A stretch of 64,000 bases of DNA from Pseudomonadota bacterium (GTDB lineage Bacteria > Pseudomonadota > Alphaproteobacteria > Geminicoccales > Geminicoccaceae). The notes under the pieces are model-generated. The model had not been told where the DNA came from and ran no database searches. It saw only the letters and a program-made list of their open reading frames with translations. Position numbers and translations under genes: made by a program. Below, one piece after another: positions 1 through 64,000 of this stretch (position 1 is the stretch's first letter; every line of letters starts with the position of its first letter). Location of the stretch: the NCBI GenBank assembly GCA_030549795.1, contig JAUQQO010000010.1:248001-312000 (forward strand), in the 5' to 3' direction.

Positions 1-895
1 CGAGTTCGACCTTCAACGCTTCGCGGTTCACCACGCGATCCGCGTTGGTGGCAAAGCGCGGGTCTTGAGCGAGCTCGGGAACGCCTATGATCTCGCACAG
101 GCGCTTAAACGCCCGCTCGTTGCCGACGGCGAGGAAGAGCGGAACCGTACCGGTGCGAAACGTGTCATAGGGGCTGATGTTGGGATGGGCGCTGCCGGTG
201 AGCCCGGGTTCCTTGCCGGAGAGGAAGAAATTGGCGGCATGCGGGTGCATCATCGCATGGCCGCAGTCGAACAGCGCGACGTCGAGATGCTGTCCGCGGC
301 CCGAGCGTTGGCGCTCGATCAAGGCCATGAGGATGGCGATCGCGGCATAAAGACCGGTGCCGATGTCGACCAGGGGAACGCCGATGCGGGTGGGGCCGCA
401 CTGCGGTGCGCCATTGATCGAGAACATCCCCACAAGCCCCTGCACCACCGCATCATAGCCCGGCCGTCCGCCGAGCGGACCGTCGGGGCCGAAGCCAGTG
501 ATGCTGCAATGCACCAAACGGGGAAAACGCTCGGCTAAGAAAGCGCGCCCGAGGCCCCAGGCTTCGAGCGTTCCCGGCTTCATATTTTCGACCAGAACAT
601 CTGCGCCTTCGAGGAGCGCAAGGAGCAGTTCACGGCCCGCGGGCGTGGTAAGATCGATGCCGATCGAGCGCTTGTTGCGGTTGACGCCGATGAAATAGGA
701 AGCATCTCCGTCGAGAAAGGGCGGCCCCCAATCCCGCACCTCGTCCCCTTGCGGTGGTTCGACTTTGATCACATCCGCGCCGTGATCGGCTAGGATTTGC
801 GTACAGAATGGCCCTCCGAGCACGCGGGTGAGATCGATCACGCGGATCCCGGCGAGCATCCCTTCGGTGGGCAGCGAGTCTTCCTCGTTCCTCAT
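1..895 (-). CDS. CaiB/BaiF-family CoA-transferase (class III), partial at left edge
   Basis: Translating the minus strand from an ATG at 895 gives about 298 residues before the window ends, so the C-terminal quarter of this usually ~400-residue family is missing. Visible family features are the N-terminal GIRVIDLTRVLGGPF block, the VKVEPP-like segment near residue 45, NRNKRSI near 73, and the conserved Asp at about residue 177 in VPLVDIGTG, which in formyl-CoA transferase carries the aspartyl-CoA intermediate. The family moves CoA between organic acids in the cytoplasm. A second possible start is Met13. It is divergent from a LIV-type ABC importer, so the pair may take up and activate one organic acid; that link is inference, and the acid cannot be told. 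Confidence 0.88.
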   Translation of the reverse strand, partial: MRNEEDSLPTEGMLAGIRVIDLTRVLGGPFCTQILADHGADVIKVEPPQGDEVRDWGPPFLDGDASYFIGVNRNKRSIGIDLTTPAGRELLLALLEGADVLVENMKPGTLEAWGLGRAFLAERFPRLVHCSITGFGPDGPLGGRPGYDAVVQGLVGMFSINGAPQCGPTRIGVPLVDIGTGLYAAIAILMALIERQRSGRGQHLDVALFDCGHAMMHPHAANFFLSGKEPGLTGSAHPNISPYDTFRTGTVPLFLAVGNERAFKRLCEIIGVPELAQDPRFATNADRVVNREALKVEL

Positions 896-1022
896 GCGGT
901 TTTCCGTTTGCTTGCGCGCCTCGGTGGCGATCCTAAGCCCCTTGTGCGCGCGGATCCATCTCGGGACTGGAGATGCGCGCTCCGCTCTGGCAAGGTCGGG
1001 CCGTAGCGTTGCCGATGGGGGG

Positions 1023-2195
1023 ATGAGGGGTATGCGGTCTGCGCTCGCGCTCGTTGCAGGAACCGCGCTCTTCCTGGGAGCGGCCCAGGCTCAAGAGCTG
1101 CGCGTGGGATTTATGGCGACCTTTACCGGGCCCGGCGCGAATTTGGGCCAGCATCTGCGCGACGGTTTCCTGCTCGGCGTCGACCATCTCGGCGGCCGTC
1201 TCGGGGGGCTCGAGACCAAACTCTTCATCGTCGACGATCAACTCAAGCCCGACGTCGCTCGGCAAGAAGTCGACAAACTCCTCGAGAAAGAGAAAGTTCA
1301 CTTCGTCGTGGGCGTCGTCTTTTCCAACATTCTCCTTGCAATCTACAAGCCGGTGATCGAGTCGGGTGCGTTCTTGATCTCCGCGAACGCCGGGCCTTCG
1401 CAGATCGCAGGCGCCCAGTGCTCGGAACGTTTCTTCTCCACCTCCTGGCAGAACGACCAGACCCACAGCGCGCTCGGAAAATACGCGCAAGACAAGGGCT
1501 TCAAACGCGTCTTTCTCCTCGCCCCCAACTATCAAGCGGGAAGAGACGGGCTCACTGGTTTTAAGCGTTACTTTAAAGGTACGGTTGTCGATGAAGTCTA
1601 CACCCAGCTCGGGGCGGTCGACTTCTCTGCCGAGATCGCGAAGATCCAAGCCGCCAAACCCGATGCCGTCTACGCCTTCATGCCCGGTGGTCCGGGTATC
1701 GCGCTTGTAAAACAATATGCGCAAGCCGGGCTCACCCGGCAGATCCCGCTCCTTTCCGCCTTCACCGTCGATGACACCTCGCTTCCCGCCCTCGGAGCCG
1801 CTGCCGAGGGCTTGATCTCGGCCTCGCAGTGGGCGGCCGATTTCGACAATCCCGCGAACCAGCGCTTCGTTGCCGATTTCCGCAAGAAATACGGCTATGT
1901 CCCCTCTTACTTCGCCGCCCAGGCCTATGATGCAGCCCAGTTCATCGATGCCGGCGTCAAGGGCGTGAACGGCAAGCTCGACGACAAGGCCGCCCTTCGC
2001 GACAGCCTGCGTCGCGCGCAATTCCCATCCGTCAAGGGCAAGTGGAAGCTCAACACCAACCACATCCCGATCAACGATTTCTACTATGTGACGCCGGGCA
2101 AACTCCCCGATGGAACCCCTGCCATGGTCAAAGGCGAGCTCGTGTTCGCCGATTATGGTGACGAATATGCCAAAGACTGCCCAATGAGGTGGTGA
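1023..2195 (+). CDS. LIV-type ABC transporter substrate-binding protein
   Basis: The 390-residue protein starts with a clear signal peptide (residues 1-23, hydrophobic core ALALVAGTALFLGA, cleavage after AQA), then ELRVGFMATFTGPGANLG, the typical opening of periplasmic type I binding proteins of the branched-chain amino acid (LivK) family. The open frame extends further upstream to 828, but the ATG at 1023 puts the signal peptide at the terminus and follows a G-rich ribosome site. Two permeases and an ATPase follow at once. Family members bind amino acids, amides, aromatic acids or other small organic acids; the sequence does not show which. It acts in the periplasm, handing ligand to the LivHM pore. 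Confidence 0.9.
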   Translation: MRGMRSALALVAGTALFLGAAQAQELRVGFMATFTGPGANLGQHLRDGFLLGVDHLGGRLGGLETKLFIVDDQLKPDVARQEVDKLLEKEKVHFVVGVVFSNILLAIYKPVIESGAFLISANAGPSQIAGAQCSERFFSTSWQNDQTHSALGKYAQDKGFKRVFLLAPNYQAGRDGLTGFKRYFKGTVVDEVYTQLGAVDFSAEIAKIQAAKPDAVYAFMPGGPGIALVKQYAQAGLTRQIPLLSAFTVDDTSLPALGAAAEGLISASQWAADFDNPANQRFVADFRKKYGYVPSYFAAQAYDAAQFIDAGVKGVNGKLDDKAALRDSLRRAQFPSVKGKWKLNTNHIPINDFYYVTPGKLPDGTPAMVKGELVFADYGDEYAKDCPMRW

Positions 2196-3148
2196 AAAGC
2201 GAATATCGCGCGACAGCCTTGGACCCAGCTCTGCTCGTTGTACAGTTGCTCAATGGCGTTCAATTGGGCCTCCTGTTGTTTCTGGTGGCCTCAGGTCTGA
2301 CTTTGGTCTTTGGTATCCTCGATGTCATCAATCTGGCCCACGGCGTCGTTTTCATGGTGGGAGCTTATGTAGCGGCTTCGACCTTCCTGCATTCGGGCTC
2401 GCTCCTTTTGGCTGCCGCCGCTGCCCCCATCGCCGCGGCCTTGTTGGGGCTCGTGCTCGATCGGTTGGTGCTGCGCTTTCTCTACGAGCGCAGCCACCTC
2501 GACCAGGTTCTCGCCACCTTCGGCGTCGTGCTCTTCGTCGACGAGGCCGTTCGCACGCTCTTCGGACCGGCAGCGCTCCCCTTTCCCTTGCCCGCTTCGC
2601 TCGAGTGGAGCCTGCCCTTGCCGGGTGGAACCAGCTATCCGGCCTGGCGTCTTGTCATCATCGCCGGCGGGCTTGTCCTCGCGGCCGGATTGTTCGGGAT
2701 CCTACACCGCACGCGTGCCGGCATGCTCGTGCGTGCCGCGGCCAATGATGCGCGCATGTTGGAGATGCTCGGCGTCGACGTCCGCCGCCTGTTCCTCCTC
2801 GTGCTCGGGGCGGGATCGGCGCTCGCCGGTTTCGCCGGGGCGCTCGCCGGGCCGATCATGGCCGTGCAGCCGGGCATGGGCGATAATGTGCTCATCCTCG
2901 CCTTCGTGGTGATCGTCACCGGCGGTATGGGCTCGGTCCAAGGCGCGCTCTTAGGTGCGCTCCTCGTTGGTCTCGTCGACACGCTCGGCCGCGCCTTCTT
3001 AACCGACCTCGTGCGCACCCTCTTGCCGCCTGCTGCGGCTAATGAAGTCGGACCGGCGCTCGCCTCGATGGCGATCTACCTTTTGATGGCCATCGTGCTC
3101 CTGATCCGGCCGCAAGGCCTTTTGTCGGTGCGCCGCGCGGCTCGCTAG
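2192..3148 (+). CDS. livH: LIV-type ABC transporter permease, LivH family
   Basis: About 318 residues with eight or so hydrophobic segments. The NLAHGVVFMVGAYVA motif near residues 45-60 and the GGMGSVQGALLGALLVG motif near 250 are hallmarks of LivH inner-membrane permeases. The GTG at 2192 overlaps the TGA of the binding-protein gene by four bases, which suggests translational coupling; a GTG at 2189 is the alternative. It should form the heteromeric pore with the next product. Substrate unknown. Confidence 0.92.
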   Translation: MKSEYRATALDPALLVVQLLNGVQLGLLLFLVASGLTLVFGILDVINLAHGVVFMVGAYVAASTFLHSGSLLLAAAAAPIAAALLGLVLDRLVLRFLYERSHLDQVLATFGVVLFVDEAVRTLFGPAALPFPLPASLEWSLPLPGGTSYPAWRLVIIAGGLVLAAGLFGILHRTRAGMLVRAAANDARMLEMLGVDVRRLFLLVLGAGSALAGFAGALAGPIMAVQPGMGDNVLILAFVVIVTGGMGSVQGALLGALLVGLVDTLGRAFLTDLVRTLLPPAAANEVGPALASMAIYLLMAIVLLIRPQGLLSVRRAAR

Positions 3149-3163
3149 GGGATCGAAGGGAGG

Positions 3164-4114
3164 ATGAGCGCCGTCCGCACGCGCGGTGGGCACGGGCTTG
3201 CACCCCTGTTGTTCGTGCTCATCGCGCTTGCCATCCTCAGCGCGGAGCTCTGGGCCGGCCCCTACTATCTCAAGCTCTTAAGCCGCGCCATGATCCTCGC
3301 GCTCGCCGCGCTCGCGCTCGATCTCGTCGTCGGAGTGGCGGGCCTCGTGAGCCTCGGCCATGCCGCCTTCCTCGGTGTGGGGGCCTATACGGTGGGCATC
3401 CTCGCCGAGCACGGGATCACGAGCGGGTGGATCCAATGGCCGATCGCGCTTTTCGCCTCAGCGGCGTTCGCGCTGGTCATCGGTGCCTTGAGCCTGCGCA
3501 CGCGGGGCGTTCACTTCATCATGATCACCCTCGCCTTCGCCCAGATGCTCTATTACGCGGCCAACTCCCTGAGCCGCTATGGAGGCGACGACGGTCTCAC
3601 CATCTGGAACCGGAGCGAGTTCGCCACTTTCTTTTCGCTGGCCGACCGCTCTACCTTTGCCTGGACCTGCTTTGTTATTCTGCTTTTGTCCTATCTTTTG
3701 CTCGCTCGTGTGGTGGCCTCACGGTTCGGTCGCGTCCTGCGCGGTGCCAAAGACAACGAGCGGCGCATGGAGGCGCTTGGATATCCGGTCGCACGCTTTC
3801 GCCTGGTAGCCTTTACGCTCTCTGGAACGCTCGCGGGACTTGCCGGCGTGCTGCTCGCCAATCTCACCGAATTCGTAGCCCCAGCCTACATGTCCTGGCA
3901 CCGTTCGGGTGAACTGCTCGCCATGGTCGTTCTCGGCGGGCTTGGCTCGCTTTACGGAGCGATTATCGGAGCGTTTTTCTTCGTTCTCGTCGAAGAGGCG
4001 CTCGCCCGCATCACCACGCACTGGGCTTTGGTGTTCGGACCGTTTCTCATTTTGCTAGTGCTCCTCGGGCGAGGTGGGCTCGTGGGGCTGCTCGAGAACC
4101 TTGGTCGTCGATGA
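3164..4114 (+). CDS. livM: LIV-type ABC transporter permease, LivM family
   Basis: The 316-residue product is a polytopic membrane protein with the LivM signature GLVSLGHAAFLGVGAYTVG near residues 60-78 and a GGLGSLYGAIIGAFFF loop near 255-270 that contacts the ATPase. The ATG follows a purine-rich AAGGGAGG. It lies 15 bases after livH and overlaps livG by four bases (ATGA), so the set is one operon. Known family role: second half of the inner-membrane channel of the high-affinity branched-chain or organic acid importer. Confidence 0.92.
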   Translation: MSAVRTRGGHGLAPLLFVLIALAILSAELWAGPYYLKLLSRAMILALAALALDLVVGVAGLVSLGHAAFLGVGAYTVGILAEHGITSGWIQWPIALFASAAFALVIGALSLRTRGVHFIMITLAFAQMLYYAANSLSRYGGDDGLTIWNRSEFATFFSLADRSTFAWTCFVILLLSYLLLARVVASRFGRVLRGAKDNERRMEALGYPVARFRLVAFTLSGTLAGLAGVLLANLTEFVAPAYMSWHRSGELLAMVVLGGLGSLYGAIIGAFFFVLVEEALARITTHWALVFGPFLILLVLLGRGGLVGLLENLGRR

Positions 4115-4863
4115 GGGTGCTGTTAGCAGCCAAAGGCCTCGCGAAGAGCTTCGGCGCCGTCGTCGCCGCAGCCGATCTCGACCTCGCGGTCGAGGCCGGG
4201 GAGATCCATGCGCTGATCGGTCCCAACGGAGCTGGGAAGACGACGGTGCTCAGGCTGTTGAGCGGCGAGCTGCGACCCGATGCCGGCTGCGTGTGGCTGG
4301 CGGACCGCGAGGTGACCGCGCTTGCCGTGCACGAGCGCGCCCGGCTCGGTCTGGCGCGCACCTTCCAACATTCCTCGGTGCTATCCAGCTTTTCCGTGCT
4401 CGAGAACGTGGCGGTTGCGATCCAGGCGCATGCCGGGTCCAGCTTTCGCTTCTTCAAACCCGCCTCGCCCGACCCCCGTCTTGAGGAGCCAGCGCTAGCG
4501 ATCCTCGAACGGCTCGGCATCGAAGGGCTCGCGGATCGCCCGGCGGCCGCCCTCGCCCATGGAGAACGGCGTTTGCTCGAGCTCGCCATGGCACTCGCCT
4601 GCCGTCCGCAGGTGCTGCTGTTGGATGAGCCGCTCGCCGGGGTGAGCAACAAGGAGGCACAGCGCCTGATCGGCGTCCTCGCGGCGTTGCGGGCCGAAAT
4701 GGGCATGCTCTTGGTCGAGCACGACATGGATGCGGTCTTCCGCCTCGCCGACCGCATCACCGTACTCGTCAACGGGCGGGTGATCGCAAGCGGCTCACCT
4801 TCGGCTGTGCGCGCCGACCCGCTCGTCCGCTCGGCCTATCTCGGCGAAGAAGAGGAGCTGTGA
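4111..4863 (+). CDS. livG: LIV-type ABC transporter ATP-binding protein, LivG family
   Basis: The 250-residue ATPase has Walker A GPNGAGKTT at residues 37-45, a signature region LAHGERRLLELAMAL, Walker B VLLLDEPLAGV, and the C-terminal AYLGEEEEL tail typical of LivG. It overlaps livM by ATGA. LIV importers normally use two ATPases, LivG and LivF; here the next gene is on the other strand and no LivF is present in the window. The product may work as a homodimer or with a LivF encoded elsewhere (inference). Confidence 0.92.
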   Translation: MRVLLAAKGLAKSFGAVVAAADLDLAVEAGEIHALIGPNGAGKTTVLRLLSGELRPDAGCVWLADREVTALAVHERARLGLARTFQHSSVLSSFSVLENVAVAIQAHAGSSFRFFKPASPDPRLEEPALAILERLGIEGLADRPAAALAHGERRLLELAMALACRPQVLLLDEPLAGVSNKEAQRLIGVLAALRAEMGMLLVEHDMDAVFRLADRITVLVNGRVIASGSPSAVRADPLVRSAYLGEEEEL

Positions 4864-4891
4864 AGTGACGTCCGCGCCAGCTCGGCGCGCG

Positions 4892-5407
4892 TCAGTCGAG
4901 CTGTATCGGCCGCGCGTCGTGCAGGCGATAGAGCAAGCCCGAGGGGTCGTCGCGGAGCAGCTCGAAGCGTCCCTCGAGCACGAGCGGATCATAGGTGAAG
5001 CGAATCGGCACGCCAGCCCGAACCTCGACCAGCTCGGTAGCGCCACCGGGAAGACAGAAGGGACAGTTGGGCGGATAAGCCGAAAAGAGGAACTGGGTGT
5101 AGGTCTCGGCCGCTTCGGTGGGGTAGATGAAGCCCGCGAGCCTGATCCGTTTGCCGTCGAGTTCCTCGAGGGCGGAAGTGAATTTTGTTCTGAAATCGGT
5201 CATGCCCGGGCCCTTGGTCTCGTAGACGATGTCGAGCTCGCGAAGGACGTCCCAGGAAACCACACCGGCACGTGCGAGGCGGGCAGGGTCGTGGTCGCGC
5301 ACACCCGGCACCCCGCCCGGCTGCAGCATAAAAGCCGATGTCGATCCTGCCCCGCCGATGAGGAAAAGGAGGGCGAGCCCAAGTGCGCGCATCATGGCCA
5401 TGATCAT
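4892..5407 (-). CDS. DUF3299-family exported protein
   Basis: The 171-residue product has an N-terminal hydrophobic export signal (MRALGLALLFLIGG, cleavage near residue 25), then the conserved DUF3299 core: an F...ALEELDGKRIRLAGFIYP segment, a TQFLFSAYPPNCPFC segment with Cys115 and Cys118, and a following strand-rich C-terminus. The molecular function of DUF3299 is not established. The gene starts three bases after the stop of the His-rich FtsX-like permease (ATGs at 5407, 5401 and 5392 are all usable). From memory, DUF3299 proteins occur beside such permeases in the Vibrio cholerae zrg zinc-uptake locus, which makes a periplasmic metal role plausible but unproven. Confidence 0.75.
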   Translation of the reverse strand: MIMAMMRALGLALLFLIGGAGSTSAFMLQPGGVPGVRDHDPARLARAGVVSWDVLRELDIVYETKGPGMTDFRTKFTSALEELDGKRIRLAGFIYPTEAAETYTQFLFSAYPPNCPFCLPGGATELVEVRAGVPIRFTYDPLVLEGRFELLRDDPSGLLYRLHDARPIQLD

Positions 5408-5410
5408 GAG

Positions 5411-6706
5411 CTAGCCGCGGGCGAGGGTCGAAGCAAGATCGAGGCGGTACGCGCGCACAGCGGGCAAAAGCGCCGCCAGCACACCAACGGCGAGCACCGC
5501 CGGGACGAGCCAGAGCTCCTCCGGCGCCAGGACCCAACCGCTCAGGCCGGCCTCGAAGGCTTGACGGAAGCTGCGCGCGAGCAGCTCGACGAGGAGATGG
5601 GCCAAGGCGAGCCCGAGGACGAGGCCTGCGGCGCTCAACACCAGGGCTTCGAGAAAGAGCTCGCGTAAGACGAGTCCCCGGGTGGCTCCCAGCACGCGCA
5701 TGATGGCGATGTCGCCGCGGCGTTCCTCAAGGGCGTTGGTGAGCGCCACGAACACGGACAGCGCCGCCACCGCCATCACGAGAAGTCCGAACAAGCGCAG
5801 CGTGTCGAGACCGAAACCCAAGATCGCGAGCAGCCGTGCGGCTTCGAAAGCGGGCGAAGCAGCCATAAGGCGCGGCCGCTCGTTGACCAGCCGCGGCAGC
5901 TGCACCGCTGCAAGTGGAGAGCGGTAGCGCACGAGCAGTGCCGTGATCTCGGCATCCGGAGAGGGGCCTCGCTCCGCGTGGGCGCCGTGCTGACGCGCAT
6001 CGTTTGCGTGGTCCTCGTGCTCCGCATGCTCTTCGTGGCCTGCGTCCTCATGTTCCTCGCGATGATGGACCGAGGGTGCGCGCGATGGGCGCGGATGCTC
6101 GTGGACGAGCCAGACGCTTTCGATGGCGGTGAACACGAGGCGGTCGAGAACGGTTCCCGTGGGTTCTAAAACGCCCACAACCGTGTAGGGATGTTCGGCA
6201 TGCGCCAATCCACCCTGAAGGCCGTGGGCACCGATGAAGGTGGCGCCGAGCTCGAGCCCGGTTACGCGCGCGACTTGGGCGCCGAGCACGGCTTCCATCG
6301 GTCGCTGCCAGAGGCGCCCGCGCGCCATGCGCGCGCCGCGCTCGGAAAAGAGGGCGGGCTCTGTGCCGACGATGCGAAAACCGCTCACCGAATCGCCCAT
6401 GGCGAGAGGGATCGCGCTCGCGACGAGCGGGTGGCGGCGGATGAACTCCGCTTCCTCAAGCGGGATGTTTCCGGTGGGGGCGTCGATCTGGAATACCGTA
6501 GCGAGGATGAGCTGCAGGGGGCTACCTTTGGCGCCGACGACGAGATCGATGCCGGCGACCTCGCGGTTGACCCGCTCGCGCAACTGATGCGCGACGAGCA
6601 ACACCATCGTGATGGTGGTCACACCGAAAACGAGAAGGAGAAGATTGAGGAAGGTGGTGGCAACTCGGTCTCGAAGATAAGCGAAAGCGAGACGGAAGAG
6701 ATTCAC
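5411..6706 (-). CDS. FtsX/MacB-like ABC permease with histidine-rich periplasmic loop
   Basis: The 431-residue protein has one N-terminal membrane helix (residues 17-40), a large extracytoplasmic domain, and three C-terminal helices (about 290-430), the topology of FtsX/LolE/MacB permeases; VLGATRGLVLRELF near 340 is the usual ATPase-coupling segment. It starts with GTG at 6706, overlapping the stop of the ATPase gene by four bases. The odd feature is an insertion at about residues 202-244 with eleven histidines among many Glu and Asp residues, a likely metal-binding loop. With the ATPase and DUF3299 protein this resembles zrg-type zinc systems more than lipoprotein export (LolCDE); that comparison is inference. 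Confidence 0.82.
   Translation of the reverse strand: MNLFRLAFAYLRDRVATTFLNLLLLVFGVTTITMVLLVAHQLRERVNREVAGIDLVVGAKGSPLQLILATVFQIDAPTGNIPLEEAEFIRRHPLVASAIPLAMGDSVSGFRIVGTEPALFSERGARMARGRLWQRPMEAVLGAQVARVTGLELGATFIGAHGLQGGLAHAEHPYTVVGVLEPTGTVLDRLVFTAIESVWLVHEHPRPSRAPSVHHREEHEDAGHEEHAEHEDHANDARQHGAHAERGPSPDAEITALLVRYRSPLAAVQLPRLVNERPRLMAASPAFEAARLLAILGFGLDTLRLFGLLVMAVAALSVFVALTNALEERRGDIAIMRVLGATRGLVLRELFLEALVLSAAGLVLGLALAHLLVELLARSFRQAFEAGLSGWVLAPEELWLVPAVLAVGVLAALLPAVRAYRLDLASTLARG
5975..6103 (-). other. Histidine/acid-rich loop coding segment in the ABC permease
   Basis: This part of the permease gene encodes about 43 residues holding eleven His plus many Glu and Asp, in a pattern of EH and HE repeats. 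It lies in the extracytoplasmic domain. Such loops in zinc or nickel transport proteins act as metal ligands or buffers; here that is inference from composition only. Confidence 0.8.
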
Positions 6707-7338
6707 GACGTTCCTCCCAATTCGAGCCTATGCTCGAACCAGGGTGCCAGGCGAGCATCATGGGTGGCGATCACGAGCGCAGCGCCAATCTCGCTCGTGC
6801 GGGCGATCAAGAGCTCCATAATTGCGCGCGCATTGCCGTCATCGAGCGCGGAGGTGGGCTCATCAGCGAGCACAAGACGCGGCCGATTGACCAACGCCCG
6901 CGCGATCGCCACCCGCTGCGCTTCGCCTTGGCTCAACTCGAAGAGACGGGCGCGCGCGCGATCGGCGAGGCCCACGGCCTCCAACAGCGCGCGGAGTTCA
7001 TCTTCGCTGCGGCGCTCGCCCACGACGAACGCAGCCAAGCGCAGATTGTCGAGCACGGAGAGCGCGCGCACGAGATGGAGGGTTTGGAAAACGAAGCCGA
7101 TCGTGCGGCCGCGAAAGCGATCGCGGCGTGCCTCGGGCATGGCGTCGATGCGCTCGCCCATGACCTCGATGCTTCCCCGGGTGGGGAGGAGAAGACCCGC
7201 GAGCAGCTGCAGCAAGCTCGTCTTGCCGCTTCCGGAAGGGCCGACGATCAACCAGCGTCCGCCCGCCGGTACCGACCAATCGTCCAAAGCGAGCACCGTG
7301 CGGCCGTTGCGGACGAGGGCAAGCCCGCGGACGCGCAC
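6703..7338 (-). CDS. LolD/MacB-like ABC transporter ATP-binding protein
   Basis: Walker A GPSGSGKTS, signature LSQGEAQRVAIARAL and Walker [14 protein letters not shown] mark a LolD/FtsE-type ATPase that partners the FtsX-like permease it overlaps by four bases. I place the start at the GTG at 7338 (211 residues): it follows a strong GAGGAGG ribosome site at 7341-7347 and the ABC fold begins at once. The frame stays open up to 7503, but that extension would run through a perfect inverted repeat and into the cyclase gene. Substrate of the complex is unknown; metal-related transport is suggested by the permease loop. Confidence 0.85.
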   Translation of the reverse strand: MRVRGLALVRNGRTVLALDDWSVPAGGRWLIVGPSGSGKTSLLQLLAGLLLPTRGSIEVMGERIDAMPEARRDRFRGRTIGFVFQTLHLVRALSVLDNLRLAAFVVGERRSEDELRALLEAVGLADRARARLFELSQGEAQRVAIARALVNRPRLVLADEPTSALDDGNARAIMELLIARTSEIGAALVIATHDARLAPWFEHRLELGGTS

Positions 7339-7365
7339 CGCCTCCTCGGGCTTCGACGAAGGGGA

Positions 7366-7396
7366 TGCGGAGGGCGGTGCGGCACCGCCCTCCGCA
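7366..7396 (-). terminator. Perfect 15-bp inverted repeat between cyclase and ABC genes
   Basis: TGCGGAGGGCGGTGC at 7366-7380 is exactly complementary to 7382-7396 with one base between, so a 13-bp stem with a small loop can form. It sits 26 bases past the cyclase stop and 28 bases before the preferred ATPase start. On the minus strand it is followed by a pyrimidine-rich stretch with few consecutive T, so it may terminate or attenuate read-through, or stabilise RNA. Confidence 0.55.
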
Positions 7397-7421
7397 CGCG
7401 CATCGTTTCGATCAGCCAACG

Positions 7422-8483
7422 TCAGTCGATGGCCAAGGGGGCACCGATCGAACCCGTCGCCCCCACGATCGGCGCTGGGCTGTAGATATAGGCGAAGACC
7501 CACACTTTATCGCGCACGAGCTCGTCGAGCTTGGCGTTCTCCTGGTGAACGATGCCGTGCCGCGTCTGCAGATACTGGTGGACGCAGAACGCGCAGGCCG
7601 GGTCGGGGTTGGGAACGACTTCACCGGCCCAGGTGTCGGCGACGGTTACACCAGCTTTGACCTCTTCGGCCATCCAGCGGGCGACCTCCATGCCCCAGCC
7701 GGGCTCGCCGCTGTTGTACTTGGCATTGTCTTTTTTCCAGAGCTTTGACCAGCCGGTGTAGAAGAGGATCGCGTCGCCCGGCTCGAACTTGAAGTCCTTC
7801 ATGCCCTGTTTTTCGAGGGCGAGGCGAACATCAGCCATGGTGATCTCGTAACCCGCCTCGAGCATCTCAACGCCCTTGGCGCCGGCGATATCGAGCAACA
7901 CACCACGGGCTACGATTGGATACAGCTTCTCCACACCGAGCTTTTTAAGGCCGTAGGGGTCGGCCATTTCGGCGACGCTGAAGCCATTGTAAAAACGCAT
8001 TTCCGCTTTGTCGCCCGGGCTACCGATCTGAACCCCGATATGGCCCAGGCCGTCGAACTGCGTACCGACTTGGCCGATCTCGGTGGAGAGGAACTCGTCG
8101 TGCCAGACGATCTTGTTGGCGCCGAAGGGACCACCGGTGGGCGAGCCGGGAATCCGCAGGCTGAAGCGTCGCGACCCGAACAAGGGCATCTCAGCATCAT
8201 AGGGATGTGCTAATTTGTAGACCTTGCCCTTGTCGATTTCCCTAATCGCGCGCAGGACAACTTCGGGCTTCGTGTACCAGTTGGTGGAACCTGCTTCATC
8301 GCCCGCCCCCCACAGAGGATGCGGCCACCATTTCGAGCCGAGCGGCGTCTCCATGACGTCGCCGTCGACCCACGGGCGCCCCTTGCAGGCTTTCCAGTCC
8401 TCGGGACTGCAGGCGATCGCTTCACCGGCGAGCGACCCCCCGATCGCCACGCCGAGCGCGAGTAGAAACGCAGTCTTGCGCAT
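7422..8483 (-). CDS. Secreted cyclase-family (Putative_cyclase, kynurenine formamidase-like) hydrolase
   Basis: Start at the ATG at 8483 after GGAGGGGAGG gives 353 residues with a signal peptide (residues 1-25, core TAFLLALGVAIGGSLAG, then ACSPEDW). The family motif is normally HxGTHxDxxxH; here residues 138-148 read QVGTQFDGLGH, so both early His are Gln while the Asp and last His remain. Further conserved pieces are FEPGDAILFYTGW near 236 and HQYLQTRHGIVHQEN near 311. Family members are metal-dependent amide or lactone hydrolases, but the secreted subgroup has no firm function. It is followed by a hairpin and then the His-rich ABC system. Confidence 0.82.
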   Translation of the reverse strand: MRKTAFLLALGVAIGGSLAGEAIACSPEDWKACKGRPWVDGDVMETPLGSKWWPHPLWGAGDEAGSTNWYTKPEVVLRAIREIDKGKVYKLAHPYDAEMPLFGSRRFSLRIPGSPTGGPFGANKIVWHDEFLSTEIGQVGTQFDGLGHIGVQIGSPGDKAEMRFYNGFSVAEMADPYGLKKLGVEKLYPIVARGVLLDIAGAKGVEMLEAGYEITMADVRLALEKQGMKDFKFEPGDAILFYTGWSKLWKKDNAKYNSGEPGWGMEVARWMAEEVKAGVTVADTWAGEVVPNPDPACAFCVHQYLQTRHGIVHQENAKLDELVRDKVWVFAYIYSPAPIVGATGSIGAPLAID

Positions 8484-8671
8484 CGTGCCTCCCCTCCTGC
8501 ATCCGACATTCGTCGTGCCATCGATCTTGTACGCATCGCCGAGGGTCGGTGCAACCGACACGCACCCTCTGGCCGTGCAACGCAGGCCGGGGATTTTCGT
8601 CCATCTTGCTTGGTTCTCGTGTGGACGCTTGTGGAAACAGGCGCGAGCGTGTGCGGCATCGGAGAAAAAGA

Positions 8672-9463
8672 ATGGCTCGGCTCGTGCTGGTCGTCGGTCC
8701 GCCGGCGATCTGTGCCGGCTCCTTGCGGGCCTGGTTGGCTTTGCGGCGGGCGGGCGCGTCTTTCGAGCTCGCCGTGTGGGAGAGCGTTGCCAAAACTGCC
8801 AAGGCCGCGGGCGCTCGGGCTTTTCCTGTGCGCCCTCCCGTCCTCCTCGTCGACGAAGTCACGATCTGGGGCGCGCTCGCGATTGGCGAGTTCGCAGCCG
8901 AGCAAGTGCGCGAGCTCTTGCCTCTCGATCCCATCGAACGCGCGATCGCCCGCGCGATTGCCCATGAATTTGTAAACGATCTTCGCGATCTTGAAACCTT
9001 TCTGCCCTTCGATTTAAATCATGTGTTCGATCCACCCGGCAAGCTTCTGCGCGGGGTGGAGCGCGATCTCGCTCGTTTCCTCGAGCTCGTCTCGGTCTGT
9101 CGCGGCCGTTGGTCTTCGGCCGGCCCCTTTTTGTTCGGGCCCTTCACGCTTGCTGATGCCGCTGCCGCTCCGATCTGCTGTGCGCTCGCGAACAACCGTA
9201 TGCCTCTCGTCGGCGAGGCACGGGCTTATGTCGAGACGATCACGAACTTGCCCGAGCTCGCGCAATGGGTGCAGCTCGCCCAAAAGGGGCTCGAGGCGGA
9301 AGCGGTGGGCGAGCCCGGCCGCGCGCAAGCTGAGGAGGATGAGCCGGGCCCAAGGACGGCAGGCGCAGCAAGCGCGCTCGAGCCGCGTGAGCGCCGGAGC
9401 GACGAGGCGGCTTCCCGATCCTTCCTCAAGCCCATAGGGACCGGAACTCGGCGACGACGCTGA
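8672..9463 (+). CDS. Glutathione S-transferase-like protein
   Basis: From the ATG at 8672 (after GGAGAAAAAG) the 263-residue product shows a weak thioredoxin-like N-half (MARLVLVVGPP...ICAGSLRAWLALRRAGASFELAVWES, with PPVLLVDEVTIWGALAIGEF resembling the GSH-site segment) and a helical C-half with GPFTLADAAAAPICCALANNR, a typical GST C-domain motif. The last 50 residues are polar and low in complexity, and the gene overlaps rppH tail to tail by 38 bases. Substrate unknown. Many proteobacterial GST paralogues conjugate or reduce electrophiles in the cytoplasm. Confidence 0.75.
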   Translation: MARLVLVVGPPAICAGSLRAWLALRRAGASFELAVWESVAKTAKAAGARAFPVRPPVLLVDEVTIWGALAIGEFAAEQVRELLPLDPIERAIARAIAHEFVNDLRDLETFLPFDLNHVFDPPGKLLRGVERDLARFLELVSVCRGRWSSAGPFLFGPFTLADAAAAPICCALANNRMPLVGEARAYVETITNLPELAQWVQLAQKGLEAEAVGEPGRAQAEEDEPGPRTAGAASALEPRERRSDEAASRSFLKPIGTGTRRRR

Positions 9464-9923
9464 GATAAACGCAGCGCTTGAAGGGAACGACCAGGGAGGG
9501 AAGCGCTTCCGGTTCCACCCAGCGCCAGGCGACGAACTCGTGGTGCGGACCGTCGAGTTTGATCTCGTCCTCGGTACCGAGGAAGCGCAAGGCTACCCAC
9601 TTCTGGGTCTGCCCCCGGTAGCGGCCGCCCCACATGCGGGCGGCGATCGCAGGCGGCAGATCATAGGCGCGCCAGACCGCACTCTCCTTTAAAAAGGCGA
9701 CATGGTCGGTGCCGACCTCCTCGCGCAGTTCCCTAAGCGCCGCCTGCACCACCGTCTCGCCGGGGTCGATGCCACCTTGCGGCATCTGCCAGGCCTCGAC
9801 CTCCACATCCGCCCGCCGGCCCACGAACACCTTGCCGTGTGGACCGAGCAGAAAGATGCCCACGCAGGGGCGATAGCCGGGATGCGGCTCCGTACTCTCG
9901 CGACAAGGGCTTTTCTGGTTCAT
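9426..9923 (-). CDS. rppH: RNA pyrophosphohydrolase (Nudix), RppH
   Basis: The 165-residue product from the ATG at 9923 contains the Nudix box beginning GGIDPGETVVQAALRELREE and the RppH markers YRPCVGIFLLGPHGKVFVGRR at the start, WQMPQGG, and YRGQTQKWVALRF. RppH removes pyrophosphate from 5'-triphosphate ends of mRNA and so opens them to decay. It overlaps the deacetylase gene by ATGA; the order ctpA, divergent deacetylase, rppH is common in Alphaproteobacteria and supports the call. An upstream in-frame extension to 10013 lies inside the previous gene and is not used. Confidence 0.93.
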   Translation of the reverse strand: MNQKSPCRESTEPHPGYRPCVGIFLLGPHGKVFVGRRADVEVEAWQMPQGGIDPGETVVQAALRELREEVGTDHVAFLKESAVWRAYDLPPAIAARMWGGRYRGQTQKWVALRFLGTEDEIKLDGPHHEFVAWRWVEPEALPSLVVPFKRCVYLSVVAEFRSLWA

Positions 9924-10924
9924 CGCTTCAAATCGCTGGGAGAATGATCGCCATCGAAGAGCGCACCCACCCCAACGAGCGCGATTCCGCGCGCGCTCAG
10001 CGTGTCCTGCCAAAGGGCAAGGCGCGCGAGCGTGAGCGGCAACGGGCGGCCGAACCCGACCGCACGTCCTTCCGCCTCGGCGCGTGAGGCAAGGCGCGCG
10101 AGCGCCTCGTCGATCGCTGCGGGTGCGAGTTCCGCGTCGATGGGACCCATGGCTTCGAGATAGGGAAGCCCATGGTCGCGGGCGACCCCGCCAAGGCCAG
10201 AAGGAGCGAGCGCGACCACGGCAAGACCGCGGGTCGCGAGTTCGATCGCAAAGGGAGCGAAGGCTTGCGGGTTGGCGGCGAACAGACCCGGTTCGAGTGC
10301 CACACCGAGATAGCCGACCGCCCGCGCGAGGATGATATGGATCGCGCCCACATCGGCCTTATCGGGGCTGAGAGCGAGCGGGCCGGCGTCTTCTAACGGG
10401 TAACGGGCCGGCTGCAGCGGCACTTCCAGCAAAGCCTCGTGACCGAACCAGCGCGCGGCGCGCGCCCAATCGGCTGGGAACTCGGCGTAGGGTGAGACGA
10501 CGAGCGTGACCGGGCCCGGAGTGAGTAGGGCCGCCTTCGAGGCTGCCGCATCGAGCCCGATTTCGGTGAGCAAGACAGCGATACGGGGTCCGCGCGCGGG
10601 ATCCTGGCGCCGAACAAAGAGATCGCGCGGTTTCCGTCCATGACCGTCGGGGCGTGGCAGGAAGCCGTGCGCACTGGGTTCGTAGAGAGCGAGGTCGACG
10701 ACGAGCGGCAACCCCGCTCGATCGCGGTCGGTTACGGGCGCCGGAATGGCGTAGCGATCTCCTTCCGTGTGCTGCGTGTCAGGGGGCAGGGCGAGCTCGA
10801 TGCTCGCGGCTTCGAAGCGCGGCGGCACGCTCTCCCCGAATGTGCCGACGAGCATCGCTGCGATCAGCGCACCGGCGAGCAAGCCTAAGGCAATAGACCA
10901 GGGTCGCCTCGCCCAGCCGGTCAC
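9920..10924 (-). CDS. Divergent polysaccharide deacetylase family protein (YibQ-like)
   Basis: The 334-residue protein has an N-terminal membrane anchor (residues 9-27) and then a divergent polysaccharide deacetylase domain from about residue 115: RIAVLLTEIGLDAAAS, the VTLVVSPYAEFPADW strand, HEALLEVPLQP, and RAVGFGRPLPLTLARL. In most relatives the first motif carries paired Asp; here it is LLTEIGLD, so key acidic residues are changed. Function in envelope or cell-wall biology is suspected from its conserved place between ctpA and rppH, but the substrate is unknown. Confidence 0.82.
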   Translation of the reverse strand: MTGWARRPWSIALGLLAGALIAAMLVGTFGESVPPRFEAASIELALPPDTQHTEGDRYAIPAPVTDRDRAGLPLVVDLALYEPSAHGFLPRPDGHGRKPRDLFVRRQDPARGPRIAVLLTEIGLDAAASKAALLTPGPVTLVVSPYAEFPADWARAARWFGHEALLEVPLQPARYPLEDAGPLALSPDKADVGAIHIILARAVGYLGVALEPGLFAANPQAFAPFAIELATRGLAVVALAPSGLGGVARDHGLPYLEAMGPIDAELAPAAIDEALARLASRAEAEGRAVGFGRPLPLTLARLALWQDTLSARGIALVGVGALFDGDHSPSDLKR

Positions 10925-10988
10925 CGGCGCGCGTCCTCTTCAGGACACGACACCGAGCCCTGCTCGGTCCCCGCCATCAGGCACGGGC

Positions 10989-12293
10989 TTAGCGCTGAGC
11001 CGTGTTGCGACCTTCGTAGAGGGCGATCCCGCGCAACAGATCGATCGCCCGCGCGAGCTGATAGTCCTTGGCGTCGAGCGTGTTGGGCTTACCGCGCTCG
11101 GCGCTCGGTGACTTGCCCGTCTCCCCTTCGTTGCGCAGACGCCCGCGCAGATCGGCTTCGCGCCGGCTCGGGGTGTCGTCGACGAGCTCGACGTTGGCCT
11201 CGTGGACCTCGATGTCGGGCACGATTCCCTTGGCCTGGATGGAAGTCCCGGAGGGCGTGTAGTAGCGGGCGGTGGTCAGGCGTACGGCTCCGTGGCCGGC
11301 GATCGGCATGATGGTCTGCACCGAGCCCTTCCCGAAGGATTGCGTGCCCATGACGATGGCCCGGCGATGGTCCTGCAGCGCGCCGGCGACGATTTCCGAA
11401 GCCGAGGCCGAGCCGCCGTTGATCAACACCACCATCGGCAAACCATCGGCGATGTCGCCGGGACGGGCGTTATAGCGCTGGATGCTGTCCGGGCGGCGGC
11501 CACGCGTCGAGACGATCTCACCGCGATCCAAAAAGGCGTCCGCGACGGCCACTGCTTGGTCGAGCAAACCGCCGGGATTGTTGCGCAGATCCAAAACAAC
11601 GCCGCGGATCTTGCCTCCGGCTTGACGCTTGAGCTCGTCAAACTTCTCCCGCATCGTGCTGGCGGTTTGTTCATTGAAGGTCGTCAAGCGAATATAGGCG
11701 ATATCGCCCTCAAGACGCGCACGGACGGGGGAGATCTTGATGATCGCGCGGGTGAGGGTGACTTCGATCGGCTCCTCGCGCCCACGGCGTAGGATGCGCA
11801 GCTGGATCTTGGTGTCGACCGGACCGCGCATCCGCTCGACCGCCTCGCTCAAGGTGAGGCCGGCTACCGGCTCCCCGTCGATGTGGGTGATGAGATCGCC
11901 GGCCTGGATCCCGGCCCGATGCGCGGGTGTGTCGTCGATCGGCGACACAACCTTCACAAGGCCGTTCTCCATCGTCACCTCGATGCCGAGGCCGCCGAAC
12001 TCGCCGCGCGTTTGGACCTGCATGTCGCGGTAGCGGTTGGCGTCGAGGTAGCCCGAGTGCGGATCGAGGGCGGCGAGCATGCCGTTGATCGCCGATTCGA
12101 TCAGCACCTGATCGCTCACTTCCTCGACATATTCGCTCCGCACCCGCTCGAACACGTCGCCGAAGAGCTTGAGCGCTCGGAAAGTGTCGGAAGAGGAGCT
12201 CGGCGCTCCGGTCAGAATACCGGGAGCGAAGGCAATTCCTACAGCCGCTCCGAGCACGGCGGCGAATCCGACTTTGAGCAGTCCGTAACGCAT
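10989..12293 (-). CDS. ctpA: S41-family C-terminal processing peptidase
   Basis: From the ATG at 12293 (434 residues) the order is a signal or anchor segment (6-28), a helical cap, a PDZ domain around GEFGGLGIEVTMENG to GLTLSEAVERMRG, and the S41 protease core with the Ser in GGSASASEIVAGAL and the Lys in GTQSFGKGSVQT that form the Ser-Lys dyad. CtpA trims or degrades periplasmic proteins, including murein hydrolases, from their C-termini. The frame runs upstream to 12497 but that part looks non-coding. It is followed by the deacetylase and rppH; the expected envC between gpmI and ctpA is not found. Confidence 0.94.
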   Translation of the reverse strand: MRYGLLKVGFAAVLGAAVGIAFAPGILTGAPSSSSDTFRALKLFGDVFERVRSEYVEEVSDQVLIESAINGMLAALDPHSGYLDANRYRDMQVQTRGEFGGLGIEVTMENGLVKVVSPIDDTPAHRAGIQAGDLITHIDGEPVAGLTLSEAVERMRGPVDTKIQLRILRRGREEPIEVTLTRAIIKISPVRARLEGDIAYIRLTTFNEQTASTMREKFDELKRQAGGKIRGVVLDLRNNPGGLLDQAVAVADAFLDRGEIVSTRGRRPDSIQRYNARPGDIADGLPMVVLINGGSASASEIVAGALQDHRRAIVMGTQSFGKGSVQTIMPIAGHGAVRLTTARYYTPSGTSIQAKGIVPDIEVHEANVELVDDTPSRREADLRGRLRNEGETGKSPSAERGKPNTLDAKDYQLARAIDLLRGIALYEGRNTAQR

Positions 12294-13405
12294 CAAGCTC
12301 CGATCCCACGCTCGCAAGCCCTCAGCACCGCTCTTAGAGCCATCGGCGACGCCTCGAGATGAGCCTGTTTCCCCGAGACCAGCCCCCACGATCGCGCATC
12401 TTGAGGGTGTCGCGCCGACTTGGCCGTCAAGCCTCGATGCTTCGAGCACCGAGAAAAGATACGCGTGCGTACGCGTGATGATCAAGAGCAGCGACATGAT
12501 GGCCGAAACGGTTAGACCTATGACGAGCCGCTCTGGGTCGTGCCCGCGGGGCTTCTCGTGTGCGCGAGCGACAGCACACCGCGCACGTTACGCCCAGCGC
12601 CTTCCAACGAGCCATCTGCGTCCGCCTGCCGCTGCGAGAGCCTCAAAAAGGCCCATGCGTGCGCGCGACGGGTGTTCGCACCGCGAAGCCTCGCCCTTGC
12701 CCGCCCCGCGCAGAGAAGAACCTGGATGGATCGGCTCGCTGTGCTTGCATGCTGCACCATTGGCACCCTGATCGGTGCTTTCGCAGGCGTGCGCGCGCCT
12801 TGCAACACGCCACGAGCGGCTCGGGCGAAGGGCCGTCGCGCTTGCTGATCTGCCCGCAGCGAGAGGGATTCGCTCATTTCAATTCGACACGGCATAGTCA
12901 CCGTTTTGGCCGCGCAGCTCTGTCCCCTTCGCTCGAACAGGGACCATGGAGGGCCCAACTCGTAGCTTCGAGTTGGCTTTTGGGTTGGGCGGGCAAAAGC
13001 GGCTGGTTGGCGGCGGAACGAATGCGTGTGGTTGCGGGTTTCGCGGCCTGGCCGCGCTGAGAGGTGCAAAGGGCGAATTCGGCTTATCGCGCGGATCCAG
13101 AGATGGTGTCGTCGCCTAGCGAGCGTAGAAGCTCGTTGCGCCGGTGCCGATTGCGGATCTTGTCGCGCGCCGTCGAAAACGGAATCGCCTCGTGGCCGCT
13201 GCGGCCCGGTTCTCAAGCCGGCGCTTTGCGCAGGCCTCGGCACGCGCCTCGGTTGGCGCGCAGGTCCCCGAAGCGGTGAAGACCTGGGCGACCCTTTTTA
13301 GGCTGCAGCGGGCCCCGTGCGAAGGCGCGCCGTCGGTGGGTCCGTACCTTCTTCTGCGAAGCGAGCTGCTCGTGAGCGCGTTTGGAGCCCGAGTTAGGGG
13401 CTTGT
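12294..13405. other. 1.1 kb stretch without a convincing gene, between ctpA and gpmI
   Basis: No frame shows a recognisable family. An ATG at 13409 on the minus strand overlaps the gpmI stop as ATGA, like other operon joints here, but opens only a 97-residue Arg- and Ala-rich frame ending at 13116. A 241-codon minus frame at 12518-13243 has biased composition and no motif. I looked for an M23 peptidase (EnvC) and for rnpB or tmRNA features and saw none. One hairpin with a T-containing tail is annotated separately. A decayed gene or an unknown RNA is possible. Confidence 0.6.
12955..12976 (+). terminator. Terminator-like hairpin in the gene-free interval
   Basis: CCAACTCG at 12955-12962 pairs with CGAGTTGG at 12969-12976 across a six-base loop, followed on the plus strand by CTTTTGGGTT. 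It could end an unannotated plus-strand transcript, or be a chance palindrome. Confidence 0.35.
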
Positions 13406-14953
13406 TCATCGCTCGATCAGGGAGCGGCCCGTCATCGCGGGTGGCTGGGGCAGCTGCATGAGCTCGAGGATCGTCGGTGCGACGTCGGCGAGCCGGCCCG
13501 GCCGCAGGCGCACGCCCGGTGGACCATTAACCAGGATGCACGGCACGGGGTTGGCGGTGTGCGCGGTGTGCGGTTGCCCGGTTAGGGGATCGCGCATGAG
13601 CTCGCAGTTGCCATGATCGGCGGTGACCAGGAGAGTGCCGCCCTGGCGCAGGGTCGCGGCAACGACGCGCTCGAGGCACGCGTCCACGGTCTCAACCGCG
13701 CGGATCGCGGCTTCCAAAACCCCAGTATGCCCCACCATGTCCGGGTTTGCAAAATTGATGAGCACGAAATCGTAAATGTCGGTTGACACCGCTTCGACGA
13801 AGCGATCGGTCAGCGGGCGCGCCGACATCTCCGGCTGAAGATCATAGGTGGCGACTTTGGGTGAGGGGACGAGAATTCGGTCTTCTCCTGGATATTGACG
13901 TTCTTCGCCACCATTGAAGAAGAAGGTGACATGCGGATATTTCTCGGTTTCCGCCATGCGGAGCTGACGCAGCCCGTGGCTTGCGATCACCTCTCCGAGG
14001 AGCTGCTCCATCGACTGCGGCGGGAACAACGTCTTCAGATGCCGATCGAGCTCCTCCGAATACCGCGTCATTCCCACCGCGGCGGCGAACTGAACGCGGC
14101 GACGGGAGGAAAGCTCGGCGGCCAAACCCAAAAGACCGGCGAGCAACTGGCGAACGCGGTCGGCGCGGAAGTTGGCGCAGAGGAAACCGTCGCCATCGCG
14201 CATGCCGGCGTAGTCACCGATCACCATGGGCTCGACGAACTCATCAGTCTGCCCGCGCCCATAAGCGCGGGCGAGACCGTCCCGCCAAGAAGAGACCCGC
14301 TCGGCCTCGGCGTCGACGAGTGCCGCGAGCGCGCGCGCCGTTCGGTCCCAGCGGCGGTCGCGATCCATCGCGAAATAGCGCCCCACGAGCGAAGCGAACC
14401 GCACCTGCGGCAGGTCGGCGAGTTCGCGCTCGAGGGCTGCCAGATACTCTTCCGCAGAGCGCGGGGGTGCGTCGCGACCGTCGAGGAAGGCGTGGATCGC
14501 AACCGCGAGGCCCTCGCCTGCGAGAAGGCGCGCGAGGGCTGCGATGTGCCGCTGATGGGAATGCACGCCACCGGGGGAAACGAGACCCATGAGATGGACT
14601 TGCCCGCCGGCTTCCCTGGTCGCTTTGGCGAGCTCGCAGAGCACGGAGTTGCGCGCGAGCGAGCCATCGGCGATCGCTTGGTCGATGCGGACGAGCTCTT
14701 GCATGACGACCCGTCCGGCCCCGAGGTTCAAATGCCCGACCTCGGAGTTGCCAAACTGCCCCTCTGGCAGGCCGACCGCGAGACCATCCGCGCGAAGAAG
14801 CGTGCGCGGTCCCGTCGCCCACAGCCGATCGAAACAGGGGGTGTGCGCGAGTGCAACCGCATTGTCGGTCCGCTCCTCGCGCCAACCCCAGCCGTCGAGG
14901 ACGACGAGAACCACGGGTCGGGCTGCCTTGCGTCGTACGTCCACGCTCTGCAC
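13406..14953 (-). CDS. gpmI: 2,3-bisphosphoglycerate-independent phosphoglycerate mutase
   Basis: The 515-residue protein has the metal-binding start VVLVVLDGWGWRE, the catalytic Ser70 in QFGNSEVGHLNLGAGR, the substrate-binding HAFLDGRD and RYFAMDRD motifs, and the C-terminal metal site LINFANPDMVGHTG plus LVTADHGNCE. Length fits the ~510-residue family. It interconverts 3- and 2-phosphoglycerate in glycolysis and gluconeogenesis, using two Mn ions. In many Alphaproteobacteria it heads a run gpmI-envC-ctpA; here ctpA follows only after a 1.1 kb gap. Confidence 0.96.
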   Translation of the reverse strand: MQSVDVRRKAARPVVLVVLDGWGWREERTDNAVALAHTPCFDRLWATGPRTLLRADGLAVGLPEGQFGNSEVGHLNLGAGRVVMQELVRIDQAIADGSLARNSVLCELAKATREAGGQVHLMGLVSPGGVHSHQRHIAALARLLAGEGLAVAIHAFLDGRDAPPRSAEEYLAALERELADLPQVRFASLVGRYFAMDRDRRWDRTARALAALVDAEAERVSSWRDGLARAYGRGQTDEFVEPMVIGDYAGMRDGDGFLCANFRADRVRQLLAGLLGLAAELSSRRRVQFAAAVGMTRYSEELDRHLKTLFPPQSMEQLLGEVIASHGLRQLRMAETEKYPHVTFFFNGGEERQYPGEDRILVPSPKVATYDLQPEMSARPLTDRFVEAVSTDIYDFVLINFANPDMVGHTGVLEAAIRAVETVDACLERVVAATLRQGGTLLVTADHGNCELMRDPLTGQPHTAHTANPVPCILVNGPPGVRLRPGRLADVAPTILELMQLPQPPAMTGRSLIER

Positions 14954-15182
14954 CTCAGCGTCCTTGTCCCGCGCCGCGCCGGTCGCGGCTGCCGGTATAG
15001 CGTCGGATGGTTAACGAACAATTGGCGATGCGCGCCGTCGCTGCAATCTGGGGGCGGGAGATGGTCGCAGGGTCAACTCGCCACGATGAGAGCGTCCCTT
15101 ACGTCTTGGGCCCGTCGCTCCCGCTTTATCGAATCGAACCGCGGCGGCACGATAGCGTTAGGCCAGATGGACCGCGAAGCCT

Positions 15183-15563
15183 CTACTCGCTGGAGGTGAC
15201 GATCCGCACCTCCAACTCGGGTGGGAAATAGAGGACAGTGCTCGGCCCCAAGACGACACAGCTTTGTGCCCCGCAGGCTTGAGGGTCGGCCTGCGCTTCC
15301 TCCACTTGAGGAGCAGAAACAGGGCTCGACGTTTCCAGATATATTGTGGAGACTCCGCTCGCTTCGAAGACGATCGAGCCGCTCTCGTCGGCGATCAGCT
15401 CTTCAAGGCGCAGCACCGGTCCGTCGCCATATTTCGGCTCTTCCGGCGCGATCGCGAGCTCCAGGTAGCGGAGCGCGAGCTCTTCGAGCGAATCGACACT
15501 TTCTAAGCGCTCTAAGCGCTTGGCCCCGCCCTTTGCAGAAGACTGCTCCCGTTCACGCGCCAT
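15183..15563 (-). CDS. Small acidic protein of unknown function
   Basis: The 126-residue frame has GC-rich third positions like its neighbours and a GAGG ribosome site before the ATG at 15563, so it looks real. I recognise no family. It begins polar (MAREREQSSAKGGAKRLER), continues as a predicted helix rich in Leu and Glu (SVDSLEELALRYLELAI), then a more strand-like part with two Cys (residues ~97 and 101) and ends LEVRIVTSSE. No signal peptide or membrane segment. It lies between gpmI and tolC on the same strand as both and 127 bases past the tolC stop, so a link to the secretion system is possible but only by position. Confidence 0.6.
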   Translation of the reverse strand: MAREREQSSAKGGAKRLERLESVDSLEELALRYLELAIAPEEPKYGDGPVLRLEELIADESGSIVFEASGVSTIYLETSSPVSAPQVEEAQADPQACGAQSCVVLGPSTVLYFPPELEVRIVTSSE

Positions 15564-15689
15564 GGTGCCTCGCGTTGCGCGTTCTCGCGACGCGCAACGC
15601 GATAGTCTGGATGCGGTTCAAGAACCGTTAACGTGCGAACTTCTCGGAGAAGCGCCGAGTATCGGCGTATGCGCGCAGTTCTGTAAGCG

Positions 15690-17210
15690 TTAGCGCTTGA
15701 TCGGCGCGTTGATCGCATCCGCCGCGTCGGGTCGGGCGGCGGGCGGCTCACCCGCTTCCGCACCCCGCAGCGCGCGCGGCTCCGCGCGCGGCTCGCTCAA
15801 CTGTTCGGACTTGCTCGTCACCGCTGCCGGCGTCTGCTGGCGCGCCGCCGATCGGTAAATGTTGATATGTTCTTTGGGTCGAGCCACCTCGAGTGTGTCG
15901 AGGAGCGTGCCGACCACCCCTAAGATCTTGTAGACTGCAAAGCGTTCGGTGAACTCGGCCGTGGTCAGCTGAACCCGGGCGAGGAACAATTCGTTTTCGG
16001 CATCGAGCACATCGAGCAGATCGCGCTGCCCGAGCTCGAACTGGGACGCGTAGGCATCGCGGGTACGCCTTTGGGCTTCGACGCGCGCCCGCTGCGCGCT
16101 CACGCGGGCCTTGGCCGCTTCGTAGGCGTTGAACGCTTGCCGGGCCAGTTCCTCGGCTTTGACCCGCTGCTTCATGAGGCCCGCGCGCGCCTCGTTCAGC
16201 CGGTGGAAGGCCTCGCGCTCGCGCGCGATGTCGGCGCCCCCGCGGAAGAGATTGTAGCGCAGTACGAGCAGGGCCGAGGCCGACGCGTCCGGTCCCGTGG
16301 TGCCGTCTGCGTTGCGCAGCACATCTGCCGTGAGCTCGGCGTCGATGCGCGGATAGTAGCCCGCGCGCGCGGCGCGCAGCTCAGCGGCGGCAACGTCCAC
16401 ATCAGCAGCGGCGATCAGCACCGTCGGGCTCTGGACCGAGGCCAGCTGCGCTGCCGTTTCCCGATCCTTGGGCAGCGCCTTGACCGGGGCGGCCTCGAGC
16501 GTAAGACCCTGGGGCTCGCGCCCGACGACACGTTGATAAAAGGCGATCGCGTCTGCGAGTGCGCCTTCGGCTTGGGCAAGCGAGGCCTGAGCGTTGGCAA
16601 GACGGGCCTGGGTTTGTTGCACGTCGGCGACGTCGGCACGGCCAGCGCGCTCGAGGCTGCGCACCTGCCGCAAGATGCGCTCGTGAGCAGCCACGTTTTC
16701 GCGATTGAGAGCGACGATCTGTTGGTTTCGCAGCACCTCGAGATGCGCCTCGATCGCGTCGACCGCGATGAATTCCGCCGCCTCTTGTACGCGATAGGAC
16801 GCACTGTCGACGCGCGCTGTCTGGCGCTCGACTTCGGCCTGAGTCGCAAAGCCGTCGAAGAGCATTTGCGAGAGCTTGATCTGCAACTCGGAGCGGATCC
16901 GTTCCGCCCGATCGGTGCTTCCCGGCCCGCGCCGGCGCGTGGCCGGCGTGCTCGACAACTCGCCGCCGATCGCCGCACGGGCATCGAGGGACGGCAAAAA
17001 TCCGGCTTGCGCTTGTCTGAGCTCTTGATCGACGGCGCGCCGATCGGCCTTCACGACTGCCAACTCAGGATTGAATGCGAGAGCGGCGCGCACCGTGTCG
17101 GCGATCGATGCGGCGAAGGAGGCTTCTCCGCCGATCAACCATATGGTCGAGGCTAAGGGGAGCCACAGGCTCGCACGACCCGCGATCGTCACGGCAGGGA
17201 GAAACCTCAT
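15690..17210 (-). CDS. tolC: TolC-family outer membrane channel of a type I secretion system
   Basis: The 506-residue product has a signal peptide (about residues 1-34), then the two repeated halves of outer membrane efflux proteins: SIADTVRAALAFNPELAVVKADRRAVDQELRQ-type opening (residues 35-66), long helices, and the second-half start near LYNLFRGGADIAREREAFHRL. QFELGQRDLLDVLDAENELF is the T1SS-type TolC signature. The tail after residue 460 is Ala-, Pro- and Glu-rich. It is divergent from the ABC and adaptor genes, so the three should form one export machine from cytoplasm to outside. Confidence 0.9.
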   Translation of the reverse strand: MRFLPAVTIAGRASLWLPLASTIWLIGGEASFAASIADTVRAALAFNPELAVVKADRRAVDQELRQAQAGFLPSLDARAAIGGELSSTPATRRRGPGSTDRAERIRSELQIKLSQMLFDGFATQAEVERQTARVDSASYRVQEAAEFIAVDAIEAHLEVLRNQQIVALNRENVAAHERILRQVRSLERAGRADVADVQQTQARLANAQASLAQAEGALADAIAFYQRVVGREPQGLTLEAAPVKALPKDRETAAQLASVQSPTVLIAAADVDVAAAELRAARAGYYPRIDAELTADVLRNADGTTGPDASASALLVLRYNLFRGGADIAREREAFHRLNEARAGLMKQRVKAEELARQAFNAYEAAKARVSAQRARVEAQRRTRDAYASQFELGQRDLLDVLDAENELFLARVQLTTAEFTERFAVYKILGVVGTLLDTLEVARPKEHINIYRSAARQQTPAAVTSKSEQLSEPRAEPRALRGAEAGEPPAARPDAADAINAPIKR

Positions 17211-17536
17211 CGTTCTTGAACCCGGATGCTTGAGGTCCGCCCGAACTCTTTGTAGATGCTACGTTAACTTTTGGCCCTGATAATCCGGGGCCGTCCAACC
17301 GTCAACGTCGGCACCCGCGCGTCGGCCCTGCGTTGGCGAAGGCGTGGCCGAACACGCATGTGGGCAGGCCACGTCCAGAGTTGTGCCAATCACGAGGCTC
17401 GAGAAAGGGGCAGAAAGGTCGTGACCTGCGCTATCTTTAGAGCTGTGCCCGCCAGACCACAGCTCCGGCGGCATCCTCGTGCTGCGCGTCGCCGCGATCG
17501 CGGTGGTTCGCGACCCGCCAAGAAAGGGGTTCGTGG
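17211..17536. other. Divergent intergenic region between tolC and the T1SS ABC gene
   Basis: This 326-base region should hold promoters for both directions. On the plus strand a TATCTT -10-like hexamer near 17430 and AAAGGGG just before the ABC start are visible; on the minus strand the stretch near 17255-17280 is locally AT-rich. No repeats, operator-like palindrome or further gene could be supported. Confidence 0.4.
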
Positions 17537-19783
17537 ATGAGCGAGCGCGCAACCGAGCCGAGCTCCGTCGATGAAAAAGAGGCTCGTCCGGACAATGGCT
17601 CGGCTCTTGAGGAGAGCCCTGGTACCCGGTCCGTTGTCGCGGAGTGGACGTTCGGTCGCCGATCGACCGAGGTCGACGATCCCCTCTTGTCCTGTTTGGC
17701 GGCACTGACCCGGCTGTTGGGACGACCGACCTCGCCACAGGCCCTCACCGCCGGCTTGCCTCTTTCGGAAGGAAAACTCACGCCGGAGCTGTTCGCGCGC
17801 GCCGCCGAGCGCGCCGGATTGAGCGCGCGCTTGCTGCGTCGGCCGCTGGCCTCGATCGACGATCTCGTGCTGCCCTGCGTGCTCCTCTTACGAGATCGGC
17901 GCGCGGTCGTGATGGTCCGCCGCGACGGAGCGGGCGGGGTTGAGATCGTCCTCCCGGAAAGCGGCGACGGCACCACCGTTATTGCAGAGAAAGAACTGGA
18001 CGAGCGCTACACCGGCTATGCCTTCTTCGCGCGACCGGCGCTCGGCTTCCTGCAGCGCGACCGCGAGCTCCTCGCCGAGCGGAGCGGGCATTGGTTCTGG
18101 TCCGTCATCCTGCGCCAATGGCCGGTCTATGCCGAGGTCGTGCTTGCGGCCGCCTTGATCAATTGCTTTGCTGTTGCGACCTCGCTGTTCGCGATGAACG
18201 TGTACGATCGCGTGGTTCCGAATAACGCGATCGAGACTCTTTGGGTTCTCTCGCTTGGAATCTTTATTGTTTTGATATTCGATTTCCTGCTGAAAATGCT
18301 GCGCGGCTATTTCGTCGATGCGGCCGGAAAAGTCGCTGACATCAAGCTCGCCAGCCGTATTTTCGAGCACGTGATGAACATGCGCATGGCGAGCCGTCCA
18401 CGGTCGGCAGGGGCGTTCGCGAGCAATCTCCGGGAATTCGAAACCTTACGCGATTTCTTTACCTCAGCCACGCTCGCGAGCCTGGTCGATCTTCCCTTCC
18501 TTGCGCTGTTCGTGGCGATCATCTGGATGATCGGCGGGGTGGTGGCGGTGGTGCCGCTCCTCGGCATCCCGCTCGTCATCGGCGCCGGACTGCTCGTCCA
18601 AATCCCCCTCGATCGGGCGGTCCGCAGGACGTTCAAAGAAGCCTCCCAGAAACACGGCGTGCTCGTCGAGGCGATCAACGGGCTCGAGACGATCAAGGCG
18701 GTCGGGGCCGAAGGACGCATGCAACGCGCCTGGGAGAACTTCGTCATGGCGACCGCCGAGTCGGCCAATCAGAGCCGGTTGTTGTCCGCCTTGACCGTGC
18801 ATTTCGCCGGGCTCGTGAGCAATCTCGTCTATGTCGGGGTCATTATCGTCGGGGTGTATGAGATCGCTGCCGGCCGCCTGACCATGGGTGGGCTCATCGC
18901 CTGCAGCATCCTCGCCGGTCGCGCCATGGCACCGCTGGGCCAGGTCGCGGCCGTGTTGACCCGCTATCATCAGGCCAAGACCGCTCTCGATACGCTCAAC
19001 GGCATCATGCGGCTGCCGAGTGAGCGCCCGGTCGAGCGGGTGTTCGTCCATCGGCCGCTTCTTAAGGGAGCGATCGAATTCAAAAACGTAACGTTCACCT
19101 ATCCCGGCCAGAAGCTCGCGGCGCTGAACGACATTTCCTTTCGCGTGGCACCCGGTGAACGCGTTGGCCTCATCGGAAGGGTCGGCTCCGGCAAATCGAC
19201 GGTTGAGAAGCTCATCTTGGGTCTTTATGAACCGGATACGGGTTCCGTGCTCATCGACGGCACGGATATCCGCCAGATCGACCCGGCTGATCTGCGGCGC
19301 AACATCGGCTGCGTTCCCCAAGACGTGATCCTCTTCCAAGGGTCGATCCGCGAGAACATCACCTTGGGGGCACCGTTCGTGGATGATGCGGCGGTGTTGC
19401 GTGCCGCTAGGATCGCCGGCGTTGAGGACTTCGTCTCGCGCCATCCTCTCGGCTACGACCTCAACGTCGGCGAACGCGGCGAGGCCCTCTCGGGCGGTCA
19501 GCGCCAGTCGATCGCGATCGCCCGCGCGCTCCTTCTCGACCCGCCGATCCTCGTCTTTGACGAGCCGACGAGCGCGATGGATAACGGCGCCGAGAGCCGG
19601 TTCATGCAGCGGATCGCGCGGGAACTGCCCGGCAAGACGTTGCTCTTGGTGACCCATCGCGCCTCCTTGCTCGCCCTCGTCGAGCGCCTGATCGTGATGG
19701 ACAATGGCCGGATCGTCGCCGACGGTCCCAAGGACAAAGTGCTCAAGGCGCTTGCGTCCGGCCAAATTCGTGGAGAGGGGTGA
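17537..19783 (+). CDS. Type I secretion ABC transporter/ATPase, LapB-like
   Basis: The 748 residues run: a variable N-tail (1-45); a C39-like domain (about 46-165) opening DDPLLSCLAALTRLLGRPTS, in which the usual Gln and His of the peptidase are not recognisable, so it probably binds substrate rather than cutting it; six membrane helices (about 190-470); and an ATPase with Walker A GRVGSGKST near 545, signature EALSGGQRQSIAIARALL, and Walker B PPILVFDEPTSAMD. This layout and GLIGRVGSGKST match the LapB/T1SS-143 group that exports large RTX adhesins or related repeat proteins. No such substrate gene is in the window. Confidence 0.9.
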   Translation: MSERATEPSSVDEKEARPDNGSALEESPGTRSVVAEWTFGRRSTEVDDPLLSCLAALTRLLGRPTSPQALTAGLPLSEGKLTPELFARAAERAGLSARLLRRPLASIDDLVLPCVLLLRDRRAVVMVRRDGAGGVEIVLPESGDGTTVIAEKELDERYTGYAFFARPALGFLQRDRELLAERSGHWFWSVILRQWPVYAEVVLAAALINCFAVATSLFAMNVYDRVVPNNAIETLWVLSLGIFIVLIFDFLLKMLRGYFVDAAGKVADIKLASRIFEHVMNMRMASRPRSAGAFASNLREFETLRDFFTSATLASLVDLPFLALFVAIIWMIGGVVAVVPLLGIPLVIGAGLLVQIPLDRAVRRTFKEASQKHGVLVEAINGLETIKAVGAEGRMQRAWENFVMATAESANQSRLLSALTVHFAGLVSNLVYVGVIIVGVYEIAAGRLTMGGLIACSILAGRAMAPLGQVAAVLTRYHQAKTALDTLNGIMRLPSERPVERVFVHRPLLKGAIEFKNVTFTYPGQKLAALNDISFRVAPGERVGLIGRVGSGKSTVEKLILGLYEPDTGSVLIDGTDIRQIDPADLRRNIGCVPQDVILFQGSIRENITLGAPFVDDAAVLRAARIAGVEDFVSRHPLGYDLNVGERGEALSGGQRQSIAIARALLLDPPILVFDEPTSAMDNGAESRFMQRIARELPGKTLLLVTHRASLLALVERLIVMDNGRIVADGPKDKVLKALASGQIRGEG

Positions 19784-21135
19784 TGGCCCTGCGGCTCTCT
19801 GCGCCAGCCCACCGGCGAGCACTCGATCACGAACTCGCGAAGATGGTGGCCGGAGCCGCCGCAGCCGATCAACTGCGGCCGCACGGGCTGGGGCACGCGC
19901 TGCTCTTCACGGTCCTCGCCTTTTTCGTCGTCTTCGTGCTGTGGGCGAGTTGGGCCCGGGTGGCCGAGATCACCCGTGGTGAAGGCAAGGTCATCCCCTC
20001 CCGCCAGATCCAGGTCATCCAGAATCTCGAAGGCGGCATCCTCGCAGAAATGCTCGTGCGCGAGGGCCAGGTCGTCGAAAAAGACCAGATTCTACTTCGG
20101 ATCGACAACGTTCGTGCAGAGAGCGACTATCGCGAGAAGCGCGCGCGCTATATGGCTCTGCTCGCGGCGATCGCCCGTCTGCAGGCGGAAATCGAGGACA
20201 CCAAACTGGTTTTCCCGCCGGAAGTGTTGGCCGAGGCCCGCGACGTCGCGGAACGCGAACAGAAACTGTTCCTTTCTCGGCAAGAGAACCTCGAAAAAGA
20301 GATCGAGATTTTGCGCACGCAGGCCCAGCAACGCGAAAGCGAACTCAGGGAATTGGAGGCCAAGCTCGCCCACTACGAACGCTCGTTGGAGCTCGCGCGC
20401 GAAGAACTCCGCCTTGCTGAACCAGCGGCGCGGCGGGGGGATGTCTCGCAATCGGTGTTTCTCAAGTTGCAACGCGAAGTCAACGATTTGCGGGGGGCGG
20501 TGGAGAGTACGCGCGCGTCGATTGCACGTGTCAAAACCGCCATCCGTGAAGCGCATCAGAAAGTGGAGCGGGCGTGGAGCGCTTTCCGCTCTCAAGCTCA
20601 AGAAGAATTGACCCAAAAGACAGCAGAACTCGCAAGCATTCGTGAAATCGTGTTAGCAGGCGCTGATCGCATTCGGCGCACCGAGGTTCGATCGCCAGTT
20701 AAAGGCACGATCAAGCAGATCAAGGTTACGACCATCGGTGGCGTCATCCAACCGGGTCAGGATATCATGGAAATTGTTCCGCTTGAGGATACGCTGCTCA
20801 TCGAAGCGCACATCCGACCAGCGGACATCGCGTTCCTCCGCCCCGGCTTACCAGCGACCGTCAAGATCACCGCCTATGACTATTCGATCTATGGCGATCT
20901 CAAGGGGGTAGTCGAGGATATCAGCGCCGATACGATTACCAACGAGCGCGGCGAGAGCTTCTACCGGGTGCGGATCCGAACCGACAAGAACCATCTCGGC
21001 TCCGACGATGAGCCGCTGCTGATCATCCCGGGCATGACGGCTCAGGTCGACATCCTCACGGGCAACAAGACCGTCATGCACTATCTCTTAAAGCCGATCA
21101 TCAAGGCGCGCGATCGGGCTCTCACCGAGCGTTGA
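19783..21135 (+). CDS. HlyD-family type I secretion periplasmic adaptor, LapC-like
   Basis: The 450-residue protein has a short cytoplasmic N-tail, one membrane helix (about 38-58, LLFTVLAFFVVFVLWASWA), a lipoyl-like half-motif VIQNLEGGILAEMLVREGQVV, a long coiled coil (about 110-290), the second lipoyl half (RSPVKGTIKQIKVTTIGGVI), and a beta-barrel ending in IIPGMTAQVDILTG. This is the standard HlyD order. ATG 19783 lies after GGAGAGG and overlaps the ABC stop by one base; a GTG at 19780 is the alternative. It bridges the ABC exporter and TolC. Confidence 0.92.
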   Translation: MALRLSAPAHRRALDHELAKMVAGAAAADQLRPHGLGHALLFTVLAFFVVFVLWASWARVAEITRGEGKVIPSRQIQVIQNLEGGILAEMLVREGQVVEKDQILLRIDNVRAESDYREKRARYMALLAAIARLQAEIEDTKLVFPPEVLAEARDVAEREQKLFLSRQENLEKEIEILRTQAQQRESELRELEAKLAHYERSLELAREELRLAEPAARRGDVSQSVFLKLQREVNDLRGAVESTRASIARVKTAIREAHQKVERAWSAFRSQAQEELTQKTAELASIREIVLAGADRIRRTEVRSPVKGTIKQIKVTTIGGVIQPGQDIMEIVPLEDTLLIEAHIRPADIAFLRPGLPATVKITAYDYSIYGDLKGVVEDISADTITNERGESFYRVRIRTDKNHLGSDDEPLLIIPGMTAQVDILTGNKTVMHYLLKPIIKARDRALTER

Positions 21136-21175
21136 TTGAGCCAGACGATCGCGCCGCCTCAAGCGAGGATGGCAA

Positions 21176-22153
21176 TTAGCGCAGCGTAATTACGACCTTC
21201 CCTCGGGCCAGGCGGCGTTCGAGGCGCGCGAGGGCTTCGCGCGCTTGCTCCAAGCTGAAGAGCTCCAAGACGAGAGGGCGGATTTGACCACGGACATACC
21301 AGTCCAAGAGCTGCTCGAAGCCGCGCCGTACGCGATCCGGATCGTGGCGACGGTAGCTGCCCCAATAGAAACCGATCGCCGCGCAATTCTTGACGAGCAG
21401 GATGTTGGCCGGAATCTGCGGCACTTCGCCCGCGGCGAAGCCGACGATCACGATGCGCCCCTCCCAGGCGATCGCCCGCAAGCCGACCTCGAACATGCGG
21501 CCGCCTACGGGATCGAACACGACGTCGACGCCCCGCCCGCCCGTCGCTTCTTTGAGCGACTTCGCAAGCTCCTCGGTCTCGCTGTCGAAGACGAGATCGG
21601 CGCCGTGTTCGCGCGCGATCGCAAGCTTCTCAGCGCCCCGCGCTGTTGCGATCACGCGCGCTCCCATCGCCTTGCCGACCTCCACCGCTGCGAGGCCGGC
21701 ACCGCCCGCAGCCCCATGCACGAGGAGCGTCTCCCCGGCTTTGAGACCGGCCCGCCAAGCAAGACCGCCGAGCGCAGTCCCGTAGACGATCGGCAGCGCG
21801 GCTGCATGGCGCTCGTCCAAGATCTCGGGGATCGGCACCACGTCCGACGCTCGCGCAACGGCATATTCGGCGAAGCCGCCGTAGTCGAGCACCGCGAGCA
21901 CGCGGGTACCCGGCGCCGGTCCCAAGACCCCCGGGCCGAGCGCGTCGACCACGCCGGCCACCTCGAAGCCGGGCACGAAGGGCAGGCTCGGCCGCTCCTG
22001 ATAGGTGCCGCGGGTGATCAACAGGTCCGCGAAGTTGACGCCGGCGGCAGCGACCGCGATGCGGATCTCGCCGGGACCGGGCTCGGGTAGCGGCAACTCG
22101 ACGAGCTCGAGGCCCTCGATGCCCTTGAGCTCGCGACACAGAAGCGCGCGCAT
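21176..22153 (-). CDS. NADPH:quinone oxidoreductase-like MDR protein
   Basis: From the ATG at 22153 (after GAGAGGGAG) the 325-residue product is a zinc-free medium-chain dehydrogenase: GroES-like N-half with AAGVNFADLLITRGTYQ, then a Rossmann NADPH fold LVHGAAGGAGLAAVEVGKAMG, and GGRGVDVVFDPVGG. The family reduces quinones or other alpha,beta-unsaturated carbonyls with NADPH. It is convergent with the HlyD gene and looks unrelated to secretion. Physiological substrate unknown. Confidence 0.88.
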   Translation of the reverse strand: MRALLCRELKGIEGLELVELPLPEPGPGEIRIAVAAAGVNFADLLITRGTYQERPSLPFVPGFEVAGVVDALGPGVLGPAPGTRVLAVLDYGGFAEYAVARASDVVPIPEILDERHAAALPIVYGTALGGLAWRAGLKAGETLLVHGAAGGAGLAAVEVGKAMGARVIATARGAEKLAIAREHGADLVFDSETEELAKSLKEATGGRGVDVVFDPVGGRMFEVGLRAIAWEGRIVIVGFAAGEVPQIPANILLVKNCAAIGFYWGSYRRHDPDRVRRGFEQLLDWYVRGQIRPLVLELFSLEQAREALARLERRLARGKVVITLR

Positions 22154-22260
22154 GGACTCCCTCTCGCTGCCTGGGAGCCCTTCGTAGCGAGGCGGCACCT
22201 CGTTGGGAATGCCCGCGCGCGGGTCTGGTCGCGCGCGAGGGGACCCCCTACCTAGGAGCC

Positions 22261-22854
22261 GTGAGCGAAGCGATGCGTGGCTATTTCGGGATAGGAGCGG
22301 AGGGCATCAGCAAGCCGGTCAACCTCGGCACGCTGATGCGCACCGCTCATGCCTTTGGAGCCAGCTTCCTGTTTCTCGTCGGCGCCTATTGGCGCTTGCG
22401 GGAAGCGATTTCCGACACCTCGAAGGCGGAGTTCAGCCTGCCTCTCTTCGAATTCCCCGATGCACGCTCGCTCACCTTGCCGCGGCGATGCCGGCTTGTG
22501 GGCGTCGAGCTGGTCGACGAGGCAATCCCCTTGCCGAGCTTCCGTCATCCGTTGCATGCCGGTTACGTTTTCGGCCCCGAGCGCGGCTCCCTTTCCCCGG
22601 AGATGCTCGCGCGCTGCGACTGGGTAGTCCGCATCCCCACCCGCTTCTGCGTCAACCTCGGCGTGGCGGCGGCGATCGTCCTCTACGATCGCTTGTTGAC
22701 CTTCGGTCGCTTTCCGCCGCGACCGGTCGCCACCGGTGGCCCGCGGGAAGCTCTGCCCCCTCACGTGTACGGTAGCCCTCGGTTCCGAGTCGAGCCGTCA
22801 AGCGAGCTTGGCGCGCTCGCTCCTCGGGAAAAGCAGGAGGCCGAGCAGGAGTGA
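22261..22854 (+). CDS. SpoU/TrmH-family RNA methyltransferase
   Basis: The 197-residue protein begins at a GTG after TAGGAG. It shows motif 1 (KPVNLGTLMRTAHAFGA), motif 2 (GYVFGPERGSLSPEML) and motif 3 (IPTRFCVNLGVAAAIVLYDRL) of the SPOUT fold, which make the knotted SAM site; the Asn in motif 1 is VNLGTLMRT. The family 2'-O-methylates tRNA or rRNA. It is on the small side and lacks the extra RNA-binding domain, like TrmL. The exact target base cannot be told. It is followed at once by ialB and rlmN. Confidence 0.85.
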   Translation: MSEAMRGYFGIGAEGISKPVNLGTLMRTAHAFGASFLFLVGAYWRLREAISDTSKAEFSLPLFEFPDARSLTLPRRCRLVGVELVDEAIPLPSFRHPLHAGYVFGPERGSLSPEMLARCDWVVRIPTRFCVNLGVAAAIVLYDRLLTFGRFPPRPVATGGPREALPPHVYGSPRFRVEPSSELGALAPREKQEAEQE

Positions 22855-22856
22855 GC

Positions 22857-23384
22857 ATGGGCCGACAGCGTCGATCCTTGCCGCGTGCGCTGTGCGCGCT
22901 CGCCGTGGCCCTCGTTCCCTTCGCCCCGGCTTGGGCAGGCTTTGTTGAGCGTTTCCGGGATTGGAGCGTCTATGTGCACGAGGACTCCTCGGGGCGAATC
23001 TGTTTCGTTACCTCCGAGCCGATCAAACAGGAGGGCAACTTCGCGCGCCGTGGTCGCCCGCGCCTCTTCGTCACCCAGTTCGGCGGTAATCGTCCGCGCC
23101 AGGAAGTCTCGGTTGATCCGGGCTACACCTACCGCAAGGGAAGCACGGTCGAGGCCGTCATCGACGGCGCGCGCTTCGAGCTGTTCACCGACCGCGATCG
23201 AGCCTGGGCGCGGAGTTCGGAAGACGATGCCAAGATCATCGCGGCGATGCGGCGTGGAAACCAGATGACGGTGCGCGGCACCTCAGTTCGCGACACCTGG
23301 TCCTTGGATACCTATTCGCTTGCCGGTTTCAGCGCCGCGTTGAAGGCGATGGTGGAGATCTGTGCCCGTGGTCCCCGCCGCTGA
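22857..23384 (+). CDS. IalB (invasion-associated locus B) family exported protein
   Basis: From the ATG at 22857 (AGGAG five bases before) the 175-residue product has a signal peptide (residues 1-27, core [17 protein letters not shown]) and the IalB core: [25 protein letters not shown] near residue 52, and the C-terminal [18 protein letters not shown] with a second Cys that likely pairs with the first. Members are periplasmic; a role in host-cell invasion was described in Bartonella, but most carriers are free-living and the molecular function is unknown. It overlaps rlmN by 23 bases. Confidence 0.85.
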
Positions 23385-24489
23385 CTTCTCCTCTTCTTCC
23401 CGACCGATCTCGCTTATCGGTCTCGATCGCAACGAACTCGAAGCGTGGCTGCTCGCTTTGGGTGAACCCCCATCGACGGTGCGCATGCGCGCGCGTCAGA
23501 TCTTCCATTGGCTCTATGCGCGCGGCGCCCGCGACCCCGAAGCGATGACCACGCTGCCTAAGGACCTGCGTCGCAGGCTCGCCCATGAAGCGTCGCTTGC
23601 GCGTCCGACGATCGTCGCAGAGCAACAGTCGCGCGATGGAACGCGCAAATGGCTGTTGCGGTTTGCCGATGGTCAGGAGGTCGAGACTGTCTTTATACCT
23701 GAAGAAGATCGGGGAGCCTTGTGCCTTTCGACCCAAGTCGGGTGCACCTTGTCTTGCCGATTCTGCCACACCGGCACCATGCCGCTTGTGCGCAATCTCA
23801 AAGCGGGGGAGATCCTGGCGCAGGTCCTTGTAGCCCGCGATGCGCTCGGCGATTGGCCGTCAGCACGCGAGGGCCGTCAGATCACGAACATCGTGATCAT
23901 GGGCATGGGCGAGCCACTGTTCAATTACGAAGCGACGAAAGCGGCGATAAAGCTAGCGCTCGATGGTGAAGGCCTCGCCTTTTCGCGCCGCCGCATCACG
24001 CTTTCGACCTCAGGCGTCGTGCCGAGGATTGAGCCTTGGGGGCGTGAGGTGGGCACCGGCCTTGCAATCTCCTTGCATGCGGTGCGCGACGAGCTGCGCG
24101 ATGAACTGGTGCCCATCAACCGCAAATGGCCAATCGCCGAATTGTTGGCCGCGTGCCGGGCTTACCCGGGCCGCCGCCCGATCACCTTCGAATATGTCAT
24201 GTTGCGCGGCGTCAATGACAGCGATGCCGACGCCCGAGAGCTCGTGCGGCTTCTCCGCGGCATTCCCGCCAAGGTCAACCTCATCCCTTTCAATCCTTGG
24301 CCCGGCTCGCCCTTCGAATGCTCGAGCGAAAGCCGCATCCGCAGCTTCGCGGCAATCGTGGAAGAGGGCGGCTATCCAAGCCCCATTCGAACCCCGCGGG
24401 GTCGCGACGTGCTGGCGGCGTGCGGGCAACTGAAAACTTCAAGCCGCCGCGAGCCGCGCCTGCGCACCACCGTGGCGGCATTGTCGTGA
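23362..24489 (+). CDS. rlmN: Dual-specificity 23S rRNA/tRNA adenine-C2 methyltransferase RlmN
   Basis: The 375-residue protein has the radical SAM motif CTLSCRFC with Cys128, Cys132 and Cys135, the SAM-binding [13 protein letters not shown], the [13 protein letters not shown] block, and the C-terminal VLAACGQLK whose Cys forms the methyl-carrier intermediate. It methylates A2503 of 23S rRNA and A37 of some tRNAs at C2. The GTG at 23362 lies within the end of ialB; a second GTG at 23368 is also possible. The ialB-rlmN order is common in Alphaproteobacteria. Confidence 0.95.
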
Positions 24490-25085
24490 ACCTTCGGTTC
24501 GCTGGATCGCCGAGGTGAACAGCTTTTCTTAAGCCCTCGCCCAAGCAAACGAGGCACGCTCGAGCGGCTGCGCGAAAGCGGCGACGTTCGATGACCCGTT
24601 GCGCTCAAGTCGGATCGCATCCGGCGATCGCTCGGATCACGGCAGGGACGGTCGATCGCAAAACGGCTTTAGGGTCCGGCGGACATCGATGAAAGCGCTC
24701 TGGGTCTACCGTGGGACGAGCGCGCGCATCGCCCCGAAAACCGGCCCGCTGCGTGCTCGCGTTGACCTCAGGTCCTTGCGCGCTGCGCAGGCGAAAGCCC
24801 GTGTGCCGATCACACGCTCTTGAGCTCCGATGCGATCGCCCGGAAACGCAGTACCTCCCGGCTTTTGTTTAAGAGGCGTGTTGCCGGAAAGATCGCGATC
24901 CGACCGCGCTTGGCGCCGCTCGCGCACACTCGAGATCGCTTCGATCGCGTTTTTTATCCAAGCGTTGCGAGTGCATCCTGTGGTGCTGGGCTGCGCGCCT
25001 CTTGTGCTGGGGCATTTGCCATCGTCTCGCGCTGTCTTTTGGGGCGCTTTACAATCGCAAATACCGCTGGGCGACGAGTCTCGGC
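24490..25085. other. 596-base gap without a supported gene (rlmN to phoB)
   Basis: Convergent genes rlmN and phoB flank this stretch. Short frames on both strands lack family motifs and have biased composition. A GATCG/CGATC hairpin followed by six T at 24934-24955 is the only clear signal. The DNA is a little less GC-rich than the genes around it. A small RNA ending at that hairpin is possible, not shown. Confidence 0.5.
24934..24955 (+). terminator. Terminator-like hairpin with T6 tail
   Basis: GATCG at 24934-24938 pairs with CGATC at 24942-24946 over a CTT loop, then GCG and six T at 24950-24955. The stem is short (5 bp) but the T-tract is the longest near here. It would end a plus-strand transcript, either a long rlmN 3' end or a separate small RNA. 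Confidence 0.4.
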
Positions 25086-25796
25086 TCAACTATCGGTCGG
25101 CGCTGCGGCGTAGCGCACGTCGAGCGCATAACCTTCTGCGCGCACCGTGCGTACGAGGTCCTCTTCACCGCCCGCGTTGAGCGCGCGGCGCAGACGTCGG
25201 ATCGCTGCGTCCACGGTGCGCAATTCGATGTCGACTTCGTTTCCCCAGACGCGATCGAGCAACTGCGCGCGGCTGAACACGCGCCCGGGATTCTCGAGGA
25301 AGTGGCGCAAGAGCCGGAATTCCGTGGGCGAGAGATGGACCTCGCGATTGCCGCGGAACACGCGATGGGCGGCCACGTCCATGCGGATATCGCGGAACTG
25401 CAGCACCTGATCTGCGAAGGCCGGGCGCACGCGGCGCAGGACGGCCCGGATGCGGGCGATCAGCTCGGCGGGAGAGAAGGGTTTGGTGACGTAATCGTCC
25501 GCGCCGCTGTCGAGACCGCGCAGCCGATCTTGCTCCTCGGCGCGCGCGGTGAGCATGATCACCGGGACACGCGAAAGCTCCGGGCGACGGCGTATGCGCC
25601 GTAAGAGCTCGAGACCCGACAGCCGCGGGATCATCCAGTCGATGATCACGAGGTCGGGCGCGCGCTCGGCAAGAAGCGTGAGTGCTTCTTCCCCGTCGAA
25701 GGCTTGGGCGACCTCGAACCCGGCGGCCTGCAGGTTGTACGCGATGAGCTTTTGGAGCGCGGCTTCGTCCTCGACGACCAGGATGAGGGGCTTCAC
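25086..25796 (-). CDS. phoB: Phosphate regulon response regulator PhoB
   Basis: The 236-residue product starts at a GTG four bases after the phoU stop, with GTGGAG in the phoU end as ribosome site. The receiver domain has acidic VVEDE, the phospho-acceptor Asp53 in LVIIDWMIP and VTKPFSP near 105; the C-terminal OmpR-type winged helix has LSPTEFRLLRHFLENPGRVFSR-type residues and the TVDAAIRRLRRAL recognition helix. When phosphorylated by PhoR it binds Pho boxes, such as the one before pstS. It is the last gene of the phoR-pst-phoU-phoB run. Confidence 0.95.
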   Translation of the reverse strand: MKPLILVVEDEAALQKLIAYNLQAAGFEVAQAFDGEEALTLLAERAPDLVIIDWMIPRLSGLELLRRIRRRPELSRVPVIMLTARAEEQDRLRGLDSGADDYVTKPFSPAELIARIRAVLRRVRPAFADQVLQFRDIRMDVAAHRVFRGNREVHLSPTEFRLLRHFLENPGRVFSRAQLLDRVWGNEVDIELRTVDAAIRRLRRALNAGGEEDLVRTVRAEGYALDVRYAAAPTDS

Positions 25797-25800
25797 GGTG

Positions 25801-26502
25801 TCACTCCACCTCGTGTCGCGGTCGATTGATTTCGGCGCCGTAAATGATATAGACGATCTTCTCTCCAATGTTGGTCGCATGATCCGCGATCCGCTCCATA
25901 TTTTTAGCGATGAAGAGAAGATCGATGCAGGTGCTTATCGTACGCGGATCCTCGAGCATGTAGGTCACGAGCTCCCTGAACAGGCTCGTGTACTGCTGAT
26001 CCACCTCCTGGTCTCGATGCCACACGGCGGTTGCCTTCTCGGCGTCCCGCTCGACATAGGCATCGAGCACATCCTTGACCATACCAAGACAGAGGTTGCC
26101 GATCACCGCGAGCTGCTGCAGGGGCTTCGGCGCCGGCTGCTCGGCGAGCCGTTGCGAGCGTTTGGCTATGCTCACCGCGTAATCACCGATGCGCTCGAGG
26201 TCGTTGCTGATCTTGAGCGACATCGCGATGGTGCGCAGATCGATCGCCATCGGTTGGCGCAGAGCGAGGAGCTTGATTGCGTCTTGATCGATGCGCTCCT
26301 CGAGCTCGTCTACTTTTCGATCGCTGTCGATGACCCGCGCTGCGAGCTCGACATCGCCTTCCGTAAGCGCGCGCATCGCATCGGCGACTTGCCGCTCCGC
26401 GAGGCCGCCCATTTCGACAATGGCACTCGTCAAGCGCGCGAGCTCCTCATCGAAGGCCCGCACGATGTGGTGGTGTTCGAGCGCCTCGGGTTTGCCAGGC
26501 AT
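25801..26502 (-). CDS. phoU: Phosphate transport system regulatory protein PhoU
   Basis: The 233-residue helical protein has two PhoU repeats, each with the family's acidic metal-binding pattern (VDELEERIDQDAIKLLALRQP near 65-85 and MERIADHATNIGEKIVYI near 205-222). I use the ATG at 26502, with GAGG nine bases before; a TTG at 26520 would overlap pstB. PhoU links the state of the PstSCAB importer to PhoR and holds signalling off when phosphate is plentiful. Confidence 0.94.
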   Translation of the reverse strand: MPGKPEALEHHHIVRAFDEELARLTSAIVEMGGLAERQVADAMRALTEGDVELAARVIDSDRKVDELEERIDQDAIKLLALRQPMAIDLRTIAMSLKISNDLERIGDYAVSIAKRSQRLAEQPAPKPLQQLAVIGNLCLGMVKDVLDAYVERDAEKATAVWHRDQEVDQQYTSLFRELVTYMLEDPRTISTCIDLLFIAKNMERIADHATNIGEKIVYIIYGAEINRPRHEVE

Positions 26503-26512
26503 GGTGCGATCC

Positions 26513-27334
26513 TCAGCCAAAACGACCGGTCAGATAGTCACTCGTGCGTTGATGCCGCGGTCGCGTGAACAGTTCATTGGTCGCCCCGAACTCGATCAGT
26601 TCTCCAAGATACATGAAGGCCGTATAGTTCGACACACGCGCCGCCTGTTGCATATTGTGCGTGACGATTATGACCGTAACGTTACCGGCCATTGAAATGA
26701 TCAGATCCTCGATGCTCGCGGTGGCGATCGGGTCGAGCGCAGACGTTGGCTCGTCGAAAAGGATGATCTCCGGGTCGGTAGCAAGCGCGCGGGCGATGCA
26801 CAGCCGCTGCTGTTGCCCGCCCGAGAGCGCGGTTCCTGGCTCGTCCAGCCGGTCCTTGACTTCGTCCCACAGCGCCGCCCCGCGCAGCGCCGCTTCCACC
26901 CGTCCATCGAGTTCACTGCGGCTCTTGATGCCGCGGACGCGAAGCCCGTAGGCGACGTTCTCGTAGATCGACTTGGGAAACGGGTTGGGTTTTTGAAAGA
27001 CCATCGAGATCCGCATCCGCACTTCGATCGGGTCGATGTCCGGACCGACGATGTTCACATCGTCCGGATAGAGGCGGATCTCCCCCTCATAGCGCGTGTG
27101 CGGCGTCAGATCGTGCATACGGTTGAAACAGCGCAGTAAGGTCGATTTGCCGCAACCCGAAGGTCCGATCAGAGCGGTGACTGCATGCTCGAAGATGTCC
27201 ATGTTTATATTTTTTAAAGCCTGCATCTGGCCATAGTAGAAATTCAAATTGCGAATACGACTCTTGACCTTCGGGTCCGCCATCGGCTGCACCCGTGATT
27301 CGGTCGCAGAGGCAAGAGCGATCGAGGGCTTCAT
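26513..27334 (-). CDS. pstB: Phosphate ABC transporter ATP-binding protein PstB
   Basis: The 273-residue ATPase has the PstB-specific start of the fold ([19 protein letters not shown]), Walker [10 protein letters not shown], the family [17 protein letters not shown] block, signature [16 protein letters not shown] and Walker [14 protein letters not shown]. An alternative ATG at 27283 would remove 17 leader residues. It powers phosphate import through PstC and PstA at the inner membrane. Confidence 0.96.
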
Positions 27335-27341
27335 CGGTGTC

Positions 27342-28298
27342 TTACCAGGTGATGCGCTTGCGCAGGCGATAGCGCAGCCAGATCGCGAACGCGTTCATCA
27401 CAAGTGTGAGCGCGACGATCACGATGCCGGCGGCAGCAGCGTTGGCGTGGAAGGCGGTGCCCGGTCGCGAGACCCAATTGAACATCTGGATCGGCAGCAC
27501 CGTAAATCCCGACCACAGCCAATTGAAGTTGATGAACGGGGGGGTGGTGGTGATCGGCGGGTCGGGCAGATAAGCGATGAAGGTCAATGCTCCGATGGTG
27601 ATGAGCGGTGCCGTCTCACCGATAGCACGAGCAAGGCCGATGATCACGCCGGTTGCGATTCCCGGGATCGAGTAGGGCAGAACATGGTCGCGCGTGACCT
27701 GCCAACGGGTGGCCCCGACAGCGTAAGCCGCCTCGCGAATGGCGTGCGGCACTGCGCGAACCGCTTCACGCGTCGCCACCACGATGATGGGCATGATCAT
27801 AAGCGCGAGCGTGAGCCCGGCCGAGAGGATGCTCTGGCCGAAGTTCAAGGCGTAGACGAACAGACCGAGTGCCAACAAGCCATATACGATAGAAGGCACT
27901 GCGGCGAGATTACTCACATTGATCTCGATCAGCGTCGTGACCCAGTTCCGCGGTGCGTATTCTTCAAGATATACCCCAGCGGCGACCGCAAGCGGCACAC
28001 CTACAACCGCTGTTACCGACATCACAAGGCAGGTCCCCACCCACGCCGAGAGAATGCCGGCCTGCTCGGGCCGACGGGAAGGGTAGCTTAAGAAGAAATC
28101 GAGCGTGAGCCTGTGGTAGCCGTCGAGCAGCAGATCGATGAAAAGCGCGAGCAGCGTGATCACCCCGACCGAGGTCGCGATCACCCCGACCGCCGCGAAG
28201 ACCACGTCCCACCGTCGGCGGCGCGCGACGTTGGACCGCAGTTCTCCCAGAGCCGAGGGGGAAGCGGTGACTGTAATCGGACGCGACAGGCTGGCCAT
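27342..28298 (-). CDS. pstA: Phosphate ABC transporter permease PstA
   Basis: From the ATG at 28298, which overlaps the pstC stop as ATGA, the 318-residue product has six membrane segments and the BPD-transport motif [20 protein letters not shown]. Other PstA traits are [30 protein letters not shown] and [15 protein letters not shown]. The upstream in-frame extension inside pstC is discarded. With PstC it forms the phosphate channel. Confidence 0.95.
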
Positions 28299-29215
28299 CA
28301 ATAGGCCTCCCGGAACCGCATGCGCAAAAGATGCGCGAGCACGTTGAAGAGAAGTGTGATGATCAACAGAACCAGACCGGCAGCGAAGATCGACTGATAG
28401 CCGATCGACCCGTGCGGTAGATCTCCGAGCGCCACCTGCACGATGTAGGCCGTGATAGTCGCCGCCGGCTCTCTCGGATCGAGCGTGAGATTCGGCTGCT
28501 GGCCGGCGGCGATGGCAACCACCATCGTCTCGCCGGTTGCGCGTGCGATGCCGAGCATGAAGGCGGCCGCGATGCCCGAGGTCGCCGCCGGCACGACGAC
28601 GCGCCACGTCGTCTGCAGCCTGGTCGCCCCGCAGGCGTAGGAGGCCTCGCGCAGAGAGTTGGGCACGGCCCGCATGGCGTCCTCGCTCACCGAGCCGACA
28701 TAGGGGACGATCATGATCCCGATCACGATACCCGGGCTCAACACGTTGAAGCCCGGCAAATCTGGAATGATCTTCTGCAGAAGCGGGGTGACGAAGAGCA
28801 GAGCGAAATAGCCGTAGACGACGGTCGGAACCCCTTCGAGGAGCTCCAAAAATGGCTTAACCGTTTCCCGGACCCTGGGGGGAGCGAATTCGCTCAAATA
28901 GAGCGCGACCATAAGACCGAGCGGAACCGCCACCAGCAAGGCCACTCCGGCTGCCAAGAGTGTTCCGCAGAGAAGGGGCAGAATCCCGTAGCGCGCCTCG
29001 GCAAAGAGCGGCGTCCACATCGTGTCGGTAAGAAAGTCGATGATCGACACCCGCTCGAAGAAAGCCGCCGATTCGACCAGCAAAACGACGACGATCGCAG
29101 TGGTGACCGCGACCGCCGAGGCGGCACACATGAACAAGATCACTTCGATGATGCGCTCGCGGATGTCCCGGTGCCGAATGCGCGGGCGGATGAGCGGCCG
29201 AGCCGATGGAGCCAT
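28298..29215 (-). CDS. pstC: Phosphate ABC transporter permease PstC
   Basis: The 305-residue polytopic protein has PstC traits: a first helix near 25-48, LPLLCGTLLAAGVALLVAVP, EGVPTVVYGYFALLFVTP, the coupling motif EASYACGATRLQTTWRVVVP and RATGETMVVAIAAG. It follows pstS after a terminator-like hairpin, which would lower permease relative to binding-protein synthesis. It forms half of the phosphate channel. Confidence 0.95.
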   Translation of the reverse strand: MAPSARPLIRPRIRHRDIRERIIEVILFMCAASAVAVTTAIVVVLLVESAAFFERVSIIDFLTDTMWTPLFAEARYGILPLLCGTLLAAGVALLVAVPLGLMVALYLSEFAPPRVRETVKPFLELLEGVPTVVYGYFALLFVTPLLQKIIPDLPGFNVLSPGIVIGIMIVPYVGSVSEDAMRAVPNSLREASYACGATRLQTTWRVVVPAATSGIAAAFMLGIARATGETMVVAIAAGQQPNLTLDPREPAATITAYIVQVALGDLPHGSIGYQSIFAAGLVLLIITLLFNVLAHLLRMRFREAY

Positions 29216-29230
29216 CGTTGGTCCTCAAAA

Positions 29231-29260
29231 GCCGGCCGAGCGAACGCCCGCTCGGCCGGC
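29231..29260 (-). terminator. Hairpin with T4 tail between pstS and pstC (likely attenuator)
   Basis: GCCGGCCGAGCG at 29231-29242 is perfectly complementary to 29249-29260 over a six-base loop. Read on the minus strand it is followed by TTTTGAGG, a short T-run. A partial terminator here would give more pstS than pstCAB message, as needed for a binding protein. Confidence 0.7.
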
Positions 29261-29286
29261 GGCGCGAATGGAGAGAACTCGTGCAG

Positions 29287-30285
29287 TTAGGATTTCAGCT
29301 CACGCTCCAAAAGCTCCATGATTTGAACGCCGACTTCGGGAACGCCGCCGAAGACGGTTCCAACCTTGCGCTCTTGGAACCGCGCCCGGGCAGCCTTGTA
29401 AGCGGCGTCGGGCAGCGGCGTGTAACCGACCTCACGCGCCAGCTTGGCGACGTTGACGAGATAGTACTCGACGAACTCAGCAACCTCCGGCCGGTCCACC
29501 GCCTTGCGGTTCACATAGATGAAAAGCGGCCGCGACAAGGGCTGGTAGGAGCCGTTGATGACGTTCTCCATGCTCGGCTCGACCGCCTGGTTGGTCTTGG
29601 GATTGACGATTTTGACCGCTTTCACCTTGCCGGGATTCTCGTGCACGTAGGCGAAGCCAAAGAAGCCGAGCGCGAATTTGTCGCCCGACACACCCTGCAC
29701 GAGGATGTTGTCGTCCTCACTCGCCGTGAAGTCGCCGCGGCTCGCTTTCGCCTTGCCGACGATCGCTTCCGTGAAGTAGTCGAAGGTACCGGAGTCAGCA
29801 CCAGCGCCGTACAGCGACAGTTTGGCATCTGGCCAATCGGAGCGCACCTGGTTCCAGCGCGTGATCTTACCCTGGGCCGCTGGCTCCCAGATTTTCTTCA
29901 ACTCCTCGACGGTCATCACCTCGGCCCAGCTGTTTTGAGGATTGATGACGACTGCTAAGGCGTCGAAGGCGACCGGCAGCTCGATATACTCGATGCCGGC
30001 CTGTTTGCAGGCTTCCATCTCCTGCGCGAGAATCGGGCGCGAGGCATTGGAGATGTCGGTTTCGCCGCGGCAGAACTTCTTAAAGCCACCGCCGGTGCCC
30101 GAAATCCCGACCGTCACGCGCACGGCTCCCTTCTTCGCCTTCTGGAATTCCTCGGCCACCGCTTCGGTAACCGGATAAACGGTGCTCGAGCCGTCGATCT
30201 TGATTTCGGGAGCAGCGGCAAAGGCGAGCTGGGTGGCGAAGAGCGCCCCCGCCGCCAACCCGGCGGTTGCAACGAGCGGTTTCAT
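29287..30285 (-). CDS. pstS: Phosphate ABC transporter substrate-binding protein PstS
   Basis: From the ATG at 30285 (after AAGGAGG) the 332-residue protein has a signal peptide (1-23, ending AFAA) and the PstS core: [19 protein letters not shown], the [23 protein letters not shown] loop pattern and [14 protein letters not shown], which together line the phosphate site. An ATG at 30303 would put the ribosome site inside the gene. It captures phosphate in the periplasm. A Pho box lies 63-91 bases before the start, so PhoB control is expected. Confidence 0.95.
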
Positions 30286-30345
30286 CGCGATGCCTCCTTG
30301 CAAGAGCGATCACCGCAGCTGCGATGACCGACCGCGATGCCTAGC

Positions 30346-31785
30346 TTATGACGATTGCGTGACCGATTCGTGACAAGGCTCCGGGGGTATCGGCAAGAGA
30401 ACCGCGAACCGCGAACCGCGACCGACCTCGCTCTCAATCGCCAGATGACCCTGGTGTCGGCGCACGATGTGTTTGACGATGGCAAGCCCCAACCCGGTGC
30501 CGCCGATCTTGCGCGAGCGGCCCTTGTCGACCCGATAAAAGCGCTCCGTCAGCCGCGGCACATGCTCAGGCGGGATCCCCTCGCCCTGGTCGACCACGGC
30601 GATCTCTACCGCCCGCCGGTTGGCGACTGGCCCCGCGCTCGGCGGCGCCGCCTCGAGCACGCGCACTTCGATGCGAACCTCTTTGTCGGGCCCGCCATAT
30701 TTGATCGCATTGTCGATCAGATTGCCGAACAGTTGGTGCAGCTGATCGGGATTCCCCATCAGTTCCGGCAGATCCGGCGGCATGTCGAGGACGAGGCGTA
30801 CCCGCGCCGCTTCGGCCATCGGCCGCATGCGCGCAAGCGTGCCATCGAGAATCTCGCGCAGCGAGACTCTAGTCTCCGGCGGTCGCCGGGCGGCGAGCTC
30901 GATTTGTGAGAGGACGAGGAGGTCCTCGACCAGCCGCTGCATGCGGCGTGCCTCCTCCTCCATGGTGGTGAGGAACATCTCGCGCGCTGCCGGGTCGTCT
31001 CGCGCCGGGCCGCGCAACGTCTCGATGATGCCGATGATCGCAGCGAGCGGCGTCTTGAGCTCGTGACTCGCGTTTGCAACAAAGTCCGAGCGCATGCGCT
31101 CGATCATCAACTGCTCGCTCTGCTCGCGCAACGCGATGACCGCACCGTTCCCGCCGTCCGGGTTCTCAAGGGGTGCGATCGAGGCGGCGAAGAGCTTGAG
31201 GCGATCGTCGATGGGACTGAAGGTGACGCTACTTGCCACCTTGGTTGCCAGCACCGAGCCGAGCGCTGCGAGCACGCCGGGATCGCGGGTGACGCGCGTT
31301 AGGGGCACGCCCGCGCGCTCAATGTTGAAGGTGCGCTGTGCCGCTGCATTCGCCTCGACGATCATCGAGCGCTGATCGACCAAGAGAACGGGGTCGGCAA
31401 GTGCATCCAAGACCGTAGACAGCCGGCGGGCGTGAAGGGTCGACAGCCGCTCGGCACGTTTGAGCCGGCGCGCGAGATCGAGGGTGGGCCACATGATCCA
31501 TTCGAGCGGCGAGCCGAACACCACCGCCGGCCGCTGGCTCTCGTCACCACCCCCAAGACCGATGATCCAGCGCGCGAGCGCCTTCACCTGCACGATCCAG
31601 TGGCGCGCGATGAGATAGGCGCACAGCACCCCAGCTGCGAGGCCGATCGCAAGCGCGACCAGATCTGTGCTGCCGAGCGCGAACCAGACGACGGCTGCGA
31701 CCAGCGTCGGGGCCGCGATGACCGCTGTGTCGCGCGATTGGCTGAATGAAGATGCGGGTCCGCGAAGGTGCTGCGGCGCGGGCAC
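30346..31785 (-). CDS. phoR: Phosphate regulon sensor histidine kinase PhoR
   Basis: The 479-residue protein has two membrane helices (about 22-60), a PAS domain (near 120-225, VLDALADPVLLVDQRSMIVEANAAA), the dimerisation H-box NASHELKTPLAAI with the phospho-His near residue 248, and the catalytic domain with N box FGNLIDNAIKYG, G1 VDQGEGIP, and G2 GGTGLGLAIVKHIV. It phosphorylates PhoB when phosphate is scarce. The GTG start at 31785 sits just after the aacS stop. The end of its gene doubles as the Pho box for pstS. Confidence 0.94.
   Translation of the reverse strand: MPAPQHLRGPASSFSQSRDTAVIAAPTLVAAVVWFALGSTDLVALAIGLAAGVLCAYLIARHWIVQVKALARWIIGLGGGDESQRPAVVFGSPLEWIMWPTLDLARRLKRAERLSTLHARRLSTVLDALADPVLLVDQRSMIVEANAAAQRTFNIERAGVPLTRVTRDPGVLAALGSVLATKVASSVTFSPIDDRLKLFAASIAPLENPDGGNGAVIALREQSEQLMIERMRSDFVANASHELKTPLAAIIGIIETLRGPARDDPAAREMFLTTMEEEARRMQRLVEDLLVLSQIELAARRPPETRVSLREILDGTLARMRPMAEAARVRLVLDMPPDLPELMGNPDQLHQLFGNLIDNAIKYGGPDKEVRIEVRVLEAAPPSAGPVANRRAVEIAVVDQGEGIPPEHVPRLTERFYRVDKGRSRKIGGTGLGLAIVKHIVRRHQGHLAIESEVGRGSRFAVLLPIPPEPCHESVTQSS
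30348..30376 (-). promoter_or_regulatory. Pho box: three 11-bp-spaced PhoB half-sites upstream of pstS
   Basis: On the minus strand TTGTCAC, CGGTCAC and TCGTCAT follow each other at exact 11-base steps, matching the PhoB repeat (CTGTCAT-like heptamer plus a 4-base spacer). On the plus strand these are GTGACAA at 30370-30376, GTGACCG at 30359-30365 and ATGACGA at 30348-30354. The site lies inside the last codons of phoR, whose C-terminal residues CHESVTQSS it also encodes. Confidence 0.75.
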
Positions 31786-31791
31786 GCCTCC

Positions 31792-33732
31792 TCAGCTCCT
31801 AAGTTCAGGAAGATCGCGGAAGAGCTCGAGCGCTTGCGGATTGGCGAGTGCCTCGGTGTTCGCGACCGGTCGCCCGTGGATCACGTCGCGCACCGCGAGC
31901 TCGCTGATCTTGCCGTTCATGGTGCGCGGAATGTCGGCGACCTGGATGATCTTGGCCGGCACGTGCCGTGGGCTCGCATTCTCCCGGATGTTCTTGCGGA
32001 TGCGCTCGCGCAGCGCGTCATCCAAGACAAGCCCGTCGCGCAGTCTCACGAAGAGGATGATTCGCTGATCCCCCTCCCACTCCTGACCGACGCAGACCGA
32101 TTCCAGGACTTCGTCGATCTGCTCGACCTGGCGATAGATCTCGGCCGTGCCGATGCGCACCCCACCAGGATTGAGGGTGGCATCCGAGCGACCGTAGATG
32201 ATGACGCCGTCATGTTCGGTGATCTCGGCCCAGTCGCCGTGGCACCAGACGCCCGGGAACCGCTCGAAGTAGCTCTTGCGGTAGCGTTTGCCTTCGGGAT
32301 CGTTCCAAAAGCCGACCGGCATCGAGGGAAAGGGTTTGGTGCAGACCAGCTCGCCGCGCTGGCCGCGCACCGGCCGCCCGGTTTCGTCGAACACCGCGAC
32401 CGCCATCCCAAGCCCGCGCATCTGGATCTCGCCGCGCCAGACCGGCCCGGCCGGATTGCCCAGCACGAAACAGGAAACGATATCGGTACCGCCGGAGATC
32501 GACGCGAGGTGCACATCGCGCTTGATCTTCGAATAGACGTAATCGAACGATTCCGCGAGCAATGGCGATCCCGTCGAGAGAATCGCTTTAAGCGCGCTCA
32601 GATCATGGGTACGCGCGGGCTCGACGCCGGCTTTTTCGATCGCCTGGAGATATTTGGCACTGGTGCCGAACACCGTGATCCGCTCGCGCTGCGCAAGATC
32701 CCACAGTGCTTGCGGCCCGGGGTGAAACGGCGAACCATCGAAGAGAACGATGGTCGCTTCGCTTGCGAGCGCCGAGACCAACCAGTTCCACATCATCCAC
32801 CCGCAGGTCGTGTAATAGAAAATCCGCTCGCCCGGGCGGAGATCGGTATGCAATCGATGCTCCTTAAGATGCTGGATCAAGGTTCCGCCCTGACCGTGCA
32901 CGATCGCCTTCGGCATGCCGGTCGTCCCCGACGAATAGAGGACGTAGAGCGGATAGTCGAACGGCAGCTGCTCGAACCGCAACGGTTCGCCACTGCGCGC
33001 GCAGAACGCGTCCCACAGCACCGCGTTCGGAATCGCGCTCAGATCCGGCTGGCTTTCGAGGAAGGGAATCACCACCACGCGCTCGAGGCTCGGTAGTGCT
33101 GCGGCGAGCTCGGCGACTTTGGCGCGGATGTCGATGCGCTTGCCGCCATAGAGATAGCCGTCCACGGTGATGAGGATCTTGGGTTCGATCTGGCCGAAGC
33201 GGTCGAGTACGCCGCGCACGCCGAAATCGGGTGAGCAGGAGGAGAAGATCGCCCCCACAGCCGAGGCCGAGAGCGCAGCGACCACGGTTTCCGGAATGTT
33301 GGGCAGATAGGCGGCGATGCGATCATCGAGGCCGATGCCCTCGGCGCGCAAGCCGGCAACGAAGCGCGCAACAGCATCCCAAAGCGCATGCCAAGAAAGC
33401 TCGCGCCGCAGCCCGTCCTCGCGCACGAACAAAATCGCCGGTGTGGCATCGCGGCGGCGCAGCAGGTTTTGCGCGAAGTTGAGCCGCGCCCCGACGAACC
33501 AGCGCGCCCCCGGCATGGCATCCGGATCGACGAGGACTTCATCCGCCTCGCGCGAAGCCACCACGCCACAGAATTTCCAAACCTCCTGCCAGAAGCGCGC
33601 CGGGTGATCGACCGACCAACGCCACAGTTCGGCCACCGCATCGGGCCCGGTGAAACCATGGTCGGCTGCGAAGCGGGTGATCAAGGCTCGCGCCGCCCGC
33701 TCGGGATCCGGTCGCCAGATCGGCTCGCTCAT
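31792..33732 (-). CDS. aacS: Acetoacetyl-CoA synthetase (acetoacetate-CoA ligase)
   Basis: From the ATG at 33732 the 646-residue enzyme has the ANL-family P-loop [20 protein letters not shown], the acyl-site and adenylate motifs ([52 protein letters not shown]) and the catalytic Lys region [31 protein letters not shown] and [10 protein letters not shown] are typical for acetoacetate rather than acetate ligases. It activates acetoacetate, for example in ketone-body or polyhydroxybutyrate use. An in-frame extension to 33876 is discarded. Confidence 0.92.
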
Positions 33733-33923
33733 CCTCGTCTCTCCGATACGCGCTTGCCGGAACGAACCCGCATTCTCAAAAGGCGTGCGGGAATTGCAAC
33801 GCCATCGCCGCTCAACGAGCACGTTTAGCTCTTTCGCAGCGGTCTTAAGCGCTCGGTGAGCGGGTGGTATGGGCACTTGCGCGCCCTCGCCCGACCGAGC
33901 CTTGTGCCCGCCCGAGGTCGCGA

Positions 33924-35165
33924 CTAGCGCGACTTGCGCGCCGGACTGTTCGCTGTGCGCGGACGTTCGAAGAGGAACTCGCGCCCCACTTTCACGCGCG
34001 GCACTCCATCATAGGCGATGACATCCGCCGTCGCGTAGGTCTCGCTCCACCGCTCCGGCAGATAAGAGCCGGTGCCGATGATGTCGATCGGCGCGCGAAC
34101 GCTCGCCATGAGCTTGCACTTCTGCGGCGAAAAGCCCGAGGAGGCGATGATCTTGACGTTCTTGAACCCGGCTGCGTCCAGCTGCTCGCGCATGTGGAAG
34201 ATGGCCGCTGCCGTCACACCAGTACCGGTAAGCCAGGCGAGTTCTTCCGGCGTGCGGTAGGTGCGGATCGCCTGCGGCGCATGCCGCTCGAGCACAGCAT
34301 AGGACTTCGCCACATCCAGCCCTTCGACGAAGCGGCCGCCGTGCGTATCCAAGCGAACGCCGAGACGCCCCGAATGGGCGAGGTCGGGAAAGCGGCGGCA
34401 GACCTCAAGCGCGTCGGTGATCTCGCGGCCGAAGTAATCGACGAGCACATAGAGCGGGTCGTCGGGAAAAGCGGCGTGGAACATCTCGGCTGCGCGCACG
34501 GTCGATCCGGCATAGCCGATGAGCGCGTGCGGCATGGTGCCGAGGCCGCGCTCGCGACCGAAATAGTGCGCAGTGGCATCGGTCGCATTACCGATGAACC
34601 CGATGGCGTTGGTCTCGGCGCGCGCGCGCTTGGAGCCCACGCTTGCGGCATAGGCCATCATTTCCGCCATCTCGAGACCGGCACAATGGCGCGCGTCCAT
34701 GGCCAAAAAAGCCACGTAAGGCAGATCGGTGCACATCGAATAGGCGTTGAATGCCGCCACACAGGCCGGGCCGATCTTCTGTAGAAGATTGGTCTCGAGA
34801 TCGACCAGATGGCGAAACGAGCCGGTGATGTACATGAGCGGCTCGCCGGCCCCCACCCAATCGCCTTCTTCGAACAGGAGCTCGACTTCAAAGTGCGTGT
34901 TGCGCTCGCGCGCGACCCGAGCGAGCCACTCGAGCGCCAGCCGCGGCGCCGAGACCACCGGGCGGCGCATGAAGATCGCGTAAGTGACGCGGCAGTCGCC
35001 GAACCGCTCGATGATCGCCTTAGTCTTGGAGAAATAGGCGTCCGCGTAGCGCGGGATCTCCGCATCCGTGGGATGCGTCACCGCCAGCTGTTCGCGCTGC
35101 CGGCCGGCGTCGGCTTCCGGTGCCGAAGCGCGCGCCGGCTCTTCTTGCTCGATGCGCGCGCTCAC
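33924..35165 (-). CDS. pncB: Nicotinate phosphoribosyltransferase
   Basis: The 413-residue product matches the NAPRTase fold of the alphaproteobacterial type: [16 protein letters not shown] at about residues 37-52, [73 protein letters not shown] and the phosphate-binding [12 protein letters not shown] and [11 protein letters not shown]. It makes nicotinate mononucleotide from nicotinate and PRPP in NAD salvage. The GTG at 35165 overlaps the aroF-type gene by GTGA. The first 30 residues are variable. Confidence 0.83.
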
Positions 35166-36535
35166 GAGCCGGCAGCCACCCGCTGCGCGCGGCGCTCTTC
35201 CTTAAGCGCCTGCGCCATGATGAAAGCGAGCTCGAGGCTTTGCTGGGCGTTCAAGCGCGGATCGCACTGCGTATGGTAGCGCGATGCGAGGCAGGCCTCG
35301 GTCACCGTCTGCGAGCCGCCCAGGCACTCGGTCACATCTTCGCCGGTCATCTCGAGATGGATGCCTCCCGCGTGCGTGCCCTCGGCCTTGTGGATAGCGA
35401 AGAAGCTCTCGACTTCGGCTCGGATCCTGTCGAAGCGGCGCGTCTTGAAGCCATTGGTGGTGATCGTGTTGCCGTGCATCGGATCGCAGGCCCACACCAC
35501 GATCCGACCTTCGCGACGCAGCGCACGGATCAAGGGCGGCAGCTTGCTCTCGATCTTGTCCGCCCCCATGCGCGCGATGATGGTGAGCCGGCCTGGCTCG
35601 TTCTTCGGGTTGAGGATGTCGCACAGGCGCAAGAGTTCATCGACCGTGATCGTAGGTCCGGCCTTGACCCCGATCGGATTGGCGATGCCGCGGCAGAACT
35701 CGACATGGGCACCATCCGGTTGCCGCGTACGATCGCCGATCCACAAGAAATGCGCAGACGTGTCGTAGATCTTGCCCGTCGTCGAATCGACGCGGGTGAG
35801 CGCCTGCTCGAAGCCCAACAACAATGCTTCGTGCGAGGTGTAGAGGGTGGTACGGGCGATCTCGGGTGTGTTGGTATCGGAGATGCCGCAGGCCCGCATG
35901 AAATCGAGCGTCTCGCTGATCCGATCGGCGAGATCGCGATAGCGTTGGCCCCAGGGGGTGCGGGCGACACTCTCGATCATCCAGGCGTGCACACGCGTCA
36001 GCGACGCGTAGCCGCCTTCGGTGAAGGCGCGCAACAGATTGAGGGTGGCGGCGGCTTGCATATAAGCGCGCAGCATCCGCGCCGGATCCGGTCGGCGCGC
36101 CTGTTCGCTGAACTCGACGGCATTCACGATGTCGCCGCGGTAGGCGGGCAGTTCGCGCTCGCCCCGTCGTTCGGTGGGTGCCGAGCGCGGCTTGGCGAAC
36201 TGACCGGCGATGCGGCCGACCTTGACCACCGGCACCCCGGCACCGAAGGTCAAGACCACCGCCATTTGCAAGAATACGCGTAACCAGTCGCGGATCTTGT
36301 TGGCGTTGAAATCGGCGAAGGCTTCGGCGCAATCGCCGCCTTGCAAGAGAAAGCCACGGCCTGCGGCCACTTCTGCGAGTTTTTGTTGCAGCGTTCGCGC
36401 TTCGCCGGCGAACACGAGCGGCGGATAGGTCGCGAGTTCCTGCTCGACCGCGGCAAGCGCCGCCTGATCCTCGTAGACCGGCATCTGCGCCGCCGGTTTC
36501 GCGCGCCAGCTATCCGGCGTCCAGTTCCCACTCAT
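35162..36535 (-). CDS. Class II 3-deoxy-7-phosphoheptulonate (DAHP) synthase
   Basis: The 457-residue enzyme is of the plant-like class II type: [18 protein letters not shown] at the start, [58 protein letters not shown] and [19 protein letters not shown]. It condenses erythrose 4-phosphate with phosphoenolpyruvate, the first shikimate step. An upstream ATG at 36547 adds four residues. It overlaps pncB by four bases, so the two are co-translated even though the pathways differ. Confidence 0.95.
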
Positions 36536-36572
36536 CGCCCATCCCAACCCGCGCTGCTCTTCGCGCAGCCCT

Positions 36573-37967
36573 TCACTCTTCTACCGGCCGCCACATGGTT
36601 ACGAGCTCTTCCGCGGCCGTCGGATGGAGGGCTACGGTGGCGTCGAATTGCGCCTTGGTCGCCCGGCAGGTCAAGGCCACCGCAAAGCCCTGGATGATCT
36701 CCGCCGCCTCGCCGCCCAAGATGTGTACCCCCAACACGCGGTCGTCCGCGCCATCGACCACGAGCTTCATGAGGATCCGCTCGTCACCGCCGCCTAAGGT
36801 CTCGTACATCGGGCGAAAGCGCGTCTTGAAGAGCTTGATCCGGCGTCCTTCTGCGCGCGCGGCGTCCTCAGTGAGCCCCACCGAGGCCACCTGGGGCAAG
36901 GCGAAGACCGCGGTGGGCACGGTCGCGTAATTGACCGTCATCGGCTTGGCGTTGAACAAGCGCTCGGCGACCGCACGGCCCTCGGCGATCGCAACCGGCG
37001 TGAGATCGTGGTGCAGACCGTCCAAACGGTGACCGGCGTGGTCGGAACAGTCGCCGACCGCGAACAAGCCCTGGACCTTGGTGCGGTAGGCGAGGTCGAC
37101 CGGGATCGAGCCGTCGGGCGCGAGGCGGATGCCGAGTTCTTCGAGCCCGAGATCGCGCGTATTGGGAATCGGCTGCCGACCGGTGGCGAGCAGGACCATC
37201 TCGGCTTCCACGGGACCCGCCGAGGTCTCGAGCACGCACGCCTCGCCGTTGCGGGCGATCCGCTCCGGGCGCGCTCCCGGGAGCAGGCGGATGCCCGCGC
37301 GCCCGAGTGCTGCGGCGAGCTCCTGCCTGAGTTCGCGATCGAAGCCGCGAAGCGGCAGCTCGCCGCGATAGACGAGGGTGACCTCGCTGCCCAACGCGCG
37401 GAAGATGCTCGCGAACTCGACGCCGATGTAGCCGGCTCCCACAACCGCCAATCGACGCGGTAACGGATAGACCTCCTCGAGAAGCCCATCGGAGGTCACG
37501 GCATGCTCGATACCCGGAATTTCGGGCAGGCTCGGCCGCGCGCCAACGGCGACGAGCACGCGGTCGGCGAGGATCTCGGTGCCTGCGACCTCGACGATGA
37601 AGCCTTGGGCCGTTTTCGCGCGGATGCGCGCGCGCCCGTGCAGGATGCGCACCCCCGCACGCTCGAGCATTTCGACATAGACGCGGTTGAGGCGGGCGAT
37701 CTCGGCGTTGCGGTTCTCGAGAAGGGTGCGGAAGTCGAGCATCGGCTCGCCGAGCCGCCAGCCGTAGCCGCGCGCCGCCCGGAAGGCCTCGCGGAAATGC
37801 GCCCCGAAGTACATGAGCTTTTTGGGCACACAGCCGCGCAGCACGCAGGTCCCGCCCACCCGTCCGGCCTCGGCGATCGCCACCCGAGCCCCGTAGTGGG
37901 CGGCGCGGCGCGCGCACGCCACACCCCCGGATCCCGCCCCGATGACGAGAAGATCGATCTCAGCCAC
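36573..37967 (-). CDS. gor: Glutathione-disulfide reductase
   Basis: The 464-residue flavoenzyme has the FAD-binding start [18 protein letters not shown], the redox-active disulfide in [15 protein letters not shown], the NAD(P) fold [19 protein letters not shown], the second FAD motif FAVGDCSDH, and the C-terminal catalytic HPTAAEE. Arg residues after the second Rossmann strand ([11 protein letters not shown]) suit NADPH. It keeps glutathione reduced in the cytoplasm. Start is a GTG at 37967. Confidence 0.93.
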
Positions 37968-38113
37968 GATCGCTCGCCACTTGTTGCTCGCGCCCCTTCT
38001 CTAGCGGCATCTTCGGGGCGGCGTCGATGGCCCGCAAGCGATCGAAGCGGCCAAGCCAGGCAGCTTGCGGCGCACGTCGCAAGCGCGCGCAGCGTCGCTC
38101 GCGGCGATCGGTC

Positions 38114-39178
38114 CTACTCCTCGATGGTCCGATCTTCCTCGAGGAGACCCATGGCGACCGCGCCCACCCCGGCCTTCTCGCGGATCGCCTTTTCGAGTTC
38201 GGCGGCGACTTCCGGATGCTCCTTGAGCCAAGCCTTGGCGTTCTCGCGACCCTGGCCGATGCGTTGGCCGTTCCAGGCGAACCAGGAGCCGGACTTTTCG
38301 ACCAGACCGGCTTTGAGGCCGAGGTCGATGAGTTCGCCGGTTTTCGAGATTCCCTCCCCGTACATGATATCGAAGTCGACCACCCGAAACGGCGGCGCCA
38401 CCTTGTTCTTGACGACCTTGACCCGAGTCTGGTTGCCGATGACCTGATCTTTTTCCTTGATCTGGCCGATACGGCGCACGTCCAGACGCACGCTCGCGTA
38501 GAACTTAAGCGCGTTGCCACCTGTGGTGGTCTCCGGGCTGCCGAACATCACCCCGATCTTGCTGCGGATCTGGTTGGTGAAGATGACGATGCACTTGGAG
38601 CGGCTGATGGAGGCGGTGAGCTTTCTGAGCGCCTGGCTCATGAGGCGCGCCTGCAGTCCCGGCAGGGGCTCGCCCATCTCACCCTCAAGCTCGGCTTTGG
38701 GCACGAGCGCTGCCACGCTGTCGACCACGATCACATCGATGGCGCCGGAGCGGACGAGCGTATCGGCGATCTCGAGTGCCTGCTCGCCCGTATCCGGCTG
38801 CGAGATCAAAAGGGCGTCGAGATCGACCCCGAGCTTCTTCGCATAGCCCGGGTCGAGGGCATGTTCGGCGTCGATGAAGGCGCAAGTCCCACCCTGCTTT
38901 TGCGCCTCTGCGATGACATGCAGCGCGAGAGTGGTCTTGCCCGAGCTCTCGGGCCCGAAGATCTCGACGATCCGCCCGCGCGGTAGCCCGCCCACACCGA
39001 GCGCGATGTCGAGTCCGAGCGAGCCTGTGGAGATGGTTTCGATTTCGGCCACGCGCTCGGCTTGGCCCAGGCGCATCAACGAGCCTTTGCCGAACGCGCG
39101 TTCGATCTGCGCGATCGCGGCTTCGAGTGCGCGCTGGCGGTCGCTGCCTTCGCGGCGGCTGACGAGAGCTTCGGCCAT
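38114..39178 (-). CDS. recA: Recombinase RecA
   Basis: The 354-residue protein has Walker [11 protein letters not shown], the MAW motif region, Walker [16 protein letters not shown], loop L1 [19 protein letters not shown], loop L2 [20 protein letters not shown] and the KAGSWFAW-like C-domain ([10 protein letters not shown]). It forms the strand-exchange filament and triggers LexA cleavage. A GAGG site precedes the ATG at 39178. I see no GTTC-N7-GTTC LexA box in the 83 bases before it, which is unusual for Alphaproteobacteria. Confidence 0.98.
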
Positions 39179-39261
39179 GAGGGATCCTCGGTGCGATCAA
39201 AAGCGTGTAGCTACTATATGAGCAGTGCAGCCGCGCCGCAAAAGGTCGCTTTGGCGAAGGT

Positions 39262-40200
39262 TCAGCTGCGGGTCAAAGAGCCCCGGGTACGCGGCAGCAG
39301 CACAAGTCCGATCGCCGCCACCACAAGGCACAGCGCGAGCAGCTCGCGCGCGCCCACCGCTTCTCCCAAAAGCCAAGCCGAACTCGCAACCCCCACGACC
39401 GGAATGGCAAGCGTGCTCAACGACGCGACGATCGCCGGCAACGAGCGTACGATCCGCAGATAAGCGGTGAAACAGAAAACCAGTGCCACGAAAACGACAT
39501 AGAGAAGGGCTACGACCCCTTCCACGGTAATGCGCTCGAAATCGGGCCAGGCTCCGAGGGCGAACCAAACCAAGAGGATCGGCACCCCGCCCACCAAGAG
39601 TTGCCAGCTCGAGAGCGCCATGGTCCCGATCCCCCACGCAAAGGCCTTTGTTGCCACGGTCTGCACCGCCCACGCCATCGCCGCCAAGAGGATGAGGAGC
39701 GAACCGAGCGGCTCGGCGCCGAGCCGGCCGAGCTCGGGGCCGAGGAGGACGCCCAATCCGGCCATGCCGAGGAGAAGGGCAACGACGATCAACCGGGAGG
39801 GTCGCTCCTTTAGGAACACCACCGAGAGCAGGGTCGCCCACAGCGGCATGGTAAACGCGATGATCGCCGCCCGTCCCCCGCCCACGAGCAGAAGACCATA
39901 GGCGGTGAGCATGTGCCACAGCGTGACACCGGTGAACGAGATCACAAGATGCGGGACGATCAGCCGGCGCGAAAGACGAACGGGCTCACCCGAAAGCCAG
40001 GCCAGGAGCATAAGCGTCGCGCCGGCGCCCAGTACCGAGACGACGCGAAAAGTCCAAGGCTCGAACTGGAGTACGGCGAGTTTCATCGCCGGCCAGTTGA
40101 GCCCCCAGAGCAGGGTCACGGCGAGGACGAGCGCGCCGATCCCGGCTCGGCTTTCCACCGTTGTTTGTGCACCTTCGCCATATGCTGCCCGGCCCCGCAT
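39262..40200 (-). CDS. EamA/DMT-superfamily transporter
   Basis: The 312-residue product has about ten membrane helices in two EamA repeats: LLWGLNWPAMKLAVLQFEPW at the first, and the second starting near LLILLAAMAWAVQTVATKAF. FLKERPSRLIVVALLLG and WLLGEAVGARELLALCLVV are the usual end segments of each repeat. These carriers move amino acids, drugs or metabolites, mostly outward. Substrate cannot be told. A GTG 14 codons in is a possible shorter start. Confidence 0.88.
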   Translation of the reverse strand: MRGRAAYGEGAQTTVESRAGIGALVLAVTLLWGLNWPAMKLAVLQFEPWTFRVVSVLGAGATLMLLAWLSGEPVRLSRRLIVPHLVISFTGVTLWHMLTAYGLLLVGGGRAAIIAFTMPLWATLLSVVFLKERPSRLIVVALLLGMAGLGVLLGPELGRLGAEPLGSLLILLAAMAWAVQTVATKAFAWGIGTMALSSWQLLVGGVPILLVWFALGAWPDFERITVEGVVALLYVVFVALVFCFTAYLRIVRSLPAIVASLSTLAIPVVGVASSAWLLGEAVGARELLALCLVVAAIGLVLLPRTRGSLTRS

Positions 40201-40311
40201 GGGATCCTGCGCACCTCCCTTGCTCTTTCGAACGAGCGCAGGCTAACGCGATCCGGCTGCGCCCGGATCGGTTCGAGCTGCTGGACAGCGATGCGCGCGA
40301 AGCGGGGCGGC

Positions 40312-40476
40312 TTAAAAATCGATGCAGCGACCGCCCCGCTCCCAATCCCCGTAGCGGGTGGGTTCCGGGCCCGCTGGACCGCCGATCTCCCCGGGCGGCT
40401 GGACCGGCCCCCGCAGAGGACGCGGTTCGGAGGGTGCTTGCGATTGCGGCTGCGGTTGCGCCGCCGGCTCCCTCAC
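40312..40476 (-). CDS. DUF1674 protein, SDHAF4-like succinate dehydrogenase assembly factor
   Basis: This very small gene encodes a Pro- and Gln-rich start followed by the diagnostic C-terminal motif GEIGGPAGPEPTRYGDWERG and GRCIDF at the end. That motif defines DUF1674, the family of the mitochondrial factor SDHAF4/Sdh8, which binds flavinylated SdhA before complex II is built. The GTG at 40476 (54 residues) overlaps the stop of the DUF1476 gene as GTGA; an ATG at 40512 would give 66 residues. Its role here is inferred from the family. Confidence 0.82.
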   Translation of the reverse strand: MREPAAQPQPQSQAPSEPRPLRGPVQPPGEIGGPAGPEPTRYGDWERGGRCIDF

Positions 40477-40796
40477 TCCTGCATGATCTGTTGCTTGGCG
40501 ATCTCTTCGCATTCGTCCAAGTGCTTCTTTAGAAGGTGGTCGGAAAGGCTCTTGCCGGCTTTCGCCAGATCGGCCTTGACCTTGGTGAAGATATCTTCAT
40601 CACCCGGCAGATCGAAATCTGCCATGACTACGTCCTTGGCATAAGAGAGAGCCTCCTCGCCTTTAAGACCGAGGTGCTCTTCCGCTATCCACAGGCCAAA
40701 AAGCTTGTTTCTGCGGTTGCGGATCTTGAACGCGAGTTCTTGTTGATGCTTGAATTTCGCTTCTTCGGTGCGCTCGCGCTCGTCGAAGCCACTCAT
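40473..40796 (-). CDS. DUF1476 protein, F1-ATPase zeta-subunit-like inhibitor
   Basis: The 107-residue helical protein matches DUF1476: FDERERTEEAKFKHQQELAF, then RRNKLFGLWIAEEHLGL, and a C-terminal four-helix region with DFDLPGDEDIFTKVKADL. In Paracoccus denitrificans this family is the zeta subunit, whose N-terminus blocks ATP hydrolysis by F1FO-ATPase. In other Alphaproteobacteria inhibitory strength varies. It is cytoplasmic, and is translationally coupled to the DUF1674 gene. Confidence 0.87.
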   Translation of the reverse strand: MSGFDERERTEEAKFKHQQELAFKIRNRRNKLFGLWIAEEHLGLKGEEALSYAKDVVMADFDLPGDEDIFTKVKADLAKAGKSLSDHLLKKHLDECEEIAKQQIMQE

Positions 40797-40891
40797 CGGC
40801 TCTCGCCCCCTTGGTCGCCACCTCGCTCGCGCTCATATAGGGGGCGCACGCCCACAGCGCCACCCGCTCTCGTGTCGCGAGTCTAGCCTCC

Positions 40892-41632
40892 TTGTGTACG
40901 CTCGTTCTGCTCCATCGACCCGACCACAGCTGGCCTCTTCTGCTCGCCGCCAACCGCGACGAGCTCGCCACCCGTCCGGCGCGTCCCCCCGGCCGGCACT
41001 GGCCCGACCGGCCCGAGGTCCGCGCCGGGCTGGATCTGTTAGCCGGCGGGAGTTGGCTCGGGCTCAACGATTGGGGTGTCGTGGCCGCGGTGCTCAACCG
41101 CATCGGTACGCTCGGACCGGAAGACGGCAAGCGATCGCGCGGCGAGCTCGTCCTCGAAGCGCTCGACCATGCCGAAGCCCGCGCGGCGGCAGCGGCGCTC
41201 GCCGACCTCGATCCCCGGGCCTACCGCCCGTTCAACCTCGTGGTGGCGGACGCTTCGGATGTCTTTTACCTCTGTCATGCCGGCGATGGGACGATCCGCG
41301 TCACCCGCCTTCCCGAGGGCTTGACCATGCTGACCGCACGGGGGCCGAATGATCCCGCCTGCGCGCGGATCCGACGCTACCGGCCGCTGTTCGCCGCCGC
41401 CGCGCCTCCCGATCCCGAACGCGGCGACTGGTCGGATTGGCAACTCTTGCTCGCAAGTCGGGCGAGTGCTTCGGGCGATCCGCGCGATGCGCTCTGCATC
41501 GTCACCGACGGCGCCTACGGGACGGTGAGCTCGAGCCTGATCGCCTTGCCTTCGAACAACGATCGCGAAGCCGTCTTCTTGCACGCCGAGGGGCGGCCGG
41601 GCGAGGCTCCCTTTCTTCCGGTCGCCCCTTGA
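40892..41632 (+). CDS. NRDE (TANGO2-like) family protein
   Basis: The 246-residue product starts MCTLVLL with Cys2 and has the naming motif AANRDE near residues 23-28, GGSWLGLNDWGVVAAVLNR near 52-70, and a C-terminal YGTVSSSLIALP. These are the conserved parts of the Ser/Thr-rich NRDE/TANGO2 family, thought to have an N-terminal-nucleophile-like fold. The function is not settled; heme handling has been proposed for eukaryotic members. Start codon is GTG at 40892. Confidence 0.88.
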   Translation: MCTLVLLHRPDHSWPLLLAANRDELATRPARPPGRHWPDRPEVRAGLDLLAGGSWLGLNDWGVVAAVLNRIGTLGPEDGKRSRGELVLEALDHAEARAAAAALADLDPRAYRPFNLVVADASDVFYLCHAGDGTIRVTRLPEGLTMLTARGPNDPACARIRRYRPLFAAAAPPDPERGDWSDWQLLLASRASASGDPRDALCIVTDGAYGTVSSSLIALPSNNDREAVFLHAEGRPGEAPFLPVAP

Positions 41633-41641
41633 GGTTCGGGC

Positions 41642-42649
41642 TCAACGCCCCGTGAGCAGGAGGATCTTGCCGATGTGCACGCCCGATTCCATGAGCGCGT
41701 GCGCGTCGGCCGCGCGCGCGAGCGGAAACGTGCGATAGATCGGCACCCGCACCCGCCCGCTAGCGAACAGGGGCCATACCTTCTCCTCGAGTGCGCGCGC
41801 GATCGCCCCTTTCTCGGCGATGGAGCGCGGCCGCAGGGTGGAGCCGGTCCAAGTCAGCCGTTTGGTCATGAGCTTGGTGAAGTCGGCGGTGATCGTCGAG
41901 CCCTTGAGCCAGGCGATCTGGACGATGCGGCCCTCGAGCGCCGCCGCTTCCAGGTTGCGGGCGACATAATCGCCGCCCACCATGTCGAGGATGAGGTCCA
42001 CCCCGCGCCCCCCGGTCGCTTCTTTGACCACCGCGACGAAGTCCTGCTCGCGGTAGAGGATGGCACGATCGGCGCCCAGCGCTCGGCAGGCCTCGGCCTT
42101 TTCAGCCGAGCCGACGGTGCAGAACACGGTCGCCCCGAAGGCCTTGGCGAGCTGGATGGCGGTCACCCCGATCCCCGAGCTGCCGCCGTGCACCAGAAAG
42201 CTTTCCCCGGCCTTGAGGCGCCCGCGCTCGAAGACATTGGTCCACACCGTAAAGAAGGTCTCGGGGATACCCCCCGCCTCGGTGATCGGCACACCCGGCG
42301 GCAACGGTAAGGCCTGCGGCTCCGGCACCACACAGTACTCGGCATAGCCACCGCCGGCGACGAGCGCGCAGACCTGATCGCCTTCGCGAAAGCGCGTCGT
42401 GTCCGGGCCGCATGCCACTACCCGGCCCGCGATCTCGAGGCCCGGGATGTCGGTAACACCAGGCGGAGGCGGGTAAGCGCCCTTGCGCTGCAGGACGTCG
42501 GGGCGGTTGACCCCGGCGCTTACGACCTCGACCAGGATTTCGCCTGGACCGGGCCGCGGCACCGGAACTTCGACCGGCTTTAAGACCTCGGGCGGCCCGA
42601 AGCCCTGGCAGCGGATGGCGATCATGGTCGCCGGCAGCTTAGCCGTCAT
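41642..42649 (-). CDS. NAD(P)H quinone oxidoreductase, PIG3-type MDR protein
   Basis: The 335-residue enzyme has VVSAGVNRPDVLQRKGAYP near residues 43-61, the NADPH fold LVHGGSSGIGVTAIQLAKAFG, GGRGVDLILDMVGGDY, and LTWTGSTLRPRS near 262, all typical of PIG3/QOR proteins. They reduce quinones with NADPH. An internal ATG at 42625 gives a shorter form. It is convergent with the NRDE gene. It is the second MDR-type quinone reductase of the window but clearly a different subgroup from the one at 21-22 kb. Confidence 0.89.
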   Translation of the reverse strand: MTAKLPATMIAIRCQGFGPPEVLKPVEVPVPRPGPGEILVEVVSAGVNRPDVLQRKGAYPPPPGVTDIPGLEIAGRVVACGPDTTRFREGDQVCALVAGGGYAEYCVVPEPQALPLPPGVPITEAGGIPETFFTVWTNVFERGRLKAGESFLVHGGSSGIGVTAIQLAKAFGATVFCTVGSAEKAEACRALGADRAILYREQDFVAVVKEATGGRGVDLILDMVGGDYVARNLEAAALEGRIVQIAWLKGSTITADFTKLMTKRLTWTGSTLRPRSIAEKGAIARALEEKVWPLFASGRVRVPIYRTFPLARAADAHALMESGVHIGKILLLTGR

Positions 42650-42784
42650 CGTCTTCGCCTTAAGGAGATCAGCCGCTTGGGATGGCAGGCGCGGTGCCTA
42701 GCAGGGCTTAGCGCGGCCGTCAGCCGGCCTCGGCGCATAGCGCCCACGTCATGACGCACCGTTCCTTGCGCGTCCGAAAAAGAA

Positions 42785-42810
42785 GAGGGCCGCGGTCGGC
42801 CGCGGCCCTC
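42785..42810 (-). terminator. Rho-independent terminator of groESL
   Basis: GAGGGCCGCGG at 42785-42795 pairs exactly with CCGCGGCCCTC at 42800-42810. On the minus strand the stem is followed by TTCTTTTTCGG. It lies just after the groEL stop. Confidence 0.85.
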
Positions 42811-42832
42811 TCCGCCTTCGCTTCCGCTCGGA

Positions 42833-44500
<1,668 letters not shown>

Positions 44501-44513
44501 TTAAGGTTTCGGA

Positions 44514-44831
<318 letters not shown>

Positions 44832-44862
44832 ATCTTGCTCCCGATCTCTGGTGTGACGCCTG

Positions 44863-44889
44863 TTAGCACTCGCGCCTGGTGAGTGCCAA
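44863..44889 (-). promoter_or_regulatory. CIRCE element (HrcA operator) upstream of groES
   Basis: On the plus strand TTAGCACTC at 44863-44871, nine bases, then GAGTGCCAA at 44881-44889. The CIRCE consensus is TTAGCACTC-N9-GAGTGCTAA, so 17 of 18 arm positions match. HrcA repression of groESL is expected; hrcA itself is not in the window. Confidence 0.92.
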
Positions 44890-44900
44890 AGCCGCCCCGG

Positions 44901-44929
44901 ATGTAGAGACGGGCTGGTGCGCCTTCAAG
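44901..44929 (-). promoter_or_regulatory. Candidate heat-shock/housekeeping promoter of groESL
   Basis: Minus strand CTTGAA (44924-44929) and CTACAT (44901-44906) are 17 bases apart, close to the alphaproteobacterial RpoH pattern, and lie just upstream of CIRCE so that the operator would cover the start site. Confidence 0.5.
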
Positions 44930-45073
44930 GGGGGCTGCCCGCGAATTTGTCAGCCACCCCCCGCACCTGCTGCTAACCCCTTGATTCCGATACGCTTTTT
45001 CGCCGAACGCGGCTTGACGCGAAAGCCTCGAACTGCATCATGGCCATCGTCGGCATCGAGCCGGAGACCTTGC

Positions 45074-45352
45074 ATGAAGCGACGCGACCATGAAGAGCTC
45101 CGCCGCCAACTCGAGGGTTGGCGGCTCGCCACGGCAGAGATCGTCTACCACATGCCCGATCATCCCGGGCTCTTGCAGACCTTCATCTGGCAGCACTACG
45201 ACCTCGCTCCCCACTATCCGGTGCTGCGCCGGTTCCTCGATTTCTGGGTAAAGAACATCGACGCCAAGCTGCATTCCGTGACCGTCGGGCGCACCCAGAT
45301 CTTGACACCGCCGCGCTGGACCCACGCCGCCGGGATCTTCCACTTGCACTAA
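45074..45352 (+). CDS. Usg-like family protein
   Basis: The 92-residue product from the ATG at 45074 (GGAGA nine bases before) matches the Usg-like family: LEGWRLATAEIVYHMPDHPGLLQTFIWQHYDL, then FPVL-like YPVLRRFLDFWVKNIDAKLHSV and a C-terminal GIFHLH. The family is small, soluble, and mostly found in Alphaproteobacteria; function is unknown. Frame continues upstream to 44879 but that part is not conserved and would cover the CIRCE region. Confidence 0.82.
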   Translation: MKRRDHEELRRQLEGWRLATAEIVYHMPDHPGLLQTFIWQHYDLAPHYPVLRRFLDFWVKNIDAKLHSVTVGRTQILTPPRWTHAAGIFHLH

Positions 45353-45464
45353 GGCGCTGCCCGCGCAGGTGAGGCGCGGCGCGTGCGGCGCCAGGCTGCG
45401 TAGCGTTCGGCTGGGTGCTTGCCTATAGTTCGGCTCGCCTTGCCATCCAGAAGGGAAAGCACCC

Positions 45465-45896
45465 GTGCCCGAGACTATTGCTGTCGCCGCCGATCACGCC
45501 GGCTACGCGCTTAAAGAAAAACTCAAAGAGATGCTGATCGAGCGCGGTCTCGAGGTGCTCGACCTCGGGACCTATTCGCTCGAGCCCGCCGACTATCCGG
45601 ATCAGGCGGATGCCGTAGCGGCGGCGCTTGCCGATGGCCGTGCCCAGCGCGGGCTGTTGATCTGCGGCACCGGCATCGGCATCGCCATCGCCGCCAACCG
45701 CCACCGGCACGTCCGTGCCGCACTCTGTCACGATGTGACCACTACCCGCCTCGCGCGCGAGCACAATGATGCCAATGTGCTCGTGCTCGGCGGCCGCATC
45801 ATCGGCGAAGCCACCGCACGCGACTGCCTTGCGGCGTTTTTGGATACGCCGTTCGCCGGCGGTCGCCACGCGCGCAGGGTCGCCAAGCTCGGCTGA
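45465..45896 (+). CDS. rpiB: Ribose-5-phosphate isomerase B
   Basis: The 143-residue protein has the RpiB start VAADHAGYALKEKL, the SYSLEPADYPD-like segment, the catalytic Cys in LLICGTGIGIAIAANR, and the His/Arg region ALCHDVTTTRLAREHNDANVLVLG. It interconverts ribose 5-phosphate and ribulose 5-phosphate; ribulose 5-phosphate also feeds the riboflavin genes downstream. GTG start at 45465. In many relatives glyA sits between rpiB and nrdR; here it does not. Confidence 0.94.
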   Translation: MPETIAVAADHAGYALKEKLKEMLIERGLEVLDLGTYSLEPADYPDQADAVAAALADGRAQRGLLICGTGIGIAIAANRHRHVRAALCHDVTTTRLAREHNDANVLVLGGRIIGEATARDCLAAFLDTPFAGGRHARRVAKLG

Positions 45897-45974
45897 GCGG
45901 CGCGTGCGCGCTTTGCCACGCGCGCAAGCTCAGCTAGAGCTGGCTGCGAGCCCGCTCAGGCACTCCTTTTCCCG

Positions 45975-46451
45975 ATGCGCTGTCCTTTTTGCGGCTTTGA
46001 GGATACGCAGGTCAAGGACTCCCGCCCCGTCGACGACGGCTCGGCGATAAGGCGGCGCCGCCAATGCCCGAAGTGCGGGGCGCGCTTTACCACGCTTGAG
46101 CGCGTTCAGCTGCGCGAACTCATCGTGGTCAAAAAAGACGGGCGACGCGTTCCCTTCGACCGCGACAAACTGGCCCGCTCGCTGCGCATCGCCAGCCGAA
46201 AACGCGGGATCAGCGAAGAACAGATCGAACGCCTCGTGAACCAGATCGTGCGCGAGCTCGAACAGAGCGGCGAAACCGAAATTTCCTCAAAGCGCATCGG
46301 CGAGCTCGCGATGGCCAAACTCGCGGCCCTCGATCAGGTCGCCTACGTACGCTTTGCCAGCGTTTACAAAGACTTTGCCACCGCGCGCGATTTCGAGGAG
46401 TTCATCCGCGAGCTGCCCGCCCAAACCGGAGCCGGTGAACCGAAACCATGA
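45975..46451 (+). CDS. nrdR: Transcriptional repressor NrdR
   Basis: The 158-residue protein has a zinc ribbon with Cys3, Cys6, Cys31 and Cys34 (MRCPFCG and [10 protein letters not shown]) and an ATP-cone domain from about residue 48 ([18 protein letters not shown]). It senses dATP/ATP and represses ribonucleotide reductase genes. The stop overlaps ribD as ATGA, so its level is tied to the riboflavin operon. Confidence 0.97.
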
Positions 46452-47596
46452 GCGCCTGCGATGAGCGCTTCATGCGCCTGGCTTTGGCCCTTGGAGAGCG
46501 GGCGCTTGGAACGAGTTGGCCCAACCCGGCGGTGGGATGCGTGATCGTCCGCGACGGTCGCATCGTCGCACGCGGTTGGACCGGACCCGGTGGCCGCCCG
46601 CACGCGGAAGCGGTGGCGCTGACACGCGCCGGCGCCGAAGCACGGGGCGCAACCGTCTACGTCACCCTCGAACCCTGCGCGCACTACGGCCAGACGCCCC
46701 CGTGCTGCGATGCCCTTTTGGCCGCCGGCGTCGCGCGCGTCGTGATCGCCATGCTCGATCCCGATCCGCGCGTGGACGGGCGCGGTGTGGCCACGCTGCG
46801 CAAGGCCGGCGTGGCGGTGGACGTGGGTTGTCTCGAAGAAGAGGCCCGCCGCGCGCACGCGGGCTTCCTAAGCCGCCTTCAACGGAACCGGCCGAGCGTA
46901 ACCCTCAAAGTGGCGACCAGCCTCGATGGCCGCATCGCGACCGCGAGCGGAGCCAGCCGCTGGATCACCGGCGCTGCGGCGCGCGCGCGCGCACATCTTT
47001 TGCGCGCCGAACACGATGCGGTGATCGTCGGCAGCGGTACAGCACTTGCCGATGACCCCGAGCTCACCTGCCGGCTGCCCGGTCTTAAGGGTCGGCAGCC
47101 GATCCGCGTCGTCTTCGACCGTCGCCTGCGGCTCGCTCCGGAAAGCCGCCTCGCCCGCACGACGGCGCTCGGCCCGGTGTGGGTACTCACCGGTGCTCCG
47201 GCCGCCCGCGAACGGGCGGCTGCTCTGCGCGCTTGCGGCATCAACGTTTTCGAGCTCGCGCTTGAGGACGACGGTCCGTGGTTGGCCCGCGCCTTGGCGC
47301 TGCTCGCCGAACGGGGTATCACGCGCGCGCTCGTTGAGGGCGGGGGACGGCTCGCCGGAGCGTTCTTGCGCTCGGGCTGGGTCGATCGGCTGGCACTGTT
47401 CCAGGCGCCGATCGTGATCGGTTCTGATGGGCTGGCGTGGGCGGGCGAGCTCGGGCTCGGCAGCCCCGAGCAAGCGATGCGCTGGACCGTCCGCGAAGAG
47501 GCGCGCTTGGGCGAAGATCGCTTCCTCTTGCTCGAACCGAGCGAAGCGCGAGCGGGGCGCGGGCGCGAAGGGATCGCATGTTCACCGGGATCGTGA
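46448..47596 (+). CDS. ribD: Bifunctional pyrimidine deaminase/reductase RibD
   Basis: The 382-residue enzyme has the deaminase half with the zinc motifs HAEAVAL and [15 protein letters not shown], and from about residue 150 the reductase half with [45 protein letters not shown] and [14 protein letters not shown]. It performs the second and third steps from GTP-derived pyrimidine to the riboflavin precursor. It overlaps nrdR and, by 19 bases, ribE. Confidence 0.96.
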
Positions 47597-48183
47597 CCCA
47601 TCTGGGGGTCGTGGAGCGTATCGCGGGCACGCACAGCCGGACCCTCGACATCGCGCCGATCGGCCCCTTCGGCGCGGTCGAGGTGGGAGCCTCGATCGCC
47701 CATTCGGGCGTCTGTCTTACGGTGGTCGCGCGCACCGAGCGCGGCTGGCGCGTCGAAGCGTCGCCCGAGACACTCGCGCGCACCACCGTAGCCGACTGGC
47801 GCCCCGGCACCCACATCAATCTCGAACGGGCGCTGCGGGTGGGCGACGAGCTCGGCGGTCATCTGGTCTTCGGCCATGTGGATGCGACGGGCGAGATCCT
47901 CGCGATCGACCCACTTGGTGAGAGCTGGAGGCTCCTCGTCTCGCTGCCCCCCGAGCTCGCACCGCTCGTAGCGGTGAAAGGTTCGATCGCGCTCGATGGC
48001 ATCTCCTTGACGGTGAGCGAAGCCTACGACGATCGTTTTGCGACCGTGATCGTGCCGCACACCTGGAAGGTCACCACCCTTCGCGAGCGCAGGAGAGGGG
48101 ACCGGGTCAACCTCGAGATCGACATGCTTGCCCGCTACGTCGCGCGCTGGCTCTCCTGCTCTCGGGAAGCGCCCCGTGGTTGA
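47578..48183 (+). CDS. ribE: Riboflavin synthase, alpha chain
   Basis: From the ATG at 47578 (AGGGA six bases before) the 201-residue protein begins with the diagnostic [13 protein letters not shown] and has two lumazine-binding repeats, each with a VGASIAHSGVCLTVV- or VAVKGSIALDGISLTVS-type segment. It dismutates two 6,7-dimethyl-8-ribityllumazine to riboflavin. A longer frame starts at 47437 inside ribD but is not the gene start. Confidence 0.95.
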   Translation: MFTGIVTHLGVVERIAGTHSRTLDIAPIGPFGAVEVGASIAHSGVCLTVVARTERGWRVEASPETLARTTVADWRPGTHINLERALRVGDELGGHLVFGHVDATGEILAIDPLGESWRLLVSLPPELAPLVAVKGSIALDGISLTVSEAYDDRFATVIVPHTWKVTTLRERRRGDRVNLEIDMLARYVARWLSCSREAPRG

Positions 48184-48184
48184 G

Positions 48185-49318
48185 ATGAGCGAGCCGGCTC
48201 AGAGCGATTCGCCGATCGCGCCGATCGAAGAGATCATCGAGGAAGCGCGGCGCGGGCGGATGGTCATTCTCGTCGACGACGAGGATCGCGAGAACGAAGG
48301 CGACCTCGTCATCCCGGCGCAGTTCTGCGACGCGGAGGCGGTCAACTTCATGGCTCGCTACGGCCGCGGGCTCATCTGCCTTGCGCTCACCCGCCAGCGC
48401 TGCGAGCATTTGGGCTTGCCGTTGATGGCGCAAGGCAATGAATCGCGCCGCAGCACCGCGTTTACGGTCAGCATCGAAGCGCGGCACGGGATCACGACGG
48501 GTATTTCGGCAGCCGATCGCGCCCGGACCATCCAAGTCGCCATCGACCCGGCGACGCGGCGGGACGATCTCTCATCACCCGGCCACATCTTCCCCTTGAT
48601 GGCGCGCGACGGTGGCGTGCTGGTGCGCGCCGGACACACCGAGGCGGCGGTCGACATTGCGCGCCTTGCCGGGCTCGACCCCTCGGGGGTGATCTGCGAG
48701 ATCATGAACGACGATGGGACGATGGCGCGGCTGCCCGATCTCGTCGCCTTCGCCCGCAAGCACGGCCTTAAGATCGGGAAAATCGCCGACCTCATCGCCT
48801 ACCGCTTGCGCCACGACCGGCTCGTCGAGCGCGAGCTCGCAGCGCCCTTCCACAGCCGCTGGGGCGGCGACTTCCGCCTCGAAGTGTTCACCAACGTCCT
48901 CGACGGGGTCGAGCACGTCGCCCTCGTCAAGGGCGATGTGACCACGCCCGAGCCGGTGCTCGTGCGCGTCCATGCCGTGAACATCCTCGAGGACATTTTG
49001 GGGGCGGGGGAGAGCGGCCGCGGCGACCAGTTGCATCGGGCGATGGAGCTCGTGGGCCAAGTCGGGCGCGGCGTGGTCGTGGTGCTGCGCGAACCCTCGC
49101 CCAAAAGCGTGTCCCAGCAGCTCATGACGGGTAGCCAACGGGAGCATGCGGCCGCCTCTGATCTCCGCGTCTATGGGATCGGCGCCCAGATCCTGCGCGC
49201 GCTCGGCGTGCGCGACATGATCTTGTTGTCGAACACCGGCCGCACGATCGTGGGCCTGCAAGGTTTCGGCCTTCGCGTTGTGGAGACACGGCCGCTCGGC
49301 CGCGAGGAGCCTTCCTGA
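48185..49318 (+). CDS. ribBA: 3,4-DHBP synthase with degenerate GTP cyclohydrolase II-like domain
   Basis: The N-half (about 1-205) is a full RibB: RMVILVDDEDRENEGDLVIPA with the acidic metal site, FMARYGRGLICLAL, and GHIFPLMARDGGVLVRAGHTEAAVD. The C-half aligns with GTP cyclohydrolase II (FHSRWGGDFRLEVFTN, RVHAVNILEDILG...RGDQL, RIYGIGAQIL-like RVYGIGAQILRALG), but the zinc site CxxxxxxxxxCxC is gone (no Cys there). So it should make 3,4-dihydroxybutanone phosphate, while a separate RibA is needed for the GTP step. Such RibBX-type fusions are known in Alphaproteobacteria. Confidence 0.92.
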   Translation: MSEPAQSDSPIAPIEEIIEEARRGRMVILVDDEDRENEGDLVIPAQFCDAEAVNFMARYGRGLICLALTRQRCEHLGLPLMAQGNESRRSTAFTVSIEARHGITTGISAADRARTIQVAIDPATRRDDLSSPGHIFPLMARDGGVLVRAGHTEAAVDIARLAGLDPSGVICEIMNDDGTMARLPDLVAFARKHGLKIGKIADLIAYRLRHDRLVERELAAPFHSRWGGDFRLEVFTNVLDGVEHVALVKGDVTTPEPVLVRVHAVNILEDILGAGESGRGDQLHRAMELVGQVGRGVVVVLREPSPKSVSQQLMTGSQREHAAASDLRVYGIGAQILRALGVRDMILLSNTGRTIVGLQGFGLRVVETRPLGREEPS

Positions 49319-49800
49319 TGGCCGGAGTGGCGTCCAACTTCACGCTCCCGGTCGCGGTCGAAGGCGCTCGGGTGCTCCTGGTCGTGGCTCCCTACCATCG
49401 CTCGGTGACGGATCTCCTACAGCAAGGCGCTGAGGCCGTGCTCGCGCGGGAAGGTGTGAGGTTCGAGACCGTAGAGGTGCCGGGTGCGCTCGAGATCCCG
49501 AGCGCGATCGCGATCGCTGCAGCGAGCCGGCTCTTCCACGCCTATGTGGCGTTGGGCTGCGTGATCCGCGGCGAGACGATCCATTTCGAGCTCGTCGCCA
49601 GCGAGAGCTGCCGCGGGCTCGTCGAACTCGGCATCCGCGAGCGGCTTGCAATCGGCAACGGCATCCTCACCGTCGATAGCCTCGAGCAGGCCATGGAGCG
49701 AGCCGATCCCGCCCGTCAGGACAAGGGCGGACATGCCGCGCGCGCTGCGCTCGCGCTGCTCGCTCTCGCCCGCCGTTGGCAGGAGGACAGCCGGCCGTGA
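49318..49800 (+). CDS. ribH: 6,7-Dimethyl-8-ribityllumazine synthase
   Basis: The 160-residue protein has the substrate motifs VVAPYHRSVTDLL near 21-33, VEVPGALEIPSAI near 52-64, GCVIRGETIHFELVA near 80-94 and NGILTVDSLEQAMER near 115-129. It joins the RibB and RibD products to lumazine. It overlaps the ribBA stop by one base and nusB by GTGA. Confidence 0.95.
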   Translation: MAGVASNFTLPVAVEGARVLLVVAPYHRSVTDLLQQGAEAVLAREGVRFETVEVPGALEIPSAIAIAAASRLFHAYVALGCVIRGETIHFELVASESCRGLVELGIRERLAIGNGILTVDSLEQAMERADPARQDKGGHAARAALALLALARRWQEDSRP

Positions 49801-50258
49801 ACGGGGGCTCGCGCGCGTCTGCCGCCATGCGCCGCCGCCGCGAAGCGCGGCTCGCGGCCGTGCAAGGGCTCTATCAGTTGGACCTCGCAGGCGGCGATCC
49901 GGCAGAAGTGGCGCGCGAAATCGTCGAGCATCGGCCCTCCGATGCGCCACCGATCGAGGAAGCGTGGCTGCGCAAGGTGCTCATTGGAGCGTGGAGCGCG
50001 CGCGCCCGGCTCGACCCCGAGATCGCCGCCGTGCTCGCCGAGGGCTGGACCCTCGCGCGCGTGGGCGCCGTCACCCGCGCGATTTTGCGCGCCGGCGCCT
50101 TCGAGCTCGCCGAGCTGCCCGAGGTGCCGCTGCGGGTCGTGATCAACGAATATGTGGACATCACCCATCTCTTCGCTGCCGGCGGCGAGCCTGCCTTTGT
50201 CCATGCCGTCTTGGATCGCCTCGCCGCTAAGTTCCGCCGCTCCGGGGAGGACGCGTGA
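49797..50258 (+). CDS. nusB: Transcription antitermination factor NusB
   Basis: From the GTG at 49797, overlapping the ribH stop, the 153-residue helical protein has the NusB segments RRREARLAAVQGLYQLDLAG, LARVGAVTRAILRAGAFEL and VPLRVVINEYVDITHLFA, and a C-terminal FVHAVLDRLAAK. It binds boxA RNA with NusE in rRNA antitermination. Its place after ribH is widely conserved. Confidence 0.95.
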   Translation: MNGGSRASAAMRRRREARLAAVQGLYQLDLAGGDPAEVAREIVEHRPSDAPPIEEAWLRKVLIGAWSARARLDPEIAAVLAEGWTLARVGAVTRAILRAGAFELAELPEVPLRVVINEYVDITHLFAAGGEPAFVHAVLDRLAAKFRRSGEDA

Positions 50259-51214
50259 CTCTCGGTGAGTTCGAGTTCATCGAGCGGTTGTTGCGCCCGC
50301 TCGCACAAGGTTTTCCCGGCTCATTGGACCTCGGTGACGACGCGGCACTCGTCGACGTGCCCGAGGGATGTCAGCTCGTGGTCGCCAAGGATGCGATCGT
50401 CGAAAACGTTCATTTTTTCTCCGATGATCCGCCCGAGCAGATCGCGGCCAAGCTCTTGCGGGTGAACTTGAGCGATTTGGCGGCGATGGGCGCCGATCCG
50501 CTCGCTTACCTGACGATGATCGCGCGCCCGGCGAGCACGAGCGACCAATGGCTTGAGGCCTTCGTGAGCGGCCTCGCCGAAGACCAGAACCGTTTCGGCA
50601 TCCATCTCATCGGCGGCGACACGGTCGCCACAACCGGCCCACTTGTCCTTTCGCTCACGATCCTCGGGCTTGTCCCGCGCGGAGCGGCGCTCCAACGTCG
50701 CGGCGCTCGCCCCGGCGATCTCGTGTGCGTTTCCGGGACGCTCGGAGATGCCGCGATGGCCCTGCGCATCCAGCGCGGCCTCGCGGTGCCGGAGGAGATG
50801 GTCCCACCGCTGCTCGCGCGGTACCGCATGCCCGTTCCGCGGCTCGCCCTCGGACGCGCGCTGCGCGGTCTTGCGACCGCGGCCATCGACATTTCCGACG
50901 GTCTTGTGGCCGACCTCGCGCACATCCTCGAACGCTCGAAGGTGGGTGCGGAGATCGAAATGGCGAACCTGCCGCTCTCCGAGGCGGCGCGCGGTCTACC
51001 GGGAGCGCGGTTGAGCGCGCTTACCGGCGGCGACGACTATGAGCTCTTGTTCACCCTGCCACCCGAGCATGCTCAGCATCTGCCGGCGCTCGCCGAGCGC
51101 GGGGGCGTGGCGGTGAGCGTCATCGGGCGGATCACAGCCGAGCCCGGACTTCGCGTGTTGGATGCAAACGGCCGTCCGCTCGCGCTCGAGCGCACGGGTT
51201 ACCGTCACTTCTGA
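50255..51214 (+). CDS. thiL: Thiamine-monophosphate kinase
   Basis: The 319-residue enzyme has the ATP/Mg motifs LDLGDDAALV near 28-37, the VNLSDLAAMGADPLAYLT segment near 70-87, GGDTVATTGPLVLSLTILG near 120-138, and ISDGLVADLAHIL near 211-223. GDDYEL in LTGGDDYELLFTLP is the family's late motif. It makes thiamine diphosphate. GTG start at 50255 overlaps the nusB stop by four bases. Confidence 0.95.
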   Translation: MTLGEFEFIERLLRPLAQGFPGSLDLGDDAALVDVPEGCQLVVAKDAIVENVHFFSDDPPEQIAAKLLRVNLSDLAAMGADPLAYLTMIARPASTSDQWLEAFVSGLAEDQNRFGIHLIGGDTVATTGPLVLSLTILGLVPRGAALQRRGARPGDLVCVSGTLGDAAMALRIQRGLAVPEEMVPPLLARYRMPVPRLALGRALRGLATAAIDISDGLVADLAHILERSKVGAEIEMANLPLSEAARGLPGARLSALTGGDDYELLFTLPPEHAQHLPALAERGGVAVSVIGRITAEPGLRVLDANGRPLALERTGYRHF

Positions 51215-51274
51215 TCCGATCCGAGCAGCACGGCACGCGCGCAGCGAGCGTCGAGCTACCGCGTGCTGCAGGAA

Positions 51275-52459
51275 TCAATCCGAGCCGATCGAGCGGTCGT
51301 CGATTTGAATGACGCGACAGGGCAGTTTGTTCTTCCGTAAAAACGAGCAAGCGGCGAGCGCGTCCGCGCGGGAAAGACCGACGATCTGGGCGGCGAACCG
51401 ACGCGAGCGAGAACCGGCCGGTCCCACTGCCGGCTCGCCTTTGCGCAAGGCCGGGACCTGCCCGGCCAACCGGCGCGAATGAGCCACGGCCTTGTGGCGG
51501 TCACGGAAGGTACCGAGCGCGACCGCGAACCGTTCCTCATCAGCGCGCGAGGCGCGCACCACAGCGCGCGAGCCGTCCCGGGAATCTTGAGCCGACGGTG
51601 GAGATTTCACCGCACCACCGCTCGCCGCCGCGGCGAGCAACGGCTCCGAACCCGCCGGTTTGGTCGCGAAGCCCTCATCCAAAAGCCGCACCATCTCGCG
51701 GTTGCGTTCCGCGGACGTCGCGCCGCCGAGGACCACTGCGACGAGGCGGCGACCGTTGCGCACCGCGGATGCGGCGAGATTGTAGCCCGAGGCTCGCGTG
51801 TAACCGGTCTTGAGCCCATCCATCCCGTCGTAGGTGGCAAGGAGCCGGTTGTGATTGTGGAGCGTACGGCCTCTCCAGACGAAGTAGGGGAGGCCGAAAT
51901 AGTGATAGTACTCTGGGAAATCCGAAATCAAACGGCGCGCGAGTGTCGCCATATCGCGCGCCGTACTCCGCTGTTCCTCGTCGGGAAGGCCAGACGCATT
52001 GACGAAGCGGGTTCGGGTCATCCCGAGCTCGCGCGCCCGGTAGGTCATGAGCTGGGCGAAGCGCGGCTCCGAACCGGCCAGATTCTCGGCGACCACGCGC
52101 GCCACATCGTTGGCCGATTTGACCGTCAAGGCGCGGATCGCATCATCCACCTTGATCGTCGATCCGGGCTTAAGGCCCAATTTCGAAGGCGGCTGGGCGG
52201 CGGCTTCGGAAGACACGAAAAGCGGTGTATTGAGTGCGATTCGCCCGGCTCGCAGCGCCTCGAAAGTGAGATAGAGGGTCATCATCTTGGTGAGCGAGGC
52301 GGGATAGGCGGGCTGGTCCGCCTTATCCTCGAAGAGTACAGCGCCGGTGGCATGATCAATAACGATCGAGCTTAAGGTCTGCGCGCGCACGCCTACGGAA
52401 AGGAGCGCGCCTGCTGCCATGGCGACCACAACGCTCGACCTTCTCACAACGCGCTTCAC
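51275..52459 (-). CDS. D-alanyl-D-alanine carboxypeptidase with C-terminal SPOR-like domain
   Basis: From the GTG at 52459 (GGGAGG ten bases before) the 394-residue protein has a signal peptide (1-26, ending VRAQ), then penicillin-binding motifs SLTK (in PASLTKMMTLY), SAN (VKSANDVARVV) and KTG (GLKTGYTRASGYN). After a low-complexity linker (about 290-320) a SPOR-like module follows (ERFAVALGTFRDRHKAVAHS...FAAQIVGLSRADALAAC). SPOR domains bind denuded glycan at septa, so this class A-like carboxypeptidase may act at division sites. The frame continues to 52681 but the rest looks non-coding. Confidence 0.92.
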   Translation of the reverse strand: MKRVVRRSSVVVAMAAGALLSVGVRAQTLSSIVIDHATGAVLFEDKADQPAYPASLTKMMTLYLTFEALRAGRIALNTPLFVSSEAAAQPPSKLGLKPGSTIKVDDAIRALTVKSANDVARVVAENLAGSEPRFAQLMTYRARELGMTRTRFVNASGLPDEEQRSTARDMATLARRLISDFPEYYHYFGLPYFVWRGRTLHNHNRLLATYDGMDGLKTGYTRASGYNLAASAVRNGRRLVAVVLGGATSAERNREMVRLLDEGFATKPAGSEPLLAAAASGGAVKSPPSAQDSRDGSRAVVRASRADEERFAVALGTFRDRHKAVAHSRRLAGQVPALRKGEPAVGPAGSRSRRFAAQIVGLSRADALAACSFLRKNKLPCRVIQIDDRSIGSD

Positions 52460-52632
52460 GAGGTCGCCTCCCGCCGCTTTGGGCCCCCAAGCGCGATCGG
52501 CTGCACGCGAGCTCGGCGATGCTCGCGCCCGACCGAACAGGAAAAGAGTAACGCGCTTGGCCGGCGCTGTCGATCGCTTTGCGCACATCCACCCGGGCAC
52601 ATTCAACCATATGGCTAGATTCGCCCGCCCTC

Positions 52633-53565
52633 TCAGTCGTGGTTCTCCTCGATCCTCTCGAGGAACCTTCGGTAAACCCAACCGGTGCGATCGCCTCCGA
52701 GCTCGATCCTGTACCAGCCCTTTTCTTCCCCGCGAACCGTGACCTCGCTTCCACGCCGCAGCGAGCCCACCGCAGCACTCCCGGTTGCGGGTTCGGCGCG
52801 CACGAAAATGTCGGTGGTCACGCGAAAGCGCGCGCCCGATGCACGCTCATTGCCACTCGCGCCGCCAGCCGCAGCGACACTCGTCTGCTCGGCTCGACCG
52901 CCGGGAGGAACGGCGACAGGCGAGGCCGGCGCGGGCAGGCGCTCGGTTGCCGGCGGCGCGGGACTCGCGCGCACCGGTTGCTGGCTCGCGTTTGTGTCCG
53001 CCCGCTGCCGCGCAGCCAAGGCGGCACGCGCCTGCTCGAGGCCCTTTCTGGCCTCTCCCGATTCGCCTGCGAGGCGCAGCGCCGTCTCGAGATCCCCGAT
53101 CGCAGCCTCGAGTTCGCCTCGTTCGAGCCTGAGTTCCCCGCGCCGCAACCAAGCGGTCGGGTGCTCGGGTTCGAGTTCGATCGCGCGCCCGAAATCGAAA
53201 AGCGCGCGCTCGAATTCCCCACTCTTGTAGGCAGCGAGACCGCGCCGCAAATGCGCAATCCGCAAATTGCGCCGGGTCTTGGCATCCTCGGGCTTGAGCG
53301 CGAGAGCCCGTTCGTAATCGACAATGGCGCGGTCGAAGTCGCCCAGCTCGGTGAGCACCACCCCACGATTGTTGAGCGCGAGCGCGAGGCTTTCGGCATC
53401 CAATCCCGGACTGTCGATCGCCCGCGTGAACGCTCCGACGGCTTGCTCGAGACGACCTTCAGCGAAGGCCTGATTGCCGGCGCGAATCTCAACCAGCGGA
53501 TCGGCCGCCGCTACTTTCAATCCCAGCCAGGCCACAGCGGCCGCAATCACAAGAGCCCGCAGCAT
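52633..53565 (-). CDS. TPR-repeat protein with C-terminal SH3-like domain
   Basis: The 310-residue product has an N-terminal signal segment (1-20, ALVIAAAVAWLGLKVAAA), four TPR units from about 25 to 190 (e.g. ALNNRGVVLTELGDFDRAIVDYERAL and AWLRRGELRLERGELEAAIGDLETAL-type helices), an Ala/Pro linker, and an SH3b domain from about 240 (VTTDIFVRAEPATGSAAVGSLRRG ... GWYRIELGGDRTGWVYRRFLE-type). It should be periplasmic. TPR-SH3b proteins often sit on cell-wall complexes. Its gene stop falls inside the unused upstream extension of the carboxypeptidase. Confidence 0.85.
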   Translation of the reverse strand: MLRALVIAAAVAWLGLKVAAADPLVEIRAGNQAFAEGRLEQAVGAFTRAIDSPGLDAESLALALNNRGVVLTELGDFDRAIVDYERALALKPEDAKTRRNLRIAHLRRGLAAYKSGEFERALFDFGRAIELEPEHPTAWLRRGELRLERGELEAAIGDLETALRLAGESGEARKGLEQARAALAARQRADTNASQQPVRASPAPPATERLPAPASPVAVPPGGRAEQTSVAAAGGASGNERASGARFRVTTDIFVRAEPATGSAAVGSLRRGSEVTVRGEEKGWYRIELGGDRTGWVYRRFLERIEENHD

Positions 53566-53623
53566 CGCGTTCCCTTAGTTCTCACATGGGCTATGCCACG
53601 GCCGATGCGTCACGGCAAATCTT

Positions 53624-54985
53624 TCAACTTTTCGAACGTTGATGACTTTGCTTCTGCAACTTCTGGCGTAAAAGGGCCGCGCGTCCCGGCCGCGTCTGTT
53701 GGCGTGCGCGCGCGATCGCGAGTGCATCTTCGGGCACGTCTTCGGTCACCGTGCTGCCGGCGGCGACGAACGCTCCGCCGCCGATCCGCACCGGTGCCAC
53801 CAGCGCCGCGTTGGAGCCGATGAAGGCGCCCGGCCCGATCTCGGTGCGGTGCTTGGCAAAGCCGTCATAGTTGCAGGTGATGGTGCCGGCCCCGATGTTG
53901 GCCCCGGCTCCGATGGTCGCATCGCCCAGATAGGCGAGGTGGTTGGCTTTGGCGCCCGGGCCAACGACGGCCGCCTTGGTTTCGACGAAATTGCCGATGC
54001 GGGCCCCCGCTTTCACCACCGTACCGGGCCGCAGCCGGGCGAAGGGGCCGATCGCCGCGTTGGTCTCGACCACCGCCCCTTCGAGATGGGAGAACGCGTG
54101 TATGACCGCCCCGCTGTGGATGCGCACGCCGGGCCGAAAGACCACATAGGGCTCGATCACCGCCCCTGCCTCGATCTCGCAGTCAGCAGCCAGGAACACC
54201 GTTTCCGGTGCCGGCATGACCACGCCGGCATCCAAAAGCTCGGCGCGACGCCGTTCCTGCCACAACCGCTCGAGCTCCGCGAGCTGGGCCTGGCTGTTGA
54301 CACCCACTCCTTCCACCCACGGTGCTTCGACGGCACAGCACCGCCAGCCGCGCGCCACCGCGAGCGCTACCGTGTCGGTCAAATAATATTCGTTCTTTTC
54401 CTCCCGAAGCGGCAGCGCTGCGAGCAGCGATTGAAGTCGTGCCGCATCGAAGGCCATGACACCGGAATTGCACAGCCCGGAATTCTTGAGCTCGAAAGAT
54501 GCGTGTCGTTCTTCGACGAGCTCGACGAGCGCATCGCCCGCAAAGCGCAGGCGCCCGTACCCGCTGGGATCGGGCGGCCGTATCGCGAGCACCGCAACCG
54601 CCGCATCCGCCTCATCACGCGCAGCCAACAGGCGCATGAGCGTGTCGCGCGAAAGAAGCGGGGTATCGCCATAGAGCACGAGCACGGAACCGTGCTCGGC
54701 GAGCTCGCCGCGCGCCGCACTCACCGCATGGCCGGTACCGAGGGGAGGATCCTGCACCGCGATCCGCGCTTGAGGCGCACTGTCGCGCACTTCGCGGGCC
54801 ACCTCCTCCATACCCGGCGCCAACACCACTACCAGCCGCTCGGGCTCGAGCTTCCGCGCGGTCGTGAGCACGTGGCGCAGGAGCGTCCAGCCGGCCAAGG
54901 GATGGAGGACCTTCGGGCGTCCGTTGCGCATCCGGGTCCCCTTGCCGGCAGCGAGAACGACGATCGAGAGCGGCCTCTGCGACAC
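53624..54985 (-). CDS. glmU: Bifunctional UDP-GlcNAc pyrophosphorylase/GlcN-1-P acetyltransferase
   Basis: The 453-residue enzyme has the nucleotidyltransferase start VVLAAGKGTRMRNGRPKVLHPLAG, QDPPLGTGHAV, LVLYGDTPLL and the GVNSQAQLAELE segment, then a left-handed beta helix from about 240 with the acetyltransferase site (RLRPGTVVKAGARIGNFVETKAA, then ITCNYDGFAKHRTEIGPGAFIGSN-type residues). It makes UDP-N-acetylglucosamine for cell wall and LPS. It is divergent from gph. Confidence 0.95.
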   Translation of the reverse strand: MSQRPLSIVVLAAGKGTRMRNGRPKVLHPLAGWTLLRHVLTTARKLEPERLVVVLAPGMEEVAREVRDSAPQARIAVQDPPLGTGHAVSAARGELAEHGSVLVLYGDTPLLSRDTLMRLLAARDEADAAVAVLAIRPPDPSGYGRLRFAGDALVELVEERHASFELKNSGLCNSGVMAFDAARLQSLLAALPLREEKNEYYLTDTVALAVARGWRCCAVEAPWVEGVGVNSQAQLAELERLWQERRRAELLDAGVVMPAPETVFLAADCEIEAGAVIEPYVVFRPGVRIHSGAVIHAFSHLEGAVVETNAAIGPFARLRPGTVVKAGARIGNFVETKAAVVGPGAKANHLAYLGDATIGAGANIGAGTITCNYDGFAKHRTEIGPGAFIGSNAALVAPVRIGGGAFVAAGSTVTEDVPEDALAIARARQQTRPGRAALLRQKLQKQSHQRSKS

Positions 54986-55100
54986 GGAACCTCCACCGGT
55001 TGGTCGGTATCCGACGAGCGCCTATCTCTCCTCGGCGCAGCGCGTTCCGGCAAGGGTCGACCGAGGCGCCGCAAGCGAGCACGCAGCGACGAGGCATACC

Positions 55101-55775
55101 ATGGAACTTGAGGCGGTGGTCTTCGATCTCGACGGCACGCTCGTCGAGACGGCCCCGGATCTGCATGCCGTGCTGGCCGAGCTCCTGGTGCGCGAAGGGC
55201 TCGATGTGCCGCCGCTTGAGGCGGTGCGCGGCATGATCGGGGATGGGGCGCGTGAGCTCATCCGCCGCGCCTACGCCTGGCAAGGGTGCAGGCTCGAAGA
55301 AGAGCGGCTCGAGGAGCTCTACGGGTGGTTCTTGGAACGCTACACGGCTGAGCCGGCGCGCGCGAGCCTTCCCTACCCCGGAGTTCCCGAGACGCTCGAT
55401 GCGCTGCGCGCGCGCGGCCTGCGCTTGGGCGTATGCACCAACAAGCCGCAGCTCCCAAGCGAGCGGCTGCTCGCGGCTCTCGGGCTCAAGCGCTGCTTCG
55501 ATGCGATCCTCGGTGGCGACGTGGTGCCTGTGCGCAAGCCCGATCCCGGCCACCTCACGGCCACCCTCGAGGCACTTGGAGCACCGGCGCGCGCCGCTTT
55601 GATGGTGGGCGATAGCCGAAACGACGTCGCGGTCGCGCGCGCGCTGGGTGTGCCCTGCGTGCTCGTGAGCTTTGGTTACACCCCCGTTCCGGCGCGGGAG
55701 CTCGGCGCCGATCGGGTGGTCGATCGCTTCGATGAGCTCCTCCGAGCCCTCGACGAGCTCGCAGCCTCGCCTTGA
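55101..55775 (+). CDS. gph: Phosphoglycolate phosphatase-like HAD hydrolase
   Basis: From the ATG at 55101 the 224-residue HAD enzyme has motif I FDLDGTLVETAPDL, a small alpha-helical cap (ALRARGLRLGVCTNKP motif II region), the Lys/Pro motif III in VPVRKPDPGHL, and motif IV VGDSRNDVAVARALG. This matches Gph, which clears 2-phosphoglycolate from DNA repair or oxygenase side reactions. Other HAD phosphatases cannot be ruled out. A longer frame begins at 54864 inside glmU's region and is discarded. Confidence 0.88.
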   Translation: MELEAVVFDLDGTLVETAPDLHAVLAELLVREGLDVPPLEAVRGMIGDGARELIRRAYAWQGCRLEEERLEELYGWFLERYTAEPARASLPYPGVPETLDALRARGLRLGVCTNKPQLPSERLLAALGLKRCFDAILGGDVVPVRKPDPGHLTATLEALGAPARAALMVGDSRNDVAVARALGVPCVLVSFGYTPVPARELGADRVVDRFDELLRALDELAASP

Positions 55776-55809
55776 CAAGGCCGAAGCGCGCTTCCTAGAT
55801 GCCGCATGA

Positions 55810-55884
55810 GGGCGCTTAGCTCAGTGGTAGAGCACCGTCTTCACACGGCGGGGGTCGCTGGTTCGAGCCCAGCAGCGCCCACCA
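55810..55884 (+). tRNA. tRNA-Val (anticodon CAC)
   Basis: A 75-nt cloverleaf: acceptor GGGCGCT pairs with AGCGCCC; D-arm GCTC/GAGC with AGTGGTA loop; anticodon stem CCGTC/GGCGG (one G-U pair) with loop TTCACAC, giving anticodon CAC; T-arm GCTGG/CCAGC with TTCGAGC loop; discriminator A and an encoded CCA end. It reads GUG codons. It lies 34 bases after gph. Confidence 0.97.
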
Positions 55885-55950
55885 TCGCTTCCGATCCGCG
55901 CCATTTCGTCGATCACGTCGATTCCGCTCGCGGCGGTTGCGGTCCCGCGG

Positions 55951-58461
55951 CTACGGCATCCGCAACGCCACCGCGGCGCTTCGCCCCAAAAGTCGCCAAA
56001 CGCTTATCGCCGCGATCGCGAACACCGAGACGAGGACGAGTGCTGTGACGAACAGCACGGGCGCGAGCGCGAACTGCCATCCGATCGCCAAGACGAAGCG
56101 GCTGATCGCCCAACCGGCAAGCGTACCGGCAACCACTCCTACGATCGCTGCGGAGAGGGCGAGAAGCAGATGCTCGGCGGCGAGGATCGCCAAGATCTGC
56201 GACCGCGGCGCACCTAAGAGTTTGAGCAGAATGGTCTCGCGCAGGTGGCGGCGACGCGCGAGAAGAAGCGATGCTGCGAGAACCAAGAGACCCACAAGGA
56301 GCAAGATCACAGCGATCAGACGCACGGCGGCATCGATGGTGCCCAAGATTTCTTCGACTGCGCGCACGATCGCACCCACGTCGATGGGCGTCGCATTGGG
56401 GAGCTCAGTGGCCAGCCGCTCGAGGAACGGGGCGACCGCTGAGGGCGCCACGCTGAGCGCCGCGATGCGCACATGAGGTGCTTTGTCGATCACCCCGGGG
56501 CTCAAGATGAAGACGAAATCCAACCGTCCCGAGGTCCAATCGACCTCGCGGCGGATATTGGCAATCTCGGCTTCGATGCTCCGGCCGAGCAGGTTGAAGG
56601 TGAGCTTGTCGCCGACCGCTACGCCATAGCCGCGCGCGACCCCGCCCTCGATCGAGACGAGCGGTGGACCGTCGTAGTCGGGCGACCACCAACGGCCGGC
56701 CAAAAGCTCGGTTCCCGGCGGCGGATGGGCGCTCCAGCTCAAGCCGCGATCGCGATCGATGGTCCAGCGCACGTGATCGGCGATCGCTGCGCGCTCCACG
56801 GGCTCGCCCTTGATCCTGGTGATCCGTGCGCGAACCGTCGGCGCCGATTGGAGCAACGTCACTCCTTGCGTCTGCGCCACCACGCGCTCGAAGCGCGGCC
56901 ATTGATCCGGCTGGATGTCGATGACGACATGGGTGGGGGCGCGCTGTGCGAGCCGGGCGTGGATCTCGCGCGCGAGATTGGCTTCAAGAAGAGCGATCGC
57001 GACCAGAGCCGCAAGGCCCGTCCCTAAGCCCAAGAGCGCTGGCAGAGCCCCGCTTGCGCTGCGCGCGAGGTTGCGGGCGGCAAGCCTAAGCGCTACCGGC
57101 GCGTTGGCCAAGGCGCGCGCCAAGAACGCGAGCAAGAGCCGTCCGATCGTGCCGAGAAAACCGGCTGTTATGAGTACGCCCGTAAAGAAGAGAGCTGCAA
57201 GCCACGCTCGATCGACCGCGAGCATGCTGAGCACGACAAGGCCCGAGGCAGCGAGCGCCGGCACGAGCAACCCAGAAAGCCGCAGCCGATGCGCAGGAAG
57301 CAGGATATCGGCGCGGAACAGGTCGGCAGCCGAGACTTCGCGCGCTCGCGCGAGCGGGTAGCTGGCGAAGAGCACGGCGGTGAGCACGCCCGCAATAGCG
57401 GCGTGGAGAAGCGGAAGGGGGTGAAAACCCAGCGCCACGCGCACCGGCAGCATCGCTTCGAGCATGGGCACGAGAAAGAGTGGCAGGAGCTGACCTAGCG
57501 CGAGGCCGAGCAGCACCGCGCTTGCCAGCGCGGCCCCGATGAGCATGCCGAAGGCGGCATCGACCTCTGCCGAGGTTGCACCGAGCGCCTTGAGGATGGC
57601 GATCGTCGTCCGCCGGCTCGCGAGATAGGCTGAGACGGAAAGGGCGACGCCGAGACCGCCCAACAACAGGGCAGCGAGTCCGGCGAGCGTGAGATAGCCC
57701 GCGAGACGGTCAGAAAAGCGGGCGATCGAGGGCTCGACCGCGAGGGCGGTGCGCAGCCGCCAGCTCGCTTCGGCTTCGCGCGCGCGCAACTGCGCGACGA
57801 GCTGGGGGAGCTCGGATGGCGCGACCACCGCCCGGTGCTCGAAGCGCAACAGCGCTCCGGGTCGGATCAGATCGGCTGCCTCGGCGCTCGCAAGGCTCAC
57901 GAGGACCCGCGGGCCGAAGCCCGCCAAGCTTCCCAAGCGATCGGGTTCGCGCATCAAGATGGCGCGGATCTCGAGCTCGAGCGAACCGATGCGCAGCCGG
58001 TCGCCGAGGGCGAGGCCCAGCCGTTGAAGGAGCGAGGGTTCGACCACCGCACCAGCGTTTTTTAAGGCCTCGCTGATCGGGATCGGCGGGTCGAGTTCGA
58101 CCGCGCCAACCAGCGGCCAGGCCTCGTCCACCGCCTTAAGCGCGACGGCGAGCCTGCGCCCGTTGGGAGCTGAGGCGAGGGCGGTTGTGCGCAGGATCGT
58201 CGAACGCCGGCTCTCGGGACCGAAAAGACGCGCGAGTTCGTCTTCTGAGACGGGTTGGTTGGCGCTCTCGAGCTCGAGATCGCCGCCTAAAAGCGCGCGG
58301 GCGTCGCGGCGGACGGTCTCACGCAGCGATTGCGAGAGCACGCCCACGCTCGCGATCGTCGCGATCCCAATCGCAAGCGCGATCACGAAGATCGAAAGCG
58401 GGCGCAGGGCGCCGCGCATCTCCCGCCGCGCCACCCTCGAGGCGAAAGCGAAGAGGCTCAT
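55951..58461 (-). CDS. ybbP: ABC transporter permease, YbbP-like (double FtsX)
   Basis: The 836-residue protein has an N-terminal helix (about 22-45), a large periplasmic domain, a first FtsX set of three or four helices (about 255-375), a middle helix pair, a second periplasmic domain (about 480-690) and a last FtsX set (about 695-830). ILKALGATSAEV and LLKLLGAPRSQIL are the two coupling segments. This doubled layout is YbbP. With YbbA it is divergent from tesA, as in E. coli. Function is not settled; export of lipophilic compounds or lysophospholipid handling has been proposed. Confidence 0.9.
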   Translation of the reverse strand: MSLFAFASRVARREMRGALRPLSIFVIALAIGIATIASVGVLSQSLRETVRRDARALLGGDLELESANQPVSEDELARLFGPESRRSTILRTTALASAPNGRRLAVALKAVDEAWPLVGAVELDPPIPISEALKNAGAVVEPSLLQRLGLALGDRLRIGSLELEIRAILMREPDRLGSLAGFGPRVLVSLASAEAADLIRPGALLRFEHRAVVAPSELPQLVAQLRAREAEASWRLRTALAVEPSIARFSDRLAGYLTLAGLAALLLGGLGVALSVSAYLASRRTTIAILKALGATSAEVDAAFGMLIGAALASAVLLGLALGQLLPLFLVPMLEAMLPVRVALGFHPLPLLHAAIAGVLTAVLFASYPLARAREVSAADLFRADILLPAHRLRLSGLLVPALAASGLVVLSMLAVDRAWLAALFFTGVLITAGFLGTIGRLLLAFLARALANAPVALRLAARNLARSASGALPALLGLGTGLAALVAIALLEANLAREIHARLAQRAPTHVVIDIQPDQWPRFERVVAQTQGVTLLQSAPTVRARITRIKGEPVERAAIADHVRWTIDRDRGLSWSAHPPPGTELLAGRWWSPDYDGPPLVSIEGGVARGYGVAVGDKLTFNLLGRSIEAEIANIRREVDWTSGRLDFVFILSPGVIDKAPHVRIAALSVAPSAVAPFLERLATELPNATPIDVGAIVRAVEEILGTIDAAVRLIAVILLLVGLLVLAASLLLARRRHLRETILLKLLGAPRSQILAILAAEHLLLALSAAIVGVVAGTLAGWAISRFVLAIGWQFALAPVLFVTALVLVSVFAIAAISVWRLLGRSAAVALRMP

Positions 58462-59165
58462 CGTGCGAGTGTCCGCTCGGGCTTAAGGGCGCCTGTGTGC
58501 GCCGTCGTTTCCACGAGCCGACCTCCGTCGAGGCGAAAACGGCGGCGGCAACGGGCGGCGAGCTCGAGGTCGTGGGTGACGAGCAGGAGCGTGGCACCGC
58601 GGCGGGCCTGGACGGCGAAGAGGAGCTCGGCCACTGCGCGTCCGGTAGCCTGATCGAGATTGCCGGTCGGCTCGTCGGCCAAGAGGATGTCGGGCTCGTT
58701 CGCGAGCGCGCGGGCAAGGGCCACGCGCTGCTGCTCGCCGCCCGAAAGCTGGGCCGGGAAATGGTCCATCCGGTGCGCAAGCCCGACCTCGGCGAGGAGC
58801 TCGGCAGCGCGCGCCTGCGCATCCGGCCGACCGAGCAGTTCCATCGGCAAGGCGACGTTCTCGCGCGCGGTCATCGATGGCACGAGATGGAAGGCCTGGA
58901 ACAGGATGCCGATGTGCCGCCGGCGAAAGCGCGCGAGCTCGTCCTCGCTCAAGCCATTGAGTTCCCGGCCGCACACCACGACGCGGCCGCGGGTGGGGCG
59001 CTCGATGCCGCCGATGATGGCAAGCAAGCTCGATTTTCCCGAGCCCGAGGGACCCACGACGCTCATCACCGTCCCGGCCTCGACCGCAAGATCGATCCCG
59101 CACAGGATCGCAACCGGTCCGCTAGGCCCCTTAAGGATCAGGTGAACGTCTTTAAGATCGATCAC
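58458..59165 (-). CDS. ybbA: ABC transporter ATP-binding protein, YbbA-like
   Basis: The 235-residue ATPase has Walker [10 protein letters not shown] near 36-44, signature [15 protein letters not shown], Walker [14 protein letters not shown] and the H-loop [12 protein letters not shown]. It belongs to the LolD/MacB type and overlaps ybbP by ATGA. It drives the YbbP permease. Confidence 0.92.
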
Positions 59166-59207
59166 GACGCGCGCCGTCCTTTTTCACATGTGAAGCCGCG
59201 TGAGGAC

Positions 59208-59873
59208 ATGGATCGCATGGCACGCCCGAGCAAGCTTCTCCGCTTTCTCGCTGCGCTCGCCTTTCCGTTCACCGTTCTGCACGCTTTTGCTTCCTCACCG
59301 GAAGGGTGTCGGATCGCGGTTTTGGGCGATTCGCTCACAGCCGGCCTCGGTTTGCCGGCGGGCGAGGCGTTTCCGGCCCGCCTCGAGGCCGCCTTGCGCG
59401 CGCGCGGCTTTCCTTGTGCGGTCATCGATGCCGGCGTTTCCGGCGATACGAGCGCCGGTGGGGCGGCGCGGATCGCTTGGGTGCTGGCCGATCGGCCGAG
59501 CCATCTGTTGGTCGAGCTCGGCGGCAACGACGCGCTGCGCGCCTTGCCACCTGAGCAGCTCGAGGAAAATCTCGAGCGGATCGTTCTTGCCGCAAAAAAT
59601 CAAAACGTCGCAGTGATGATCGCAGGAATGCTGGCTCCGACCAATCTCGGTCCCGAATATGGCGCTGCATTTGCAGCGGCCTACCAAAAGGTGGTGGATC
59701 GTCACCAACTAGCCTTTTACCCCTTCTTTTTGGACGGACTGGTCGATCGGCCGGATCTCTTCCAAAAAGACGGCATTCACCCGAACGCGGCCGGGGTGGC
59801 AGAGATCGTCGCGCGCATCCTGCCCACGGTCGAAGCGTGGTTGCGGGAAAGCGGTGTGCTGCCCCGGCCCTAA
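59208..59873 (+). CDS. tesA: Arylesterase/thioesterase TesA-like (SGNH hydrolase)
   Basis: From the ATG at 59208 (TGAGGAC just before) the 221-residue protein has a signal peptide (residues 1-28, core LRFLAALAFPFTVLHAFA), then the SGNH blocks: AVLGDSLTAGLGL with the nucleophile Ser, DAGVSGDTSAGG, VELGGNDALRAL and the Asp-His pair in QKDGIHPNAAG. TesA hydrolyses acyl esters and thioesters in the periplasm. Position next to ybbAP supports the call. Confidence 0.94.
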   Translation: MDRMARPSKLLRFLAALAFPFTVLHAFASSPEGCRIAVLGDSLTAGLGLPAGEAFPARLEAALRARGFPCAVIDAGVSGDTSAGGAARIAWVLADRPSHLLVELGGNDALRALPPEQLEENLERIVLAAKNQNVAVMIAGMLAPTNLGPEYGAAFAAAYQKVVDRHQLAFYPFFLDGLVDRPDLFQKDGIHPNAAGVAEIVARILPTVEAWLRESGVLPRP

Positions 59874-59911
59874 GCCACCGCGTCATCGCTTCGCTCTGCC
59901 AAAAACTTACT

Positions 59912-59932
59912 CACAAGCTGTTGATTCTTGTG
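59912..59932. repeat. Short inverted repeat upstream of acs
   Basis: CACAAG at 59912-59917 and CTTGTG at 59927-59932 flank nine bases. The outer flanks extend it to imperfect DnaA-box-like sequences in opposite orientation (TTACTCACA at 59907-59915, and TTTATCCCCACAAG on the minus strand at 59927-59940). It could be an operator for acs or tesA, but nothing else supports that. Confidence 0.35.
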
Positions 59933-60065
59933 GGGATAAATCGCGGAAGGCAGCTCTTGCGGCATAACGTCCGCGCGTGCTTGAGAACGCCTTCGAACGG
60001 CGGAAAAATGATGCGCGTCGGACGGGCTCTGCCGGCGAGGCAGCGGGTCCATCGGGGAGGAACCG

Positions 60066-62009
<1,944 letters not shown>

Positions 62010-62021
62010 GGCAGGCGGCGG

Positions 62022-62531
62022 TCAGGACACAGACCGCCGCCGACCCAATGCTCGGTCCTCGACCCGGATGCGGAGCGCGAGAAGCGCGAGGTTGGCAAGG
62101 CCGAAGACCAACGCCACCAGCGGCTCGCCGCAGGCGAGGGCAAGCGCCGGGACTTCGATCGCCACGATCAGATAGTTCGGGTGGCGCAGCCATCGGTAGG
62201 GACCGCGGCGCACGAGGGGAGCGCCGGGCAGGACCAATACGCGGGTCGTCCAGCGCTCGCCCAAGCTCGCGATCACCCAAAGCCGTAGCGGTTGCAGGAT
62301 CGCCCACATCATGAGCCAGGGAAAGGAGAGGGGGCGATCGGGCGGCGCTGCGAGTGTGAGGGCGACGAGCAAGAGAAGGTGCAGAATGACGATCGCCGGA
62401 TAGTAGCGGGCGCCATGTTCGACGGCGCCGCGTGCTCTAAGCCTGCGTTCGTTGCGCCGTGACCAGGCGAGTTCGGCGAGCCGCTGCGCCGCTACCACGA
62501 GCAAGAGGAAGTGGACCGGTCCCAAACTCAC
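62022..62531 (-). CDS. ICMT-family membrane methyltransferase, PKS-linked
   Basis: The 169-residue protein from a GTG overlapping the PKS stop (GTGA) has four to five membrane helices and the C-terminal ICMT motif GPYRWLRHPNYLIVAIEVPAL, which binds SAM, followed by EDRALG near the end. ICMT-like enzymes methylate carboxyl or hydroxyl groups of lipophilic substrates. In Bacillus subtilis the pair BpsA (type III PKS) and BpsB (ICMT-like) makes alkylpyrone methyl ethers, so this enzyme probably methylates the product of the adjoining synthase (inference from that pair). Confidence 0.85.
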   Translation of the reverse strand: MSLGPVHFLLLVVAAQRLAELAWSRRNERRLRARGAVEHGARYYPAIVILHLLLLVALTLAAPPDRPLSFPWLMMWAILQPLRLWVIASLGERWTTRVLVLPGAPLVRRGPYRWLRHPNYLIVAIEVPALALACGEPLVALVFGLANLALLALRIRVEDRALGRRRSVS

Positions 62532-63568
62532 CACTCGATGACGGCGAAGGCGGCGGTGAAGCCGGGCCCGAGCGCGATGAGAAGGGCCCGCCGCCAGTCC
62601 GGTTCGCGCAACGCCCGATCCAGCACAAAGAGCACGGTTGGGGCCGACATGTTGCCGTACTCGGCAAGCACCGCGCGGGCGTGCAGGAGGCCGCGCGCAC
62701 CCGGCGGAAGGACCTCTTCGAGGGCGGCGAGCACCTTGGCGCCGCCGGGATGACACAACCACAAATCGATATCTTCGAGCAAAAGACCATGCCGGCTGAG
62801 AAAACCCAACAGCGCCGGTCTCAGCCGTGTCCGCACGAGCTCGGGTATGGAAGGGTCGAAGAGAACGCCAAGGCCATCGTCTTCGATCCGCCAGCCCATG
62901 ACCTCGAGCGTGGCGGGAAAACGCTCCTCGCCCGTAGGCCCGATCCGCGGCCCCTCGCCCTCACACGACAGGATCGCCGCCGCGGCGCCGTCGCCGAAGA
63001 GCGCGCAGGCGACGAGATTGGCGAGGTTCGCATCCGAAGCGCGCAGGGCGAGCGAGCAGAGCTCGACCACGAGGAGCAGGATGCGGGCGCGTGGCCGGGC
63101 GCGGGCGAATTCGGCCGCGCGCGCAAGGCCCAAAACTCCGCCCGCGCAGCCGAAGCCGAAGAGCGGCGTGCGCGCGACATCGGTGCGCAACCCCATGCGC
63201 TCGGCGAGATGCGCCTCGAGCGAGGGTGTGGCGATGCCCGTTGAGCAAACCGTGACGACGGCGTCGATCCCGGAAGCGAGGAGATCGGCCGCAGCGAGCA
63301 CCCGCGCCGTCGCTTCCTCGAGGAGAGCAAGCGCGCTCGCAACGAAGAGCGCGTTGCGGTGACCGAAACCCATGGGTTGCAGATAGGCCTCGACCGGCAG
63401 CGCCAAATGACGTTTCGCGATGCCGCAATGGTCGAAGAGAACAAGGCGCCGGTCGAGCTCTGGGATCCTACCTGCGAACAGCCGCCGGGCACCTTCTTTG
63501 GCCGCGGCTTGGCTTACGATGTGCGGCGGAGTGGCCGAAGCCAGCGCGAGCAGGCGGGGCTCCGCCAC
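62528..63568 (-). CDS. Type III polyketide synthase (chalcone/alkylpyrone synthase-like)
   Basis: From the GTG at 63568 the 346-residue protein has the thiolase fold with the catalytic Cys in PLFGFGCAGGVLGLARA, FGDGAAAAILS, His in LWLCHPGGAKVLAALEE and Asn in EYGNMSAPTVLFVL, giving the Cys-His-Asn triad. AILAIGPGF-like LIALGPGFTAAFAVIEW closes the C-terminus. Such enzymes extend an acyl-CoA with malonyl-CoA and cyclise to alkylpyrones or alkylresorcinols. The starter is not predictable. The frame stays open to 63715 inside the previous gene. Confidence 0.93.
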   Translation of the reverse strand: MAEPRLLALASATPPHIVSQAAAKEGARRLFAGRIPELDRRLVLFDHCGIAKRHLALPVEAYLQPMGFGHRNALFVASALALLEEATARVLAAADLLASGIDAVVTVCSTGIATPSLEAHLAERMGLRTDVARTPLFGFGCAGGVLGLARAAEFARARPRARILLLVVELCSLALRASDANLANLVACALFGDGAAAAILSCEGEGPRIGPTGEERFPATLEVMGWRIEDDGLGVLFDPSIPELVRTRLRPALLGFLSRHGLLLEDIDLWLCHPGGAKVLAALEEVLPPGARGLLHARAVLAEYGNMSAPTVLFVLDRALREPDWRRALLIALGPGFTAAFAVIEW

Positions 63569-63575
63569 CTTGGCG

Positions 63576-64000
63576 TTAGACCCCTTCGAGCTCGGATGCC
63601 AGGATGGCGCCACGCGAGGCCATGAAATAGAGCCCCATGTGATGCGCGGGCCATTTGGGATGGGCGGCAGTCGCCGGCAACCCGAGCTTTTCCGCCGTCT
63701 CGCGCGGCAGATCATAGGTGGCGCAGGCGGGTTCGAAGACCACTACGTCGCGGAGGGTCGGAACAAGACCGTGATTGCGGGCCGAAAGCAGCGTCAAGAC
63801 GAGATCCATGACACAGATGTCGGTGCAAATACCGACCACGACGACCGCCTCGAGCCGGTGCATGTTGATCCAATCGACGAGCTTGTTGTGGGAGAGCCCG
63901 TGCTGGCCGCGCGCAGTGGCCGGCTCGATGGCACCGACGAAGCCGTTGATACAGTCCTTGCGGATCAAGGTCACATCCGGATCGCTCTCGAGCCAAGCGA
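63576..64000 (-). CDS. Isochorismatase-family cysteine hydrolase, partial at right edge
   Basis: The minus-strand frame is open past the right edge, so the N-terminal part with the first catalytic Asp is missing. About 140 residues are seen: a Lys in IRKDCINGFVG, and the nucleophile Cys in VVVVGICTDICVMDLVLT, the mark of nicotinamidase-like isochorismatase hydrolases. The PKS gene starts eight bases after its stop, so they may be one operon, but a chemical link is not clear. Nicotinamidase would pair with the nicotinate phosphoribosyltransferase at 34-35 kb (speculative). Confidence 0.85.
   Translation of the reverse strand, partial: AWLESDPDVTLIRKDCINGFVGAIEPATARGQHGLSHNKLVDWINMHRLEAVVVVGICTDICVMDLVLTLLSARNHGLVPTLRDVVVFEPACATYDLPRETAEKLGLPATAAHPKWPAHHMGLYFMASRGAILASELEGV

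Follow-up and report, generated by a model that had tools for sequence, protein, structure and literature searches.

The gene trio at positions 4892 to 7338 of the window, by which we mean the whole analysed stretch of 64,000 nucleotides from a bacterium of the family Geminicoccaceae, probably encodes a machine for zinc acquisition that has the MacB/LolCDE (type VII) ABC fold and is a sister of the ZrgBCE core, and we put the probability of this reading at about 60%. Three lines of evidence led us to it, namely, the zinc-gene context of the relatives, a conserved histidine site and the type VII fold, which together would fit a periplasmic, ATP-driven zinc-acquisition device with an optional loop as its collector. 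The set, called type B hereafter, is most likely a little-studied variant related to the known Zrg zinc-uptake systems, and a literature search that included DUF3299 and the combination of Zur, znuA and FtsX-like returned no paper appearing to treat it. An earlier note on this DNA, made from the sequence alone, had proposed a metal-handling machine. Its kinship to the zrg locus, its zinc link and its lack of DUF2796 held, while a constant histidine loop, a binding protein that is always absent and a fold remote from LolC/E and MacB did not.

Gene layout and domain content

The trio is located on the minus strand, from 7338 down to 4892, in the order ATPase, permease, DUF3299 protein. The first gene (6703..7338) codes for a LolD-like ABC ATPase, which matched Pfam ABC_tran with 111.5 bits and had LolD as its best NCBIfam model, at 175.7 bits and thus under that model's cut-off of 307.75; the most plausible start is the GTG at 7338, with longer in-frame alternatives at 7419 (TTG) and 7503 (GTG). 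The permease gene (5411..6706, 431 amino acids) yielded 52.1 bits for MacB_PCD and 56.6 bits for FtsX, and the third gene (4892..5407, 171 amino acids) encodes an exported, ZrgE/PA4066-like protein of the CPFC variant, with 27.5 bits for PF11736 (cut-off 22). A 4-bp overlap joins the ATPase gene to the permease gene, and only 3 bp lie between the latter and the DUF3299 gene, a spacing that suggests coupled translation. Open reading frames and Pfam models therefore bear out the original description of three coupled genes, and the position of the ATPase gene 5′ of the permease gene is kept across type-B loci. Open reading frames that overlap the trio on the plus strand are mechanical, since it is the minus-strand products that are conserved.

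A terminator-like hairpin (7356..7406, minus strand; a 25-nt inverted repeat at 84%, with a stem perfect over 14 to 15 bp) occupies the gap that separates the ATPase gene from the cyclase gene upstream of it. The congeners carry similar hairpins of other bases at the same place, one of them followed by a T run, and the element is probably the terminator of the cyclase gene. All six genomes examined in the genus have the same surroundings, with the cyclase gene upstream and then genes for a NUDIX protein, CtpA and phosphoglycerate mutase. Since none of these neighbors has a link to zinc, we counted them against a zinc role.

The permease has a type VII ABC fold

The permease model, which is of modest quality (pLDDT 65.8), matched LolE, MacB, HrtB and FtsX over the full length in Foldseek/VIA-align comparisons, with Z scores of 23.2 against 5xu1_M (rmsd 6.2, 350 aligned residues) and 20.8 against LolE (rmsd 9.1, 350 aligned residues). 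With its MacB_PCD and FtsX domains, this full-length match, four helices, a large domain between TM1 and TM2 and an FtsX-type C-terminus, the protein falls into the type VII (MacB/FtsX/LolC) superfamily. Thus, the remark that the permease is far from LolC/E and MacB is correct for the sequence but not for the fold, which matched LolE, MacB and HrtB from end to end. The best fold match of the DUF3299 protein was 4hsp/PA4066 (E 1.1e-5), and there were weak matches to OB-fold proteins.

We then compared the trio with known systems. LolCDE has the same permease fold and the same kind of ATPase, but the trio has a single permease gene, reached 31 bits with the LolCE model TIGR02212 against a cut-off of 362.45, and possesses metal-type residues and a DUF3299 partner. 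MacB and the heme exporter HrtBA also have this permease fold, and HrtBA is a type VII ABC system with a metal-bearing ligand; in MacB, however, the ATPase is part of the same chain and MacA/TolC are the partners, whereas the trio consists of separate genes with no adaptor among the neighbors. ZnuABC has the zinc context in common with type B, but its ABC-3 permease (PF00950) is unrelated to the MacB-type permease of the window, and the window's genome holds a complete znuA-znuCB-zur set of its own. ZnuGHI of Caulobacter, a Zur-regulated ABC system that consists of three genes and has no binding protein (PMC4176598), was rejected as the same system because its permeases are of the ABC-2 type and not of the MacB fold. 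Close to one type-B trio (L092, 1763-6153) there are genes for an ABC-2 type permease, an ATPase and a TonB-dependent receptor, an arrangement that recalls znuGHI-znuK of Caulobacter.

Type B is a sister clade of the Zrg permeases

Relatives were collected from the order, class and phylum to which the window belongs and from named genomes. In the permease tree, 36 sequences including that of the window formed the type-B clade (support 99/98), and its sister was a clade of ZrgB-type permeases from Vibrio and Pseudomonas, designated type A (support 100/99). A gap in profile score separated the two (at least 435 bits for type B versus at most 302 bits for type A), and so did sequence motifs: VGARSGSVQLLLYSVFRIGNATNN in type-A permeases, with DUF3299 proteins of the CIHVPPPPPNQ kind, versus VGAKGSPLQLILS in type-B permeases, with CPFC, CPFH or CPYH replacing that motif in the DUF3299 proteins. 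The trio was intact in 18 of 20 further loci of the class and 8 of 10 further loci of the phylum, and both phylum exceptions were on contigs shorter than 4 kb.

The type-A system ZrgABCDE of Vibrio (PA4063-PA4066 of Pseudomonas) has the ATPase, MacB-fold permease and DUF3299 genes in the same order as the trio, three histidines and D105 of the permease in common with type B, and a zinc (Zur) context too. In V. parahaemolyticus, zinc deficiency raised the expression of its operon 76-206-fold (PMC9817125), and a V. cholerae znuA mutant needs ZrgA for normal growth in zinc-deficient conditions (PMC9820375), while the P. aeruginosa relative was assigned to pyochelin-cobalt export (PMC11481552). 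By contrast, the window's trio belongs to the other clade, has no DUF2796/ZrgA and has no Zur box in the window, and a variable His-rich loop, absent from all 11 type-A permeases, occurs in type B. On the first three counts the trio is not a Zrg system, yet it most likely works like the Zrg core.

All eight type-A-bearing relatives that were tested have ZrgA (PF10986) in their genomes, as do three more; one genome (G155) had a type-A-scoring permease and no PF10986 match. The same model, positive in eight relatives, detected no DUF2796 gene in the window's genome, five congeners or a Ramlibacter genome. Of 29 further type-B genomes, 26 were negative as well, and the three with ZrgA also carry a type-A permease. 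Type B is thus a separate sister clade normally without DUF2796, and the absence is the rule rather than a loss in the window's genome. The missing DUF2796 partner, noted earlier at the locus, is accordingly missing genome-wide, and the proposed kinship to the Vibrio zrg locus was upheld in that type B is sister to the ZrgB clade and both have the DUF3299 partner. A zrg locus that has lost DUF2796, in turn, was rejected as a description of the trio. A third, more distant permease clade, type C, was observed in the window's family (L026, L027, L029); there, a short DUF3299-like gene precedes the permease gene instead of following it.

Conserved histidines and the DUF3299 cysteine

Three permease histidines, H161 (6224..6226), H169 (6200..6202) and H202 (6101..6103; all minus strand), were present in 35 of 36 type-B and 11 of 11 type-A permeases. 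They lie at the root of the His-rich loop, which begins directly after H202, and their conservation is far above that of the loop itself. They were not seen in a weak alignment with the lipoprotein transporter LolF. The sole exception among the type-B proteins (L089, G332:C6:253000-271000; permease 8335-9555) has R, Q and Q at these positions, and in its genome, G332, rated 100% complete, no DUF3299 gene was found either with Pfam or with a sensitive type-B profile, which was positive in controls. This single case, an anecdote, suggests that the triad and the DUF3299 protein share one function.

The CPFC motif comprises residues 115-118 of the DUF3299 protein (5054..5065, minus strand). Alignment of homologues revealed that C115 is invariant in 19 type-B proteins and in type A as well, and that position 118 in type B is Cys, His or another residue. 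The loop, the triad and the CPFC motif are candidate metal-binding sites. Additional DUF3299 copies were observed near type-B trios in L139 (9139-10738, three in tandem), L090 (12382-12849) and L091 (1162-1629).

A recurrent His-rich loop at one fixed site

The disordered His/Asp/Glu-rich loop of the window's permease (residues 202-243; 5978..6103, minus strand) holds 11 His in 42 residues, the highest content of all 44-residue segments of the protein, and this count agrees with the eleven His in about 43 residues first reported. In the AlphaFold model, residues 205-251 have a pLDDT under 50. Across the 36 type-B homologues, the loop site consists of 17% His, 16% Asp and 15% Glu, compared with 2% His in the rest of the proteins, which argues against a chance tract. 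The loop is always located between H202 and T255 and varies from 11 to 97 residues in length and from 0 to 21 in His content; at least five His are present there in 18 of the 36 type-B permeases, and none of the 11 type-A permeases has a His-rich loop. On a permease tree built without the loop columns, the loop state changed at least eight times. A gene of the cation-efflux (CDF) family was observed just upstream of one type-B trio (L099, 10442-11044) whose loop has about 20 His.

Among the six genomes of the genus, a His-rich loop was found only in the window's species, in G022 and, weaker, in G021, and in the congeners G020, G023 and G024 the loop is down to 15-19 residues with 1-2 His. As these three (loci L021-L023) keep the same neighborhood, the loop was rejected as a constant hallmark of the system. 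The earlier note had named loop-less relatives in an unchanged neighborhood, with a lipid or lipoprotein role, as evidence against its proposal; such relatives do exist, three of the six congeners, but there is no sign that the trio handles lipids or lipoproteins. The His loop is thus an acidic-histidine expansion that recurs at one fixed site and can be dispensed with.

We also asked how the loop is distributed relative to binding-protein genes. Where the locus includes ZrgA or ZnuA, none of 13 permeases has a His-rich loop, versus 18 of 33 among the type-A and type-B permeases of loci without either gene (Fisher p = 0.0005). Within type B alone, the numbers are 0 of 3 versus 18 of 32 (p = 0.10), and independent pairs were uninformative. 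The association is mostly one deep split, which weakens the reading of the loop as a replacement, and once relatedness was considered we rejected it as proof. That the type-B loop rooted at H202 replaces ZrgA/ZnuA as collector, making the system a one-piece ATP-driven periplasmic zinc scavenger, is in our view a doubtful idea.

Zinc genes beside type-B trios

In seven independent type-B lineages, a ZnuA gene, a Fur/Zur gene or both adjoin the trio, with zinc-context genes counted only above the Pfam cut-off, so that Fur-like genes of L092 and L136, which score below it, were left out. The clearest case is L084, in which zur, znuC and znuB diverge from a znuA-ATPase-permease-DUF3299 operon, znuA and the ATPase gene sharing 4 bp, and the two units flank a perfect Zur box, AAATGTTATACTATAACATAA. 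The same four genes lie behind Zur boxes in L095, and znuA is upstream of the trio on the same strand in L138. Fur-family genes adjoin the trio in L087, L088, L096 (and its close relatives L097 and L100) and L134, and a Zur-box-like site with one mismatch lies upstream in L139. By a rough estimate, assuming a handful of such genes per genome and four genes within reach per locus, far fewer than one lineage would be expected by chance. These data tie the type-B family to zinc acquisition, and the context favors acquisition over efflux. Next to the znuA-trio operons of L084 (3530-4687) and L095 (11207-12376) there are genes for porin-like proteins (PF13609) that are related to each other and His-rich at the N-terminus, with Zur boxes nearby; these proteins could possibly be outer-membrane zinc channels.

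For the window's own copy, the search near the trio yielded no Zur box (7 weak matches versus 12 expected by chance), and the trio loci of the congeners contained none at 0-1 mismatch; both results were counted against a zinc role. A complete znuA/znuCB/zur set elsewhere in the window's genome was counted likewise: on contig C6 (L080, G000:C6:24000-36000), znuA diverges from znuC-znuB-zur at 4431-7594, with a Zur box, CGTTATAGGATAACG, at 5418 by znuA/znuC. Hence, the Zur-box check suggested earlier failed at the window's trio and succeeded at znuA/znuC in the same genome and at the trios of two type-B relatives. Similarly, the statement that no binding protein accompanies the trio is valid for the window, in whose genome ZnuA is encoded only on another contig, C6, but not for the three other type-B lineages with znuA directly upstream on the same strand. 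The suspected metal link is now supported by the ZnuA, Fur/Zur and Zur-box context of these relatives; by kinship, the window's copy would also be linked to zinc, and we infer that it keeps the same role despite having no Zur box.

Discussion

Type VII ABC proteins move their periplasmic domain upon ATP turnover, and the favored zinc-acquisition reading can be put as a working model on that basis. The complex would contain two copies each of the ATPase and the four-helix permease, and ATP binding and hydrolysis would drive the movement of its large periplasmic domain. In the periplasm, the disordered His/Asp/Glu loop may serve as a low-affinity collector that raises local zinc and concentrates it beside the H161/H169/H202 site at the loop root. 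The histidine site might have its periplasmic partner in the DUF3299 protein, which carries the conserved Cys and, in most cases, a second Cys or a His three positions further along. The ATP-driven stroke would release zinc either into the cell or to a carrier in the periplasm, for example ZnuA. Both the assembly of the three products and the zinc handover are inferred. No type VII ABC protein of established function is known to import an ion, and we counted this against zinc import.

A sub-variant that overlaps with this model involves no membrane crossing: ATP strokes would strip His-rich sinks and load ZnuA or periplasmic zinc enzymes. It accords with the periplasmic site of action of other type VII members, LolCDE and FtsEX among them, and with znuA being directly upstream of the trio in three lineages; however, ZnuA is not nearby in many type-B loci, and the type-A system of V. 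cholerae is important in a strain deleted for znuA (PMC9820375), so that there, at least, it has no need of ZnuA. We regard this loading device as possible but on the whole unlikely. The trio could also be an exporter, a split MacB pump for excess metal or for a metal-chelator complex (a metallophore with zinc or cobalt), as proposed for PA4063-PA4066, and the MacB fold of the permease and the pyochelin-dependent cobalt accumulation upon deletion of the P. aeruginosa type-A system (PMC11481552) agree with this. Yet relatives have the trio in one operon with znuA and downstream of a Zur box, which means that it would be made at zinc scarcity, although the P. aeruginosa operon is also under Zur control, and neither a MacA-type adaptor nor TolC is in the conserved gene set, so that we consider export improbable.

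Further from zinc, the trio may be a LolCDE-like machine of the envelope that handles lipoproteins, lipids or peptides, the His loop being an ornament or an accidental expansion. LolE among the best structural matches, an ATPase closest to LolD and the loss of the loop in close relatives are in keeping with it, but the single permease in place of a LolC/LolE pair, the LolCE score (31 versus 362), the histidines not seen in the weak LolF alignment, the zinc-locus context and the DUF3299 partner make this quite improbable. We give the least credence, and very little, to a chance His-rich tract in an unrelated housekeeping transporter with a merely apparent metal link: although half of the type-B permeases have no such loop and the window has no Zur box, many families show an expansion in H, D and E at one and the same site, with eight state changes on the tree, and seven lineages show a zinc-locus context.

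The role of MacB-type proteins such as ZrgBC in zinc nutrition is disputed, with uptake advocated in Vibrio and export of metallophore complexes in Pseudomonas. Type B is a cleaner case, as it has no ZrgA, sometimes has ZnuA in the operon, has naturally gained and lost its loop many times and includes one protein without the triad. Through this natural variation, the roles of the loop, the triad, the DUF3299 protein and the binding protein become separable.
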